A stretch of 64,000 nt of DNA from Actinomycetota bacterium. Its GTDB lineage: Bacteria > Actinomycetota > Actinomycetes > S36-B12 > FW305-bin1. The translations under genes and the position numbers were made by a program. Of this stretch, positions 1 through 64,000 are shown piece after piece (positions within the stretch are counted from its first letter, which is position 1; each line of letters begins with the position of its first letter). The notes under the pieces are model-generated. The model was not told the origin of the DNA and searched no databases. It saw only the letters and a program-made list of their open reading frames with translations. The stretch is from positions 124,001 through 188,000 of the forward strand of contig SCTR01000005.1 of NCBI GenBank assembly GCA_004297305.1, in the 5' to 3' direction.

Positions 1-1223
1 CGCTTCACTCCGGCAGGAACCCGGGCGGCGATCGTGCCGAGTTCGCGCGGCGAGGTCAGGACCCGCTTGGCGAGCATCGCGGTCAGCCCGATGCCGTAGT
101 TCTTCATCTGGGTGCGCAGGGCGTCGTAGTCACTGCGGTGGTAGTGCCGGACCATGGCGCGCGGCTCGTAGACCAGTACGCCGCCGCCCAGCAGCACCGT
201 CAGGTAGGCGTCGAGGTCCTCGCCCCCCTTGGCGAGACTGCCGGCACCCAGGGCGACGTCGAACCCGCCCATGGCCACGAGCACGTCACGCCGGAACGCC
301 ATGTTGTTGCCGGAGCCGTAGTAACCGGCGGAGTACGGGAACACCGGGCCGCCGTCACCGGCGGGACCGAGCGCGTCGGTGGGGCCGGTGAGCCGGGGCA
401 GCCGCCATACCAGCCGCTGGTAGCCCCGATCGAAACCGCCGAACTCCTCGAACCACGCCTGCGCCTGGGTCGCAGCCTCGGCCGGCAGGACCAGACCGGT
501 CACGCACGCCACCCGCGGGTCCTCGGCGAACACCGCCGCCACGGTGCGCACCCAGCCGCGGTCGGCGATGGCGTCGTCGTCGGTGTAGGCGACCAGCTCG
601 CCGCGCGCCGCGGCCAATCCGGTGTTGCGGGCCACCGACAATCCGCGACGGGTCTCCGGTACATAGCGCAGCCGGGGGTCGGCCAGTTGCTCGACCAGGG
701 TCCGGGTCGTCGGGTTGTCCGGGGCGTTGTCGACCACGACGACCTCATACGGCTCGTAGTCCTGGGCCAGCAGGGCACGCAGCGAGTCCGGCAGCCGCTT
801 CTCGGTCCCGATCGTGCAGACGACCACGCTGACCAACGGCGCCGGCGTGCCCGGCTCGAGCCGCCGCTGGCACGTGCTCACATCCGATGCCCGGCAGGCC
901 GCCGACAACAGCGCCCAATCTCCCCGGCCGTCGACGGTCGTCCCCTCGACCGGCAGGCCGTCAGCTCGCAGGTGGGCGGCGATCTGCCGGGCGTACGCCG
1001 CGGCGATCCGCTCGGCGAGCAGGTCCGCCGGGTCGCCCGCCGGCAGGTCAGCGACTGTCACGCCGCCCAGCGGCTCGCCGTGCAGCCGGACCAGGACCTG
1101 CAGGTCCCGGGTGCCGTCGGTCGGCAACTCCGGCCACGGTTCGCTGAGCTCGAGGTCGAGACAGTCGATGGGACGGAACGCCGGCGCAGTGCTGCCGGCG
1201 CCGGCCGCCTCGGACGGGGCCAC
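1..1223 (-). CDS. Glycosyltransferase family 2 (3' end outside window)
   Basis: Transfers a sugar from a nucleotide donor to a glycan or lipid acceptor, on the cytoplasmic side of the membrane. At least 407 codons are visible; the C-terminus runs off the left edge. An N-terminal part of about 130 residues, not recognised, precedes a GT-A domain that opens with PLVSVVVCTIG. The donor/metal-binding acidic run YTDDDA and a later GGEDLD are visible. GTG at 1223 was chosen because AGAGGAG lies 8 nt upstream. It points the same way as two further family-2 enzymes, which suggests a polysaccharide or glycolipid locus. Donor and acceptor cannot be told. Confidence 0.85.
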   Translation of the reverse strand, partial: MAPSEAAGAGSTAPAFRPIDCLDLELSEPWPELPTDGTRDLQVLVRLHGEPLGGVTVADLPAGDPADLLAERIAAAYARQIAAHLRADGLPVEGTTVDGRGDWALLSAACRASDVSTCQRRLEPGTPAPLVSVVVCTIGTEKRLPDSLRALLAQDYEPYEVVVVDNAPDNPTTRTLVEQLADPRLRYVPETRRGLSVARNTGLAAARGELVAYTDDDAIADRGWVRTVAAVFAEDPRVACVTGLVLPAEAATQAQAWFEEFGGFDRGYQRLVWRLPRLTGPTDALGPAGDGGPVFPYSAGYYGSGNNMAFRRDVLVAMGGFDVALGAGSLAKGGEDLDAYLTVLLGGGVLVYEPRAMVRHYHRSDYDALRTQMKNYGIGLTAMLAKRVLTSPRELGTIAARVPAGVK

Positions 1224-1536
1224 AGTCGCTCCTCTACTGTCGTCACGCAGTCTGGTCTGGTCACGCGGCTGCGTGCCGCGCTACGGCTGTCGTGCAGCTG
1301 TCGTGTCGCGCACGGTCCGCGCCACGCCGGAATCGAGCGCACGGCCACCGGTCACTCGGCAGAGCCGATCCTGCCACCGGACCGGAGCCGACGCCGGGCA
1401 TGTGTCGCTGGCCTGGACGAACGACGGCCAACGGTGATTCCCGGGTCAGGTCCGGATCGGTGGAACGGCCGGCTGCTGCGCCGTACGGCGGAGGCCGCGG
1501 TTGCCCGCCACTCGACGATGCTCCGAGCTGTGGCCC
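1224..1536. other. Gap between glycosyltransferase genes
   Basis: 313 nt with no convincing gene on either strand; frames open here are shadows of the minus-strand enzymes. It contains the AGAGGAG ribosome-binding site of the gene starting at 1223. No clear terminator or promoter was recognised. Confidence 0.5.
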
Positions 1537-2472
1537 TCAGACCCGGGCGGAGCGGCGCAACGTCGCGCTGGCGTAACCGGTCGCGGTCACCACGAGGCCC
1601 ACCGGGATGGCCGCGGCGCGGGCCAGCCCGGACAGGTCGCCGCGCCGGATCGCGCCGGCGTGGCGCAGCGTCCCGCGTGGCAGCACCTTGGTCGCGTAGC
1701 TGCGTTCGGACGACAGGCCGTCGGTGGCGCCCACGGAAGCCGACAGGATCGCCTTGGACCGGCCCTCGTGGTAGCAGCGGCTGACGAAGTAGCGGAATCG
1801 GCGGCGGGCAGCCGGCACCCGATGCCGGACCACGGCGGTGGTGTCCCGGACCACGGCGGCGGCCGGCATGGCCTGCCGGACGCGGATACAGAGGTCGGTC
1901 TCCTCGCAGCCCACCGGCAGTGCGCCGACCCGGCCGACTGCATCGGAGAACCCGCCCACCGTCTCCAGCGCGGTTCGCCGGATCGCCATGCTGGCGCCGA
2001 TCGGGTTGCGGATCTGCTCGCCGTCCTCCGGCAGCCCGACGTAGTCGCAGCCCACGACCCAGCCGAACTCCGCCGGGAACCAGCGCGGTGCCGAGCCGGT
2101 CTCCCATTCCGCCTCGACCGCTCCCCCGACGGCCACGACATCGGGATCGGCGAACCGGACCCGGAACGCCTCCAGCCAGCCCGCTTCGGGTACGGCGTCG
2201 TCATCGAGGAAGACGACGACGTCGCCCCTCGACTGCGCCACACCGGTATTGCGTCCGCCGGACAGCCCCCGCGTCTGTTCGTTGGGCACGATCCGGGTCG
2301 CCGGCAACTCCGCCTGGGCACGGGCCAGCAGGTCGTCGTTGTGGTCGATGACCACGACCAACTCGTCCGCTGGCCCCAGCTGCTTGGCCACCGCCGCCGC
2401 CGCGTCGGACAGGTCCGCCCAACGACGATCGGTATAGGCACAGACCACGACCGAGACGGTCGGCTGGGTCAT
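1537..2472 (-). CDS. Glycosyltransferase family 2
   Basis: 311-aa GT-A fold enzyme. The N-terminus PTVSVVVCAY is the usual first strand, LSGGRNTG is the family-2 nucleotide-binding loop, and VVFLDDDAVP carries the metal-binding acidic residues. GCEETDL supplies the probable catalytic acidic pair. The ATG at 2472 overlaps the TGA of the upstream gene as ATGA, so the two are translationally coupled. The C-terminal 50 residues are basic and may touch the membrane. It resembles the partial enzyme at the left edge, so the pair may extend one glycan. Specificity unknown. Confidence 0.88.
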   Translation of the reverse strand: MTQPTVSVVVCAYTDRRWADLSDAAAAVAKQLGPADELVVVIDHNDDLLARAQAELPATRIVPNEQTRGLSGGRNTGVAQSRGDVVVFLDDDAVPEAGWLEAFRVRFADPDVVAVGGAVEAEWETGSAPRWFPAEFGWVVGCDYVGLPEDGEQIRNPIGASMAIRRTALETVGGFSDAVGRVGALPVGCEETDLCIRVRQAMPAAAVVRDTTAVVRHRVPAARRRFRYFVSRCYHEGRSKAILSASVGATDGLSSERSYATKVLPRGTLRHAGAIRRGDLSGLARAAAIPVGLVVTATGYASATLRRSARV

Positions 2473-3332
2473 CCGGCGAGCTCCTCCAACGGCTGAAGCC
2501 GCAGCGTAGCGCCATCGGTGAGGTCGATGACCTGTGCCGGAGCGGGTGCCGGGGTGAGGACCGGACGGGCAGCGGTACGACGGGCCCGGCGCTTCTCGGA
2601 CAGGATCGTGCGCAGCACGCGCAGTCCGTCGCTGACGGCGTTGAGGTTGCTCTCGCCGTGCACCCGGAGCCGCTCGACGCTCGGCACCTCGCTGATCGTG
2701 AGGCCGGCCGCGGCGACGCGGCAGTTGATCAGGGTCTCGATCTCGAAACCGTCGCCCCACAGCATCTCTCCCGCGGCCGCCGGCACGTCGGTGGCCGGCA
2801 GGTCCAGGACTGGGATGATGTCGGCCCAGAAAGCGTTGTAGCCGTAGCACAGATCGCTGTACCGGGTACGGAAGAGCACGTTGGTCGTCGTGTTCAGCCC
2901 GTAGTTGCCCAGCCGGCGCAGCACCGTGATGTCCTCGCTGCCGCCGCCGTCGCAGAACCGGCTGCCCTTGGCGAAGTCCGCGCCGCAGACCAGGGCATCG
3001 ACGTACCGCTTGATCTCGGCCGGATCGGCCGAGCCGTCGGCGTCGAACATGACCACGATGTCGCCGGTGACCGCGGCGAAGCCGCACGCCAACGCGTTGC
3101 CCTTGCCCTTGCGGGTCTGCTGCACCACCTTGATGGACGGCATCACCCGCTGCGCGGTCGCGATCGTGTCGTCGGTGGAGTGCCCGTCGACGAGGATCAC
3201 CTCGTGGACATCGGGCAGCTCGGGGAGCACGAGCTCGAGGTTGCGCGCCTCGTTGCGCGCAGGCACCACGACGCTGACGCGCGGCGCGTGGACATTGCGA
3301 AGACCGGACGCCTTCCAAACCTTGCGTGACAC
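2469..3332 (-). CDS. Glycosyltransferase family 2, polyprenyl-phosphate type
   Basis: 287-aa enzyme resembling dolichol/polyprenyl-phosphate sugar synthases: VVVPARNEARNL at the N-terminus, VILVDGHSTDDT, then VMFDADGSADP with the metal-binding acidic residues. Such enzymes load a sugar onto a lipid phosphate or make a related linkage. No C-terminal membrane segments are seen, so it is the short soluble form. GTG at 3332 is preceded by a run of five G at a suitable distance; a longer frame from 3401 adds 23 residues without family similarity. First gene of a coupled pair with the next glycosyltransferase. Confidence 0.85.
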   Translation of the reverse strand: MSRKVWKASGLRNVHAPRVSVVVPARNEARNLELVLPELPDVHEVILVDGHSTDDTIATAQRVMPSIKVVQQTRKGKGNALACGFAAVTGDIVVMFDADGSADPAEIKRYVDALVCGADFAKGSRFCDGGGSEDITVLRRLGNYGLNTTTNVLFRTRYSDLCYGYNAFWADIIPVLDLPATDVPAAAGEMLWGDGFEIETLINCRVAAAGLTISEVPSVERLRVHGESNLNAVSDGLRVLRTILSEKRRARRTAARPVLTPAPAPAQVIDLTDGATLRLQPLEELAG

Positions 3333-3747
3333 GACGAACCCCCAAACATTGTCGGATCTCTGGGATCCACCCCTCGGAGGCCGCTCATGTCCGCCCCTCA
3401 ACGGACATTGGCTGCCGCCCCGAACCGGCCTGCCCGACCGCTAGGAACACTAGGGCATTTGCCGTTACCCCTGCGTAAAACGCGAGGGCCTCGGGGTCGT
3501 CCGAACGGGTGAAAAGCCACCACAGCGGGTGAGCGCCACGCCGGTACGCGGCCGAGTGTTGACAGAAGGTGACCGGCAGGCCGCGTTGTCGTTGCGCCGT
3601 ACGGGTGACGGGCGTCACCTCGGTAACCAGCGCGGAACGAGGGCGTGGCGAAACGGCGAAATCGACTGCGCTGGAAGGGAGTTAGCCGTTCGGTGCTATC
3701 GCGGGGGCCGAACAGCCGCGGCGATCAGCCGTTCGGAGGAGGTACGG
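3333..3747. promoter_or_regulatory. Upstream region with two inverted repeats
   Basis: 415 nt between the acyltransferase stop and the start of the glycosyltransferase pair. A perfect 7-bp inverted repeat (ATGTCCG, 8-nt loop, CGGACAT) lies at 3387-3408, about 55 nt before the GTG start and likely in the mRNA leader. A second perfect repeat, GGTGAC-GGGC-GTCACC, lies at 3604-3619 and has the form of a repressor operator. No protein frame here is convincing. That these sites regulate the operon is inference from position. Confidence 0.4.
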
Positions 3748-5037
3748 CTAGGCCGTACGTCGGACGGCAGCCGCCTCGAGCAACTCGGCCGGCTGCTGCA
3801 CCACACGCGATAGTGCTTGGGCAACAAGGGATCGCTGAAATGTGGACTCGTGGAACGACATCGTGACGTGGAAGTTGGCGCCGTCCTCATGGACCGCGAC
3901 CATCATCGCTTCCGGCGCCGGGGCCTCGCCGGCGACCAGCCACCACCGGTCCGACTCCGGCGCCGACCACGGCACCGCCGGCCAGGCACGGACGCGGCCC
4001 ATCGAATTCAGGGAGAGTTCCGGCGCGGCCGGAACCGGGACCCGATCGACGATCCCGGCTTGCGGACGCAGCCGGCTCACTATCGGACGCAGCCGCCATT
4101 TGACCGCATCGATGGCGATCCACTCCGCGGCAGCCAGCAGCGGCAGCCCGGACTCCCCTTCGGCCTGCAGATCCTGCTGCACCGCGGCCGGATCGGTGAG
4201 ATCGGTGAAGCGCCGGCCCGAGGCGGACACCATGTTGCCGTCGACCCGGACCCGCTGGCCGACGTAGCGGCGCAGGTCGAACAGGCTGCCGGCCCGGTCC
4301 CAGGCCGGGGCCAGCCCGACCTCGACGAGCGCCTGGCACACCGCCACGTACAGCAGGGACGTGATCGACACGCCGGAAGCATGATCACGCCGCCACGCCT
4401 TCATCGCCCGCAGCGCCGGCGCCTGACCGGAGACGGTCTCCACCGCGTACGACGGCTGCCACGGCTGGGACGGCCGCCGTGGCGCGGCGGGCCGGTTACG
4501 GGTGGCACGAACGGCCTGGATACGACGCAAGTCCCGGCCGAAGGTCCGGGTCAGCGCCGTCCGCATCGGCTGCGGCTCGCTGGGTTCGAGCAGTGCGCTG
4601 GGCGTCCCGTCGGTCGCGGTCGCGTCCAGGATCGCGCCGAAGATGTCGTACGCGGCACGGACGTCGCCGAGCGAGTGAGCGATCCGGAAACCGAGGATGC
4701 CGTCGGCCAGCGCGATCCGGAAAGGCACGTCGTCCAGGGGTGCGCGCATCAGGTCCTCGGCGGCGCCGGCAGGTGACGCGGTATCCAACCGGACCACCAT
4801 CGCCGCCAGGTGCGCGCTGCGCCGAGCCGGCGGAACCGGCACCCACCGGCCCCGATCGCGGTCCAACCGGCAAACGAGCGGATGGTCCGGGTCGGCCGCC
4901 ATGAGTGCGGCCAGCGCGGCACGGTAGGACGCGGGTTCGGTCGCGGTGACCGGGCCGACCAGCGACACCCATTGGAAGTCACGCCAGACCCAGTCACGCG
5001 CCGCGACGGCACGAGACGGGTGCGGGTGGCGCGGCAT
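3748..5037 (-). CDS. Condensation-like acyltransferase, stand-alone
   Basis: 429 aa, the size of the condensation-domain/PapA/wax-ester-synthase superfamily. The catalytic HxxxD is present as HSLGD at residues 121-125, although the first His of the usual HHxxxDG is Ala and the final Gly is Val. The C-terminal part (NFHVTMSFHESTFQRS) matches the closing strand-helix of these CoA- or carrier-dependent acyltransferases. No adenylation or carrier domain adjoins it. Next to three glycosyltransferases it may acylate a glycolipid or polysaccharide, as Pap enzymes do in mycobacteria; this is inference from context. Confidence 0.65.
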   Translation of the reverse strand: MPRHPHPSRAVAARDWVWRDFQWVSLVGPVTATEPASYRAALAALMAADPDHPLVCRLDRDRGRWVPVPPARRSAHLAAMVVRLDTASPAGAAEDLMRAPLDDVPFRIALADGILGFRIAHSLGDVRAAYDIFGAILDATATDGTPSALLEPSEPQPMRTALTRTFGRDLRRIQAVRATRNRPAAPRRPSQPWQPSYAVETVSGQAPALRAMKAWRRDHASGVSITSLLYVAVCQALVEVGLAPAWDRAGSLFDLRRYVGQRVRVDGNMVSASGRRFTDLTDPAAVQQDLQAEGESGLPLLAAAEWIAIDAVKWRLRPIVSRLRPQAGIVDRVPVPAAPELSLNSMGRVRAWPAVPWSAPESDRWWLVAGEAPAPEAMMVAVHEDGANFHVTMSFHESTFQRSLVAQALSRVVQQPAELLEAAAVRRTA

Positions 5038-5154
5038 CGCCGTATTTTAAGCACGCACCACCATCGCCGCCCGGGCTGAAGGCGAACCGCACCAGCCGGT
5101 GTCGCCGGCGCCGGAGCAGGGGCTTCCGGACGGCCGGCTCCAGGATAGCTAGCG

Positions 5155-6099
5155 TCAGAACAGGGCGTTGGCCAACGCCACTCGGGTCGGGGCGACCGCC
5201 GGGTGCTCGGATCCCACGACCTCGAACAGCTCCAGCAGTCGCGCCCGCAGCGCGTCTCGGTCCTCGCCACTGGACCGACGTACCGCAGCCACCAACAGGT
5301 CGAAGGCCTCGGCCACGCTGCCGGATGCGAGCAGTGCGTCTGCGGCGGACAGCTGCGCCGTGAGGTCCGCCGGCGCGGCCAGCGCGGCGTCACGGGCTTG
5401 CTGCGGGTCGAGTCCCTCCGCGCGCCGCAGCACGCCGACCAACGCGCGACCGGACTGCGCGGTCTTGTCGCGCGGGTCGGCGGCCAGCATCGCGGCGTAC
5501 GCCGCATCGGCAGCATCCCAGTCGCCCCGGTCCACCGCGTCGAACGCGGCCTCCAGCAGCGGGTCGGCCGGCGGCTCCACCTCCGCGGTGGCCGCCGGCG
5601 GCGTACCGCCGGCGGCCGCACTCGCCACGACACCGTTCTGTTCGGCCACCCGCAGCAGTTCATCCAGGTAGGCGCGGACCTGCGGCTCGGGCAGTGCGCC
5701 CTGGAAGAGCGGGATCGGCTGTCCCTTCAGTACGGCGAACACGCTCGGGATCGACTGGACCTTGAAGGCCGCGGCGATACCGGGCTCGGCGTCGACGTCC
5801 ACCTTGGCCAGCACGAAGCCGCCCGCGTACTGCTCGGCGAGCCGTTCCAGCACCGGCGACAGCGCCGTACAGGGGCCGCACCAGGTCGCCCAGAGGTCGA
5901 TGACCACCGGCGCCAGGAACGAGCGGTCGATCACCTCGGCCTGGAAGGTGGCCTCGGTGACGTCGAGAACGACTCCGGCGCCGGCTGCCGGATCCGCGGC
6001 GGCGGTCCTGGCCCTCGCAGCTGCTTGTTCCTGCGCCTGCCGCGCGGCGGCCATGGCACCGAGGTCGACGGCGCCTCGCATCGAGAACTGGTTGCTCAC
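5155..6099 (-). CDS. ybbN: Thioredoxin-TPR co-chaperone YbbN/CnoX
   Basis: 314 aa. Residues 44-150 form a thioredoxin domain with the full redox motif WCGPC at 73-77 (E. coli CnoX has SxxC). Residues 180-310 are alpha-helical repeats of the YbbN tetratricopeptide type. The family protects unfolded proteins from oxidation and hands them to GroEL or DnaK. The keeping of both Cys suggests it may also be an oxidoreductase, as reported for some bacterial relatives. ATG at 6099 was chosen as the first in frame. Transcribed divergently from the sulfate operon. Confidence 0.9.
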   Translation of the reverse strand: MSNQFSMRGAVDLGAMAAARQAQEQAAARARTAAADPAAGAGVVLDVTEATFQAEVIDRSFLAPVVIDLWATWCGPCTALSPVLERLAEQYAGGFVLAKVDVDAEPGIAAAFKVQSIPSVFAVLKGQPIPLFQGALPEPQVRAYLDELLRVAEQNGVVASAAAGGTPPAATAEVEPPADPLLEAAFDAVDRGDWDAADAAYAAMLAADPRDKTAQSGRALVGVLRRAEGLDPQQARDAALAAPADLTAQLSAADALLASGSVAEAFDLLVAAVRRSSGEDRDALRARLLELFEVVGSEHPAVAPTRVALANALF

Positions 6100-6181
6100 C
6101 CGGCCATCCTCCCCGATGGCCGCCGGTCAGCACAGAACCGGGACCCGCCGTCCCGGGCGACCTGCCGCCACATCGTGGATT

Positions 6182-6210
6182 TTGCGTAGAGACCACGTTC
6201 TCGCTATTGT
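6182..6210 (+). promoter_or_regulatory. Likely sigma-70-type promoter of the sulfate operon
   Basis: TTGCGT at 6182-6187 and TATTGT at 6205-6210 are separated by 17 nt, close to the housekeeping consensus. A transcript would begin near 6217, leaving a leader of about 35 nt before the ATG at 6253. No sulfur-responsive riboswitch was recognised in this short leader. Confidence 0.5.
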
Positions 6211-6252
6211 CCACTGACCTTGTCTACAACATGTCGATCTGGAGGCGCCCCG

Positions 6253-7278
6253 ATGTCCCGACGAAAGCTCATCCGTTTGGCCGGCGTTGCAGCCGCGGCA
6301 TCCGCCGTGCTCGCCGTCGCCGCCTGCGGCTCGTCCGGGAGCACCGGTGCCACGCCGACCCAGTTGTCGCTGGTCGGGTTCGCCGTCCCGAAGGCCGGCA
6401 ACGACGCAGTCCGGGCGCTGTGGGGCAAGACGCCTGACGGTGCCGGAGTCACCTGGACCACGTCGTACGGCGCCTCCGGCGACCAGAGCCGCGCGGTCGC
6501 CGCCGGCCTCAAGGCCGACCTGGTCCACTTCTCGATCACGCCAGACGTGACCCGGCTGGTCGACGCCAAGCTCGTGGCCGACACCTGGGACGACGGGCCC
6601 ACCAAGGGGATCCTCACCGACTCGGTGGTCGTGCTAGTCGTGCGCAAAGGCAATCCCAAGAACATCAAGGGCTGGGACGACATCGTCAAGCCCGGCGTCG
6701 GCATCGTCACCCCCAACCCGGGCTCGTCGGGCGCCGCGCGGTGGAACATCCTGGCCGCCTGGGGTCACGTGACCGCCAACGGCGGGAGCGAGGCCGATGC
6801 GACGGCGTTCCTGACCAAGTTCTTCCAGAACACCGTGGCGCTGCCCGGCAGCGGTCGCGACGCGACCACCGCGTTCCAGGGCGGCACCGGTGACGTGCTC
6901 ATCTCGTACGAGAATGAGGCGATCCTGGCGCGCCAGAACAACGCCGACTTCGACTACATCATCCCGGACACCACGTTGCTCATCGAGAACCCCGCCGCCG
7001 TCACCGTCGGCAGCAACCCGAAGGCGGCGACCTTCCTGACCTACGCGCTCAGCAAGGACGGGCAGACTGCCTACGCCGAGAAGGGCTTCCGCCCGCTGGA
7101 CAAGAGCGTGTCGGTCACCGTGACCGGAGCCAACGACCCGGCCAACCCGTTCCCGGCGCCCAAGAAGCTGCTCACCATCGACACCGACTTCCAGGGTTGG
7201 TCCGCGGTCAGCAAGAAGTACTTCGACACCACCAACGGCATCATCACCAAGATCCAGCAGCAGACCGGCAAGTCGTGA
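6253..7278 (+). CDS. Sulfate-binding lipoprotein of ABC importer
   Basis: 341 aa. Basic N-terminus, hydrophobic stretch and lipobox LAVAAC with Cys25 show a secreted lipoprotein. The mature part is the Sbp/CysP fold: LSLVGFAVPK, the DLVHFSIT region, TPNPGSSGAARW (anion-binding Ser/Gly/Arg loop) and a late ENEA. It captures sulfate (or thiosulfate) and delivers it to the CysTW channel. ATG at 6253 is preceded by GGAGG; an upstream in-frame ATG at 6220 would put 11 residues before the signal peptide and is less likely. First gene of a tightly overlapped operon. Confidence 0.93.
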   Translation: MSRRKLIRLAGVAAAASAVLAVAACGSSGSTGATPTQLSLVGFAVPKAGNDAVRALWGKTPDGAGVTWTTSYGASGDQSRAVAAGLKADLVHFSITPDVTRLVDAKLVADTWDDGPTKGILTDSVVVLVVRKGNPKNIKGWDDIVKPGVGIVTPNPGSSGAARWNILAAWGHVTANGGSEADATAFLTKFFQNTVALPGSGRDATTAFQGGTGDVLISYENEAILARQNNADFDYIIPDTTLLIENPAAVTVGSNPKAATFLTYALSKDGQTAYAEKGFRPLDKSVSVTVTGANDPANPFPAPKKLLTIDTDFQGWSAVSKKYFDTTNGIITKIQQQTGKS

Positions 7279-8126
7279 CGACCCAGACGGCTGCACCTCG
7301 TGCCGGCCGGAAGGTGCCTCGGCACCATCCGGCCGGCACGGTCGGCTTGTCGCTGCCGTCCCGTGTCGGCCTCGGCGTCGCGCTGATCTGGTTCAGCATC
7401 CTCGCGCTGATCCCGCTGGCCGCCGTGCTGGTACAGACCTCCAAGGGCGGCTGGGAGCAGTTCTGGGCGACGCTGAGCAACCCGCAGACACTCTCGGCGT
7501 TGCAGTTGACCATTGCGGAGGCCGGCCTGGTCACCGTGATCAACATCGTGATCGGCCCACTGATCGCGTGGGTCCTGGTCCGCGATCATTTCTTCGGCAA
7601 GCGAGCGCTGGAAGTCCTCATCGACATCCCGTTCGCCCTGCCGACCATCGTCGCGGGACTGGTGCTGCTGTCGTTGTACGGCCCGCAGAGCCCGATCGGC
7701 GTCAACGTCGCCAACACCCGCGCGGCGGTCTTCCTCGCCTTCCTCTTCGTCACGCTGCCGTTCATCGTGCGCACCGTGCAGCCGGTCCTGGCCGAACTGG
7801 ACCCCGAGGTCGAGCAGGCGGCTGCGTCGTTGGGCGCCAACCGGTTCACCACGTTCCGCCGGATCATCCTGCCGGCGCTCGTTCCCGCGATCGCCGCCGG
7901 TGCCGCGCTGTCGTTTGCCCGCGGCGTGAGCGAATACGGCTCGCTGGTCCTGCTGTCGGGCAACCTCCCGATGCGTACCGAGGTCGGCTCGGTCCGCATC
8001 CTCACGTACCTGGAGAACGGCGACACCGCCTCGGCGGCCGCCGTGGCGACGGTGCTGCTGGCGGTGTCGCTGCTGGTCATCGTGGTGCTCGACGTGATCC
8101 AACGAAGGGTGGCCAAGCGTGGCTGA
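7275..8126 (+). CDS. cysT: Sulfate ABC transporter permease CysT
   Basis: 283 aa with about six membrane helices, ending in a short basic tail. The cytoplasmic EAA loop (EQAAASLGANRFTTFRRI) that docks on the ATPase is present at mid-protein. The GTG start at 7275 overlaps the stop of the lipoprotein gene as GTGA. Pairs with CysW to form the channel. Length matches the family (about 275-285 aa). Confidence 0.94.
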   Translation: MTTQTAAPRAGRKVPRHHPAGTVGLSLPSRVGLGVALIWFSILALIPLAAVLVQTSKGGWEQFWATLSNPQTLSALQLTIAEAGLVTVINIVIGPLIAWVLVRDHFFGKRALEVLIDIPFALPTIVAGLVLLSLYGPQSPIGVNVANTRAAVFLAFLFVTLPFIVRTVQPVLAELDPEVEQAAASLGANRFTTFRRIILPALVPAIAAGAALSFARGVSEYGSLVLLSGNLPMRTEVGSVRILTYLENGDTASAAAVATVLLAVSLLVIVVLDVIQRRVAKRG

Positions 8127-8997
8127 CACCATCGCCGCGCCCCGGCCGCAGGCCGATCGCCCGGCCCGGCGTACGGCGCGCACCCGCCGCCGCAGGGGAC
8201 CGTTGGCCTACCTGTTGCGGGCGATCGTGATCGTCTATCTGGTCATGCTCGTGGGCTGGCCGGTGCTCATGATCGTGCAACACACCTTCGCGACCGGCCT
8301 CGCGCCAGTGTGGGAGGCGTTGACCGACCCGACCGTGCTGTTCGCCTTGCGGCTCACCGTGTTCGTCTCGCTGGCGGCCGTCGCGCTGAACACCGTCTTC
8401 GGCGTCGGCATCTCGATCCTGTTGGTGCGCTACGACTTCCGTGGCAAGCGGACGCTGAGCGCCCTGCTCGACCTGCCGCTGTCGGTCTCGCCGATCGTCG
8501 TGGGGCTGTCGCTGATCCTCGTCTACGGCGGCCGGGACGGCTGGTTCGGTCCTGCGCTGGAAAGCGCTGGCTTCCAGGTCATCTTCGCCATCCCCGGCAT
8601 GATCCTGGCCACCGCGTTCGTCTCGCTGCCGTTGGTCATCCGGGAAGTCGTACCGATCCTGCAGGAGATCGGCACCGAGCAGGAGCAGGCTGCGACCAGC
8701 CTCGGCGCCAGCGCCGCGCAGACGTTCCGCCGCGTGACGCTGCCGGCGATCAAGTGGGCTGTGGTGTACGGCCTCGTGCTCACCCTCGCCCGCTCGCTGG
8801 GTGAGTTCGGTGCGGTCAAGGTCGTGTCGGGCAACTTCCAGAACCAGACGCAGACGGCGACCTTGCTGGTCGAGGAGAAGTACCAGGACTTCCAGCAGGG
8901 CGCGGCCTACTCCGTCGCCTTCCTGCTCGCGGCGGTGTCCGTCGCGTGCATCATCGTGGTGTCGTTCCTGCGACCGGACACGTCGAGGCAACGATGA
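8119..8997 (+). CDS. cysW: Sulfate ABC transporter permease CysW
   Basis: 292 aa, six predicted membrane helices after a basic N-terminal 30 residues. The EAA loop [20 protein letters not shown] is present. The GTG start overlaps the cysT stop by 8 nt. The TGA is itself overlapped by an ATG (ATGA at 8994-8997) that opens the small frame described next. Confidence 0.94.
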
Positions 8998-9122
8998 GTG
9001 CCGTACCCGGCGGCAGGACCGGCCACAGCCACACCGACCAGCGCCGTACCGATCAGCCCAGCAGCGACCAGCCCAGCAGCGACCAGCCCCGCACCGGCCA
9101 GCGCGACAAGGAGCAACCATGA
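8994..9122 (+). CDS. 42-aa hydrophilic microprotein between cysW and cysA
   Basis: The ATG overlaps the cysW stop (ATGA, 8994-8997), with GAGG 6 nt upstream. The frame runs 42 codons and its TGA overlaps the cysA ATG (ATGA, 9119-9122). The AAGGAG that serves cysA lies inside it. The product would be strongly hydrophilic and disordered, rich in Gln, Asp, Ser, Arg and Pro, with a repeated DQPSS unit. Codon third positions are mostly G/C, which in this genome is weak evidence. It may be a coupling peptide that carries ribosomes from cysW to cysA, a small regulator, or chance. No family recognised. Confidence 0.5.
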
Positions 9123-10120
9123 GCATCGAGGTCACCGGGGTCGGCAAGCGCTACGGCGACTTCGTCGCGCTGGACGACGTGTCGGTCTCCATCCCCACCG
9201 GCCAGCTCACCGCGTTGCTGGGTCCCAGCGGCGGCGGGAAGTCCACGCTGCTGCGCATCATCGCCGGACTTGAGGACGCCGACCACGGCACCATCGCGAT
9301 CGAGGGCCGCGACGCGACCAAGGTGCCGGCTCGCAAGCGCAACGTCGGCTTCGTCTTCCAGCACTACGCGGCCTTCAAGCACATGTCCGTCGCCCGCAAC
9401 GTCGCGTTCGGCCTGGAGATCCGCAAAGCGCCCAAGGCCGAGATCCGCGAGCGCGTGCAGGAGTTGCTGACACTCGTCCACCTGCAGCAGTTCGCCGACC
9501 GGCTGCCCGCGCAGTTGTCCGGTGGCCAGCGGCAGCGGATGGCGCTCGCCCGCGCGCTCGCTGTACAGCCCACCGTGCTGCTGCTGGACGAACCGTTCGG
9601 CGCGCTGGACGCCAAGGTGCGCAAGGAACTGCGCGAGTGGCTGCGCCACCTGCACGACGAGATCCCGGTCACGACCGTCTTCGTGACGCACGACCAGGAG
9701 GAGGCCATCGAGGTCGCGGACGAGATCGTCGTGATCAACGAAGGCAGGATCGAGCAGGTCGGCAGTCCCGATCAGCTCTACGACGAACCCGCCAACTTCT
9801 TCGTCATGAGCTTCCTGGGCGCCGTCACCCGGCTCGACGGTCATCTCGTGCGACCGCACGACGTCGAGGTTCATCCGTCGCCGGTGCCGGACGCCCTACC
9901 CGGGCGGGTGGTCCGGGCGGTCCGGGTGGGCTTCGAGATGCGCTTCGACGTCGAGGTGGCCGGTGACGTCGTCCAGGTCGTCATGACCCGCGCCGAGGCG
10001 AGGGCGGCGGCGCTGGGCGACGGCTCCGCGGTCTGGCTGCGTGCCGCGGCCGGCTCGGTGACCATGCCGGTCCCGCCGGTGGCCACACCGGTCGAGGCGC
10101 TCGCCCCAGTTCCCGCCTGA
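9119..10120 (+). CDS. cysA: Sulfate ABC transporter ATPase CysA
   Basis: 333 aa. Walker [10 protein letters not shown] (35-43), Q-loop FVFQHYAAF, signature LSGGQRQRM, Walker [13 protein letters not shown] and the switch His in VTHDQEEA are all present, as is a C-terminal TOBE-like regulatory region. It powers sulfate uptake. ATG at 9119 follows AAGGAG; frames extending further upstream only read through the spacer in another phase and lack similarity. Last gene of the operon. Confidence 0.95.
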
Positions 10121-10130
10121 GCGCGCCGCG

Positions 10131-10158
10131 GCAGGCAACGGTCGGTAGACCAGCCTGC
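10131..10158. terminator. Hairpin between convergent cysA and thiolase genes
   Basis: GCAGGC at 10131-10136 pairs with GCCTGC at 10153-10158, and inside it GGTC pairs with GACC around a GGTA loop. It lies between two convergent stops and could end transcription both ways. There is no T-run, as is common in actinobacteria. Confidence 0.4.
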
Positions 10159-10179
10159 AGCGGTCCGGCCAGCCGCCCG

Positions 10180-11376
10180 CTAAGACGAAGCCGACGGCAC
10201 CGTGAGGACCAGCGCGATGCCCTGGCCGCCACCGCCGCAGAGCGCAGCGACTCCGGTGCCACCGCCGCGGCGGCCGAGCTCGAGGGCCAGGTGCAGCGCA
10301 ACCCGCGCGCCGGACATGCCGACCGGATGGCCCAGCGCGATGGCGCCGCCGTTGACGTTCACGATGGACGGGTCGACGCCCAGCGCACGGGTGGAGGCGA
10401 TACCCACCGCAGCGAACGCCTCGTTGATCTCCAGCAGATCGAGGTCGGCGACGTCGATCCCCTGCTTGGCGCACGCCTGGCGGGTCGCCTCTGCCGGCTG
10501 CTCCTGCAGCGAGTTGTCCGGACCCGCGACACTGCCGTGCGCGCCGATCTCGGCCAGCCACGGCAGGCCCAGCGATTCGGCCTTGGCCTTGCTCATCACC
10601 ACCACGGCGCACGCGCCGTCGGAGATCTGCGACGCCGAGCCGGCGGTGATGGTGCCGTCGGCGGCGAAGGCGGGCTTCAGCCTGGCGAGCGACTCGACAG
10701 TGGTGTCCGCACGGACTCCCTCGTCGTGGGAGAACACGATCGGTTCGCCCCGCCGCTGCGGCACCGACACCGGCACGATCTCCGCGTCGAACAGGCCGTT
10801 CTTGGCGGCCGCGGCGGCCCGCTGGTGGGAGGCAGCCGCGAACTCGTCCTGCTCCTCGCGAGTGAAGCGGTGACGCTCGCGATTGACCCGATCGGTCAGC
10901 GCGCCCATAGCCACCCCGTCGAAGGTGTCGTCGAGCCCGTCGTAGTTCATCGCGTCGACCAGGGCGGCGTCGCCATACTTCGTGCCCTCCCGCGAGTTCA
11001 GCAGCAGGTGCGGCGTGTTGCTCATCGACTCCATGCCGCCGGCGACCACCACGTCGCATTCTCCAGCGCGGATCAACTGGTCGGCCAGCGCGATGGTCTC
11101 CAGGCCCGACAGACAGACCCGGTTGACCAGCATGGAGGGCACGGTCAGCGGCAGCCCGCCGAGGACGCCGGCCTTACGGGCGGGCATCTGGCCGGCACCG
11201 GCCTGCAGGACCTGGCCCATGATCAGGCGGTCGACCTGGTCCGCGGCGACGCCGGAGCGCTCCAGCGCCGCGGCGATGGCGATGCCGCCGAGTTCCAGCG
11301 CCGACTTCCCCTTGAGTGAACCGAGGAGCTTGCCGATCGGCGTACGAGCCCCGTTGACGATCACCGTGCCCGACAT
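10180..11376 (-). CDS. Acetyl-CoA C-acetyltransferase (thiolase)
   Basis: 398 aa. Catalytic Cys88 sits in VCLSGLE, His350 in [16 protein letters not shown] and the second Cys380 in CGGGGQG, so all active-site residues are present. It condenses two acetyl-CoA to acetoacetyl-CoA or cleaves the reverse; small substitutions near Cys88 leave chain-length preference open. ATG at 11376 begins the canonical [13 protein letters not shown]. Divergent from methylmalonyl-CoA epimerase, a common pairing in actinobacteria that links acyl-CoA breakdown to propionate metabolism. Confidence 0.93.
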
Positions 11377-11489
11377 GAGCCCCTCCAGGTCCCGCAGCCG
11401 CGGGCTGAGACGATATCGACCGGAAACTGTACCGCAGGGTTGACCGACCACGATCCACGACGAGATCCACCGACCAGCGGGAGCAAGCA

Positions 11490-12005
11490 ATGAGCGGGGC
11501 AGACGGCGACACCGGCGCAGACCTGGGCGGCACCCTCGGACCACTCGTGACTCGGCTCGACCATGTCGGGATCGCCGTGGCCGACCTGGACGCCGCCACG
11601 GCGTTCTATGCACGCGCGTTCGGCATGCAGGTCGTTCACGAGGAGGTCAACGAGGAGCAGGGCGTCCGCGAGGCGATGCTGGCCGTCGGGGACAGCGGCT
11701 CGTACGTGCAGTTGCTCGCGCCGCTGACACCGGACTCGACGATCGGGAAGTTCCTGGACCGCAACGGTCCCGGCATCCAGCAGATGGCGTACGGCGTGAC
11801 CGACGTCGAGGCCGCCGCGGCCCGGTTGCGGGCAGCCGGCGTACGGCTGCTGTACGACACCCCGCGGCGCGGCACCGCAGGATCCCGTATCAACTTCGTT
11901 CACCCCAAGGACTGCGGGGGGGTTCTGGTCGAGCTGGTCGAGGCAGCCGCGGACGCTCACGGTGAACCGGGGTCCGCGGATCACGCTGCCGCTCCGCACG
12001 CCTGA
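11490..12005 (+). CDS. mce: Methylmalonyl-CoA epimerase
   Basis: 171 aa, VOC fold. LDHVGIAV gives the first metal His, QMAYGV the Gln/second half, and [15 protein letters not shown] the last His and Glu of the family. It interconverts R- and S-methylmalonyl-CoA, feeding the B12-dependent mutase; a cobalamin adenosyltransferase is encoded 7 kb away. An N-terminal extension of about 20 residues rich in Gly/Asp is unusual but does not affect the fold. GGGAG lies just upstream of the ATG. Confidence 0.92.
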
Positions 12006-12318
12006 CCGCCCTGCCGGCGCTGGCAACGGGGAGTTCTCGACGTGAACGACAGGGTCAGGCTTCGGCCTCGACCGCAGGTCGAGGTGGCGACGCGTCTCGA
12101 CGGGTGAAATCTGGCCGCGCCACGCCCGGGACAGTCGGTGCGGCCTCGTACCATGGGCCGCGCCGGAACCACACGGTCGCCCCGGCCGTCCTGGAATCCG
12201 GCTCCGCCATCGCCGTCAGCTGTGCTGCGAGTCCGTCGGCGCTTCGCTGAGCGGTGGCTGCCGCTGTCCGTCCGGCTCCGGCGTCCGGTGTCCCGCTGTC
12301 CAGCCCCGAGGAGGCCGC
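12006..12318. other. Gap with hairpin after mce
   Basis: 313 nt. A perfect 8-bp hairpin (CCTCGACC, GCA loop, GGTCGAGG) at 12066-12084 lies 60 nt past the mce stop and is a likely terminator. GAGGAGG just before 12319 is the ribosome-binding site of the next gene. Nothing else recognised. Confidence 0.5.
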
Positions 12319-14334
12319 GTGACCGCGACCGGGACGGCCTCGACCGGGGCCTCGGCGACCGGGACATCGTCGAACGCGACCGGCTCGGCCACCGGGCCGG
12401 TCAGCACCGAGCACCGCGGACTGCGCTACCTGCCCGGACTGGACGGGCTGCGGGCTATCGCCGTGGTCGGGGTGATGCTCTACCACGGCGATGTCAGCTG
12501 GGTCCGCGGCGGCTTCCTCGGGGTCGACGTCTTCTTCGTCCTGTCCGGGTTCCTGATCACGTCGTTGCTGCTCACCGAATACGCCCGCCGGGGCGGCATC
12601 GATTTCAAGGCCTTCTACCTCCGCCGCGCACGCCGACTGCTCCCGGCACTGCTGCTCATGCTGTTGGTGGTCGGCATCGCCGCGGCGTGGTTCGTCCGGG
12701 ATGCCGCATCGCAAGTGCGACAGGACATTCCGGCTTCTCTGGGCTATGTCACGAACTGGTGGTACATCCTCGCCGACCAGTCCTATTTCGAGGCGATCGG
12801 CCGGCCGCCGCTGCTGAAGCACCTGTGGTCGCTGGCGGTGGAGGAGCAGTTCTATCTGATCTGGCCGGTCATCGCGTTCGCAGCGCTGCGCTGGGGCGGC
12901 CGCCGCGCGGTGATGATCGTGGCCGTCGTCGGGGCGATCGCCTCGACGATCTGGATGGCCGTGGTGTCGGTCCGGTACGGCTTCCCGGTCGACCACGATC
13001 CCAGCCGGGCGTATTTCGGCACCGACACCCACGCGATGGGCCTGCTGGTGGGTGCGGCGCTGGCCACCGTCTGGCGCCCGGATCGTTTCCGGGAACGGCT
13101 GCAGCCCAGCGCCGCGGCGGCGATCGACGCCGTCGGCCTGCTGGCGCTGGCGGCCGTCGTGGCGATCTTCCTCAGCGTCGGTGAGTACGCGCCGGCGCTG
13201 TACCGGGGCGGCTTCCTCGTGCTGGCTGTGGTCACCGCGATCCTCATCGCGGCCGCCAGCCATCCCGGCGCGCAACTGGGCCGGTGGCTCGGCGTGGCGC
13301 CGATGCGCTGGATCGGCGAGCGGTCGTACGGCCTCTACCTGTGGCACTGGCCGATCTTCCTGGTGACCCGCCCCGAGCTGGACCTCCCGGTGGACGGCTT
13401 CGCACTGTTGGCCCTGCGGTTCGGGCTGACCGCCGTCATAGCCGACCTCTCGTACCGCTTCGTCGAACTCCCGGTACGGCGCGGGGTCCTCGGCCGCTGG
13501 TGGCACGCCGTTCGCGACAGCGACGCGGTCCGCCGGGCCGCAGCGATGCGCCGCGCCGCGGTGGTGGGTGTCGCCGGCTCGATCGCGGTCGTCGCGATCG
13601 CCGCCGGTCTCGCCACTGCTCCCGCCCCGGACGCCGCCGCGCTCGGCGGTGTCGATATCGAGTCGGTCAGCCTGGACGATCCCGCCGACCCGGGCAGCGC
13701 CGACCCGGGCAGCGCCGACCCCGGCGACAGTGATCCGGGCAGCAGTGATCCGGGCACCAGTGAGCTCGGCGGTCCGGACACCTCCGATCCGGGCACCGAC
13801 CCGGGCAAGGGCGACCCGCCGCCCGGGACCGGTCAGACCCCGCACTCCGGACCGACCACGGCTCCCGCGGTGGGCACGGTCACCGGGATCGGCGACTCGG
13901 TGATGCTGGGCGCCCGGACCACGCTGCGAACCCAGTTCCCCGGCATCGCCATCGACGCCGCCGTCGCCCGGCAGACCGGCACGATCCTGGCGCGGGTGCA
14001 GAAGTTCGCCGCCGCGGGCAAACTCGCGCCGGTCGTCGTCATCCACACCGGGACCAACGGCGTGGTGCCCGAGGACATGCTCTCGACGATGCTCACCACC
14101 CTCGCCGACCGCAGCCGCGTCGTGATCATCAACGATGCGGTCCCCCGCTCCTGGCGCGACGACAACAACGCCACGATCGCCGCCGTGGTCCCCCGCTTCC
14201 CCAACGCCGTCATCGCCGACTGGCGTGCGGTGTCCACCGGGCATCCGGAGTACTTCGTGGCCGACGGCGTCCACCTGACCGGGCCGGGCATGCACGCATA
14301 CGCCGAAATGATCGCCGCCGCCATCGGTTCCTGA
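12319..14334 (+). CDS. Membrane O-acyltransferase with SGNH domain (OatA/OafA type)
   Basis: 671 aa. Residues about 35-385 are the acyltransferase-3 membrane domain, with HRGLRYLPGLDGLRAIAV, the catalytic His in LYHGDVSW, and RRARRLLPAL. Residues 454-510 are an extracytoplasmic linker of DPGS/DPGT repeats. The C-terminus is an SGNH hydrolase-like domain: GDSVMLGA (near 525), TGTNG (near 578) and DGVHLT (near 649). Such proteins move acetyl groups across the membrane onto peptidoglycan or surface glycan. GTG at 12319 follows GAGGAGG; the first 30 residues are Thr/Ser/Gly-rich and unordered. Confidence 0.88.
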   Translation: MTATGTASTGASATGTSSNATGSATGPVSTEHRGLRYLPGLDGLRAIAVVGVMLYHGDVSWVRGGFLGVDVFFVLSGFLITSLLLTEYARRGGIDFKAFYLRRARRLLPALLLMLLVVGIAAAWFVRDAASQVRQDIPASLGYVTNWWYILADQSYFEAIGRPPLLKHLWSLAVEEQFYLIWPVIAFAALRWGGRRAVMIVAVVGAIASTIWMAVVSVRYGFPVDHDPSRAYFGTDTHAMGLLVGAALATVWRPDRFRERLQPSAAAAIDAVGLLALAAVVAIFLSVGEYAPALYRGGFLVLAVVTAILIAAASHPGAQLGRWLGVAPMRWIGERSYGLYLWHWPIFLVTRPELDLPVDGFALLALRFGLTAVIADLSYRFVELPVRRGVLGRWWHAVRDSDAVRRAAAMRRAAVVGVAGSIAVVAIAAGLATAPAPDAAALGGVDIESVSLDDPADPGSADPGSADPGDSDPGSSDPGTSELGGPDTSDPGTDPGKGDPPPGTGQTPHSGPTTAPAVGTVTGIGDSVMLGARTTLRTQFPGIAIDAAVARQTGTILARVQKFAAAGKLAPVVVIHTGTNGVVPEDMLSTMLTTLADRSRVVIINDAVPRSWRDDNNATIAAVVPRFPNAVIADWRAVSTGHPEYFVADGVHLTGPGMHAYAEMIAAAIGS

Positions 14335-14381
14335 CCCGCCCGGTTCGTCGCCGTACGGCGGGGTCCTCGACGTACGTCGGG

Positions 14382-15176
14382 TTAGACGTACGGCGGGCGC
14401 AGCGGGCCGATGAACCCGGCGATCGCGGCCGTGACGGCCTCGGGCGCCTCCAACGGGCTGAGGTGCCCTACGCCGGGCAGTGCGACGGCCGTCCCCCGGC
14501 TGAGGACGCCCAGCATGGCTGCCTGCTCCGCCTGCGGGCTGACCACGTCGTCCTCACCCCAGAGCACGAGCGCCGGCACCCCGAGCGCGGCCAGCACGTC
14601 GAGGGAGTCCGGCCGGGTCGCCATGGCCCGCTGCGCCCACGCGACCGCCGCGGGGCTCGCGGCGGCGATCCAGTCGCGTACCTGGTCGACCAGCTCGGGA
14701 CGCTGCGACCGCGTCACCGGACCGAGCAGCCGCGAGGGCAGCGACTGCGCCAGCAGCTGCGTCGAGCGAGACCCGTCGACGGCGTCGGCTTCCTGTCGCC
14801 GTACCGCCGCGGCGTCGGGGCTGTCCGCCGTGGCCTTCGTGTCCACCAGCAGCAGGCCGGCCACCACCTCGGGCGCCTGCCGCAGCATCGCCATGGCGAC
14901 GTAGCCGCCCATCGACACCCCGCCGAGCACACAGCGGTCGATCCGCAGCCGTTCGAGCAGCGCGAGGACGTCGCCGGCGAGGTACGGCAGAGCGGGTTCG
15001 TCGTCGCCCAGCGCCGATTCGCCGAACCCGCGCAGGTCCACCGTCAGCACCCGCCAGCCCTGCTGCGCCAAAGCGTCGCGCTGGGCCTGCCAGATCTGCC
15101 GGGGAAAGGGAAACGCCGGCAGCAGGACGACGGCCGGGCCGGTACCTACGTCGTCGTACCCGAGATCGACGATCAC
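14382..15176 (-). CDS. Alpha/beta hydrolase
   Basis: 264 aa. Nucleophile elbow GVSMGG with Ser88, acid in LWGEDDVV and His in GVGHLSPLEAP complete the triad; the oxyanion region is LLPAFPFPRQIW. Closest by pattern to the 3-oxoadipate enol-lactonase/haloperoxidase-like hydrolases, but the substrate cannot be deduced. GTG start at 15176. It follows another hydrolase by 9 nt, so the two are probably co-transcribed. Confidence 0.85.
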   Translation of the reverse strand: MIVDLGYDDVGTGPAVVLLPAFPFPRQIWQAQRDALAQQGWRVLTVDLRGFGESALGDDEPALPYLAGDVLALLERLRIDRCVLGGVSMGGYVAMAMLRQAPEVVAGLLLVDTKATADSPDAAAVRRQEADAVDGSRSTQLLAQSLPSRLLGPVTRSQRPELVDQVRDWIAAASPAAVAWAQRAMATRPDSLDVLAALGVPALVLWGEDDVVSPQAEQAAMLGVLSRGTAVALPGVGHLSPLEAPEAVTAAIAGFIGPLRPPYV

Positions 15177-15185
15177 CGCTGCAGG

Positions 15186-15941
15186 CTAGCCGCCGTCGAT
15201 CGCCGCCAGGTCGTCCCATCGCGTCGCCGGCCCGTCCCACTCGCGCGGCAACGGCGCCGAACCCGGGACGACCACGTCGGCGACCCGGTCCAGGACGGTC
15301 CGCACCGACGGCTCCCCCAGCCACAGATGCCGCGCTCCCGCGATGCCCTCCACGACAGCCTGCGGCACCCGCGCGAACCGCGCCCGCGCGTCGTCCGGCC
15401 GCAGGTTGTCGTCCAGTTCCGGCACCAGGCAGACCAGCGGCCGGCCGGAGCCGGCCCAGTGGTCGAGATCGTCGTCGGTCGACCATCGCAGCGGCGGGGA
15501 CAGCAGGATGGCGCCGCGGACCGGGTCGCGGTCGCCGTGGCGGAGCACGACGTCGGTACCGAAGGACCAGCCCAGCAGCCACGGCGCGGGCAGGCCGCGC
15601 CGGCCGACCTCAGCGATAGCCGCGGCGAGGTCGAGTCCCTCGGCCCCCGAGGCGTCGAAGGTCCCTTCGCTGGTCCCGGCCGCGCTGGACGTCCCCCGGG
15701 TGTTGAAGCGCAGGACGGCGACACCGACCAGCGCGGGCAACCGCCATGCCGCCTTGCGCAGGACATGGCTGTCCATCATCCCGCCGGCGGTCGGCAGCGG
15801 GTGAACGCAGACCAGCGTGGCCACGGGACGGCCGGCGACCGGACTGGCCAGTTCACCGACCAGCCGTAGCCCGTCGCCGGTCAGCAGCGACAGCGGCTCG
15901 CGGTGAGCCGGCAGCACCGAGTTGGCGACGATGGGCGGCAC
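15186..15941 (-). CDS. Alpha/beta hydrolase, dienelactone-hydrolase-like
   Basis: 251 aa. VCVHPLPTAGGMMDSHV is the oxyanion segment typical of the short-chain hydrolase group (KANL3/Tex30-like and bacterial homologues), LRFNTRGTSSA follows, and GWSFG carries Ser126. LVPELDDN may supply the acid and GARHLWLG the His. Substrate unknown. It ends 9 nt before the next hydrolase. The gene lies in the nucS neighbourhood, where similar hydrolases are common in actinobacteria. Confidence 0.8.
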   Translation of the reverse strand: MPPIVANSVLPAHREPLSLLTGDGLRLVGELASPVAGRPVATLVCVHPLPTAGGMMDSHVLRKAAWRLPALVGVAVLRFNTRGTSSAAGTSEGTFDASGAEGLDLAAAIAEVGRRGLPAPWLLGWSFGTDVVLRHGDRDPVRGAILLSPPLRWSTDDDLDHWAGSGRPLVCLVPELDDNLRPDDARARFARVPQAVVEGIAGARHLWLGEPSVRTVLDRVADVVVPGSAPLPREWDGPATRWDDLAAIDGG

Positions 15942-15973
15942 GGCTGATCCCCTCCGGCTCGGCCGGCGCTGGA

Positions 15974-16255
15974 CTAACGCGGGCGTCGGCGGTGGCGCGC
16001 CGACCAGCAGGGAGTGTGCCAGTGCCGCCGCAGCTGGGCGCCGTCAGGCCGGTCGGCCGGCCACGCCACCACGTGCGGCACCCCCACGGCGATCTCGTGA
16101 TCGCAGCCCGGGCATCGGTAGACCTTGGCTGCCGCGGCGCCGCTCACCGGCCGGACCACCCAGCTGCCGTCGGGGCCTTCTTCGGTGACCGGCGCCGACC
16201 AGGCCAACGGCCCGGCGCCGCCGGACTCCGGTTGCCGCCGGTTACGTCGTCCCAT
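15974..16255 (-). CDS. Small actinobacterial protein with CxxC and HxxC
   Basis: 93 aa. The core reads YRCPGCDHEI followed about 30 residues later by HWHTPC, so two Cys pairs or a CxxC/HxxC set could bind zinc. Basic residues crowd both ends (MGRRNRRQPE and ARHRRRPR), suggesting nucleic-acid contact. Small proteins of this type sit beside nucS in many actinobacteria and are often labelled ATP/GTP-binding without evidence. It starts 69 nt from nucS and is divergent from it. Function unknown; a link to mismatch repair is only inference from position. Confidence 0.75.
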   Translation of the reverse strand: MGRRNRRQPESGGAGPLAWSAPVTEEGPDGSWVVRPVSGAAAAKVYRCPGCDHEIAVGVPHVVAWPADRPDGAQLRRHWHTPCWSARHRRRPR

Positions 16256-16324
16256 CCGATCCGTCCCCACCGTCGAAGCGCTTCCCCAGCGCTGCAACCC
16301 GCCCGGCAACGCTAGCGTTCCGCC

Positions 16325-16999
16325 GTGCGACTCGTGATCGCCCGGTGCACCGTGGACTACTCCGGCCGGGTCTCGGCCCACCTGCCCGAGGCCACCCGGC
16401 TGTTGCTGGTCAAGGCCGACGGCAGCGTGCTGATCCATGCGGACGGCGGCTCGTACAAGCCGCTGAACTGGATGAGCGCGCCGTGCCAGCTGGTCGTGGA
16501 TACCGACGCGGACGGCCGGGGCACCTGGACGGTGACCAGCCGATCGCTGGAACGGCTGGTCGTCACCGTCCACGACGTGGTCCACGACACCCACCACGAG
16601 CTCGGGGTCGATCCCGGCCTGCAGAAGGACGGCGTGGAGGCTCATCTGCAGCAGCTGCTGGCCCTGCACGTGTCGACTCTCGGGGAAGGCTGGACGCTGG
16701 TACGGCGGGAGTACCCGACCGCTATCGGCCCGGTCGATCTGCTGTGCCGTGACGCCGACGGCCGCAGCGTGGCCGTCGAGATCAAGCGCCGCGGCGAACT
16801 CGACGGCGTCGAACAGCTCACGCGCTACCTTGCCCTGCTCAACCGCGACCCGCTGCTCGCCCCGGTCACCGGAGTGTTCGCTGCGCAGGAGATCAAGCCG
16901 CAGGCGCGCACGCTGGCCACCGACCGGGGTATCCGGTGTGTCGTCCTGGATTACGAAGCGCTGCGCGGCACCGACGACCCGGGGCTGCGGCTCTTCTGA
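16325..16999 (+). CDS. nucS: Mismatch-specific endonuclease NucS/EndoMS
   Basis: 224 aa, the full family length. N-terminal DNA-binding/dimer domain starts [15 protein letters not shown]. The C-terminal RecB-like nuclease domain has the catalytic Asp in GPVDLLCRD and Glu-Lys in [13 protein letters not shown], then QLTRYL. It cuts both strands at mismatches in the noncanonical repair route that replaces MutS/MutL in actinobacteria and some archaea. Many homologues carry a C-terminal clamp-binding tail; here the protein ends [11 protein letters not shown] start at 16325. Confidence 0.96.
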
Positions 17000-17010
17000 C
17001 CGCGAGTGGC

Positions 17011-17073
17011 GCGATGCCGCAGGCGCTCGCCATGCCGCAGGCGCTCGCGATGCCGCAGGCGCGCCGAGCGCCT
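17011..17073. repeat. Three tandem 18-bp units with hairpin
   Basis: Units at 17011-17028, 17029-17046 and 17047-17064 differ at only two or three positions. AGGCGCTCG at 17039-17047 is inverted as CGAGCGCCT at 17065-17073, giving a 9-bp stem. It lies between the convergent nucS and marR genes and could act as a terminator. The 18-bp length keeps frame, but no coding frame is evident. Confidence 0.6.
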
Positions 17074-17123
17074 GACGCCGTCCGGCCGGGGCAACCCACG
17101 GCGGGTGTACCCGTGCTGCTGCG

Positions 17124-17675
17124 TCAGCCCAAGGCGGCCGGTGTCGTCACCAGACGCAGCAGTACCTCGCGCAGCAGGTCCTGCTCGGCGGCGCTCAGCC
17201 CGTCGACGGCCTCCGCCTCCCGATCCGCCCGCGCGACCTCGACGCGCCGGACCACGCCGCGCCCGGCGTCGGTGACCTCGGGGATCCGTACCCGCCGGTC
17301 ATGCGGGTCGGGGCGGCGCCGTACCAGACCGTTGCGTTCGAGCCGGTCCAGCACCGCGGTCAGCGTGGTCTTGTCGACACCGACGACGCGTCCGAGCGCC
17401 AGCTGGGTGGGCTGCTCGGAGTCGGCGAGGACCGCCAGCACCACCCAGTCCCGGCTGTCGCCCAGCCCGCAGTGCCGCGCGATGCGGTCCATCCGCAGCC
17501 GCATCGACTGCGCAGCGCGGTACAGCAGCAGCGCCAGGTCGTCGGGGGCGATCACACTGTCCGGCAGGTCGGGCCCCTCCTGCTCGGGCTGCTGCCGGGC
17601 CGGTCGAGCCGACACAGTCTGTTCAGCTTCGACAGCCCCCTCGACCGAGGCCTGTTCCGCGGCGACGCCCACCAT
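17124..17675 (-). CDS. MarR-family regulator
   Basis: 183 aa. Winged helix-turn-helix between residues 60 and 135: RDWVVLAVLADSEQPTQLAL, then GVDKTTLTAVLDRLERNGLV (recognition helix) and the wing RRRPDPHDRRVRI. A C-terminal helix closes the dimer. A Glu/Ala-rich N-terminal extension of about 45 residues is unusual. No obvious target gene adjoins it, so ligand and regulon are unknown. Confidence 0.88.
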   Translation of the reverse strand: MVGVAAEQASVEGAVEAEQTVSARPARQQPEQEGPDLPDSVIAPDDLALLLYRAAQSMRLRMDRIARHCGLGDSRDWVVLAVLADSEQPTQLALGRVVGVDKTTLTAVLDRLERNGLVRRRPDPHDRRVRIPEVTDAGRGVVRRVEVARADREAEAVDGLSAAEQDLLREVLLRLVTTPAALG

Positions 17676-17729
17676 GCGAGGAGGGTAGATCAGGCAGGGT
17701 CGAGCACGAGCGATCCGACGGGCCCCGAA

Positions 17730-19043
17730 TCATTCCGAGGGCAGACGATCGGCCCCGCTCCCGCTCGTACCGTCCTGGACGGTGACGCTCGCCCCGAGTT
17801 GCCGTAGCCGCTCGGCGAACCGGTCGTACCCCCGGTCGATGTGGTGCGCTTCGTGCACCACGGTCACCCCGTCGGCCACCAGACCGGCCAACGCGAGCGC
17901 GGCTCCGGCGCGGATGTCGGTCGCCTCGACCGGTGCCCCGGACAGCCGGTCCCGGCCACGCACCAGCGCGTGATGCCCGTCGGTGCGGACGTCGGCGCCG
18001 AGCCGGGCGAGTTCGTGCACGAAGCGGAACCGCGCCTCGAAGAGGTTCTCGGTCACCATCGCGGTGCCCTCGGCCACGGCGTTGAGCACGATGAACTGCG
18101 GCTGCAGATCGGTCGGGAATCCCGGATAGGGCAGCGTGACGATGTCGACCGCGGTGGGCCGGCGGTCCATCCGGACGCGGAACCCGTCGTCGACCAGCTC
18201 GACCTGCGCGCCGGCGGTGGTCAGCTTGTCCAAAGCGATCTCCAGATGGGACGCCGTCGCGTCACGCACCACAACATCGCCCCCGGTCAGCGCGGCGGCG
18301 ACCGCCCAGGTGCCGGCGACGATGCGGTCCGGCAACGTCCGGTGCACCACTGGGCTCAGCGCATCGACACCGTCGACCTGCAGTGTCGAGGTCCCGATGC
18401 CGTCGATCTTGGCGCCCATCTGTTCCAGCATCCGGGCGATGTCGATGATCTCCGGCTCCCGGGCCGCGTTGTCGATCACCGTGGTGCCCTGCGCGGTGAC
18501 CGCGGCCATCAGCAGCGTCTCGGTGGCCCCGACGCTCGGGAAGTCCAGCCAGATCGACGCGCCGCGCAGCCGGCGCCGCCGGGCCGCGACGAGGTACCCG
18601 TGCTCGCTGCGCACCTGCGCACCCATCCGCTGCAGGCCTGCGACGTGCAGATCCAGGCCGCGCGAGCCGATGTTGTCGCCGCCCGGCATCGCCACGTCGG
18701 CCTCGCCGCATCGGGCCAGCAGCGGACCGAGCACACAGATCGACGCCCGCATCCGCCGGACCAGGTCGTAGTCGGCGCGGTGCGAGAGCCGCTCCGGTAC
18801 GTCGATGCGGACCTCGCCGCGGCCGGGGTCGTGGTCCACCGCGCAGCCCAGCCGTCGCAGCAGCGCGGACATGATCGTGACGTCGAGGATGTCCGGCACC
18901 CGGGTCAGCGTCGTACGGCCCTGCGCCAGCAGCGCGGCGGCCATGAGCTTCAGCACGCTGTTCTTCGCTCCGGGGACGCTCACCTGCCCGGCCAGGCGCG
19001 AGCCGCCGACCACGCGAAGCGCAGCCGCGCGGACCTCGGTCAT
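17730..19043 (-). CDS. murA: UDP-GlcNAc enolpyruvyl transferase MurA, Asp-type
   Basis: 437 aa, normal length. Adds enolpyruvate from PEP to UDP-GlcNAc, the first committed step of peptidoglycan synthesis. Lys27 in VPGAKNS and the repeated inside-out barrel segments are present. The residue that is usually catalytic Cys115 is Asp123 (PGGDNIGSR), as in mycobacterial MurA; enzymes with Asp are known to be insensitive to fosfomycin. ATG at 19043 was chosen because [16 protein letters not shown] begins the fold; a longer frame from 19106 has no similarity. Confidence 0.95.
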
Positions 19044-19129
19044 GCCGGGAATCGTAGGCCGGAAGCCAGGCGGCGCCGCGCAACCGGAGTGCGCCGAATG
19101 GGGCAACTCCGGCGGTCTACGCTGCGCGC

Positions 19130-19723
19130 ATGGTCAACCTGACCCGCATCTACACGCGGACCGGCGACGACGGCACGACGGCGCTCGGGGACATGAGCCG
19201 GACGTCGAAGAACGACAGCCGGCTGGTCGCCTTCGCCGAGGTCGACGAGGCAAACTCCCGCATCGGCGTGGCCCTCGCACTCGGCGAGCTGGAGCCGACC
19301 GTGCGGGGCCTGCTCACCCGGATCCAGAACGAACTGTTCGACGTCGGCGCAGACCTGTGTACGCCGGTCGTCCCGGACCCCGCCTTCCCGGCGCTGCGCG
19401 TCCTGCCGTCGTACGTCGATGCGCTCGAGGCCGCCTGCGACGACCACAACGGCCGGCTGACGCCGCTGCGGTCCTTCGTGCTGCCGGGCGGCTCGCCGGG
19501 CGCGGCTTTGCTGCACGTCGCGCGGACCGCCGTACGCACCGCCGAGCGGGCGACCTGGCGGGCACTAGAAGAGCACCGCGAGAGCATGAATCCGCTGACC
19601 GCGACCTACCTGAACCGGCTGTCCGACCTGCTGTTCATCCTCGCCCGCGGCGCGAACACCGACGGTGCCGGCGACGTGCTGTGGCAGCCCGGGGGCGATC
19701 GGACAGCCGCCGAACCGGGCTAG
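19130..19723 (+). CDS. Cob(I)alamin adenosyltransferase, PduO type
   Basis: 197 aa. ATP-binding N-terminus [13 protein letters not shown], the [12 protein letters not shown] segment, [12 protein letters not shown] and [13 protein letters not shown] match the PduO/MMAB family. It makes adenosylcobalamin, the cofactor of methylmalonyl-CoA mutase, in keeping with the epimerase at 11490. Divergent from murA; its 3' end overlaps the convergent VOC gene by 4 nt. Confidence 0.94.
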
Positions 19724-20424
19724 CTGGTCGAGGAGCCTGTCGACTCGGCTGCGGCCGCCAACGCCGACACCGCGTCGGCACCCAGATCGTGCTCGGTGAG
19801 CAGTGCCGTTGCCGCGGCGAGGTCGGAGGCCGCGTCCAGATCCAGGCGCGCCTTGAGCTCCGCCCGGTAGAGCAGAGCCTCGAACCGGTCCGCCGGCGGG
19901 GCGTCAGGGTGCCGGAGGAACCCCGCGTCGAGTACGGCGATCGCCTGCGCGGCGTCGCCGCGGGCGTCCCCCTGCCGCGCGGCGACGTCGATCACCCGGC
20001 CGAGGCCGGATCGCCGTTGCGCTGCTTGGTCATCGGCTGAGCCCGTGCGGTAGAAACGCAGCCAGTTGCCACCGACGTCCACTATCGAAAACCCGGTCGC
20101 GGTGCCCGATTTGCGCCGCGGCGGGAGCAGCCGCGGAATCCCTTTGACCGGAACCCTGCCGAATCGTGCCCGCAGCCCCGCCTTGAAGGCGGCGTGGCGC
20201 TCGTCGGGCTCGGCGACGGTGATGATCGTGCTGCCGTACGAGGTCGCCGGGTCGAAGCCGTCGATGGCGGACAGGTGGATCGCGATGTCGTCCAGCTCGA
20301 CCACCGCGTAGGGGTTGGGACGACGCTGCTGGAAGCTGACGGTGAAGCCGAGGGCGGCGTAGAACGCCAGCGCCTCATCGAGGTCCGCGCAGGGCAACAC
20401 CGGGTACGTGCGTTCGCCGGCCAT
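19720..20424 (-). CDS. VOC-fold protein with helical C-terminal extension
   Basis: 234 aa. Residues 1-125 are a glyoxalase/bleomycin-resistance (VOC) fold: TYPVLPCADLDEALAFYAAL, AVVELDDIAIHL, then FSIVDVGGNWLRFY. Residues 140-230 are Ala-rich helices resembling a short TPR array (AIAVLDAGFLRHPDAPPADR). The two metal-site positions look incomplete, so enzymatic activity is uncertain; a binding or resistance role is possible. It follows atpC by 41 nt on the same strand and may be read from the atp operon. Confidence 0.75.
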   Translation of the reverse strand: MAGERTYPVLPCADLDEALAFYAALGFTVSFQQRRPNPYAVVELDDIAIHLSAIDGFDPATSYGSTIITVAEPDERHAAFKAGLRARFGRVPVKGIPRLLPPRRKSGTATGFSIVDVGGNWLRFYRTGSADDQAAQRRSGLGRVIDVAARQGDARGDAAQAIAVLDAGFLRHPDAPPADRFEALLYRAELKARLDLDAASDLAAATALLTEHDLGADAVSALAAAAESTGSSTS

Positions 20425-20465
20425 CCGCTCCCCCTGCTTCGTCGGGCGCCGTGATCGCCCGTGGC

Positions 20466-20852
20466 TCAGTGCCCCAGCGCGCCGGCAGCTCGCAGCTGCG
20501 ACTCGGCGCGGCGGACCGCCGCACCACCGTCGTCGTCGGTGGCGGCTCGGGCCGCCGCGAGCGCCGCCTCGGCGCTCGCCACGTCGATCTGGCTGCCCAG
20601 CTCGGCGCTCTCGGCCAGCACCGACACGACATCGGAGTCCACCGAGAAGAAACCCTCGTGCACCGCCACGGCGATCGTCGCTCCGTCCGGAGTCTGGATC
20701 CGCAGCACGCCGTCAGCCAGCAACGCGAGGACCGGTTCGTGCCCCGGCAGGATGCCGATGTCGCCCTCGATCGTCTTGGCGACCACCATCCGAGCGGCAC
20801 CGTCCCAGACGCTGCCGTCGACGGCGACCACCTCGACCTGAAGTTCGGCCAC
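20466..20852 (-). CDS. atpC: ATP synthase F1 epsilon subunit
   Basis: 128 aa. N-terminal beta domain (LQVEVVAVDGSVWDG, EGDIGILPGHEPVLALL) and a short helical C-terminal hairpin ending at GALGH. It couples rotation between gamma and the c ring and restrains ATP hydrolysis. GTG at 20852 lies 7 nt past the atpD stop and begins right at the fold; the frame open further upstream reads over atpD. Confidence 0.93.
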   Translation of the reverse strand: MAELQVEVVAVDGSVWDGAARMVVAKTIEGDIGILPGHEPVLALLADGVLRIQTPDGATIAVAVHEGFFSVDSDVVSVLAESAELGSQIDVASAEAALAAARAATDDDGGAAVRRAESQLRAAGALGH

Positions 20853-20859
20853 GACGACC

Positions 20860-23261
<2,402 letters not shown>

Positions 23262-23270
23262 ACCGGCCGC

Positions 23271-24908
23271 TCAGCCCTGCCGCACGACGCGGGTGATCTG
23301 GGTCGGGTCGATCTGCTCGCCGGCCAGCGCCTCGACCGGCTCGTCGTTGACCAGGGTGTGGCCGGCGGTCGTGGTGAACTGCCGCTTGAAGGTCGCGACC
23401 GCCGACTCCAGCAGCGCCACGGTGTCGCTGGACAGGTCCCGGGTCGAGGCGATGGTCTCGAACACCCCGGGCTGGTGGCGGCTGACGAAGTCGAGGAACT
23501 CCGCCTCGAAGCGGCGGATGTCCTCGACCGGGACGTCGTCGAGCTGGCCGGTCGTGCCCGACCAGACCGACACGACCTCGCGCTCGACCGGGAACGGGCT
23601 GTACTGCGACTGCTTGAGCAGCTCGACCAGCCGGGCACCGCGGCCCAGCTGGGCCTTGCTGGCCGCGTCGAGGTCGGAGCCGAAGGCGGCGAACGCCTCC
23701 AGCTCACGGAACTGCGCCAGGTCCAGCCGCAACCGGCCGGCGACCGCCTTCATCGCCTTGATCTGGGCCGAGCCGCCGACGCGGGACACCGAGATACCGA
23801 CGTTGATGGCCGGGCGGACACCGGAGTTGAACAGGTCCGACTCCAAGAAGCACTGGCCGTCGGTGATCGAGATGACGTTGGTCGGGATGTACGCCGACAC
23901 GTCGTTGGCCTTGGTCTCGATGATCGGCAGGCCGGTCATCGAGCCACCGCCGAGCTCGTTGCTGAGCTTCGCGCAGCGCTCCAGCAGCCGCGAGTGCAGG
24001 TAGAACACGTCACCGGGGTACGCCTCGCGGCCCGGCGGGCGGCGCAGCAACAGCGACACCGCGCGGTACGCCTCGGCCTGCTTGCTGAGGTCGTCGAAGA
24101 CGATGAGGACGTTCTGCCCGTTGTACATCCAGTGCTGGCCGATGGCCGAGCCGGTGTACGGCGCGAGGTACTTGAAGCCGGCCGGGTCGTTGGCCGGCGC
24201 CGCGACGATGGTCGTGTACTCCATCGCGCCGTACTGCTCCAGGGCGCCCTTGACCGCGGCGATGGTGGAGCCCTTCTGGCCGATCGCGACGTACACGCAC
24301 TTGACCTGCTTGGCCGGATCGCCGCTGGCCCAGTTCTCGCGCTGGTTGATGATCGTGTCGACGGCGACCGCGGTCTTGCCGGTCTGCCGGTCGCCGATGA
24401 TCAGCTGCCGCTGGCCCCGGCCGATGGCGGTCATCGCGTCGATCGCCTTGATGCCGGTCTGCAGCGGCTCCTTGACCGGCTGCCGCTGCACGACGGTGGG
24501 CGCCTGCAGCTCCAGGGCACGCCGGCCCTCAGCGGCGATCGGACCCAGCCCGTCGATGGGGTTGCCCAGCGGGTCGACGACGCGACCGAGGTAGCCGTCC
24601 CCGACGGGGACCGACAGGATCTCGCCGGTCCGCCGGACCGTCTGACCCTCCTCGATCCGTGAGCCGTCGCCCAGCAGCACGACACCGATCTCGCGGATGT
24701 CGAGGTTGAGCGCCAGACCCAGCAGCCCGCCCTCGAACTCCAGCAGTTCGTTGGTCATGGCCGAGTGCAGGCCCTCGACCCGGGCGATGCCGTCACCGGT
24801 CTCGACGACCCGGCCCACCTCGTCGCGGGCGGTCTGCGGCGAGTACGACGCGACGTTCCGCGCGATCGCATCCCGGATCTCCTCCGGTCGGATCGTCAGC
24901 TCCGTCAT
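23271..24908 (-). CDS. atpA: ATP synthase F1 alpha subunit
   Basis: 545 aa. P-loop GDRQTGKT, the [11 protein letters not shown] strand and the arginine finger region [14 protein letters not shown] are present. A C-terminal extension after SATVAL-type helices ([20 protein letters not shown]) is the actinobacterial form. Noncatalytic nucleotide sites of F1. Confidence 0.97.
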
Positions 24909-24976
24909 GGTGTCCTGCTTCCTGGTCGGTCGGTCGCCCGGCAGGGCGGCGGTCGTCTCGGTCCTGGTCGGGGCGG

Positions 24977-25786
24977 TCAGTCGGTCAGCGCGCGGCGGGC
25001 CTGTTCAAGGCGGGTGGCGACGGTGCCGTCGATGACGTCGTCGGCGACGTGCACGGACACGCCGCCCAGCACGGCCGGGTCAACGGTCACGTTGAGACGC
25101 ACCTGCCGGCCCTTCAACACACTCAGTGCCGCCGCGAGCCGGCGGGCCTGGTCCGCGGCGAGGGGTACGGCGACCGTCACCTCGGCGACGACCCGCTGCC
25201 GCTGGGCGGCAGCGAGGTCGCACAGCTGCGCAACGGCGGTGTCCACGCGGCGGCCGCGCAGATGCCCGGCCAGGTCCTCCAGCAACAGGGCGGTCATCGG
25301 GGCGACCCGGCCGGCGACCAGGTCGCGAGCGATCCCGGCCTTCGCCGCACTGCTGAGTCCGGGGTCGGTCAAGGCCATCTGCAACTGCGGGTTCGCCGCG
25401 GCTGCCCGCCCGAACCGGAACAACTCCTCCTCGACCCGGTCGAGGCTGCCGTCGGCCTCGGCCAGGGTGAACGCCGCCTGCGCGCCGAGCTCTTCCAGGG
25501 CGCTCACCAGATCGCCCGGCTCGGACCACCGGGCGCGGACGACGTCGACGACCACGGCCAGCGACGTCGGAGCCAGCCGGCTGGCCAGCACCTCGTTCGC
25601 CAATGCCGTGCGCGCCTGCTCGCTCTGGCCGGAGTCGGCCAGAGCCGCGCGCAGCAACGTCTCCCGCGACAACAGGTCCGACACGGCCAGCAGGTCGGCC
25701 GGCACGCGGTCGAAACCGGCCTCGAGCCGGCGGGAGTCCAGTGACTCCCGCAAGGCCGCGAGGCTGTCGCGACTGGCTCCGATCAT
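24977..25786 (-). CDS. atpH: ATP synthase F1 delta subunit
   Basis: 269 aa, longer than E. coli delta (177) because of an N-terminal extension; ends with the OSCP-like domain ([33 protein letters not shown]). Links F1 to the peripheral stalk. The ATG overlaps the atpF stop by one base (TGATG). Not fused to atpF, unlike in mycobacteria. Confidence 0.93.
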
Positions 25787-26349
25787 CAGCGCACGGCCCC
25801 CTCGGCGGACAACTCCGCCTGCTGCTCGAGGTCGGCGATGAACCGCTCGACCGTCGCGGCCGCGCGGGTGTCGTCGGACAGGCTCTCGCCGACGACCTTG
25901 CCCGCCAGCGTGACCGCGAGGTCCCCGACCTCGCGGCGCAGCCCGTTGAGGATCGAAGCGCGCTCGGCCTGCAGCTGCGCCTCCGCGCGGGCCGTCACCG
26001 CCGCCGCTGCCTCGGCCGCTTCGGCGCGGGCCGACTCGATGATGGCCGTCTTGTCCGCCTGCGCCTGCGCCCGGATCGCGGCGGCCTCGTTGCGAGCCTC
26101 GGCCAGCTGCGCCCGGTAGTCCTCGGCCAGCCGGTTGGCCTCCGCCTGCGCTTCCTCGGCGCGCCGGATGCCGCCCTCGATCGCCTCGGTCCGCTCGGCG
26201 AGCGTCTGCTTGATCTTGGGCAGCGCGAACTTCGCCAGCAGGCCGAAGACGACGAAGAAGGAGATCAGCCCGATCACGAGTTCGTGCACGGGCACAGCAA
26301 GAACGTTCGGCACGTCGGAGTGGGCGCTGGCCGCCAGGAGGTTCTGCAT
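25786..26349 (-). CDS. atpF: ATP synthase Fo b subunit
   Basis: 187 aa. One membrane helix at about 22-44 (ELVIGLISFFVVFGLLAKFA) followed by a long charged Ala/Glu-rich helix that forms the peripheral stalk. Spaced 41 nt from atpE and overlapped with atpH. Confidence 0.95.
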   Translation of the reverse strand: MQNLLAASAHSDVPNVLAVPVHELVIGLISFFVVFGLLAKFALPKIKQTLAERTEAIEGGIRRAEEAQAEANRLAEDYRAQLAEARNEAAAIRAQAQADKTAIIESARAEAAEAAAAVTARAEAQLQAERASILNGLRREVGDLAVTLAGKVVGESLSDDTRAAATVERFIADLEQQAELSAEGAVR

Positions 26350-26390
26350 CGTTCCTCAGCTCGTCGAGGTCGCCGCGAAGAAGCGGTTCG

Positions 26391-27513
<1,123 letters not shown>

Positions 27514-27594
27514 CGCGAACTCCTTGCGGGCAGGGCGATGGCAGGACGCACAGTGCTGTGCTCATGGCCGCGACAACCTCCAGGCAGCAGACCG

Positions 27595-27897
27595 TCATCG
27601 GTCCTGCTGCCGCGTCTCAGGCTCGGGCCGTGGGGCTCCGAGTCGGGCGTACACGAGGTAGATCGCGAGGGCCGCTCCGAGAAGCGCGCCCCCGGCGACG
27701 AAGACGTCGCGGAATCCCAGCCAGCCGCCGAGCAGCCAGCCGCCGCCGGCGTACAGCAGGATTCCGGTGATGATCAGTCCGACCACGGACCAGGGGTCGA
27801 CTGCCTTGCGGCGGGCCTCGTCCGGATCGATCACTGTCTTCGTGGCGCCGAGACCGTACCACCCGCCGCCCCAGCCGAATTGCGGTGGGCGGCTCAT
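27595..27897 (-). CDS. AtpZ/AtpI-like small membrane protein of the atp operon
   Basis: 100 aa, two membrane helices (SVVGLIITGILLYAGGGWLL and FVAGGALLGAALAIYLV) and a polar C-terminus. Small proteins of this kind precede atpB and are thought to help c-ring assembly or Mg transport. The ATG overlaps the stop of the preceding gene (ATGA). Confidence 0.75.
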   Translation of the reverse strand: MSRPPQFGWGGGWYGLGATKTVIDPDEARRKAVDPWSVVGLIITGILLYAGGGWLLGGWLGFRDVFVAGGALLGAALAIYLVYARLGAPRPEPETRQQDR

Positions 27898-28316
27898 CGC
27901 GACGCCCCCGGCTGATGACCGTCGACCGGATCGACGTACAGCGGCTTCGCGCGGGTGTGCTGGACGACCTCGGCCGTGGTCCAGGCGAGGGTGCAGGCGA
28001 CGACGGTCAGCGCGAAAGCCTTGGTGTCGAAGGCCGTCGTGTCCTGGAAGAGCAGCAGCAGCACGAACAGCACGGCGATCTTGACCGTGTACAGCGCGAC
28101 CGCGACGGTCAGGCTGAGCTCCGGCCGAGTCGCGAGCACCCGCTGCAGGGCCAGTTGGCCGGCGGAGAAGAAGACGAGGACGACGGCCGTACCGATGACC
28201 GCCCCGAGCGCACCCTTGCCGGACGCGGCAATCGCGGAGACGATGATGGCGACCAGCCCGACGATGACGGTCGGCACGGCTGCGCCCCGCAAGGTCGCGG
28301 CGTCGGTGCTGCGCAT
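27894..28316 (-). CDS. atpI: AtpI-like ATP synthase assembly protein
   Basis: 140 aa, four membrane helices (PTVIVGLVAIIVSAIAA, LGAVIGTAVVLVFFSAGQLA, LTVAVALYTVKIAVLFVLL, FALTVVACTLAWTTAEVV). Fits the ATP synthase I family. First gene of the atp cluster after a 208-nt gap from wecA that probably holds the operon promoter. Sequence conservation in this family is low, so the name rests partly on position. Confidence 0.75.
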   Translation of the reverse strand: MRSTDAATLRGAAVPTVIVGLVAIIVSAIAASGKGALGAVIGTAVVLVFFSAGQLALQRVLATRPELSLTVAVALYTVKIAVLFVLLLLFQDTTAFDTKAFALTVVACTLAWTTAEVVQHTRAKPLYVDPVDGHQPGASR

Positions 28317-28524
28317 GCAGGGGGCCTGCCTTCGGGTCGCGGTCGGCGAAGCTGAGAACGCCGGCCGTGCTCGGGTGCGTGCAGGCTAACAGAACTCTCA
28401 GGTCGGGCTGACTGCCGCCCTCCGTCTCCCGGGCCACCTCGCCGCGACGACGTCCCGGCCGCCCGTCCCCACCGGGCGCGCTGGTCGCCTGCGGCGGATG
28501 CCGCTGGCCGCAGACGATGTGAGG

Positions 28525-29631
28525 TCAGGCGGCCTGCCGTGCCGACCAGCGCAACCAGGGCCGGCGCAGCACGGCGATCAGCAGCGTCCCGATCCCGACG
28601 CCGCCGACGGCCAACGCGAGCCAGACCGGGACGAAGGCCATCGCGACCACGGTCCCGGCGATCAGCGCGGTCCAGGCGTAGAGCAGCAGGACGGCGCGGC
28701 GCTGCGAGTGGCCCATCTCCAGGAGCCGGTGGTGCAGATGGAGTTTGTCCGGCGAGAACGGCGAGCGCCGGGCGCGGGTACGCCGGACGACGGCCAGCAG
28801 CAGATCCAGCAGCGGTACGGCGATCACCGCCACCGGGACCAGCACCGGCAACAACGCCGGCAGGAAGATCGAGCCCTCCAAGGCGGTCGGGTCGACCTGG
28901 CCGGACAGCGTGATGGTGCTGGTGGCCAGCAGCAGGCCGATGAGCATGGACCCGGTGTCCCCCATGAACAATCGCGCCGGGAAGAAGTTGTGCGGCAGGA
29001 AGCCCGCGCACATGCCGGCCAGGCACGCCGACACCAGCGTCGCCAGCGTCGCGCGTTCGAATCCCAGCTCGACCGACAGCAGGTAGGAGTAGGCGAAGAA
29101 GGCCAGTGCCGCAATTCCGACGATGCCGGCCGCCAGGCCGTCCAGCCCGTCGACGAAGTTGATGGCGTTGATCGTCACGACCACGACCAGCACGGTGAGC
29201 AGCACGCTCATCACCGGATCCGGCGCGAAGGCGCCGCCGAACGGCAGCCACACGATGGCGATGCCCTGCAGCGCCATCACCCCGGCCGCCAGCACCTGGC
29301 CGGCCAGCTTGGTCGCCGAGTCCAGCTCGTACCGATCGTCGGCCATCCCCAGCGCCACGATGAGGACGACTCCGGACAGCAGCGCCACCGGTTCCCGGGA
29401 GCCGCCGGAGAAGACGTCGCTCATCATCGGCAACTGCCGGGCGAGCAGCAGCCCGGCGATGAGACCCGCCGCCATGGCCAGGCCGCCCAGCCGCGGCGTG
29501 GGGGTGTCGTGCACGTCGCGGTCGCGGACCCCTGCCATCGCTCCCCAACGCAGGGCGAGCACCCGGACCAGCGGGATGGTCAGGTAGGTGACCGCCGCGG
29601 CGGCGACCAGGCAGAGCAGGTACTCGCGCAA
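28525..29631 (-). CDS. wecA: Polyprenyl-phosphate GlcNAc-1-phosphate transferase (WecA/TagO type)
   Basis: 368 aa, about ten membrane helices. Motifs of the family: DTPTPRLGG, INFVDGLDGLAAG (Mg-binding Asp), FMGDTGSMLIG and the HLHHRLLEMG loop specific to the WecA group. It starts a lipid-linked glycan (arabinogalactan-linker, teichoic or other wall polymer) on decaprenyl or undecaprenyl phosphate. Lies between glyA and atpI, as in streptomycetes and mycobacteria (Rv1302 locus). Starts 12 nt after glyA. Confidence 0.92.
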   Translation of the reverse strand: MREYLLCLVAAAAVTYLTIPLVRVLALRWGAMAGVRDRDVHDTPTPRLGGLAMAAGLIAGLLLARQLPMMSDVFSGGSREPVALLSGVVLIVALGMADDRYELDSATKLAGQVLAAGVMALQGIAIVWLPFGGAFAPDPVMSVLLTVLVVVVTINAINFVDGLDGLAAGIVGIAALAFFAYSYLLSVELGFERATLATLVSACLAGMCAGFLPHNFFPARLFMGDTGSMLIGLLLATSTITLSGQVDPTALEGSIFLPALLPVLVPVAVIAVPLLDLLLAVVRRTRARRSPFSPDKLHLHHRLLEMGHSQRRAVLLLYAWTALIAGTVVAMAFVPVWLALAVGGVGIGTLLIAVLRRPWLRWSARQAA

Positions 29632-29643
29632 CCGCCCGGCCCG

Positions 29644-30912
29644 TCAGGCGCGCGGATACGCCGGGTGCGCAGCGACCAAAGCGGCCACCTGCTGACCGAC
29701 ATCGGCAGCCGCGGAGCCGTCGGCGTCGCGGACCGCGCGCCCGATCAGCGCGGCGATCTCCTTCATGTCCGGCTCGGCCATGCCCTGCGTGGTGACCGCG
29801 GGCGTGCCGACGCGGATACCCGAACCGATCGACGGCGGCTGCGGATCGAAGGGGATCGCGTTCTTGTTCAACGTGATCCGGGCCGCGTCGCACCGGGCCT
29901 CGGCTTCGGCGCCGGTGACGCCGACCGGCTGCAGGTCGATCAGGGCGAGGTGGGTGTCGGTCCCGCCGCTGATCGGACGCATCCCCTCGGCGGCCAGGCC
30001 TTCGGTGAGCGCCCGTGCGTTGGCGATGACGGCCTGGGCGTAGTCGCGATAGGCCGGCGTCGCCGCCTCCTTCAGCGCGACGGCCTTGGCCGCCACCGCA
30101 TGCATCAGGGGGCCGCCCTGCATCATCGGGAACACGGCCTTGTCGATGGCGGCGGCGTGCTCGGCACGGCACAGGATCATGCCGCCGCGGGGACCGCGCA
30201 GCACCTTGTGCGTGGTGAAGCAGACGACATCGGCGTAGGGCACCGGGCTCGGGATCGCCCCGCCGGCGACCAGGCCGATGAAGTGCGCGGCGTCGACCAT
30301 GAGGATCGCGCCGACCTCGTCGGCGATCGCCCGGAACGCGGCGAAGTCGATGAGCCGGGGGTACGCCGTGGCACCGCAGATGATCATCTTGGGCCGGTGG
30401 GCCAGCGCCAGCGACCGGACCTCGTCGTAGTCGATCAACTCGGTATCGCGGCGCACGCCGTACGAGACGATGTCGAACCACTTGCCGGAGAAGTTCACCT
30501 TCGAGCCGTGGGTGAGATGGCCGCCGTGCGGCAGGCTCATGGCCAGCACGGTGTCACCGGGTCGCACGAAGGCGCCGTACGCGGCGATGTTCGCGCTGGC
30601 GCCCGAGTGCGGCTGCAGGTTCGCATGGTCGGCACCGAACAACGCCTTGGCGCGCTCGATGCCGATGAGCTCCGCGCGGTCGACCTCCGAGCAGCCGCCG
30701 TAGTACCGCCTCCCCGGGTAGCCCTCGGCGTACTTATTGGACAGCGTCGACCCCAGCGCCGCGAGGACCGCCGGCGAGGTGAGGTTTTCACTGGCGATGA
30801 GCTGCAGGCCGGACCGGAGCCGATCCAGTTCGCCGAGCAGAACGCCGGCGATCTCCGGGTCGGTCTGCTGCAGCGCGCCGAAGTCCGGTCCCCAGAACGG
30901 TACGTCGCCCAT
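29644..30912 (-). CDS. glyA: Serine hydroxymethyltransferase
   Basis: 422 aa. [27 protein letters not shown], the PLP-binding Asp/His in [13 protein letters not shown], and the Schiff-base Lys in [13 protein letters not shown] are present. Converts serine to glycine and loads one-carbon units on folate. ATG at 30912 with GGGAG upstream was chosen; an upstream in-frame start at 31029 adds 39 residues with no similarity. Confidence 0.95.
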
Positions 30913-31036
30913 GGCATCTCCCTCGGGTGCGGCGTCCGGGCCGTGACGACCCGCGGCGACCGACAAGTGGCCGGTCGCGCCGACGGCCGAGTCTACCGGC
31001 GCGACCGGGATCGCCCCGCTGATCGGCACACCCGTC

Positions 31037-31696
31037 TCAGCCCGACACGTCCTGCAGCGTCGGGACGACCTCGCGCAGCAGGTCGATGGCGAACGGGCCG
31101 GGTCGCAGCAGCCGGGGCTCGGGCCCGGTGACGTCGACGACGGCGCTGCCGCCCCCGGGAAGCGCCGGACCGCCGTCGAGATAGACCTCGACCGCGGTGT
31201 CCAGCTGTTCGCGTGCCTGCGCCATCGTGGTCGGTACCGGAAGGCCAGCGCGGTTGGCGCCGGTCACGGCGAGCGGGCCGGTGCGGGCGAGCAATTCCAG
31301 CGCCACCGGGTGCAACGGCATCCGCAGCGACACCGTGCGGCCGTCGCCCACGGCCCAGTCGAGACTGGGCTGCTGCAGGGCGACGAGCGTCAGCGGACCG
31401 GGCCAGAACGCTGTCATCAGCGCGTGCGCCGCAGGCCGCAGGCCGCTCGCCAGGGCCTCCGCGCCGGCGAGCGTGCCGACCAGCACCGGCACGGGCAGGT
31501 CGCGGCCGCGGGCCTTCGCCGTACGCAACCGTCGCAGACCGGCGGCAGTGAAGGCGTCGGTGGCCAGGCCGTAGGCGACGTCGGTGGGCACGACCGCCAG
31601 ACCGCCGGCCCGCACGACCGATGCGGCCGCCTGCAGGCCCCGCTCCCGCTCACCGGGAACCGCGCAGTCGAAGGTGCGCGAGCGGGAGTCAGGCAC
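31037..31696 (-). CDS. tsaC: L-threonylcarbamoyladenylate synthase (TsaC/Sua5 family)
   Basis: 219 aa, single YrdC domain: [44 protein letters not shown] and SAVVDVTG. It makes threonylcarbamoyl-AMP for t6A37 of ANN-decoding tRNAs. The first strand normally reads PTETVYGL; Asp replaces Glu and Ala replaces Thr here. Overlaps the prmC stop by 8 nt. Confidence 0.93.
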
Positions 31697-32681
31697 GGGT
31701 GGCGACCGTGAAGCGCGGCCGGCGGTTCAGGTCGGCGCGGTCGACGACGCGTGACCAGACCGGTTGCCCCGGCAGGCCGTGCTGCGCCAGCGCCAGCTCG
31801 TCGTCGACCACCATGGCGCGCAGCAGTCCGGGGACGCCGGACAGCTTCGCCGCCTCACCTTGCTCGTCGCCGTGTTCGAGCACGAAGCTGCCGCCGGCCG
31901 GCAGCAGCAACGCTGCAGTCCGCGCGATCCCCCGCACGGTGTCCAGGCCGTCCGGCCCGCCGTACAGCGCCGCGGCCGGGTCGTGGTCGCGGACCTCGGG
32001 ATCCCGCGGGACGGCGTGGTCGGGAATGTAGGGCGGGTTCGACACCACCACGTCGACCCGACCGCACAGCCCGGACAGCGGGCCACCGGGGTCGGCCGCG
32101 GTCGTGGCATCGGCCTGGTGCAGCTGCACCTGCGAGCCGCTCACGGTGAGATCACCGGCCAGTTCCGCCACGTTGCGTCGCGCCCACGCCATCGCTGCCG
32201 GGTCCCGTTCCACGGCGTGCACGACGACGTCGCGGCGCTCGACGGCCAGCGACAGCGCCAGCGCCCCCGAGCCGGTGCCCAGGTCCACCGCGACGCCGCC
32301 GACGGGCAGCAGCCGCAGGGCGGTCTCGGCCACCAGTTCGGTCTCGGGGCGGGGAATGAACACGCCGGCCCCCACCCGCAGTTCGATACGGCGGAAGGCG
32401 GCCACCCCGAGCAGGTGCTGCAACGGCACCCGGGCCGCCCGGGCGATCAGCAGCTGCTCGAGCCGGACACGTTCGGCGTCGCCGAGGCGATCCTGCAGCC
32501 GCAGCCGCAACCGCGGCACGCCGATCACGTGGGCCGCCAGTGCCGCGGCGTCGTACGACGGCGACGGAACGCCGGCCCGGGCCAGCCGCTGCTCGGCGTC
32601 CACGAGGACGTCGCGCAGCGATTCGCGGCCACCGCGGGTGCTGCCACCGGGACGCGCGGTGGCGTCGAAACTGGCCGTCAT
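31689..32681 (-). CDS. prmC: Release-factor glutamine methyltransferase PrmC
   Basis: 330 aa. N-terminal helical domain, SAM-binding [14 protein letters not shown] and the substrate-Gln motif SNPPYIPD. It methylates the Gln of the GGQ loop of release factors. The ATG overlaps the prfA stop as ATGA, so enzyme and substrate are translationally coupled. A second, divergent paralogue is encoded at 59298. Confidence 0.95.
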
Positions 32682-33757
32682 GACACCGCGCCGGCAGCGC
32701 CCACACGGGCCGCCGCATCGGCCTGCAGCAGCGCGCTGATCACCGCGTCCAGGTCGCCGTCGAGCACCTGGTCGAGGTTGTGAGCCTTGTAGCCGACCCG
32801 ATGGTCGGAGATGCGGTTCTCCGGAAAGTTGTACGTCCGGACCCGTTCGCTGCGGTCGACGGTACGCACCTGGGACCGCCGTACGTCCGCGGCCTGCTGG
32901 GCGGCCTCGGATTCGGCCAGCGCCAACAGCCGGGCACGCAGGATGCGCAGGGCCTGGTCCTTGTTCTGCAACTGGGACTTCTCGTTCTGGCACGAGACCA
33001 CGATGCCGGTCGGCAGATGGGTGATCCGCACCGCCGAGTCCGTGGTGTTGACGCTCTGGCCACCGGGTCCACTGGAACGGAACACGTCGATCCGCAGTTC
33101 GGCCGGGTCGACCGACACGTCGAGTTCCTCGGCCTCGGGCAGGACGAGCACCCCGGCGGCGGACGTATGGATGCGGCCCTGCGACTCGGTCACCGGAACC
33201 CGTTGCACCCGATGGACTCCGGCCTCGAACTTCAGCTGCGCGTATGGCGAACTCCCCACGCCCGCACCGGCCTTGGCCTTCACCGCGACCGCGACGTCCT
33301 TGTAGCCGCCCAGATCGGACGGCTCAGCCTCGATGATCTCGGTACGCCAGCCGTGGCGCTCGGCGTACCGCAGGTACATCCGCAGCAGGTCACCGGCGAA
33401 CAGTGCCGACTCCTCGCCCCCCTCGCCGGCCTTGATCTCGAGGATGACGTCCTTGTCGTCCAGCGGATCACGCGGCGCCAGCAGGGCCGTCAGGTCCTCC
33501 TGGAGATGCTCGCGGCCGGCGCGCAGCTGGGCGGCCTCGGCAGCGAACGAGGGATCGTCGGCGGCGAGCTCGGCAGCGGCCTGCTCGTCATCGAGCGCCC
33601 GTTGCCAGTCCCGGTAGGCCTGCACCACCGGACGAACCGCCGCGTAGCGGCGGCCGACCTCACCTGCCTGCCGCGGATCGCCGTGCAGGGCCGGATCGGC
33701 GAGTCTGGCCTCGAGGTCGGCCAACTCGGTGACCCACTCTTCGCACGCCTCGAACAC
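32678..33757 (-). CDS. prfA: Peptide chain release factor 1
   Basis: 359 aa. Codon-recognition PxT is PVT in [10 protein letters not shown], the usual actinobacterial form, and the peptidyl-hydrolysis loop is [15 protein letters not shown]. It reads UAA and UAG. GTG at 33757 with GGGAGGGG upstream was chosen over a start 24 nt earlier. Confidence 0.96.
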
Positions 33758-33826
33758 CGCAGCCCCTCCCGGACGCACCACCGCGCCCGAGTCGTCCCGG
33801 CGCGGACCTCCCGCGGACCCGGGCAG

Positions 33827-34054
33827 CTACTTGCCGGCGTCCGCGGCGGCCTTCGTGCCGAAGCGCTTCTCGAACTTCGCGACGCGGCCGCCGGTGTCGA
33901 GGATCTTCTGCTTGCCGGTGTAGAACGGGTGGCACTGCGAACACACATCCGCGTGGATGGTCCCGTTGCGCGCGGTGCTGCGCGTGGTGAACGTCGCCCC
34001 GCAGGTACAGGTGACGGTCGTCTCGCCGTACGCCGGATGAATGTCGGGCTTCAT
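33827..34054 (-). CDS. rpmE: Ribosomal protein L31 (zinc-binding form)
   Basis: 75 aa. Starts [16 protein letters not shown]. Cys residues in CTCG and CSQC give the zinc-binding C+ type, which in actinobacteria is replaced by a Cys-lacking paralogue under zinc starvation. AAGGAG lies before the ATG. Confidence 0.95.
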
Positions 34055-34175
34055 GAGGACTCCTTGTCGGCGGTCCGGGTCGTGGGTCGGTGAGCCACGT
34101 GAACCGGACCTGTCCCGGCCGAACCGGGACCGGCCCCGGAGTATTCCATCGGGGACCGGCCCGGCCAAACCGGCG

Positions 34176-35996
34176 TCAGTCCCCCGCGGTCGGTGCCGTC
34201 TTCTGGACCTGCAGCAGGAACTCGTAGTTGCTCTTGGTGTCACGCAGCCGGGTCAGCAGCAGTTCGATCGCCTGCTGGGAGTCCAGCGCGTGCAGCACCC
34301 GGCGCAGCGTCCAGACGATCTTGAGCTCCTCGGAGGACATCAGCAGCTCCTCCTTGCGGGTCCCGGACGGGTCGACGTCGACTGCCGGGAAGATCCGCTT
34401 GTCAGCAAGGCGCCGGTCGAGCTTGAGCTCCATGTTGCCGGTGCCCTTGAACTCCTCGAAGATCACCTCGTCCATCCGCGAGCCGGTCTCCACGAGCGCG
34501 GTGGCCAGGATCGTCAGCGAACCGCCGTTCTCGATGTTGCGGGCCGCGCCGAAGAACTTCTTCGGCGGGTACAGCGCCGCGGAGTCGACACCACCGGACA
34601 GGATCCGGCCGGACGCCGGCGCAGCGAGGTTGTATGCCCGGCCCAGCCGGGTCATCGAGTCCAGCAGCACCACGACGTCGTGGCCCAGCTCGACCAACCG
34701 CTTGGCGCGCTCGATCGCGAGTTCGGCCACCGACGTGTGGTCTTCGGCCGGACGGTCGAAGGTGGAGGCGATGACCTCACCCTTGACCGACCGCTGCATG
34801 TCGGTGACCTCTTCGGGCCGTTCGTCGACCAGCACCACCATGAGATGGCATTCGGGATTGTTCCGGGTGATCGCATTGGCGATCGCCTGCAGGACCATCG
34901 TCTTGCCGGCCTTCGGCGGTGACACGATCAGGCCGCGCTGCCCCTTGCCGATCGGCGCCACCATGTCGATGACCCGCGTGGTGAGGTTGCCCGGTTCGGT
35001 CTCCAGCCGCAGCCTCGACTGCGGATACAACGGCGTGAGCTTGCCGAACTCGGGGCGGTGCCGCGCCTGGTCCGGATCGGCCGCGTTCACCGTGTCGATG
35101 CGGACCAACGGGTTGAACTTCTCTCGCCGCTGTTCGCCCTCGCGTGGCTGCCGGATCGCTCCGGTGATGGCGTCGCCCTTGCGCAATCCGTAGCGCTTCA
35201 CCATCGACAGCGAGACATAGACGTCGTTGGACGCCGGCAGGTAGCCGGACGTCCGAACGAACGCGTAGTTGTCCAGGACGTCGAGGATGCCGGCGACCGG
35301 CTGCAGCACCTCGTCGTCACCGACCTCGGGCTCGGCGTCGTTGTACGGCCGGGTCCCGGAGCCGGTGGCAGGACGGTCGCGGCGGTCGCGGAAGCGATCG
35401 CGGCTGCGGCGACGGCGGCGGCGGCCGCCTCGTTCGTCGTCGTCCTCACGCGAGCCGCCGTCCCGGTTCCCGTCGTACCGAGCCTGGTCCGGGCGGGACG
35501 ACTCCGACCCGGCGGAGTTGTCCGACCGGTTCTGGTTCTCGCCCCGGTTCTGGTTGGACCGGTTCCGGTCTGATCGCGCCTCGTCGGTCCGGGTCCCGGC
35601 CTGGTCACCTCGGGGCTGGTCGCCTCGGGGCTGGTCGCTGGGCTGGTCGGCACGCGAGGTGTCGGTTCGTGGCGGACTTGCCGGCGGCAGTTCGCCGGCC
35701 GACGCGGCCGCCGTCGTGGTCGCGGCCGGGGCAGCCGTCTCCGCGGCGTCGCGACGAGGTGCCCGTTCGCGACGGGGTGAACTCTGGCCGGCCGCGGGGC
35801 CAGCAGGGGCGCCGGCCTGCATCGCCGAGATCGCGTTGAGCAGGTCGCCCTTGCGCATCCCGCTGGAGCCGGCGATTCCGAGCTGGGCGCCCAGCGCCTT
35901 GAGTTCGGGAAGCAGCATCGCCGACAGGCCCGATCCGGACTTGCGGCGTCGTGGCGCCTCGCCCGTGGCCGTGTCGGAGATGGTGGTGTCAGTCAC
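34176..35996 (-). CDS. rho: Transcription termination factor Rho with basic insert
   Basis: 606 aa versus 419 in E. coli. Order: Rho N-terminal helical domain ([14 protein letters not shown], about 25-65), a 170-residue Arg/Asp/Asn/Gln-rich disordered insert with RGDQ repeats, an RNA-binding cold-shock-like domain from about 225, then the RecA-type motor with P-loop PPKAGKT and Walker B VVLLDS. Actinobacterial Rho proteins carry such inserts, which bind RNA and aid termination in GC-rich transcripts. GTG at 35996 follows AAGGA. Confidence 0.96.
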
Positions 35997-36410
35997 TCGG
36001 TTTCCTTCCGAGTCGGATCTCGTCTCCCGTATCAGGTCGCACGGGAGACGTCGGTCGGCGGCCCGACTGGGCCGCACATCGCTCCGGGACGAGGACCGGG
36101 GGCACGAGCGCGATCCACCCGAGGTGGTGCGGCTTCGTGCCTTCCGTGACCGTGTCGAACGAGGGGTCAGCCACCTGACGCGACGGGAGTCGTGACGTTC
36201 AGGGGGCGGGCGCTGCGCGCTCGGCGCGGGCGAGCCCGGCGAATGTGGAGCTGCCGGGACGAACCTGCGCTGCCCTGGAGCAGGCTGACCATAACACCTG
36301 CCGGCCGCGGATGCTGCGCTGCCCCGGCGGCGGGTCGCGGTACGGCGGCAGCGCGGTACGGCGGCCGGCGATCGCTCGCTGCGGTCAACCGGCGCTGCGC
36401 GGACCCGCGC
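35997..36410. promoter_or_regulatory. rho leader region
   Basis: 414 nt between the thrB stop and rho. It holds a strong hairpin beside the rho ribosome-binding site (next entry) and a 12-bp direct repeat GCGGTACGGCGG at 36337-36348 and 36353-36364. The promoter of rho is expected here. No protein-coding frame is convincing. Confidence 0.5.
36022..36049 (-). promoter_or_regulatory. Stem-loop in the rho mRNA leader
   Basis: GTCTCCCGT at 36022-36030 is the perfect inverse of ACGGGAGAC at 36041-36049, with a 10-nt loop. Its foot lies about 25 nt upstream of the GTG start. A 9-bp GC-rich stem at this place could shape translation or Rho-dependent autoregulation of rho; such autoregulation is known in E. 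coli, but this structure is an observation only. Confidence 0.5.
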
Positions 36411-37340
36411 TCACCCGGCAACGGCCCGGGCGCCGTCGTGGTCGATCTCGGTGACGATCGCCTGGAAGGGGCCCCGGCCGATCAGCGCAGCCGCCCGACC
36501 GGCCGTGTCCGGGGAGGCCAGCACCAAGACAGCCGGTCCGGCGCCGGAGACGACGGCCGGCAGGCCGCTGTCGCGCAGCGCTCGGACCAGCGCCAGCGAC
36601 TCGGGCATGGCCGGCCCACGTTGCCGCTGGTGGAGCCGGTCCTCGGTCGCCGCGAACAGCAACGACGGGTCCCGGCCGAGGGCGTGCACCAGCAGCGCGG
36701 CCCGGCCGGCGTTGAACGCTGCATCGGCGTGTGGCACAGCCTCGGGCAACAGCCCTCGGGCGGTCGTCGTCGGCAGGTCGTGGCCGGGAATCGCCACCAC
36801 CGGCCGGACGTCGGGATGGACCGCCGCCACCGCGGCGTGGGCGCGCGTGGTCGGCCCTGCCGTGTCCGTCCAGGCGATGGTGAAGCCCCCCAGCAGCGCG
36901 GCAGCGACGTTGTCCGGGTGCCCTTCCAGTTCGGTGGCCAGGTCGAGGATCCGCTCGACCGGCAGGCGATCGGCACCGAGGAGTTCCCGCGCCGCGACCA
37001 GTCCCCCCACGATCGCCGCTGCCGACGAGCCGAGGCCGCGGCGATGCGGGATACCGTTGCGGCAGTGCAACTCCAGCCCGGTCCAGGTCGCCCCGGCGGC
37101 CCGTAGACCGCGGCACAGGGCGGCCGCCACGAGGTGGTCGGCGTCACTGGGCAGCTCGTCGGCGCCTTCGCCGGCGACGCTCACCCGCACGCCGGGCACG
37201 ACGGAATGGCGGACGCTGTAGTGGTCGGCCAAGCCGACGGCGAGTCCGAGGGAATCGAAGCCCGGGCCGAGGTTCGCGCTGGTCGCCGGGACCCGGACCT
37301 CGGCGGTGCGACCCTCGGCCAACCCGGTCGGGTCAGCCAT
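36411..37340 (-). CDS. thrB: Homoserine kinase
   Basis: 309 aa, GHMP kinase. [18 protein letters not shown] and the ATP loop [15 protein letters not shown] are present, and [10 protein letters not shown] closes the fold. Phosphorylates homoserine for threonine synthase. ATG at 37340 overlaps thrC by 8 nt. Confidence 0.95.
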
Positions 37341-38415
37341 CGAGGCCGAGCGCCGCCGCGGCGGCAGGCAGGTCGGCGTCGACCACCACCGGGTCGCGTG
37401 CACCCGCCAGGGCCCAATGCGGGTCCTTCAACCCGTTGCCGGTCAACGTGATCGCGATGCGCTGGCCGGGGTCGAGTTCGCCCCGGCCGTGCACCGCCAG
37501 CAGCCCGGCAACGCCGGCCGCGCTGGCCGGCTCGCAGAAGACGCCCTCGCGGGCGGCCAGCAGCCGGTACGCGGTGAGGATCTCGTCGTCGGTCACCGCC
37601 TCGATCCGGCCCCCGCTGTCGTCGCGGGCGGCGAGCGCGAGTTCCCACGACGCCGGGTTGCCGATCCGGATAGCCGTCGCGATCGTCTCGGGCATCGCCA
37701 CCGGCTCGCCTCGGACGATGGGCGCGGCCCCGGCCGCCTGGAAACCCCACAGCTGTGGGCGTCGGCTGGCCGGACCGGAGTCGGCGTACTCGGTGTAACC
37801 GCGCCAGTATGCGGCGATGTTGCCGGCATTCCCGACCGGCAGCAGATGCACGTCCGGGGCGTCGCCGAGGGCGTCCACGATCTCGAACGCCGCGGTCTTC
37901 TGCCCTTCGATCCGAACCGGGTTGACGCTGTTGACCAACACGACCGGGTAGGAGTCGGCGAGGTCGCGGGCCAACCGCAGGCAGTCGTCGAAGTTGCCCC
38001 GGATCTGCAGCAGCGTCGCGCCGTGCACCACGGCCTGCGCGAGCTTGCCCATCGCGATCTTGCCCTCGGGCACCAGGACCGCACCGACCATGCCCGCCCG
38101 GACCGCGTACGCCGCTGCACTGGCGCTGGTGTTGCCGGTCGAGGCGCAGATCACCGCCTGCGCACCTGCCTGTGCCGCAACGGAGATCGCCATGGTCATG
38201 CCCCGGTCCTTGAAGGATCCGGTGGGATTTGCTCCCTCGACCTTGAGCCAGACGTCGCATCGGGTCAACTCGGACAGATGCGCGGCGTGGACCAGCGGCG
38301 TACCGCCCTCCCCCAGGCTGACGACCGGAGTCTCGGCGGTGACGGGCAACCGGTCGCGGTACTCGGCGATGATTCCCCGCCACTGCCGGGCGGCTGCGAC
38401 CTGCACCTGGCTCAC
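37333..38415 (-). CDS. thrC: Threonine synthase
   Basis: 360 aa, short actinobacterial form. PLP Lys69 in GSFKDRGMT, phosphate loop [10 protein letters not shown] and the [13 protein letters not shown] segment are present. Makes threonine from O-phosphohomoserine. GTG start one nucleotide after the hom stop. Confidence 0.96.
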
Positions 38416-38416
38416 C

Positions 38417-39730
38417 TCACGACCCCGTCTCGCCCTCGACCCGCATGACGCCTACCACGTTGCGTACCACCGGCAAGGTCCGCAACGCGTCGACCGTCGC
38501 CCGCAGCGCCGCGTCGCTCGCCACATGGGTGCGCACCACCAGGCCGGCGTCGTCGCCGAGGCCGTCCTGCCGCACGGTCTGGATGCTGACCCCCCGCTCG
38601 GCAAACGCCGCCGCGATCGTGGCGAGCACGCCGGGACGGTCTGCCACATCGAGGTTCACGTAGTACCGCGTCCTGGCCTCGCCGACGGCGAGCACCTCGA
38701 GATCGGCGTACGTCGACGACCTCGGGCCGAGGCTGCCGGCCACCTTGTGCCGGGCGACTGCGACGAGATCGCCGAGGACAGCGGATGCCGTCGGCGCCCC
38801 CCCGGCACCCCGGCCGTAGAACATCACCTGCCCCGCGGCGTCCGCCTCGACGAAGACGGCGTTGAACGCGTCGCGGACGCTGGCCAGCGGATGGGACCGG
38901 GGCACCATCGCGGGGTGGACCCGGACACACACCCCGCGCTCGTCGGCGGCAAGTTCGGCCACGGCCAACAACTTGATGACGAAACCCATGTCGCGGGCCG
39001 CGGCGATGTCCGCCGGGGTCACCGCCGAGATGCCTTCCCGGTGCACGTCGGCCATCGTCACGCGGGTATGGAAGGCCAGACTGGCCAGGATCGCCGCCTT
39101 CGCCGCGGCGTCGTAGCCCTCGACATCCGCACTGGGATCGGGCTTCTCGGCATAACCGAGGTCCTGCGCCTGGGCGAGAACCGTGGCGTAGTCCGCACCC
39201 TCCTCGTCCATCTTGGTGAGGATGAAGTTGGTGGTGCCGTTGACGATTCCCAGGACGCGACGGACCCGGTCACCGGCCAGCGAGTCGCGCAGCGGCCGCA
39301 ACAACGGGATCGCCCCGGCGACGCTGGCCTCGTAGTACAGGTCGACGCCGTACTTCTCCGCCGCGGCGTGCAGCGTCCCGCCGTCCTCCGCCAGCAGCGC
39401 CTTGTTGGCGGTGACCACGCTGGACCCGGCTGCCATCGCCGAGAGCAGCAGGTCGCGCGCCGGGTCCAGGCCACCCATCACTTCGACGACCAGGTCCGCT
39501 CCGCTGGCCGCCAGCGTCGCGGCATCGGTGGTGAGCAGCGCCGGGTCGATACCGGGCCGGGGACGGTCGGCGTCACGAACGGCGACGCCGGACAGCACCA
39601 ACGGTGCACCCACGCGCGCGGCCAGGTCGTCGGCGTGCGCGGTCAGCAGCCGCGCCACCTCGGAACCCACGACGCCGGCGCCGAGCAGGGCGACCGTCAG
39701 CGGGCGCGGGCTGGCCAGGGATCCGGTCAT
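38417..39730 (-). CDS. hom: Homoserine dehydrogenase with ACT domain
   Basis: 437 aa. NADP fold [14 protein letters not shown], catalytic region [11 protein letters not shown] and the substrate Lys/Asp segment [17 protein letters not shown] are present. Residues 350-435 form an ACT domain that senses threonine. Branch-point enzyme toward threonine and methionine. Confidence 0.96.
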
Positions 39731-39803
39731 GGTCGGGCAAGCCTGTCAGACATCGGCCAGCGGACGGGAACCGGGCGAACTCCGAAGCGGCGGGCCGGCG
39801 CCG

Positions 39804-41210
39804 CTAGAGGCCGGCGTCCAGGCCGAGGACCTCGTCGATCGTCTCGCGGCGCAGCACCGTGGTGTGCTGCCCGTCGCGGACGGCCACGACTGCCGGCCGG
39901 GGGGTCAGGTTGTACGACGATGCCATCGCGCGGCAGTACGCCCCCGTCGCGGCAACGGCCACCAGGTCACCGCGTCGCACGTCGGCCGGCAGCCAGGCAT
40001 CCCGCACCACGATGTCGCCGCTCTCGCAGTGCTTACCGACCACCCGGCACTGCATCGCCGGCTGCGTGGACACCCGGCCGGCCAGCACCACCGTGTAGTC
40101 GGCGTCGTACAGCGCCGTCCGGATGTTGTCGCTCATCCCGCCGTCGACCGAGACGTAGGTCCGGGTCTCACCGTGGCCCAGGTCCACCGGCTTGACGACG
40201 CCCACCTCGTACACGGTGATGCCGGCCGGCCCGATGAGCGCCCGGCCCGGTTCGACGGCCAGCCGGGGTAACGGCAGCTGCGCTGCCTCGCATTCGCGCC
40301 GGACGATGTCGCGCAGGGCTGCGGCCATCTCCGCCACGTCGATCGGGTCGTCACCGTCGACGTACGCGATCCCCATGCCGCCGCCGAGATTCAGCTCGCC
40401 GACCGCCACGTCGGCGTCGCGGAGCGCCGCGGCCAGCCCGACGACCCGGTGGGCGCTCACCTCGAAGCCGGCCGGCTCGAAGATCTGAGATCCGATGTGG
40501 GAGTGCAGGCCCACCAGTTGCAGACCCTCCGCCGCCGCGACCCGGTGCGCGGCGCGCAGCGCGTCGCCGGAGGCCAGGGAGAAGCCGAACTTCTGGTCCT
40601 CGTGAGCGGTCGCGATGTACTCGTGCGTATGGGCTTCGACCCCCACGGTGACCCGGACGAGGACGCCGGCAACGGTACGGCGGGCCAACGCGAGGCTGTC
40701 CAGCAGCTCGATCTCGTCGAACGAGTCCACGACGATCCGGCCGACGCCGACTTCCAGCGCACGGTCGAGCTCGACGGCGGACTTGTTGTTGCCGTGGAAC
40801 AGGATCTGCGGTGCGGCGACCCCGGAGCGCAGCGCGAGTTCGAGCTCGCCGAGCGTGCACACGTCGATGCGCAGCCCCTCCGCGGCGACCCACCGGGCCA
40901 CCCCGGCAGCAAGAAAGGCCTTGGCCGCGTAGTACACATCGGCCGGCAGCTGCGGGTCGTCATACGCCGCGCGGTAGCGGCCGGCACGAGCGCGGAAATC
41001 CGCTTCGTCCAGGACGAACAGCGGGGTCTGGTAGGCCGCCGCCAACTCGTCGACGCCGACACCGCCCAGCGTGAGGATGCCCGCCGCATCCCGGCCCGCG
41101 GTGAGCGGCCAGATCAGCGGGTCGAGCCGGTCGAGGTCGTGCGGCGGCCGCAGCGGGTGCCCGGCCGGGACCACGTCGCCGTGCCGAGGACCGGCAGGAT
41201 GGGCACGCAT
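39804..41210 (-). CDS. lysA: Diaminopimelate decarboxylase
   Basis: 468 aa. PLP Lys97 in YYAAKAFL, HSHIGSQ, GGGMGIAY and the second-subunit Cys in KHCESGD are present. Makes lysine from meso-DAP, so wall DAP and lysine pools meet here. ATG at 41210 begins the typical actinobacterial RAHPAGPRH start; upstream frame reads over argS. Confidence 0.95.
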   Translation of the reverse strand: MRAHPAGPRHGDVVPAGHPLRPPHDLDRLDPLIWPLTAGRDAAGILTLGGVGVDELAAAYQTPLFVLDEADFRARAGRYRAAYDDPQLPADVYYAAKAFLAAGVARWVAAEGLRIDVCTLGELELALRSGVAAPQILFHGNNKSAVELDRALEVGVGRIVVDSFDEIELLDSLALARRTVAGVLVRVTVGVEAHTHEYIATAHEDQKFGFSLASGDALRAAHRVAAAEGLQLVGLHSHIGSQIFEPAGFEVSAHRVVGLAAALRDADVAVGELNLGGGMGIAYVDGDDPIDVAEMAAALRDIVRRECEAAQLPLPRLAVEPGRALIGPAGITVYEVGVVKPVDLGHGETRTYVSVDGGMSDNIRTALYDADYTVVLAGRVSTQPAMQCRVVGKHCESGDIVVRDAWLPADVRRGDLVAVAATGAYCRAMASSYNLTPRPAVVAVRDGQHTTVLRRETIDEVLGLDAGL

Positions 41211-41230
41211 GGGCCGGAGGCTACTCGGGC

Positions 41231-42889
41231 TCACATCCGGTCGGGCGCCTGCACACCGCACAGCGCCAGCCCGTTGGCCAGCACCTGGCGCGCGGCGGCG
41301 CACAACCACAAGCGGGCGATATGGCGGTCGGCCACCGGCTCGTCGCCCAGCGGCAGGACGCGGCACGAGTCGTAGAAACGGTGGTACGCCGTCGCCAGAT
41401 CCTCCAGGTAGCGCGCGACCCGGTGCGGTTCGCGCAGTTCGGCTGCCGTCGCGACGGTGCGCGGCAGGCCGGCGATGGCTCCCAGGAGGTCGGATTCTCG
41501 TTCGTGATCGAGCCTTGCCGGATCGAAAGGCGCTGCCCGCCAGTCGATGCCGAGATCGGCGGCATTCCGCAGGACCGAGCTGATCCGGGCGTGGGCGTAC
41601 TGGACGTAGAACACTGGATTGTCGTTGGTCCGCTGCTTGAGCAGGTCCAGGTCGAGAGTGAGCGGCGAGTCGGCCGGGTAGCGGATCAGGCTGTAGCGCG
41701 CGGCGTCGACACCGACCTCGTCGACGAGGTCCTCCAGGGTGACGATATTGCCGGCACGCTTGGACAGTTTGACCTCCTGCCCGCCCTTCATCATCTTGAC
41801 CAGTTGGCCGATCAACACCTCGATGGTCCGGTCCGGGTCGTCGCCGGCGCACGCGGCCACGGCGCGCAGCCGGTTGACGTAGCCGTGGTGGTCGGCACCC
41901 AGCAGGTACACGCAGCGGTCGAAACCACGCGAACGCTTGTCGACGTAGTAGGCGGTGTCGGAGGCGAAATAGGTCAGTTCGCCGTCCGCCTTGACCAGAA
42001 CGCGGTCCTTGTCGTCGCCGAAGTCGGTGGTGCGCAGCCAGATCGCGCCGTCGGCACTGAACACGTGTCCCTGTTCGCGTAGCCGCGCGAGCCCCCGCTC
42101 CACCGCGCCGCTGGTGTGCAGCTCCCGCTCGGAGGTCCAGACGTCGAAATGGGTCCGGAACTGCTCGAGCACCTCCCGGTGCTCAGCCAGTTGCCGCTGG
42201 TACGCCGCCTCCCGGTAGGCGAGCAGCCGCTCGTCCTCGGGCAGGTCGGCGAACTGCGGATGGGCGGTGACGATGTCGGCGGCCAGGTCGGCGACATAGG
42301 CACCGTGGTAGCCGTCGTCGGGCACCGGGCGGCCGGCCGCGACTGCGGCAACGGACGCCCCGAACCGGTCCAGCTGCACCCCGCGGTCGTTGATGTAGAA
42401 CTCGCGGGTCACCTGCGCACCGGCCGCGGCCAACACGCGGCCGATGGCGTCTCCGACTGCCGCCCAGCGGGTATGGCCCAGGTGCAGCGGACCGGTGGGG
42501 TTCGCTGAGATGAATTCGAGGTTCACCGTCGTGCCGGCCAGGGACGTGCTGCCACCGTACGAGTCACCGGCCAGCACGACCGTGCGCGCAAGCTCGCCGG
42601 CTGCGGCCGAGTCCAGAGTGAGGTTGATGAAGCCGGGCCCGGCGACCTCCGCAGCGGCGATGCCGGGCAGCCGCGCCAGTCCGGTGGCGACGAGGGCGGC
42701 GAGATCACGCGGCGGCTGACCGGCGGCCTTCGCCAGCGTCATCGCCACGTTGGTGGCCCACTCGCCGTGCTCCCGACCACGCGACCGGGTCACCTGGACC
42801 TCGTCCGGTACCGACACCGAGATCGTCCCGGCGGCGACGAGTCCGGCGATGACCTCACGCGTCGCGGCCGCGATCTCCTCCGGTGTCAT
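41231..42889 (-). CDS. argS: Arginyl-tRNA synthetase
   Basis: 552 aa. HIGH motif is HLGH in PTGPLHLGHTRWAAVGD, KMSKS is KLSKRAG, and the C-terminal DALR anticodon domain ends CGVQAPDRM. ATG at 42889 was chosen; a GTG 27 nt upstream is possible. First gene of the argS-lysA-hom-thrCB run. Confidence 0.95.
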   Translation of the reverse strand: MTPEEIAAATREVIAGLVAAGTISVSVPDEVQVTRSRGREHGEWATNVAMTLAKAAGQPPRDLAALVATGLARLPGIAAAEVAGPGFINLTLDSAAAGELARTVVLAGDSYGGSTSLAGTTVNLEFISANPTGPLHLGHTRWAAVGDAIGRVLAAAGAQVTREFYINDRGVQLDRFGASVAAVAAGRPVPDDGYHGAYVADLAADIVTAHPQFADLPEDERLLAYREAAYQRQLAEHREVLEQFRTHFDVWTSERELHTSGAVERGLARLREQGHVFSADGAIWLRTTDFGDDKDRVLVKADGELTYFASDTAYYVDKRSRGFDRCVYLLGADHHGYVNRLRAVAACAGDDPDRTIEVLIGQLVKMMKGGQEVKLSKRAGNIVTLEDLVDEVGVDAARYSLIRYPADSPLTLDLDLLKQRTNDNPVFYVQYAHARISSVLRNAADLGIDWRAAPFDPARLDHERESDLLGAIAGLPRTVATAAELREPHRVARYLEDLATAYHRFYDSCRVLPLGDEPVADRHIARLWLCAAARQVLANGLALCGVQAPDRM

Positions 42890-42967
42890 GTGACCGGATC
42901 CTACGGTGGCGGCCACGGTCCCCCGGCCGACGATTCCCCGCGGGGATCGGTCGTGCTAGGCAGGACC

Positions 42968-44035
42968 ATGACCGACGACCTGCGGGTTGCCCTGCTCGGC
43001 TACGGCCTGGCCGGCCGCGTCTTCCACCGGCCGCTGATCGCCGCGACACCAGGCCTCCGGCTGACCACGGTGGTCAGCGCAGACCCGACCCGGACCGCGC
43101 AGGCCAAGGCCGACACGGCCGGCATCAGGGTGGTCCCCGACACCGAGACGCTGTTCGCCGGACGGCTCGACGTCGACCTGGTGGTGGTCGCCTCGGCCAA
43201 CGCCGCCCACGTCGCTCAAGCGCGGCTCGCGATCGAGCACCGCCTGCCCGTCGTCGTCGACAAGCCGATGGCGCCCGACGCTCCGACGGCGCGGGACCTG
43301 GCCGACCGAGCGGAGGCCGCCGGCGTACCGCTGATCACCTTTCACAACCGGCGGTGGGACGGGGACCTGCTGACCGTGGCGGCACTGCTGCGCGACGACC
43401 GGCTGGGGCGGGTGCACCGGTTGGAGTCGCGGTTCGAACGCTGGCGCCCGGTGCCTCGCGACACGTGGCGGGAGAACGGGCCGCCGGAGGCCTTGCCCGG
43501 CGTGCTGTTCGACCTGGCCCCGCACCTGGTCGACCAGGCACAGGTGCTTCTCGGGCCGGTGACGTCGGTCTATGCGGAGGCCCGCACGGTGCGCCCCGGT
43601 TCGCGAGCGCACGACGACGCCTTCCTCGCCCTGACCCACCGCAGCGGCGCGGTGAGTCATCTGTGGTGTTCGGCGGCCGCCGCCGCCCAGGGGCCACGTT
43701 TCCGGGTGCTCGGTGACAGCGGCGGCTATCTGAAGTACGGGCTGGACCACCAGGAGCAGCAACTGCGCACCGGAGCCGATCCTGCCGCCCCCGGCTGGGG
43801 TATCGAACCTCCCGAGACCTGGGGGCGGCTGCTCCCCGGTGCCGGCGGGGACGGCGTACCGGTGCCGACCGCGGCCGGGGCATGGCCGCAGTTCTACGCC
43901 GCCGTCGAACGCTGCGTGCGCCACAATGGGGCCAATCCCGTTCCGCCGCAGGACGTCATCGCGACGACGGCAGTGATCGACGCAGCTCGGGCGTCCGCGG
44001 CCAGCGGCGGCGTCGTCAGCGTGGCAACTGGGTGA
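42968..44035 (+). CDS. Gfo/Idh/MocA-family oxidoreductase
   Basis: 355 aa. Rossmann motif ALLGYGLAGRVFHRP, the KP motif as VVDKPMAPD and the His in LFDLAPHLVDQAQ mark a sugar- or inositol-type dehydrogenase similar to YdgJ/YvaA scyllo-inositol enzymes. Substrate not deducible. The last 20 nt overlap the convergent transglutaminase-like gene. Confidence 0.88.
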   Translation: MTDDLRVALLGYGLAGRVFHRPLIAATPGLRLTTVVSADPTRTAQAKADTAGIRVVPDTETLFAGRLDVDLVVVASANAAHVAQARLAIEHRLPVVVDKPMAPDAPTARDLADRAEAAGVPLITFHNRRWDGDLLTVAALLRDDRLGRVHRLESRFERWRPVPRDTWRENGPPEALPGVLFDLAPHLVDQAQVLLGPVTSVYAEARTVRPGSRAHDDAFLALTHRSGAVSHLWCSAAAAAQGPRFRVLGDSGGYLKYGLDHQEQQLRTGADPAAPGWGIEPPETWGRLLPGAGGDGVPVPTAAGAWPQFYAAVERCVRHNGANPVPPQDVIATTAVIDAARASAASGGVVSVATG

Positions 44036-44870
44036 TCTCCACCGACACGCCGAGGGCTTCCGACCTGCCGCCGGCGTAGATGCCCTTCAACGGCGGGACG
44101 TCGTTGTAGTCACGCCCTCGCGCGACCGTGACATGGGCCTCGGCGACGTCACGCCGGTTCGTCGGATCGAAGGCCTCCCAGCCGCCGTCCCAGACCTCCA
44201 GCCACGAGTGGCTCTCGCCGACGACCGTCTCACCGACCGCGTCGTCCTCGTGGTGCAGGTAGCCGCTGACGTACCGCGCCGGGATACCGACCGCCCGCAG
44301 CAGCGACAACGCGGCATGGGTGAAGTCCTGGCAGACACCGTGTCCGACCGTCCACGCCTCATGAGCCGTGGTGAGCACGGTCGTGACGCCCGGGGTGTAG
44401 GTGAGCCGATCGTCGACCGCGCCCAGCGCGGCATCGACGGCCTCGCGGGGCGTGGGCAGCGCACGCAGCTCCGCTACCAGGTCCGACCGGTCCGGGTCCG
44501 CCGCAGCGTCGTCGACGTACGACGTCGTCGTCAGGAACTCGCACCACCGGTCGATCACTCCCGTGGCAGCCAGCTCGCCCCAACTCAGTCCGGGGGCTTC
44601 GCGGTGCCGCGACACGGTATCCACGGTCGAGGTCGACACGACCTCGAGTTCTCGATGCGGCGTGTGCGCGTCGAACGACTCGACCAGCGCGCCCCAATAG
44701 TCGACGTACATCTGCACCGGGGAACGCGGCAGGACAGCAAGTTCGTGGGAGATCAGCACCTGGCCCTCGCCGTCCTGCGGCGTCATCCGAACCTCGTTGA
44801 ACGACGCGGCGACCGAGGTCGCGTAGCGATATCCGGTGCGATGGCTCACCCGCAGCCGCCTGCCCGGCAT
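44016..44870 (-). CDS. Transglutaminase-like cysteine protease
   Basis: 284 aa. N-terminal beta domain (RRLRVSHRTGYRYATSV, NEVRMTPQD) then a transglutaminase-core domain with Cys in GVCQDFTH, His in SHSWLEVWD and Asp in FDPTN. Family members are predicted peptidases or amide-bond enzymes. ATG at 44870 overlaps the alpha-E stop as TGATG. Third gene of the ATP-grasp cluster. Confidence 0.9.
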   Translation of the reverse strand: MPGRRLRVSHRTGYRYATSVAASFNEVRMTPQDGEGQVLISHELAVLPRSPVQMYVDYWGALVESFDAHTPHRELEVVSTSTVDTVSRHREAPGLSWGELAATGVIDRWCEFLTTTSYVDDAAADPDRSDLVAELRALPTPREAVDAALGAVDDRLTYTPGVTTVLTTAHEAWTVGHGVCQDFTHAALSLLRAVGIPARYVSGYLHHEDDAVGETVVGESHSWLEVWDGGWEAFDPTNRRDVAEAHVTVARGRDYNDVPPLKGIYAGGRSEALGVSVEITQLPR

Positions 44871-45775
44871 CAGTGGCTCCACACGATCGTGCCGGCCTGC
44901 CGGAAGAAGCCCGAACTCACCACGTCCGAGGCCCGCTCGATGGCGACCTGCGCGTGCTCGGCGAGTCCGTCGATCTCCGCCGGACCGGGATCGACGGTGT
45001 ACTCCAGCAACGAGCGCAGCATTCCCACCTCGCGCAGCAGATCCCCACCGTCGGTCGAACCCGCCCGTTCGAGGCCGCGGACCGCTTCTTCGGCGTCGTG
45101 CGCAGCCACCCGCATCGAACGCGGGAAGGTCCCATCGACGACCAGGAAGGCGCGTACGGCATTGCCCTGCAGCGGGTTACGGGTCCGGAGGAAGGCCGAC
45201 AGCGCCCCGGCTGCGCGCAACGTGGCGACGGGTCCGCTCTGCGGCCACAACTGATCGTGCCGGACGCAGAGCATCCGCGCGGTCATGTCGATCCGTTCCA
45301 GCGAGCGGCCCAGCGCCAGGAACAGATACCCCTCGTCGCGCGACATGGTCCACTCGATGACGCCGTGCACCACCAGCAGCCGGTCGAGCACTCGGTACAA
45401 CGCGACCCCGGGGCTGGCGGCGAACGCCGTACCCCGGGTCAGCGCCAGGTGAGTGGCGTTGAGCGCCTCGAACACGTCGCCGGACAAGGCATCCCGGATC
45501 GCACGGGCGTTCTCCCGCGCGGCGGTCACCGAGCCGGTGATGGTCGCCGGCTCCGTCGGCCCACCGACGAGCGCGCGCACCAGCGCGGTGCCGGTGTTGA
45601 CGTCGACGTGCGGCATCGACAACGCGTCGAGCAGGACCGCGCACGCCACGTCCTCGTTGACGGTGCGGTCCTCGACGAGCAGCTGATGGTGCTCGGCCAG
45701 CAGTCGGGCGGTCGCCTCCGCGCGCTCGACGTACCGGCCGATCCAGAAGAACGACTCGGCGATCCGGCTCAGCAT
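44870..45775 (-). CDS. Alpha-E domain protein
   Basis: 301 aa, almost all helical. Starts MLSRIAESFFWIGRYVERAE, the hallmark of the alpha-E family, and repeats a similar Glu/Arg pattern in LFLALGRSLERIDMTARML. Biochemical role unknown; always found with ATP-grasp and transglutaminase-like partners. Its start overlaps the ATP-grasp 3' end by 7 nt. Confidence 0.92.
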   Translation of the reverse strand: MLSRIAESFFWIGRYVERAEATARLLAEHHQLLVEDRTVNEDVACAVLLDALSMPHVDVNTGTALVRALVGGPTEPATITGSVTAARENARAIRDALSGDVFEALNATHLALTRGTAFAASPGVALYRVLDRLLVVHGVIEWTMSRDEGYLFLALGRSLERIDMTARMLCVRHDQLWPQSGPVATLRAAGALSAFLRTRNPLQGNAVRAFLVVDGTFPRSMRVAAHDAEEAVRGLERAGSTDGGDLLREVGMLRSLLEYTVDPGPAEIDGLAEHAQVAIERASDVVSSGFFRQAGTIVWSH

Positions 45776-47406
45776 CGGCTCGACCCTTCGGCCGGGTCGC
45801 CCTGCTGTTGCTGTTGTCCCTCTTGCTGTCGCAGTCGTTCGTCGAGCGGGACGGGCGCGTGCGCCCGGGCGACCACGGACGCCGACACCCGCTCCACCCG
45901 CGGGACCGGTGCGGGAACCGGACGACCACCCGGCAGGGCGTCGTCCTCGAGGACCCAGGTGTCCTTGGAACCGCCACCCTGACTGGAGTTGACGACCAGG
46001 GAACCCTCGGGCAGCGCGACCCGGGTCAGTCCGCCGGGCAATACGAAGATGTGCTCGCCGTCGTTGACCGCGAACGGTCGCAGGTCCACATGCCGCGGGA
46101 CGAGGCGCCCACCGTCGACGGCGGTCGGACAGGTCGAGAAGGTCACGATCGGCTGGGCGATCCAGTTACGAGGATCCGCGGTGATCCGCTTGGCGGCGGC
46201 AGCCAGTTCGATCTCGGTAGCCCGCGATCCGATGATCAGGCCGTAGCCGCCGGAGCCGTCGGTCGGCTTGATCACCATGCGGTCCAGTCGATCCAGCACG
46301 TGGGCGAGCTGATCGGGATCCTGCAGGTTGTACGTCGTCACGTTGGGCAGGATCGGCGCCTCGTCGAGGTAGTACGCGATGAGATCGGGAACGTACGGGT
46401 AGACCGCCTTGTCGTCGGCCACACCGTTGCCCACCGCGTTGGCGATCGTGACCCGTCCCGCCCGCGCGGCGTTGAGCAAGCCCGGTACGCCCAGCAGCGA
46501 GTCCGGCCGGAAATGGACCGGATCGAGGAACTCGTCGTCGATGCGACGGTAGATGACATGGACCGGTTGCGGCCCGTTCGTCGTACGCAACCAGACCTGA
46601 TCGTCGCGGCAGAACAGATCGCGCCCTTCGACCAGCTCCACGCCCATCCGGCGGGCGAGGAAGGCGTGTTCGTAGTGCGCTGCGTTGTGGACGCCGGGGG
46701 TCAGCACGGCGATGGTGGGGTCGTCGATGCCCGCCGGAGCCGCCGCCTGCAATGCCTCCAACAGCCGTTCCGGGTACGCATCGACCGGACGCACCCGGTG
46801 CCCGCCGAACACCTCGGGGATGACGTGCGCCAGCGTGCGGCGGTTCTCCAGGACGTACGACACCCCGCTCGGGTTGCGCAGGTTGTCCTCGAGGACCAGG
46901 AACTCGCCACGTTCGTCGCGGATGAGGTCGATGCCGGCGATGTGGATCCGGACCCCGTTGGGGGGCGCGATGCCCCAGGCATCGCGGTGGAAGTGCGTCG
47001 AACTGGTCACCAGCCGGCGCGGCACGATCCCGTCGGCGAGCACCTCGCCCGGCCCGTAGATGTCGGCCAGGAAGGCCTCGAGCGCTCTGATCCGTTGGGC
47101 CACACCACTTTCGACTCGACGCCACTCTTCGGCGGTGATGATCCGCGGCACCAGGTCCAGCGGCAGCGGCCGCTCCCGTCCCGACAGGGTGAACGTGATG
47201 CCCTGCCGGTCCAGGTAGGCGTCACGCAGATTGGCGCGCTCGGCGAGGTCGTCGGGTCCGATGCCGTCGAGCGCGCGGGCCAGCGCGTCGTGAGCCGGTC
47301 GCACCGGCCCGGGCGTGCCGTCGGGCGCGGCCTGGTACATCTCGTCGTACGGCCGAGGAGGACCAGCCGGGGTGGGGACGATCCCGGGTTCGGTCACCGC
47401 AGTCAT
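45769..47406 (-). CDS. Circularly permuted ATP-grasp protein
   Basis: 545 aa. LVLEDNLRNPSGVSYVLENR, LTPGVHNAAHYEHAFLAR, VIYRRIDDEFLDP, NAVGNGVADDKAVYPY and VIKPTDGSGGYGL are the conserved blocks of this family. Predicted to form a peptide or amide bond at ATP cost. Residues 505-545 are a polar tail with a Gln run. ATG at 47406 has a G-rich site upstream; an earlier start at 47448 is less likely. First gene of a three-gene operon. Confidence 0.92.
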   Translation of the reverse strand: MTAVTEPGIVPTPAGPPRPYDEMYQAAPDGTPGPVRPAHDALARALDGIGPDDLAERANLRDAYLDRQGITFTLSGRERPLPLDLVPRIITAEEWRRVESGVAQRIRALEAFLADIYGPGEVLADGIVPRRLVTSSTHFHRDAWGIAPPNGVRIHIAGIDLIRDERGEFLVLEDNLRNPSGVSYVLENRRTLAHVIPEVFGGHRVRPVDAYPERLLEALQAAAPAGIDDPTIAVLTPGVHNAAHYEHAFLARRMGVELVEGRDLFCRDDQVWLRTTNGPQPVHVIYRRIDDEFLDPVHFRPDSLLGVPGLLNAARAGRVTIANAVGNGVADDKAVYPYVPDLIAYYLDEAPILPNVTTYNLQDPDQLAHVLDRLDRMVIKPTDGSGGYGLIIGSRATEIELAAAAKRITADPRNWIAQPIVTFSTCPTAVDGGRLVPRHVDLRPFAVNDGEHIFVLPGGLTRVALPEGSLVVNSSQGGGSKDTWVLEDDALPGGRPVPAPVPRVERVSASVVARAHAPVPLDERLRQQEGQQQQQGDPAEGSSRC

Positions 47407-47931
47407 CCCACCCCCAGGCGTCAGTACGTCGGGCGTGCCCGGGGGCACCCTGCCGTTGTAGGGGAACAGCGTTTCGCGGGCTTTTCGTGGTGGTTACGGC
47501 TGTGTGCCGGCGGCTCGGCCTTCACGACCGGGCCGTTGGGGCGAACCGTGCGACGAGCGTAGTGCGCCAGAGCGATCTTGTCGCTGGTTCAGCTCGACCC
47601 CGGTCGCGGCCGCGGCCCGCCGGGGTTCAGGGCACCCGACGGACCGCGGCGCACCACCGGCAGTTCCGCGACGGAACGGGTGGCGCGAAGGGAGATCTCC
47701 CGCGAGAAGCCTGCCCGTCGGCAGGGGCCCGCCGCCACCGACCGAAGGTCGACTTCTGCCCACCGGATCGGTCTACCCCGGCCGGCCGTGCCCGTCGCGC
47801 TGCGGCAGATCATGATCACGCTGGGTCGGGGCGACCGGGTCCAGCCGGCCGAGACGAGGCCAGACATGCCGCAGGATGGAGGAGCCACACCGAATTGGCA
47901 CCCGCGGTACCGAGGCATCCGAGGAGGAGCC
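47407..47931. promoter_or_regulatory. Divergent intergenic region with palindromes
   Basis: 525 nt without a convincing gene. It carries GTGCCC-GG-GGGCAC at 47435-47448 (leader of the ATP-grasp operon), GTTCCG-CGA-CGGAAC at 47663-47677 and the perfect 12-bp palindrome GGGAGATCTCCC at 47690-47701. These may be operators for the divergent units. GAGGAGGAG ahead of 47932 is the next ribosome-binding site. Confidence 0.5.
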
Positions 47932-48237
47932 ATGGCTGGCGACGACGACATCGAACGGCTGCTGCGCGAGGTGGAGGCAGCCAACAGCGGGAGTCCCGCG
48001 GCGGTAGGCCGTGAGCCGGCCCGCTCACGGCCGAAGGACGCCGCGCAGCAGGCCGACTCGCCTGGCGGTGTCGGCCGGTTCCGCTTCGCGGTGATGGCGG
48101 CGCTCGTCATGGCGGTGCCGACCGGCTTGCTCGGCCTCTTCCTGCCCTTCGTCGGATCGTTCCAGCTCGCGATCGGCGGGGCGATCGGCGCCTTCGCGAC
48201 CGCCGCAGTCGCCGGGCCACCGCGCTGGCTGCGCTGA
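47932..48237 (+). CDS. Small membrane protein, function unknown
   Basis: 101 aa. An acidic, then Pro/Arg-rich N-terminal half (DDIERLLREVEAANSG) is followed by two close hydrophobic segments (FRFAVMAALVMAVPTGLLGL and FVGSFQLAIGGAIGAFATAA). GAGGAGGAG precedes the ATG, a very strong site. No family recognised. It marks the last clearly chromosomal gene before the accessory segment. Confidence 0.7.
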   Translation: MAGDDDIERLLREVEAANSGSPAAVGREPARSRPKDAAQQADSPGGVGRFRFAVMAALVMAVPTGLLGLFLPFVGSFQLAIGGAIGAFATAAVAGPPRWLR

Positions 48238-48362
48238 CTGCCGATACAGCGGTGAGCCACCGGCGGTGGTCCACCCGGCGGGGGCACACCGACATGTGGC
48301 CGTCAGGGTGCGGCGCGAGGGACTTCGCGTGGCTGAGACACGCGAGCCACTGCTGGAGGAGA

Positions 48363-48761
48363 TTGAGGCGTCGCGGTTGTCGCGTTGGCCGGCTGCAGCG
48401 GAGCTGCTACCAACACGACCCCGTTGGAGACGCCAAGCGCGTCAACTGCGGCGAGTAGGCGACGACATCTCCCGCGGCGGCCCCCACCCCGCCGCCTGCG
48501 GCACCCACGAAGGCCCCGCCACCGCCCCCACCGACGACCGTTGCCCCGGCCGACGCATCGATCACGGTACCGAACGGCGTCGGGATGAACTACCAGGCCG
48601 CCCAGGACATCTGGCGCGCCGCGGGTCTCCATGTCCTCCCAGCGAACGATGCCACGGGCGCCAACAGGCTTCCTCTCATCGACTCGAACTGGGTCGTACT
48701 CGCGCAGGAGCCGGCTGCGGGCACCAAGGTTGAAACCGACTCAACGATCACACGACAGTGA
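48363..48761 (+). pseudogene. Broken PASTA-domain lipoprotein
   Basis: Three pieces of one lipoprotein are visible in two frames. A hydrophobic stretch with lipobox VVALAGCSG (near 48370-48400) and a Thr/Ser-rich start lie in one frame. From about 48459 a Pro-rich linker and a PASTA-like domain (ITVPNGVGMNYQAAQDIW, then LPLIDSNWVVLAQEPAAG) run in another to a TGA at 48759. An in-frame TAG at 48456 and no usable start in the lipobox frame mean at least two lesions. The product would have been an exported binding protein. Left boundary approximate. Confidence 0.6.
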
Positions 48762-48874
48762 AGAAGTACACGGACAAGTAGGTCGGTTGGGCGTAACCAT
48801 CGCACACGTCGGTAGCGCTAGCGTTCGCAATGCACGGCGCAGTGCCGTGCCGGGAATCACGGGGGCCAATCGCG

Positions 48875-49846
48875 ATGATGGCTCAGGCCAACCCGCACTG
48901 GGTTCGCAATGGCTGGGGTCATCGTGTGACGACGGTCGACAGCTTGATGCGTGCTGTCTCACGAATCGGAACGTTGCAACGCGGGCGCCGCTACGTCTGG
49001 CGGGGCATGCCGAACTACAAGTGGCCGGTCCAGTCAGCGCTCTATCGCTGGCTGTTGGAGGTCGGCGTGTCGGAGTTCCCTAGCGAGAAGGAGGTCCGAT
49101 CCTGGGAGGCCGCTATCCTCGATCGGGCGAGGTCCTGGGGCATCGACGTCGAGCTGGGCCCCTCCGCGACGGATCTTCACATGCTGGCGCTGCTCCAGCA
49201 CCACGGGCTACCGACACGTCTCGTCGACGTTACGGACAACCCCATGACTGCCCTCTGGTTCGCCTGCCAGCCGTCGGGCAACGGTGGGGATACAACCGCC
49301 GCACTGGTTGCGATCGACGTCACCGGGATTTGCGAGTACGGCACATACCAGCCGTGGGCTTCGCCCACGTACGCAATGAGAACGAGTCCTCTGAGTTGGT
49401 CGTTGCACGAGGCCTTGGCAGACTCCGCCGCGAGAAACGTTCCGTTTCTCGTGCGACCAACGCTCCCGGATGCTCGAATGCGGGCACAGGAAGGCCTCTT
49501 CATCTCGGGTGCGGTCCCAGACGGGCCACCTGCTTCGGGCGTCCAAGGCTTCCCGCTACTGGGGCGCAAGGCCCCCGGTGCTAGCGCACTAAGGACGCTG
49601 TTCAGTCCGGAGGAGCGGAAGCGAGGCAGACCGAGAGGGCTCCCATTCTGCGTCCTCACGATCACAACTCCCCTGAAGGGCCGCGTTCTTGAGCACCTCG
49701 CTGACTTCCACCACAAGACTGAGCGGCGGCTATTTCCCGACGTCGACGGACTGAGGCAGGCGTTCGAGCGTGGGAACCTGAATCTGCAGCCGATTGATGA
49801 GGACCTACTCATGTACCCGGACGTGGCGGGCCCTCTGTTGCATTAG
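48875..49846 (+). CDS. FRG-domain protein
   Basis: 323 aa. The FRG hallmark is present: YVWRGMPNYKWPVQSALYR early, then LQHHGLPTRLVDVTDNPMTA, then TALVAIDVTG, and a late GLFISGA. FRG domains occur alone or fused in bacteria and phages, often near defence genes; activity is unproven. Base composition is a little lower in GC than flanking core genes. Start uncertain: ATG at 48875 follows a GGGGG, but 48830 is also open. Its TAG overlaps the stop of the convergent minus-strand frame. Confidence 0.8.
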   Translation: MMAQANPHWVRNGWGHRVTTVDSLMRAVSRIGTLQRGRRYVWRGMPNYKWPVQSALYRWLLEVGVSEFPSEKEVRSWEAAILDRARSWGIDVELGPSATDLHMLALLQHHGLPTRLVDVTDNPMTALWFACQPSGNGGDTTAALVAIDVTGICEYGTYQPWASPTYAMRTSPLSWSLHEALADSAARNVPFLVRPTLPDARMRAQEGLFISGAVPDGPPASGVQGFPLLGRKAPGASALRTLFSPEERKRGRPRGLPFCVLTITTPLKGRVLEHLADFHHKTERRLFPDVDGLRQAFERGNLNLQPIDEDLLMYPDVAGPLLH

Positions 49847-50034
49847 TGGTTGTGCGAGTTCAGGTGTGAGTCGATGCGGACGTTGGTGCCGCGCACGTCG
49901 TTGAGGTCGGCCATGCGGCCGGACTGGGCGCGCTGCTCGCGCTTGACGTCCTCTAGGAGCCGGACGACGTCGGGGAGTGCCAGCCCGCCGTTGGCGTCGG
50001 GTTGGATCTGAGCGGTGCGTTCGCGCGAGGTGAT
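49843..50034 (-). CDS. Orphan small coding stretch, start unclear
   Basis: 63 codons with strong G/C third positions, encoding a hydrophilic helical peptide (ALPDVVRLLEDVKREQRAQS in the middle, ending HLNSHNH). There is no ATG, GTG or TTG ahead of it in frame back to the TAG of the upstream gene at 50101; the first ATG is internal (MADLND). So it may be the tail of a broken gene or start at a rare codon such as ATC. Its TAA (49843-49845) overlaps the FRG gene stop. No family recognised. Confidence 0.4.
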   Translation of the reverse strand: MTSRERTAQIQPDANGGLALPDVVRLLEDVKREQRAQSGRMADLNDVRGTNVRIDSHLNSHNH

Positions 50035-50100
50035 GGCCGTTGTCGGTTTCGCGATCGGGGACCCCGTGCCCCCGGCTGTGGAGGGGAGCCGACGCCGCGG

Positions 50101-50827
50101 CTACTCGCCTTGGTCTAGTTCGCGGGGGGGCTCGAAGCCATCCCGGTACCAAGGCACCCTGAACATGTTGAACATCGAGGTTGGGACTATCGGCGCGACG
50201 GTTCCCAGGGCGTTGCCGGCATGCGAGAGGCGGTAGTACTTGCGCACCAGGGTCCCGAGCCCGTCAAGCGCTGAGTTGACTTCGTTGAAGGTGGGGCTGC
50301 GGTCGTCGCTGAGTGGGGTATTCGCCCCGGTGCGCGATCACCTGGTTCGTGTAGTCGACGACCGGCTTGGCGATCGAGAAGAGCCGGTCGAGGTCCTGTC
50401 TGAGCAGAGTCGGGTCGAGGCACTGCCCACCGGGACCGGCGAAGATGTCGAAGGAGCTGCGAGCGGCGGCCTCGACCAGACGGTCTGGGTCTCCCCGTCC
50501 CTCGAAGTCGGACTGGACCCTCAGTCGGTACACCGGGTAGGTGATCGACTCGGCGTGGCGGCTGAGGTACCGAAGACTTCGCGCGAGGCTGCGGACGTCC
50601 TTCCGGTCGTCGGCTTCGACCCGGACGCTCATGCAGATGGTGACGATGTAGGTACGCAGGAGATAGTCCTGCATGACGGGGTGCTGCGGGACTTCGGAGT
50701 GTCGCAGCATCCCGATGATCGCGCGCCAGGTCCACCGGTACTGGAAGGCTCGCATCACCGCGCCCAAGCTGTCCTCGAACTGCTCGGACCAGGCGGCGAG
50801 ACGATCGGCGCCGGGGTGCTCAGACAC
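50101..50827 (-). pseudogene. HEPN/AbiU2-like gene with one frameshift
   Basis: GTG at 50827 starts a frame of about 170 codons (TYIVTICMSVRVEADDR, then VVDYTNQVIAHRG) that loses sense at a run of four G (50315-50318). The other frame continues the same protein (SPTFNEVNSALDGLGTLVRK to RELDQGE) to a TAG at 50101. A single-base change restores about 240 aa. The helical pattern and IAHR motif resemble HEPN proteins of the AbiU2 abortive-infection type, but the Arg of Rx4-6H is Asn. Either a real lesion or a read error. Family call is inference. Confidence 0.5.
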
Positions 50828-50881
50828 GCGAAGATCGTAGGGCGTCCGCGTCAGGCCAACGAGGGACCTGCAACGCGCAGG

Positions 50882-51050
50882 TCAGCGGCCGAGGACCTTC
50901 GGGTTCCGGAAGGGCTTGAGGGCGATCCGGTCGCCCTTGGAGGCGTTACAGCCTCGGTGGGCCAGCCTGGCGTTGGCCCGGTCGAACGGGTGACCGCCGT
51001 TCGCCAGCGCGACTAAGTGTCCACGGTCCGACTCATGCGGTGAGTGCGAG
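50882..51050 (-). pseudogene. C-terminal fragment of an HNH nuclease
   Basis: The frame ending at 50882 reads HLVALANGGHPFDRANARLA then HRGCNASKGDR, which is the second half of an HNH/McrA-type nuclease. The N-terminal half and the first Cys pair are missing; the fragment abuts the end of the Panacea remnant, which it partly overlaps in another frame. Looks like a deletion junction. Left part of the boundary is approximate. Confidence 0.6.
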
Positions 51051-51328
51051 GCAACGAGCGTCGATCGTCTCGCGTTCAGATGATCTGAGGTTGGCCGACG
51101 TGCCCCACGGCCACGAGTCGACGGTGAAGGTGCCTCGGTGGTGGTCGAAGAGTTCGTAGACGACAGGGCCGTTGGCCACGCCTGGATCCGCTCCGGGAAG
51201 AGTGGCTCGTCGTCCCAGACGAGGTGCCACGCCTGGGAGTAGTAGACGAGCTTCTGCAGCTTCATCGAGGACATGCGGCCGTGCCGCTCGATGATGTACG
51301 CCGCGACGTCCTGGACTGACCTAGCCAC
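51033..51328 (-). pseudogene. Panacea (SocA/GepA-like, DUF4065) remnant
   Basis: GTG at 51328 begins VQDVAAYIIERHGRMSSMK, then LQKLVYYSQAWHLVW, the Panacea start found in phage proteins and proteolysis-promoting or antitoxin proteins. Near 51176 the frame shifts (one G short in TGGCC); the second frame supplies ANGPVVYELFDHHRG and ERETIDA, the expected next blocks. It then stops at 51033, missing the last third of the domain. Panacea proteins serve as antitoxins to varied toxins; no intact toxin is seen. Confidence 0.7.
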
Positions 51329-51412
51329 GTTCAGCTCCCCGCGCTGTTCGGCTGTCCATCCGGTCGAATGCTAGCGGAAGGCTCCAGGTTCGCTGGCTAC
51401 GACATCGCCTGG

Positions 51413-52561
51413 TCAGCCCACCCGACCCAGCGCCGCGCGCACGACGTCGTCCATGTCCGACATGAGGTGCTCGTACCGGTCGATCGTGGTGGTGATCGAG
51501 GTGTGCCCGAGCAGCCGTTGAATGGCCGGGAGCGGCACTCCGGCGGCGATCAGCCAGGACACGTGGGTGTGGCGGAGGTCGTGGATCCGCACGCGCCTCG
51601 TGACGGTGCCGGGGCACCGGCAGGGCGCCGCGGCTTTGGCGTCCTCCGCCCGGTGCTTGTCACTCCGCACGATACCCGTGACGGCCCGCTGCCAGTGGGT
51701 TCGGTCGAAGGTGGCGTGGTCGACGCGCGCGCCGATTGCGTTGGTGAAGACCAGCTCCCCGGCGCTCGGTCCTCGACAAGCGGCGCGAGGATCTCCGCCA
51801 GGTCGTCCGTGATGGCGAGGGTGCGCCGTGACCGGCGCGTCTTGGGCTCCCCCAGGGCGAACGTGCCGCCGTGCTCACGCTTCCACGCCCGCACCACGTT
51901 GACCTGCTTGGCCTCGAGGTCCACCTCGGCGACGTGCAGGCCGGTCGCCTCACTCCACCGCATCCCGGTCCCGGCCAGGGTCAGCACGAGGGGTCGGTAC
52001 AGGGGTGTCATCGCGTCGACGAGGCGGTCCAGCTCGGGGCGGCGGGTGAGGACTGCCATCTCTTCGGACTTGGTGGTCGGCACGCCGAGGGTGAGCCCCA
52101 TGAAGGGGTTGGACGGCAAGAGGCTGTTGGCGACGGCGTCCCGGAAGCAGGAGGACACAAACGCGGTGAGGTTCCGCAGAGTCTTCGGGGCCAGCCCGGA
52201 TGTGGCGGTGAGCCCGCGGAGGAACCGCCCGGCGATCTCGGGGGTGACGGCGTCGATCGGCAGGTCACCCAGGGCGGTAGTTCTTGAGCATGGCCCGGTA
52301 GTCACGTGCGGCGTGCAGGCCCAGGCCGACCCGGGAGTCGATGGACCGGGTGCACCACTCCGTCACGGTGGGGAGGTCTGGGGCGAGCTTCCCGGGCTCC
52401 TCGGGCGGCGGCCACTTCTGGCCCGCGGCGTCGACTCGACCCCGGAACTTGATTGCCTCGGCGTGGGTGTCGAAGCTCAGAGACTGGCGGCGGCCGGCCT
52501 CATGCCACCCGACGCGGTAGGACGTCTTGGCGCCCTGGATCCGCTTCTCGATGCTCGCCAC
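51413..52561 (-). pseudogene. int: Tyrosine-recombinase integrase with two frameshifts
   Basis: ATG at 52561 opens an AP2-like arm-binding start (MASIEKRIQGAKTSYRVGWH). The frame ends at 52265; the next block (LGDLPIDAVTPEIAGRFLRG through GTGMRWSEATGL with catalytic Arg) is in a second frame from about 52272; a third frame from about 51760, at a run of four C, gives IHDLRHTHVSWLIAAG (His, Arg) and LLGHTSITTTIDRYEH (His, Tyr). All catalytic residues survive, about 380 aa if repaired. It lies 124 nt past the 3' end of tRNA-Arg, the usual place for the integrase of a tRNA-inserted element. Confidence 0.85.
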
Positions 52562-52685
52562 AGAGCAGATTTGACCACGCAGGTTTGACCCCTGCTGGGG
52601 TCTACTGTCCCCTGCCAGGGGACCAATGATCTTCCTCGCACGTCACGTGAAGGTGTTTCTGCAGGTCAGAGGCCTACACGCGGGG

Positions 52686-52757
52686 TGCCCCCGGCAGGAT
52701 TCGAACCTGCGCGCATGGCTCCGGAGGCCACTGCTCTATCCCCTGAGCTACGGGGGC
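52686..52757 (-). tRNA. tRNA-Arg (CCG anticodon)
   Basis: 72 nt cloverleaf. Acceptor GCCCCCG pairs with CGGGGGC, D arm has AGCTCAGGGGATAGAGC, anticodon stem-loop is GTGGC-CTCCGGA-GCCAT with anticodon CCG, and the T arm has GGTTCGAATCC. No CCA is encoded. Reads CGG, a common codon here. The integrase remnant lies beyond its 3' end; no second copy of the tRNA 3' end was seen in the window. Confidence 0.95.
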
Positions 52758-52886
52758 CAGGGCAGTGCAGGAACCTATCACCCGCGCCGGCCGGTGCCCC
52801 TGGCCGCTGACGGTCGACAGCTGGCGACATCCCGTGCGCCGCCGGGATGAGGCCGCGGACCCGGCTACCTGCCGGACGACCAGCCG

Positions 52887-53774
52887 TCAGGCGGCCGCAA
52901 GTCGGGCGCGTACGGCGGGGATGACCTCGGCAGCGAAGCGTTCGATCTCGTCAGCAACGGGAAATGCCACGTTGATGACCGTGAAGCCGGCCGCCGCGAT
53001 CTGGGCCACCTGGCCGGCGACCGCGTCGCTGTCTCCGGTGAGCTGACGCCATCCCCGCCCGGCATCCTGGCTGCTCGTCGAGGCCGGGCCGAGAACGAGG
53101 TTTGTCGCCCAAGTGAACTCCTCTACGGGGCGGCCGGCCCGCTCGAGTGACGCGACCACCGCGGCGCGCAGTTCGACGAGCCGATCGAGTCCGAGGCGCC
53201 CGATCGAGGGCACCCAACCATCGGCCAGTCCCCCGGTGACCGCCAGCGCACGCGGACCGTAGGCGCCAACCCAGATCGGGATTCGGCGGGCCGGCTTGGG
53301 TTCGATCCGAGCGGCATGCGTCTGGTAGTGACGTCCTGCGAAGGTGAACTCCGGTTCGTCCCACAACCCGCGAATGATGTGGAGGGCCTCGTCCAGCGCG
53401 TTCACTTTCTCGCCGGGAGTGCGCTCGGGAAGGCCGAAGGCCGAGAACTCGGCGTCGTAGCCGCCCGAGCCGATCCCGAGGACCAGCCGGCCGCCGGATA
53501 GCCGGTCCAGAGTCTCGGCCATCTTCGCGGTGACCGCCGGAGACCGGTAGGGCAGGCCGAGCACATTGGAGACCACGGACAGCCGCCGGGTCGCGGCGGC
53601 GACAAACGCCAGAGCGATCCATGGTTCGAGAGTCGGCCGGTCGCCGTTGAGATGGTCGGCCACGTTGAACAGGTCGAAGCCGAGCGCTTCGGCACGTTGT
53701 GCCCCAGCGACCAAGCCTTCGGGATCGAAGGGGCCAAACCCGTGAATCACCCCGAAGCGGACCGGTTCTGTCAT
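52887..53774 (-). CDS. LLM-class F420-dependent oxidoreductase
   Basis: 295 aa luciferase-like TIM barrel: FGVIHGFGPFDPEGL, FNVADHLNGDRP, VVSNVLGLPYRSPAVTAKM, SGGRLVLGIGSGGY and IPIWVGAYGPRAL. The pattern fits actinobacterial F420 enzymes; substrate unknown. Divergent from a MarR gene with a palindrome between them, so probably repressed by that MarR. ATG at 53774 chosen; a GTG three bases earlier is possible. Confidence 0.9.
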   Translation of the reverse strand: MTEPVRFGVIHGFGPFDPEGLVAGAQRAEALGFDLFNVADHLNGDRPTLEPWIALAFVAAATRRLSVVSNVLGLPYRSPAVTAKMAETLDRLSGGRLVLGIGSGGYDAEFSAFGLPERTPGEKVNALDEALHIIRGLWDEPEFTFAGRHYQTHAARIEPKPARRIPIWVGAYGPRALAVTGGLADGWVPSIGRLGLDRLVELRAAVVASLERAGRPVEEFTWATNLVLGPASTSSQDAGRGWRQLTGDSDAVAGQVAQIAAAGFTVINVAFPVADEIERFAAEVIPAVRARLAAA

Positions 53775-53797
53775 CACACCGTCACGTCTCTCACCAG

Positions 53798-53820
53798 GTA
53801 GTATCTAGCGTAGATAGTAC
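53798..53820. promoter_or_regulatory. Palindromic operator between LLM and marR
   Basis: GTAGTATCTA at 53798-53807 and TAGATAGTAC at 53811-53820 form 10-bp inverted arms with one mismatch and a 3-nt spacer. It is unusually AT-rich for this genome. It lies 24 nt upstream of the LLM start and 27 nt upstream of the first possible marR codon, the classic place for MarR autoregulation and control of the divergent enzyme. Confidence 0.75.
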
Positions 53821-53891
53821 ATGCCACGAACTATAAGGCGGATACCATCGCGACCACCGATCAACCCGATACCGACCTGGCCACCGGGCTG

Positions 53892-54314
53892 GTGCACCTG
53901 GCCCGCCTCGTCCACGACGTGTTCGCTCGCACCGCGGCGACCCGCGACCTCACTGCCACTCAGGCACGGCTGCTGTGTGTGCTGGCCGAGGGACCGAAGA
54001 CGATGACCGAGCTGGCCGGGATCCTCGGAGTCGAGAAGGCGGCAGTGACCGGTCTGGTCGACCGCATCGATCGGCGCGGCTTCGTCGAACGGCGCACGGT
54101 GCCCGGTGACCGGCGCGCCTGCCGAATCCAGCTCACCCGGACCGGCCGGACGCAGGCACGCGCCGTCCACGAGGACATCCTGTGGGCGATCGATCTCCTC
54201 GTCAGCAGAATCTCTACCCGCCAACGGGATCAGCTTCGACGGACCGTCACCAGCCTGCTGGTCCAGGATCAGCCCAGTCGGGACAACCTGAACTGCCGGC
54301 TCGTGCCGCAGTGA
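53892..54314 (+). CDS. MarR-family repressor
   Basis: 140 aa from GTG 53892. Winged helix: LTATQARLLCVLAEGPKTM, ELAGILGVEKAAVTGLVDRI (recognition helix), then RRTVPGDRRACRIQLT (wing). The open frame reaches back to 53832 and similarity seems to begin before 53892 (DTDLATGLVHLARL), so a rare start such as ATC 53847, which has AAGG upstream, cannot be excluded. Likely binds the palindrome upstream and controls the LLM oxidoreductase. Confidence 0.85.
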   Translation: MHLARLVHDVFARTAATRDLTATQARLLCVLAEGPKTMTELAGILGVEKAAVTGLVDRIDRRGFVERRTVPGDRRACRIQLTRTGRTQARAVHEDILWAIDLLVSRISTRQRDQLRRTVTSLLVQDQPSRDNLNCRLVPQ

Positions 54315-54383
54315 GCCGCTGGCGCCACGTCGCTGGACAGCGAGGGTGGCAGCACCCGGCCATCGCCTGCGCGTCGGATGCCA

Positions 54384-54602
54384 CCCCGCCGACGTCACGG
54401 CCTGATCGGCGGCGACCAGCACGCGCAGCGCGCTGGAGTCCAGGAACGTGACCGGCCCCAAATCGACGACGATCTGGTCGACAAACACGTCGGACGCGGC
54501 CGGTTCCAGGTAGTGCCAGAGGACTGCTCGCATCTCGTCGGTTCGGTCGAGGTCGAGTTCGCCGGAGAATTGCACATGAGGAACAAGCGATGACGGGGCC
54601 AT
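54384..54602 (-). pseudogene. Truncated STAS-domain (anti-sigma antagonist) gene
   Basis: ATG at 54602 with GAGG upstream opens a STAS domain: VQFSGELDLDRTDEM, IVVDLGPVTFLDSSALRVLV with the phosphorylatable Ser-Ser. After about 73 residues (AVTSAGW) the similarity ends and the frame runs on, without a stop, antisense to marR until 53805. The last third of the domain is missing. Probably cut by the rearrangement that placed the LLM/marR pair here. A short protein could still be made. Confidence 0.6.
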
Positions 54603-54919
54603 AGCGGCCTCGATTCTGCAGGGTGCGAACGGGCCTAGTCTCAGGGCCTACCGCCCACGCCGTCGACTGAGGACGCATCGGGCTCGCGTCTGTGACGCTA
54701 CCTGCCGCCGACGGCCCTGTCACGTCGTATGGAGATCCGCCGGGTTGTGACGCGCGACCACCCTCGGTAGGCGCCCGTGCTCGTTCGGTCCTATCGGGCA
54801 CTCGTGTGGTCGAGCGACTCAGCGTGCGCGGCCCGGCCGAGGCCCGGTGAGGTTTCGGCAGGTGATCAACGGGTAGTGCTCGGCGTGTCACGTCGCGGGG
54901 CGACCTGAGGAGGCCAGTC
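54603..54919. other. Gap upstream of the small membrane-protein cluster
   Basis: 317 nt with no gene. Its last part holds the SigB/SigF-like promoter described next and GAGGAGG before the ATG at 54920. Confidence 0.5.
54853..54876 (+). promoter_or_regulatory. SigB/SigF-like stress promoter
   Basis: GTTT at 54853-54856, 15 nt, then GGGTA at 54872-54876. This matches the GTTT-N14-16-GGGTA consensus of actinobacterial SigF/SigB promoters. A transcript would reach the DUF6458 gene 44 nt on. The STAS fragment and SpoIIE phosphatase nearby belong to the same kind of regulatory system, which adds weight. Confidence 0.55.
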
Positions 54920-55153
54920 ATGGGTGTCGGTGTGGGCGTTTTTCTCCTGGCAGTGGGCTTGATCCTTGCCCTGGCGGTGCAGGACCGGATCAACGGAGTC
55001 GATCTCGTGCTCGTGGGCTGGATCGTGGCGGGGGCGGGCGTCGTCGCGATCATCCTGTCGCTGGTCATGATGGCAATCTCCCGACGTGAACGGATTTCGG
55101 TCGACCGTTCAGACGTCGTGGTCGAAGACCGACTGTCTCCGCCGTACTCGTAA
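54920..55153 (+). CDS. DUF6458-type small membrane protein
   Basis: 77 aa. Two membrane helices (VGVFLLAVGLILALAV and LVLVGWIVAGAGVVAIILSL) with INGVDL between them, then a charged tail. The pattern matches the actinobacterial DUF6458 family, of unknown function. GAGGAGG precedes the ATG. First gene downstream of the stress-type promoter. Confidence 0.8.
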   Translation: MGVGVGVFLLAVGLILALAVQDRINGVDLVLVGWIVAGAGVVAIILSLVMMAISRRERISVDRSDVVVEDRLSPPYS

Positions 55154-55181
55154 GCGGCGAACGTCCTCGTAAGCGGCGAAC
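55147..55181. repeat. Direct repeat of 16 bp
   Basis: CTCGTAAGCGGCGAAC at 55147-55162 and again at 55166-55181, 19 nt apart. The first copy includes the TAA stop of DUF6458. It could be a regulator site for the genes that follow or a local duplication. Confidence 0.6.
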
Positions 55182-55270
55182 AAGCCTCGAAGGGTTATCC
55201 CTGTACAGCTTGGGGCGTCACCGGGAAGCAAGGCTGGCGGACGCTGCGCGGACCGGCAGCGGAGGTAGCG

Positions 55271-55354
55271 ATGCGCACGATGTTTGTGGTGTATCTGGCA
55301 GTGATCGTCGTCGGTTTGGCGTATTTCGCCACGCTTGCCGCGACCGGCCGCTGA
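55271..55354 (+). CDS. 27-aa single-pass membrane peptide
   Basis: ATG at 55271 with GGAGG 6 nt upstream. Nearly the whole peptide is one hydrophobic helix (FVVYLAVIVVGLAYFATLAA) with Arg at both ends. Its TGA lies 4 nt before the ATG of the DUF6766 gene, so the two are probably coupled. Too short for family assignment. Confidence 0.6.
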   Translation: MRTMFVVYLAVIVVGLAYFATLAATGR

Positions 55355-55358
55355 CGCC

Positions 55359-56012
55359 ATGACTCGACGCCGATTTTTCCGTGACAACGGGCTGAGCATT
55401 GCCTTCGGTGTGCTTTTCGTGCTAGCCCTCGCTGCACAATCGTGGGCCGGGATGGCGGACGAGAATCACCAGCTCGCACTCGATCAGCAGGACCCCGTGT
55501 CGTGGCTGGAATACGTCACCTCGTCGAACTTCGCCGTCGATATCGCGGAGAACTGGCAGTCCGAGTATCTGCAGTTCTTCCTCTTCATCACGCTCACGAT
55601 CTGGCTGGTCCAACGGGGCTCCCCGGAGTCCAAGAAGCCGGAGGATGCGGGATCGGCGGACGAGCCCGACGACGCGACACGGCGAAGCAGCCGACCGGTG
55701 GTGGCGACCGGCTGGGGTCGACAGCTGTATTCGCGCAGCCTCTCGCTGACGATGCTGGCGATCTTCATCGCCGCCTGGCTGGTGCAGTCGTTCGCCGGTC
55801 TTGTCGTCTACAACGATGAACAGGAACGCAACGAACTGGAGCCGATTTCCTGGCCGGCCTATCTGGCGTCCGGGGACTTCTGGAATCGGACCTTGCAGAA
55901 CTGGCAGTCGGAGTTGCTCGCGGTCGGATCGATGGTGATCTTCGCGGTCTACCTTCGGCAGCGCGGCTCGCCCGAATCGAAGGCCGTCGACGCGCCGCAC
56001 GACTCTCAGTGA
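55359..56012 (+). CDS. DUF6766-type membrane protein
   Basis: 217 aa, four hydrophobic segments. Two halves repeat the same layout: WLEYVTSSNF, NWQSEYLQFFLFI, QRGSPESK (30-100) and WPAYLASGDF, NWQSELLAVGSMVIF, QRGSPESK (150-210), an internal duplication. Similar proteins are widespread in bacteria and are labelled DUF6766. Function unknown. Follows the 27-aa peptide by 4 nt. Confidence 0.8.
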   Translation: MTRRRFFRDNGLSIAFGVLFVLALAAQSWAGMADENHQLALDQQDPVSWLEYVTSSNFAVDIAENWQSEYLQFFLFITLTIWLVQRGSPESKKPEDAGSADEPDDATRRSSRPVVATGWGRQLYSRSLSLTMLAIFIAAWLVQSFAGLVVYNDEQERNELEPISWPAYLASGDFWNRTLQNWQSELLAVGSMVIFAVYLRQRGSPESKAVDAPHDSQ

Positions 56013-56070
56013 CACGGCTCGGTGAGCGGTGCCAAGCAGGCACCGGCCCGCCCGCCGGTAGGGTCGCGGC

Positions 56071-57324
56071 ATGGCCGGTGCGGAGTCTGGCGACCTTCTC
56101 AGCGTCGCCGACAAGGCCGATGCCGAGTTCGACGTCGAGGACCTCCTCGTCGCGCTGCTCGACCGGGTACGCGCGCTGCTCGACGCGGACACCGCGGCGG
56201 TGCTGCTGCGCGACGACGACACCGACGAGCTGGTAGCCCGGGCCGCCCGAGGACTTGAGCGGGAGATCCGCACCGGTGTGCGCGTCCCGATCGGCACCGG
56301 ATTCGCCGGCAAGATCGCCGAGTTGCGCCAGCCGGTCACCATCGACCGGGTGGACGAGACCACCGTGTCCAACCCGATCCTGTGGGAAGCCGGCATCAAG
56401 GTGATGCTCGGGGTTCCGCTGGTCAGCAACGACGAATTGATCGGCGTGCTGCACGTCGGACGGCTGGCCGATCGGCCGTTCACCGACGACGACGTCGGCG
56501 TGCTGCAGTCCGCCGCCGACCGCATCGCCGGCGCCACCCAGCGCCGGCGCCTGGCGGTGGAGTCGGCTGCCGCGCGGGTGCTCGAGCGTGGGCTGATGCC
56601 GACCCGGCTTCCCCGGCTGGAACAAGCACGCATCTCCGCCAGCTACGCGCCGTCGGACAGCCGCAGCGTCGGCGGCGACTGGTACGACGCCTTCACCGCA
56701 CCGACCGGCGAGCTGTGGCTGGTCGTCGGGGACGTCGCCGGCCACGGCCTGCCTGCTGCCGTGGTCATGGGACGGGTGAAGAGTGCGTTGCGCTCGTACG
56801 CCCTGATCGCCCAGGGGCCGGCCGAAGCCCTGGAACTCACCGACCGGAAAGTCCAGCATTTCGAGGTCGGAACCACCGTCTCGGTCATGTGTGCGTCGGC
56901 ACCGCCGCCGTACCGGCAGTTTCAGATCTGCTCGGCCGGCCATCTGCCGCCGATTCTCGCTGTCCCCGGCCGGCCGGCGCGGATCCTGGACATCCCGCCC
57001 GGGCCGCCGCTCGGGGTGGTGGCGACCTCTCGGTCGGCGGTCGACGTCGAACTGCCCGACGACGCAGTCCTGCTGCTGTACACCGACGGACTCGTCGAGC
57101 GCCGCGGCGAGACCCTCGACACCGGCCTGGAACGTCTCCGCGCAGCCACTCCCGCCGCCGATCCCGGCATCGTCTGCCGCACCGTGATGAACAGCCTCAT
57201 CCGCGACGAGCCCACCGCCGACGACATCGCCGTACTGGCGGTACGGCATGTCCCACAGCGACAAGGGACCTCGAGCCCGCAGGACGGTGTGCCGCTGCGG
57301 CGTCGCCCGTCAGTGCCTGGCTGA
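56071..57324 (+). CDS. GAF-SpoIIE PP2C-type phosphatase
   Basis: 417 aa. GAF sensor domain at about 20-165 (LLDADTAAVLLRDDDTDELV, VPIGTGFAGKIA, MLGVPLVSNDELIGVLHVGR) and a SpoIIE/RsbU phosphatase domain at about 190-395, with metal-site Asp in VGGDWYDAF, GDVAGHGLPAA, LLYTDGLVERR and TADDIAVL. It would dephosphorylate an anti-anti-sigma factor in answer to a small-molecule or redox signal. A STAS fragment is 1.5 kb away. C-terminal 25 residues are polar and unordered. Confidence 0.93.
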   Translation: MAGAESGDLLSVADKADAEFDVEDLLVALLDRVRALLDADTAAVLLRDDDTDELVARAARGLEREIRTGVRVPIGTGFAGKIAELRQPVTIDRVDETTVSNPILWEAGIKVMLGVPLVSNDELIGVLHVGRLADRPFTDDDVGVLQSAADRIAGATQRRRLAVESAAARVLERGLMPTRLPRLEQARISASYAPSDSRSVGGDWYDAFTAPTGELWLVVGDVAGHGLPAAVVMGRVKSALRSYALIAQGPAEALELTDRKVQHFEVGTTVSVMCASAPPPYRQFQICSAGHLPPILAVPGRPARILDIPPGPPLGVVATSRSAVDVELPDDAVLLLYTDGLVERRGETLDTGLERLRAATPAADPGIVCRTVMNSLIRDEPTADDIAVLAVRHVPQRQGTSSPQDGVPLRRRPSVPG

Positions 57325-57390
57325 TCCGGTGCCCGGGCGATCGGCGTCCGGCGACGCGCGCGAATTCGCCGCCCGGTCGATACTGGTCTG

Positions 57391-57543
57391 GTGAAACGCG
57401 ACCTCTGGCTCTACCTCGCGTGCTATGTGTTTGCGCTCATCGCCATCGTGGCGGTCATCGAGAACTGGATACCGGTGCTCTACGTCCTGGCCGCCGCGAC
57501 CGTCGTCGTGGCCACGGCACGGCGCACTAGCGGAGACCACTAA
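57391..57543 (+). CDS. 50-aa membrane protein
   Basis: GTG start at 57391. Two hydrophobic segments (LWLYLACYVFALIAIVAVI and VLYVLAAATVVVATA) joined by ENWIP, then a basic tail. Only a weak ribosome-binding site. Third very small membrane protein in 2.6 kb. No family recognised. Confidence 0.5.
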   Translation: MKRDLWLYLACYVFALIAIVAVIENWIPVLYVLAAATVVVATARRTSGDH

Positions 57544-57668
57544 CGACCACTAGCGCGTGGGCGGCAGTCCGATCACGCCGAGATAGATCTCGACCAGTCG
57601 GGACGTTTCGGTAGCGGGGTCAGTCGACTCGGCAGGCATGGCTTCCGTCTACCCGCTGCCGACCGTCC

Positions 57669-59117
57669 TCAACCCACTGTTGCCGTCGGCGCAGCGGGGA
57701 CGGGAACCGGCGGCTTGGCACGGACGGCTGGGACAAGCGCCACAGCCGCCGCGACGAGAGCCAGGCCGGCGCCGATCTGCAGCGCTGTGGTGTAGCCGGC
57801 CAGCGCCGGTACCGCCGAACCCAGTGGTGTCGCGACGGTCACCGCAGCGGCGACGGTGGCGGTGCCCAGGGCCTGTCCCGCGGTGCGGCAGATGAAGTTC
57901 ATGCCGGCCGCCACACCACGTTCGGTCTGCCCGACCATGCTGACGACGTACGCCGGTGATGCCGACGCCAGCAAGCCGAATCCGATCGAACACACGACCG
58001 TCAAGACGACGAGCACCGCGATCGAGTTGTGCAGGCTGGCGACTGCCAGCAATCCCGCGGCCGTGATCACGGCGCCGAGCACCAGCGCACCGCGAAGCCC
58101 CAGCCGCCGCGCGACCGGCGAGAGCGACATCGCCATCGCCACCTGGGCGACGCACGACGGAATGAGCAGCGCCGGCGCGGCGATCGAGCCGAGGCCGAGA
58201 CCGTAACCGGCGACGGCCGGGTCGGCTTGAGCGATGACGACGACGCAGAGCATGAGCGTGTACGCACCGCTGCCAAGCGCGAGCATGGACACGCTGCCGA
58301 CGACCATGCGGCGACTGAAGAACATCCGGGTGTCCACCAACGGATCCCGGGCGCGCCGACCGTGCACCGTCCACGCCGCGATACCCACGATGCCGACCGA
58401 CGCGAACAGCATGGTGGCCGGCGCATTCCAGCCCCAGGCACCGCCTTCGGACAGCGCGACCAGGCAGCCGGTGAGCCCGACCGCCAGCAACGTCGCACCG
58501 ACCAGGTCCATCCGGCCGGACGCCCTGATCTTGCTGGGCGCGACCAACCTGGCCGTCGCCACCAGCGCAGCGGCGGCCACCAGCGCCAGGACGGCGAACA
58601 TCGACTGGACGCTTCCGGTCCAGGCGACCATCGAACCCCCGAACACGAAACCGAGACCACCACCGGCAGTCGAGGTGGCGCTGAGCAGTCCCAGCGAGAA
58701 GTTGCGGCGCGACGCCGGCACGGTGTCGGCGATCACCGCGTAGCCCAAGGGAATCGCCGCACATCCGGTGCCCTGCAAGACCCGAGCGACGAGCAACAAC
58801 CCGAAACTGTCCGTGACCGCGGCCAGCGCACACCCGGCCAGCAGCAGTGACAGGGTCACCAACAACATGCGCCGTTTGCCGTGCAGATCCGCCAGCCGGC
58901 CGAGCAAGGGAGTCGCGACCGCCCCGGCGATGAGCGCGACGATGACGATGAGGCTTGCCGTCGCCTGGGACACCCCGTAGTGGCCGCTGAGTTCACCGAC
59001 CAACGGGATCACCGACGTGGTGAGGGTCGCGAAGGTCAGCGGTCCCAGCGCCAAGCCGCCCAGGAACAGCAGCAGACGCAGCCGTGAACGTTCGAGGTCC
59101 TCACCGCTAACGACCAC
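57669..59117 (-). CDS. MFS drug-exporter-like transporter
   Basis: 482 aa, about 14 hydrophobic segments. The MFS loop between helices 2 and 3 is LLGRLADLHGKRRMLLV, and helix 5 has the antiporter motif region GLLSATSTAGGGLGFVFGG. Fits the DHA2-type proton-coupled drug exporters. GTG at 59117 has GGAAGGA upstream; a TTG at 59168 would add 17 polar residues. Confidence 0.88.
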   Translation of the reverse strand: MVVSGEDLERSRLRLLLFLGGLALGPLTFATLTTSVIPLVGELSGHYGVSQATASLIVIVALIAGAVATPLLGRLADLHGKRRMLLVTLSLLLAGCALAAVTDSFGLLLVARVLQGTGCAAIPLGYAVIADTVPASRRNFSLGLLSATSTAGGGLGFVFGGSMVAWTGSVQSMFAVLALVAAAALVATARLVAPSKIRASGRMDLVGATLLAVGLTGCLVALSEGGAWGWNAPATMLFASVGIVGIAAWTVHGRRARDPLVDTRMFFSRRMVVGSVSMLALGSGAYTLMLCVVVIAQADPAVAGYGLGLGSIAAPALLIPSCVAQVAMAMSLSPVARRLGLRGALVLGAVITAAGLLAVASLHNSIAVLVVLTVVCSIGFGLLASASPAYVVSMVGQTERGVAAGMNFICRTAGQALGTATVAAAVTVATPLGSAVPALAGYTTALQIGAGLALVAAAVALVPAVRAKPPVPVPAAPTATVG

Positions 59118-59265
59118 GTCCCGGTCCTTCCCCGCCGACTCCGCAGCACGATAGTCCACAGTCGTCAATCCGCCTTACACAGTCAGCCCTACGCAGTCCG
59201 AGCGAGCCACCGGCCGGCCGACACCGCCGCGTGCTCTGGTCTGCCGGGCAGCGCCACCGGGCGGG

Positions 59266-59297
59266 CCGGCACACTGCGACACCGGCACACTGCGACA
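59266..59297 (+). repeat. Tandem 16-bp duplication before a start codon
   Basis: CCGGCACACTGCGACA at 59266-59281 is repeated exactly at 59282-59297, immediately before the GTG at 59298. No purine-rich ribosome-binding site is left upstream of the start. Confidence 0.7.
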
Positions 59298-60062
59298 GTG
59301 GAACACCGGGATGTGGCCAGGCAGTTGCGGGCTGCCGGATGCGTCTTCGCCGAGGCCGAGGCCAGCGTGCTGCTGACCGCCACCGACGAGGGTGCGGGCG
59401 ACCTGGCATCGCTGCTGGCGCGTCGTTGCGCGGGCGAACCACTGGAACAGGTCGTCGGGTGGGCCGAAGTGGCCGGGGTACGCGTCGGCGTGGACCCCGG
59501 CGTCTTCGTCCCGCGTCGTCGCACCGAACTGCTGATCGACCAGGCCGCGCACCTCGTGGTCGCCGGCGGCATCGTGGTCGACCTGTGTTGCGGCAGCGGC
59601 ATCATCGGTGCCGCCCTGCTGCGGCGCGAACCCCGGATCACGCTGTACGCCATCGATATCGATCCCACGGCGGTCCAGACGGCTCGGCGCAACCTGCCGA
59701 CGGCGACGGTCAGCGAGGGAGATCTCTTCGGTGCGCTGCCGCCACGACTACAGGGCGGCATCGACCTCGCCGTGGCCAGCCCGCCGTACGTCCCGACCGC
59801 GGCGCTGCGCACCCTGCCGGCCGAAGCCCGCGACCACGAGCCGCAGGTCGCGCTGGACGGTGGCCCCGACGGCCTGACCGTGATCAGGCGGTTGGCGGCA
59901 ACCGCGCCCGGGTGGCTGCGGCCGGGTGGCCAGCTGCTGGTCGAAACCAGTGCGCCGCAACTGCCGGCGGCTGCGGCGGCCCTGGAGGGGCACGGCTTCG
60001 GCGTCCGTTCGGTGACCGCCGACGGACTCGGCGCCGCGGTGGCGATCGCGACGGCGTGCTGA
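59298..60062 (+). CDS. PrmC-related N5-glutamine methyltransferase-like protein
   Basis: 254 aa. SAM fold VVDLCCGSGIIGAALL and the PrmC-like ending RDHEPQVALDGGPDGLTVIR, but the substrate motif NPPY is SPPY and the N-terminal helical domain is short. True PrmC is encoded at 31689. Such paralogues are known in actinobacteria as PrmC-related methylases of unknown target; the change at the Gln-binding Asn suggests another substrate. GTG start assumed. Confidence 0.85.
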   Translation: MEHRDVARQLRAAGCVFAEAEASVLLTATDEGAGDLASLLARRCAGEPLEQVVGWAEVAGVRVGVDPGVFVPRRRTELLIDQAAHLVVAGGIVVDLCCGSGIIGAALLRREPRITLYAIDIDPTAVQTARRNLPTATVSEGDLFGALPPRLQGGIDLAVASPPYVPTAALRTLPAEARDHEPQVALDGGPDGLTVIRRLAATAPGWLRPGGQLLVETSAPQLPAAAAALEGHGFGVRSVTADGLGAAVAIATAC

Positions 60063-60131
60063 GACTGCTGCCAGCGGCCCGGACCGTCGCCCTGCGCCGT
60101 GATCGGACCTCAGCCCTCGGACCTCGGTCGC

Positions 60132-61739
60132 TCAGTCCTCGTCCACGTCGGGGGCATGCGGCGGGAACCAGTGGTGGGTGACCACCTCACCGACGACGTA
60201 CGCCCGTGCGGCCGCTTCGATCTGCCGGTCGGTGCCCGTCATCCGCTCGTCGTGTTGGCGCATGTGCTCGGCCCACGTCGCCACGAGGTAGATCTCGAGG
60301 AACAACTCAGGATCGGCACCGTCCTGCACCAGGCTGTGCGACAGCGCTCCGGTGCGCCGCCGGGAGCGGCCCTGCAGGACCATCGCCTCGATGAAGGCGC
60401 CCTGGTACGCCGCCGGGACCCGGTAACGCGTGGTCACCGTCACCGGACCGTCACGGGGGCTGGGCTCGACCACCAGCGCCGGTTCGGCCCAGTGCTGGGA
60501 GACCACCTGGTCGATCCGGGAGATATCCGGCATCGGCAGCCAGCGCAGCCCGGGTGCCGCGACACACAGCGCCGCCCCGGCCACCGCGATGGCGATACCG
60601 GCCTCCAAGGCGCCGCCGAGCAGGCCGAACACCGCGGCCCCCAGCGCCGTCGCGGCCTGGTTGACCGTCAGCAGTAGCGCCAGGCCGCGGGCGCGGACCC
60701 ACCCCGGCAGCGACAACTGCAGGACCGCCGTACACGACGAGATTACGACGATGAAGGCCGCGCCGGCCGGGACCAGCACGCAGCCGGCCAGCCAGACCGG
60801 ACCGATCAGCGCCATCGCGACGAGGCAGACACCCTCGATCAGGAAGGACACCGACACCAGTCGGTTCTGGTTCACCGACTGCCGGAGCCGTGGCAGCAGC
60901 ATCGCGCCGATGACGGCGCCGACGCCGACGGCGCCCAGCAGCGCGCCGTAACCGCCGGAGCCCAAACCGAACCGCTGGTTGGCGACCAACGGGAGCAGCG
61001 CCCACATGCCGGTGCTCAGGAACGTGAAGACGAAGATCCAGCCCATGACCCGCCGGGACACCCGGGAGAAGCGGATGTACCGTCCGCCGGCCCGCAATGC
61101 CTCCAGCAGGCGCTCGCGATCACGGTCGGACACCGGTTGGCCCCGCCACCGCGCGGCCACGAAGATCGCGACCGAGAACGACGCGGCGTTGAGGAAGAAC
61201 ACCCCGGCCGGACCGACCAGCGCGACGACGAGACCACCGATCGCCGGTCCGACGGCGCGCCCGACGTTGACCGACAGGGCATTCAACGTCGCCGCACCGG
61301 ACAACTGCTCCCGCGGGACGGACTCCGCCGAGACCGCTTGCCAGGCAGGCGCATTCGCCGCTGTGCCGACCGCCAGCAACGCCGTCAGCGCCAGCAGGAA
61401 CGCCGGGGTGAGCAGCTCGGTGGCCGCCAGCACGGCCATGGCCAGAGCGACGACGACCTGGAACGACTGTGCGAGAAGCAACAGCCGGCGCCGATCGACG
61501 ATGTCGGCCAGCGCGCCGGCCGGCAGGGCGAGCGCGACCATCGGAACTGCCATGGCCGTCTGGACGAACGCGGCAAGGTCAGGTGAACGTTCGACGATGT
61601 ACCACTGCGCGCCCACCAGCTGCATCCAGGTACCGATGATGGACACCGCTTGGGCGGTCCACATCGCGCGATAGAGGCGAGACGACCGCAGCGGCTCCCA
61701 CGGCGATGGGGACCGCACCTGAGCACGCGTCGACGTCAC
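60132..61739 (-). CDS. MFS_3-type exporter with C-terminal ABM-like domain
   Basis: 535 aa. Twelve membrane segments (SIIGTWMQLVGAQWYIVE, ALPAGALADIVDRRRLLLLA) as in EntS-like exporters, then from about 425 a soluble domain (VTVTTRYRVPAAYQGAF, LEIYLVATWAEHMRQHDER) resembling the ABM dimeric alpha-beta barrel. This fusion is a known MFS_3 layout. Substrate unknown. GTG at 61739 with AGGGGAG upstream was preferred to a longer frame. Confidence 0.88.
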   Translation of the reverse strand: MTSTRAQVRSPSPWEPLRSSRLYRAMWTAQAVSIIGTWMQLVGAQWYIVERSPDLAAFVQTAMAVPMVALALPAGALADIVDRRRLLLLAQSFQVVVALAMAVLAATELLTPAFLLALTALLAVGTAANAPAWQAVSAESVPREQLSGAATLNALSVNVGRAVGPAIGGLVVALVGPAGVFFLNAASFSVAIFVAARWRGQPVSDRDRERLLEALRAGGRYIRFSRVSRRVMGWIFVFTFLSTGMWALLPLVANQRFGLGSGGYGALLGAVGVGAVIGAMLLPRLRQSVNQNRLVSVSFLIEGVCLVAMALIGPVWLAGCVLVPAGAAFIVVISSCTAVLQLSLPGWVRARGLALLLTVNQAATALGAAVFGLLGGALEAGIAIAVAGAALCVAAPGLRWLPMPDISRIDQVVSQHWAEPALVVEPSPRDGPVTVTTRYRVPAAYQGAFIEAMVLQGRSRRRTGALSHSLVQDGADPELFLEIYLVATWAEHMRQHDERMTGTDRQIEAAARAYVVGEVVTHHWFPPHAPDVDED

Positions 61740-61864
61740 GTCGTCTTGCGTCTCCCCTACCTGGATCGGCTTCGGACCGCCCGAAGCGTACTCGGCTCCG
61801 CCCGTCCCGGCCCGACCGGACCTTTCGACGAACAACGCGTCGCGGCCATGCGCATACTGGGGCC

Positions 61865-62299
61865 GTGCCGGTGCCGCCACGCGTCTCACTGATCACGCTC
61901 GGCGTCGCCGACGTCGAGCGGTCCACCGCGTTCTACCAGGCGTGGGGCTGGCCGCTGTCGCCGGCATCCGTACCCGGCGAGGTGAGCTTCTTCGGCACCG
62001 ACGGCGGTTTCCTGGCGGTATGGCGGCGCGAGGACCTGGCGGCTGACGCCCGGCAGACCTTGCCGGGCAACGGCTTCCGGGACGTGAGCCTGGCGGTGAA
62101 CTGCCGCGACCGGGAAGAAGCCGACGAAGCAGTCGCCGCCGCGGTGGCGGCCGGAGCGGTACTGGTCCGGCCAGCCGAACCCACCGACTGGGGCGGCTAC
62201 GTCGGCTACCTGACCGACCCCGACGGCCACCTGTGGGAGATCGCCGTGAACCCGGCCTGGCCCATCGGGCCGGACGGCCGGCCGGCGCTGCCCCGCTGA
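61865..62299 (+). CDS. VOC-family protein
   Basis: 144 aa. Single glyoxalase-like fold: VSLITLGVADVERSTAFYQA, FFGTDGGFLAVW, VSLAVNCRDREEADEAVAAA and GYLTDPDGHLWEIAVNP with the late Glu. Enzyme or binding protein of unknown substrate. GTG start at 61865; head-to-head with the MFS_3 exporter. Confidence 0.82.
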   Translation: MPVPPRVSLITLGVADVERSTAFYQAWGWPLSPASVPGEVSFFGTDGGFLAVWRREDLAADARQTLPGNGFRDVSLAVNCRDREEADEAVAAAVAAGAVLVRPAEPTDWGGYVGYLTDPDGHLWEIAVNPAWPIGPDGRPALPR

Positions 62300-62362
62300 G
62301 TTTCAGGCCGGTTCAGTCAAGCCAGGTTGAATCACGGCGGTTGCGTCCCGTTTCACCGCGCC

Positions 62363-64000
62363 TCAGGCGACGACTCGCAACCAGGACGCCCCCCTGGCGT
62401 CACGGCGTACTTCCAGCCGATCGGGGATGCGATCCTTCAGTTCGGCGACGTGCGACACGATGCCTACCGCTCGGCCGCCCTCCCGCAGCTCGTCAATGAC
62501 GTCGAGGACGTGATCGAGGGTCTGCGGGTCCAGACTGCCGAATCCCTCGTCGATGAACAGCGTCTCCAGTTCGGCGCCACCGGCCTCCGCGCTCACTACG
62601 TCCGCGAGTCCCAGGGCGAGACTCAGCGAGGCGTAGAACGTCTCGCCGCCGGACAACGATCGGGTGTCGCGCTGCTGCCCGGTGAGCTGGTCGACGACGG
62701 CGAGCCCGAGCCCGGCGTGCTGGCGTCCGTGCGCGGCTTCCTCGGCGTACACGAACGAATACCGGCCGCCGGACATCCGCTCGAGCCGGCTGGAGGCCGC
62801 GGCGACCACGGACAGGAAGCGGCTGCGCAGCACGAACGCGGCCAGCGTGATCCGCCGCAGGTTGGCCCCGTTGCCGGCCGCCAGGTCGGCCACCCGTAAC
62901 GGGGCACGGGTCGCTGCGATCACCCGGTCGAGCTCGGCGACCGCGGCTTCGGCCTCGGCCCGCCGCTGCTCGAACCGTCGCAGCGCCGTCGCTGCGGCCC
63001 CGGCCCGCTCCGCGAGCTCCGTGGCCGCCCGGGACGCCTCCCACGCGCGCGCCTCGAGCTCGACCAGATCGACCTCGACGTCGTCGTCGGGAGGGGCGGT
63101 GCCCTCCAGGGTCGCCAGCGCCGCCGCCACTGCCGCCACGGCGACGAGGTGATCGGCCACCGCCCCCTCGAGCTCGGCGAGCTGGGTGGGGTTCCGGGCG
63201 AGCTGCGCCAGTCCAGCCGGGTCCTGGCCGATCGCTGCCGCCTCGGCCGCCACCGAGGCGGCAGCCGCGGTCGCCGTGTCCCCAGCGGCCGCGAGCCGGT
63301 CGATCGCCGCGAGCGCGGCATCGACGGCGTCGGCGGTAGCTATCCACTCTGCGCGGGCAGCGCGCACACTCGGCTGTTGCCCCCGGGCCGTCGCAAGCTC
63401 CTGCCTGGCGCTGCTGAGCGCCCGGTCGGCGGCGCGGTGAGCGAGCTCGGCTTCCCGCCGGGTCGCTTCGGCTGCGGCCAGCGCGCCTCGCAGCCGCTCC
63501 GCTTCCTGCTCGACTTCTTGCAGCGCGAGATCGGCGGCCGCGAGCCCGCCGGCGAGCTGTCGCGTCTCGGCCAGCACCGCTGCGGCCTCGTCGTACTGGG
63601 CACGGGCAACGGCCTCGGTCAGCCCGCCGGTACGAGAGGCCACGGACTCGACGCGCGCATCGGCAGCGGCCCGTCGCCCGGCGTACACCGCGCGATCGCG
63701 CTCCCGTATCGCGCGGTCGGCCGCCGCCGCCTCGACGTCGTCCGCACCGACGCCTGCCTCGTCGCGGGGATCGTCCGCCGGCGCCGGGTGCTCCGCGGCG
63801 CCGCACACCGGGCACGGCTGCCCGGGCCGCAGCTGCGCGGCGAGTTCGGAGGCCATCCCGTCGATCCGCCGCTGGACCAACGCCTGGTGTCGGTCGACCG
63901 CCTGCTGCGCCTGATCCACCGCCGCTGCCTCCGCCACGACGGCCGCCGCGGCCTCAGCGACGGCGTCCGCCAGCTCGGCGGCAGCCTCCCAGCGCGCCTG
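62363..64000 (-). CDS. sbcC: SbcC exonuclease subunit (5' part outside window)
   Basis: 545 C-terminal residues; the N-terminal ATPase half and first coiled coil lie to the right of the window. The zinc-hook CPVCGAAEHP is near 63790-63822, followed by a long Ala/Glu-rich coiled coil, the ABC signature LSGGETFYASLSLALG and Walker B LFIDEGFGSLD with the D-loop, then the His switch VSHVAELKDRI. With SbcD it trims hairpins and double-strand ends. No sbcD is visible; it is expected to the right. Confidence 0.93.
   Translation of the reverse strand, partial: QARWEAAAELADAVAEAAAAVVAEAAAVDQAQQAVDRHQALVQRRIDGMASELAAQLRPGQPCPVCGAAEHPAPADDPRDEAGVGADDVEAAAADRAIRERDRAVYAGRRAAADARVESVASRTGGLTEAVARAQYDEAAAVLAETRQLAGGLAAADLALQEVEQEAERLRGALAAAEATRREAELAHRAADRALSSARQELATARGQQPSVRAARAEWIATADAVDAALAAIDRLAAAGDTATAAAASVAAEAAAIGQDPAGLAQLARNPTQLAELEGAVADHLVAVAAVAAALATLEGTAPPDDDVEVDLVELEARAWEASRAATELAERAGAAATALRRFEQRRAEAEAAVAELDRVIAATRAPLRVADLAAGNGANLRRITLAAFVLRSRFLSVVAAASSRLERMSGGRYSFVYAEEAAHGRQHAGLGLAVVDQLTGQQRDTRSLSGGETFYASLSLALGLADVVSAEAGGAELETLFIDEGFGSLDPQTLDHVLDVIDELREGGRAVGIVSHVAELKDRIPDRLEVRRDARGASWLRVVA

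Follow-up and report, generated by a model that had tools for sequence, protein, structure and literature searches.

Does a frame of only 27 codons, lying directly ahead of a DUF6766 gene in an actinobacterial genome, encode a protein, and is that protein a partner of DUF6766? The question is raised by the window, that is, the whole stretch of 64,000 nucleotides analyzed here. The original prediction described the frame as a credible gene of the kind that annotation skips, with one membrane helix, and proposed that it may be an obligate partner of DUF6766. The elements of the locus are as follows.

54920..55153, + strand: gene for a DUF6458 protein (PF20059, E 1.5e-20), a neighbor outside the conserved cassette that occupies the lipoprotein slot of relatives
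55261..55265, + strand: Shine-Dalgarno (SD) sequence GGAGG of the peptide gene, 5 nt 5′ of the ATG; anti-SD duplex of -10.9 kcal/mol
55271..55354, + strand: gene for the 27-aa single-helix peptide, stop included (ATG at 55271, TGA at 55352-55354, 27 codons)
55355..55358, + strand: 4-nt spacer from the peptide stop to the DUF6766 ATG; anti-SD duplex at the DUF6766 start of -2.7 kcal/mol, so that it has nearly no SD of its own
55359..56012, + strand: DUF6766 gene, 217 aa, stop included (PF20554, E 1.2e-88), with two tandem units of ~95 aa and four long helices
55548..55565, + strand: first DUF6766 motif, ENWQSE, residues 64-69, from the alignment; invariant columns E64, N65, W66, S68 and E69
55896..55913, + strand: second DUF6766 motif, QNWQSE, residues 180-185, from the alignment and the repeat alignment
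56071..57324, + strand: neighboring gene for a GAF and SpoIIE-type phosphatase (PF07228, E 6.6e-41; PF01590, E 1.2e-18)

The strong ribosome-binding site (RBS) and the gap of 4 nt are thus present as originally described, and so is the single helix. The encoded peptide, MRTMFVVYLAVIVVGLAYFATLAATGR, has a single hydrophobic stretch, with a best 19-residue Kyte-Doolittle mean of 2.43, flanked by Arg 2 and Arg 27. A profile of such peptides matches it in its own genome with an E value of 1.6e-10, where the window peptide is itself one row of that profile. A promoter scan of the sigma-70 type found none on the + strand of the locus, and no terminator was found there.

DUF6766 genes were gathered with the Pfam profile from four sources: 296 phylum-wide genomes, of which 18 had a match; 345 class genomes, of which 68 did; contigs of named genomes, which gave 7 loci; and plasmid records, of which 106 matched, 22 of these being opened. 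The DNA upstream was inspected for all full-length loci fetched but L027, which lies at a contig edge. This locus and L028, L019, L020 and L021, which are weak or partial, stayed outside the analysis, L012 and L002 are duplicates of the window, and partial matches (G322, G452, G364, G323, G523, G571 and short mycobacteria-like ones) were left aside. The tree holds 63 full-length rows, with the fragments L013, L070 and L080 and nine short single-unit forms left out. Phages gave no DUF6766 match, and a full-text search of one literature collection returned no publication mentioning DUF6766. At the DUF6766 match of Sinorhizobium fredii NGR234 (L131), the frame at the start of the match stops at once; upstream of it is an unrelated hydrophobic frame of 23 aa (L131 1399-1470) that the peptide profile does not match.

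In the tree, 48 rows form one DUF6766 clade with an SH-aLRT of 100 and a stem of 1.23. A single-helix frame of 24-30 aa stands directly upstream of DUF6766 in 47 of these 48 rows, compared with none of the 15 rows outside; among the latter, a hydrophobic frame at L057 forms the end of a longer gene and was scored absent. The presence of the peptide changes twice on the tree, against 14.4 changes with shuffled labels, and since this co-occurrence amounts to about one gain and no loss, the clade rows are not independent of one another. Six extra plasmid loci from actinobacteria all have the peptide (two share that of a locus already counted), and eight extra plasmid loci from other bacteria have no peptide relative detectable by profile. 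The peptide gene is tied to the DUF6766 of one clade. Consequently, the expectation of a short frame upstream of DUF6766 genes holds within this clade and fails elsewhere, and the proposed partnership narrows in the same way: it belongs to one subfamily, in which the 48th row keeps its peptide at another place in the genome, and the peptide is no partner of the DUF6766 family at large.

The same tie is seen when the class is searched genome by genome. Of its 345 genomes, 38 carry the clade's DUF6766, and the peptide is found in all 38, in 37 by profile and in one by eye; in the 38th genome (G468), the peptide has one ambiguous base. The 37 confident profile matches (E 2.2e-5 or better) all fall in genomes with the clade's DUF6766. 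Three weaker matches, with E values of 0.002-0.007, fall within long frames and are attributed to chance; the genome of one of the three also has a genuine copy. The profile was built partly from the genomes searched, which flatters its sensitivity and leaves the lack of matches elsewhere unaffected. The sole clade exception to adjacency is L033, in genome G481, where DUF6766 lies at 3.25 Mb and the lipoprotein gene described below lies at 671 kb together with a 27-aa peptide gene (L103 1498-1581). The two sites are 2.6 Mb apart, and the peptide gene adjoins that of the lipoprotein with no DUF6766 behind it.

Several features of the peptide are those of a protein rather than of a mere frame. 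It is 27 aa long in 40 of 47 loci, 30 aa in five, 29 aa in one and 24 aa in one, and in this last case (L050) an alternative start with a strong RBS lies 16 codons earlier. The consensus is MRxMFxxxLxxIxxGLAYxxxxGLxxR, in which the best conserved residues are G15 (44/47), R2 (42/46), F5 (41/47), L16 (41/47), G23 (40/47) and R27 (in 36); L039, which has an ambiguous base, was omitted from this alignment. Pooled over 12 close pairs, dN/dS amounts to 0.33 in the peptide gene and to 0.25 in DUF6766, values from which it is judged that the peptide is under purifying selection. A strict rule (25-31 aa, ATG or GTG start, hydropathy above 1.8 and an SD-like motif at the correct distance) holds for 40 of the 47 clade loci and for none of the 15 DUF6766 loci outside the clade. 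The helix itself was called by hydropathy only, and the conservation moment at the helix period, which would mark a conserved helix face, is weak, with a permutation p of 0.044 and a higher score at 60 degrees. The peptide gene is missing from the gene table of all six annotated plasmid records of Streptomyces, a table known to be incomplete. With conservation, dN/dS and the RBS taken together, the idea of a credible gene skipped by annotation is borne out, and the 27-residue frame is almost certainly a real gene.

The other member of the pair, the DUF6766 protein of the window, scores 296.6 bits against PF20554, for which the curated Pfam cut-off is 27. Its two halves align with each other with a score of 150, where 300 shuffles gave 43 at most. 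An AlphaFold2 model has four long helices and a pLDDT of 81.5, with low values in the central linker and the C-terminal end, and a Foldseek search with this model against the PDB gave nothing at an E value of 0.001 or better. In a second structural comparison, the top match was a Na/Ca exchanger with a Z of 8.3 (113 residues, rmsd 6.5), a value that helical proteins can reach by chance and that speaks neither for nor against a shared fold. Seven columns separate the clade (45 of 45 aligned rows) from the remaining proteins (0 of 15). Going from outside to inside the clade, the changes include E67Q, M73F, H143Q and A61D; outside the clade, E67, M73 and H143 are found in 15 of 15 rows and A61 in 14 of 15. 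It is possible that E67, M73 and H143 form a buried polar or metal site that was lost in the peptide-bearing clade. These changes cannot be attributed to the peptide, because the stem of the clade is long. Separately, four distant single-unit DUF6766 proteins (L014-L017) carry a helix at the N-terminus of their own chain. This helix was rejected as a fused form of the peptide, since profile comparison aligned 1 column with a probability of 0.7%, and short forms without the helix exist (L018, L071-L074).

Most relatives have a third gene, which the original prediction did not mention. It has ~130-140 codons and lies just upstream, with its stop at most a few nt from the peptide start, and its product has a lipobox and conserved cysteines. 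No Pfam family matches this lipoprotein. Its model is NTF2/cystatin-like (pLDDT 88.4), with a Foldseek match to 3cnx (probability 1.00, E 0.02) and a VIA-align Z of 9.4 over 97 residues (rmsd 3.5). Of the 38 class genomes that carry the clade's DUF6766, 33 also encode the lipoprotein; strong matches occur nowhere else in the class set, and six weak, partial ones (E 6e-8 to 2e-7) were seen in its other genomes. The five of the 38 that lack it are four genomes of family f9 and the genome of the window, in which all 117 lipoprotein candidates were scored and none matched at an E value of 1. A Microbacterium resistens locus outside the 38 (L026) likewise has no lipoprotein gene upstream.

Among the 166 genomes of its order, only that of the window has a two-unit DUF6766, and short forms with a single unit occur in three others. 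At 2.5-4 kb upstream of the peptide gene, the window contains the following elements.

51550-52305: integrase piece (PF00589)
52265-52561: further integrase piece, in another frame
52684-52757, - strand: tRNA-Arg (ccg), beside the integrase pieces

The region 51550-52757 is likely an integration site with a frameshifted integrase, and the peptide and DUF6766 genes likely arrived in this genome by transfer. Some peptide copies are plasmid-borne. The neighbors here are STAS, MarR and GAF-SpoIIE proteins, and at other loci they are GAF-SpoIIE, STAS, hemerythrin and ferritin-like proteins and trehalose-6-phosphate synthase. A Pfam scan of 115 of the 132 neighbor frames, run with no control set, gave four STAS matches, which are not independent since the set contains close relatives, two of universal stress proteins and two of GAF domains. 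This company hints at a possible general-stress setting for the cassette. The window also has, in the interval that separates the SpoIIE phosphatase gene from an MFS transporter gene, a 50-aa frame with hydrophobic stretches and no Pfam match (57391-57543), which is a possible additional small membrane protein.

From these observations, the peptide is proposed to be a single-pass membrane small subunit of the DUF6766 protein in one actinobacterial clade, a reading to which we give a probability of about 0.75 and in which binding is inferred. In the window, the peptide would be translated first, from its strong RBS, and ribosomes would then reach the DUF6766 start by translational coupling, so that both proteins would be made together. 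Across relatives, the mean anti-SD pairing is -10.8 kcal/mol at peptide starts and -8.5 at DUF6766 starts (scored at the nearest in-frame start codon, as picked by script), against a background of -4.1. In 33 of the 47 loci, DUF6766 has an SD of its own at -6 kcal/mol or lower, and thus such coupling would not be general. Once in the membrane, the helix of the peptide may pack through the conserved F5, I12, G15, L16 and G23 on the four helices of DUF6766, and would in this manner stabilize or complete it. In most relatives, the NTF2-fold lipoprotein may dock at the outer face; the lineage of the window lacks it. The whole could serve in the response to envelope stress or to stress in general. 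A more elaborate version, which we regard as tentative and somewhat doubtful, is a three-part envelope complex, with the NTF2-fold lipoprotein outside, the 27-residue helix as a structural subunit within the membrane, and a DUF6766 that was rewired when the helix arrived, by the change of E67, M73 and H143. In this version, helix plus DUF6766 would be the minimal unit and would appear to spread horizontally on its own, the window being an example in which the lipoprotein is missing.

Other explanations place the function elsewhere or deny it. The window holds many spurious frames, as a chance origin in GC-rich DNA would have it, but a frame obeying the strict rule arose in 1 of 9400 Markov shuffles and at 3 of 5480 other positions of the same loci, and conservation across orders refutes this origin. 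A leader or upstream open reading frame would be a subtler case, in which translation matters in cis for the coupling or regulation of DUF6766 and the peptide itself is inert. Such a leader would fit the tight spacing, which includes a 4-nt overlap of the two genes in 21 of 47 loci, and, in the window, the strong RBS of the peptide ahead of a nearly absent one for DUF6766. It would not account for selection on the amino acids, for fixed length and fixed residues, or for the four Streptomyces-like loci in which 66-77 nt separate the genes. Moreover, the peptide of G481 persists without DUF6766 behind it; that adjacency was lost there and both genes were nevertheless kept speaks against a purely cis-acting leader, which we consider quite improbable.

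The G481 arrangement, with lipoprotein and peptide genes adjacent and DUF6766 elsewhere, makes a direct tie between the first two possible in that genome, and the short distance between the lipoprotein stop and the peptide start fits the same idea. The peptide could then be primarily a partner of the lipoprotein, for instance as an anchor or export aid, with DUF6766 as a looser third member. Nevertheless, the five genomes without the lipoprotein, that of the window included, keep both peptide and DUF6766, and no genome of the 38 keeps the peptide without DUF6766, so that this arrangement is unlikely. Finally, single-helix peptides are often toxic, and, given that some copies are on plasmids, the peptide might be a small hydrophobic toxin with DUF6766 as its membrane antidote. 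This is highly improbable: with few exceptions, there is one copy per genome in the class set, no Rfam RNA reaches the gathering score in the window, a scan confined to sigma-70-like promoters shows only one weak site, on the minus strand and 200 nt away, and the conserved glycines and arginines fit a subunit.

The widespread and uncharacterised DUF6766 family is incompletely annotated, as a 27-residue gene has been missed across one whole clade, and expressing DUF6766 alone may therefore fail for want of its partner. A clean natural comparison is available between the clade and its helix-free relatives, one genome has the genes apart, and specific residues can be named for mutation. Within the reach of the present searches, the peptide gene represents a new gene family that is ordinary in kind, and no description of the cassette was found in the literature on small membrane proteins or actinobacterial short ORFs, as covered by the titles and abstract openings among the matches listed from one literature collection.

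Its probable kind is that of the single-helix small subunits of membrane complexes, a grouping by type and not by homology, to which it conforms in having one helix predicted by hydropathy, conservation at the protein level and constant co-occurrence with one polytopic membrane protein. The gene of KdpF lies directly upstream of that of its large subunit, and the peptide is likewise a very short single helix encoded directly upstream of a large partner. KdpF is described as the small subunit of the Kdp potassium pump and is thought to stabilize the complex (PMC6134056). In the case of the peptide, however, the neighbor is DUF6766 and not KdpA, and the KdpF family is not among the matches of the peptides. 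The TorE/NapE proteins, described in the same source as single-helix proteins of 56 aa that organize and anchor a respiratory membrane partner (PMC6134056), share the single helix and differ in length and partner, a likeness drawn from their description. MetS / MaAIMP_sms (NF033493, PF16951), which serves as the small subunit in amino acid importers of the NSS type, is also a short single helix. NF033493 is matched weakly by 8 of 46 peptides (best E 0.0018) and PF16951 by 2 of 46 (best 0.023), the window peptide matching neither; in contrast to that system, the cassette has no NSS transporter and the partner is DUF6766. A further parallel is CydX, the small subunit of cytochrome bd oxidase, whose presence is reported to track the CydA allele with a long Q-loop (PMC4325964). 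Both are single-helix microproteins that share an operon with a polytopic membrane protein and are tied to one type of partner. The partners themselves differ, as the peptide gene adjoins DUF6766 in 47 of 48 loci and not cydAB, and the CydX family (YbgT_YccB) is absent from the Pfam matches of 46 peptides at E values up to 1. Thus, the peptide is like CydX or KdpF in kind and a member of neither family, and it adds one more tight association, comparable to that of CydX, between a microprotein and a particular type of membrane protein.
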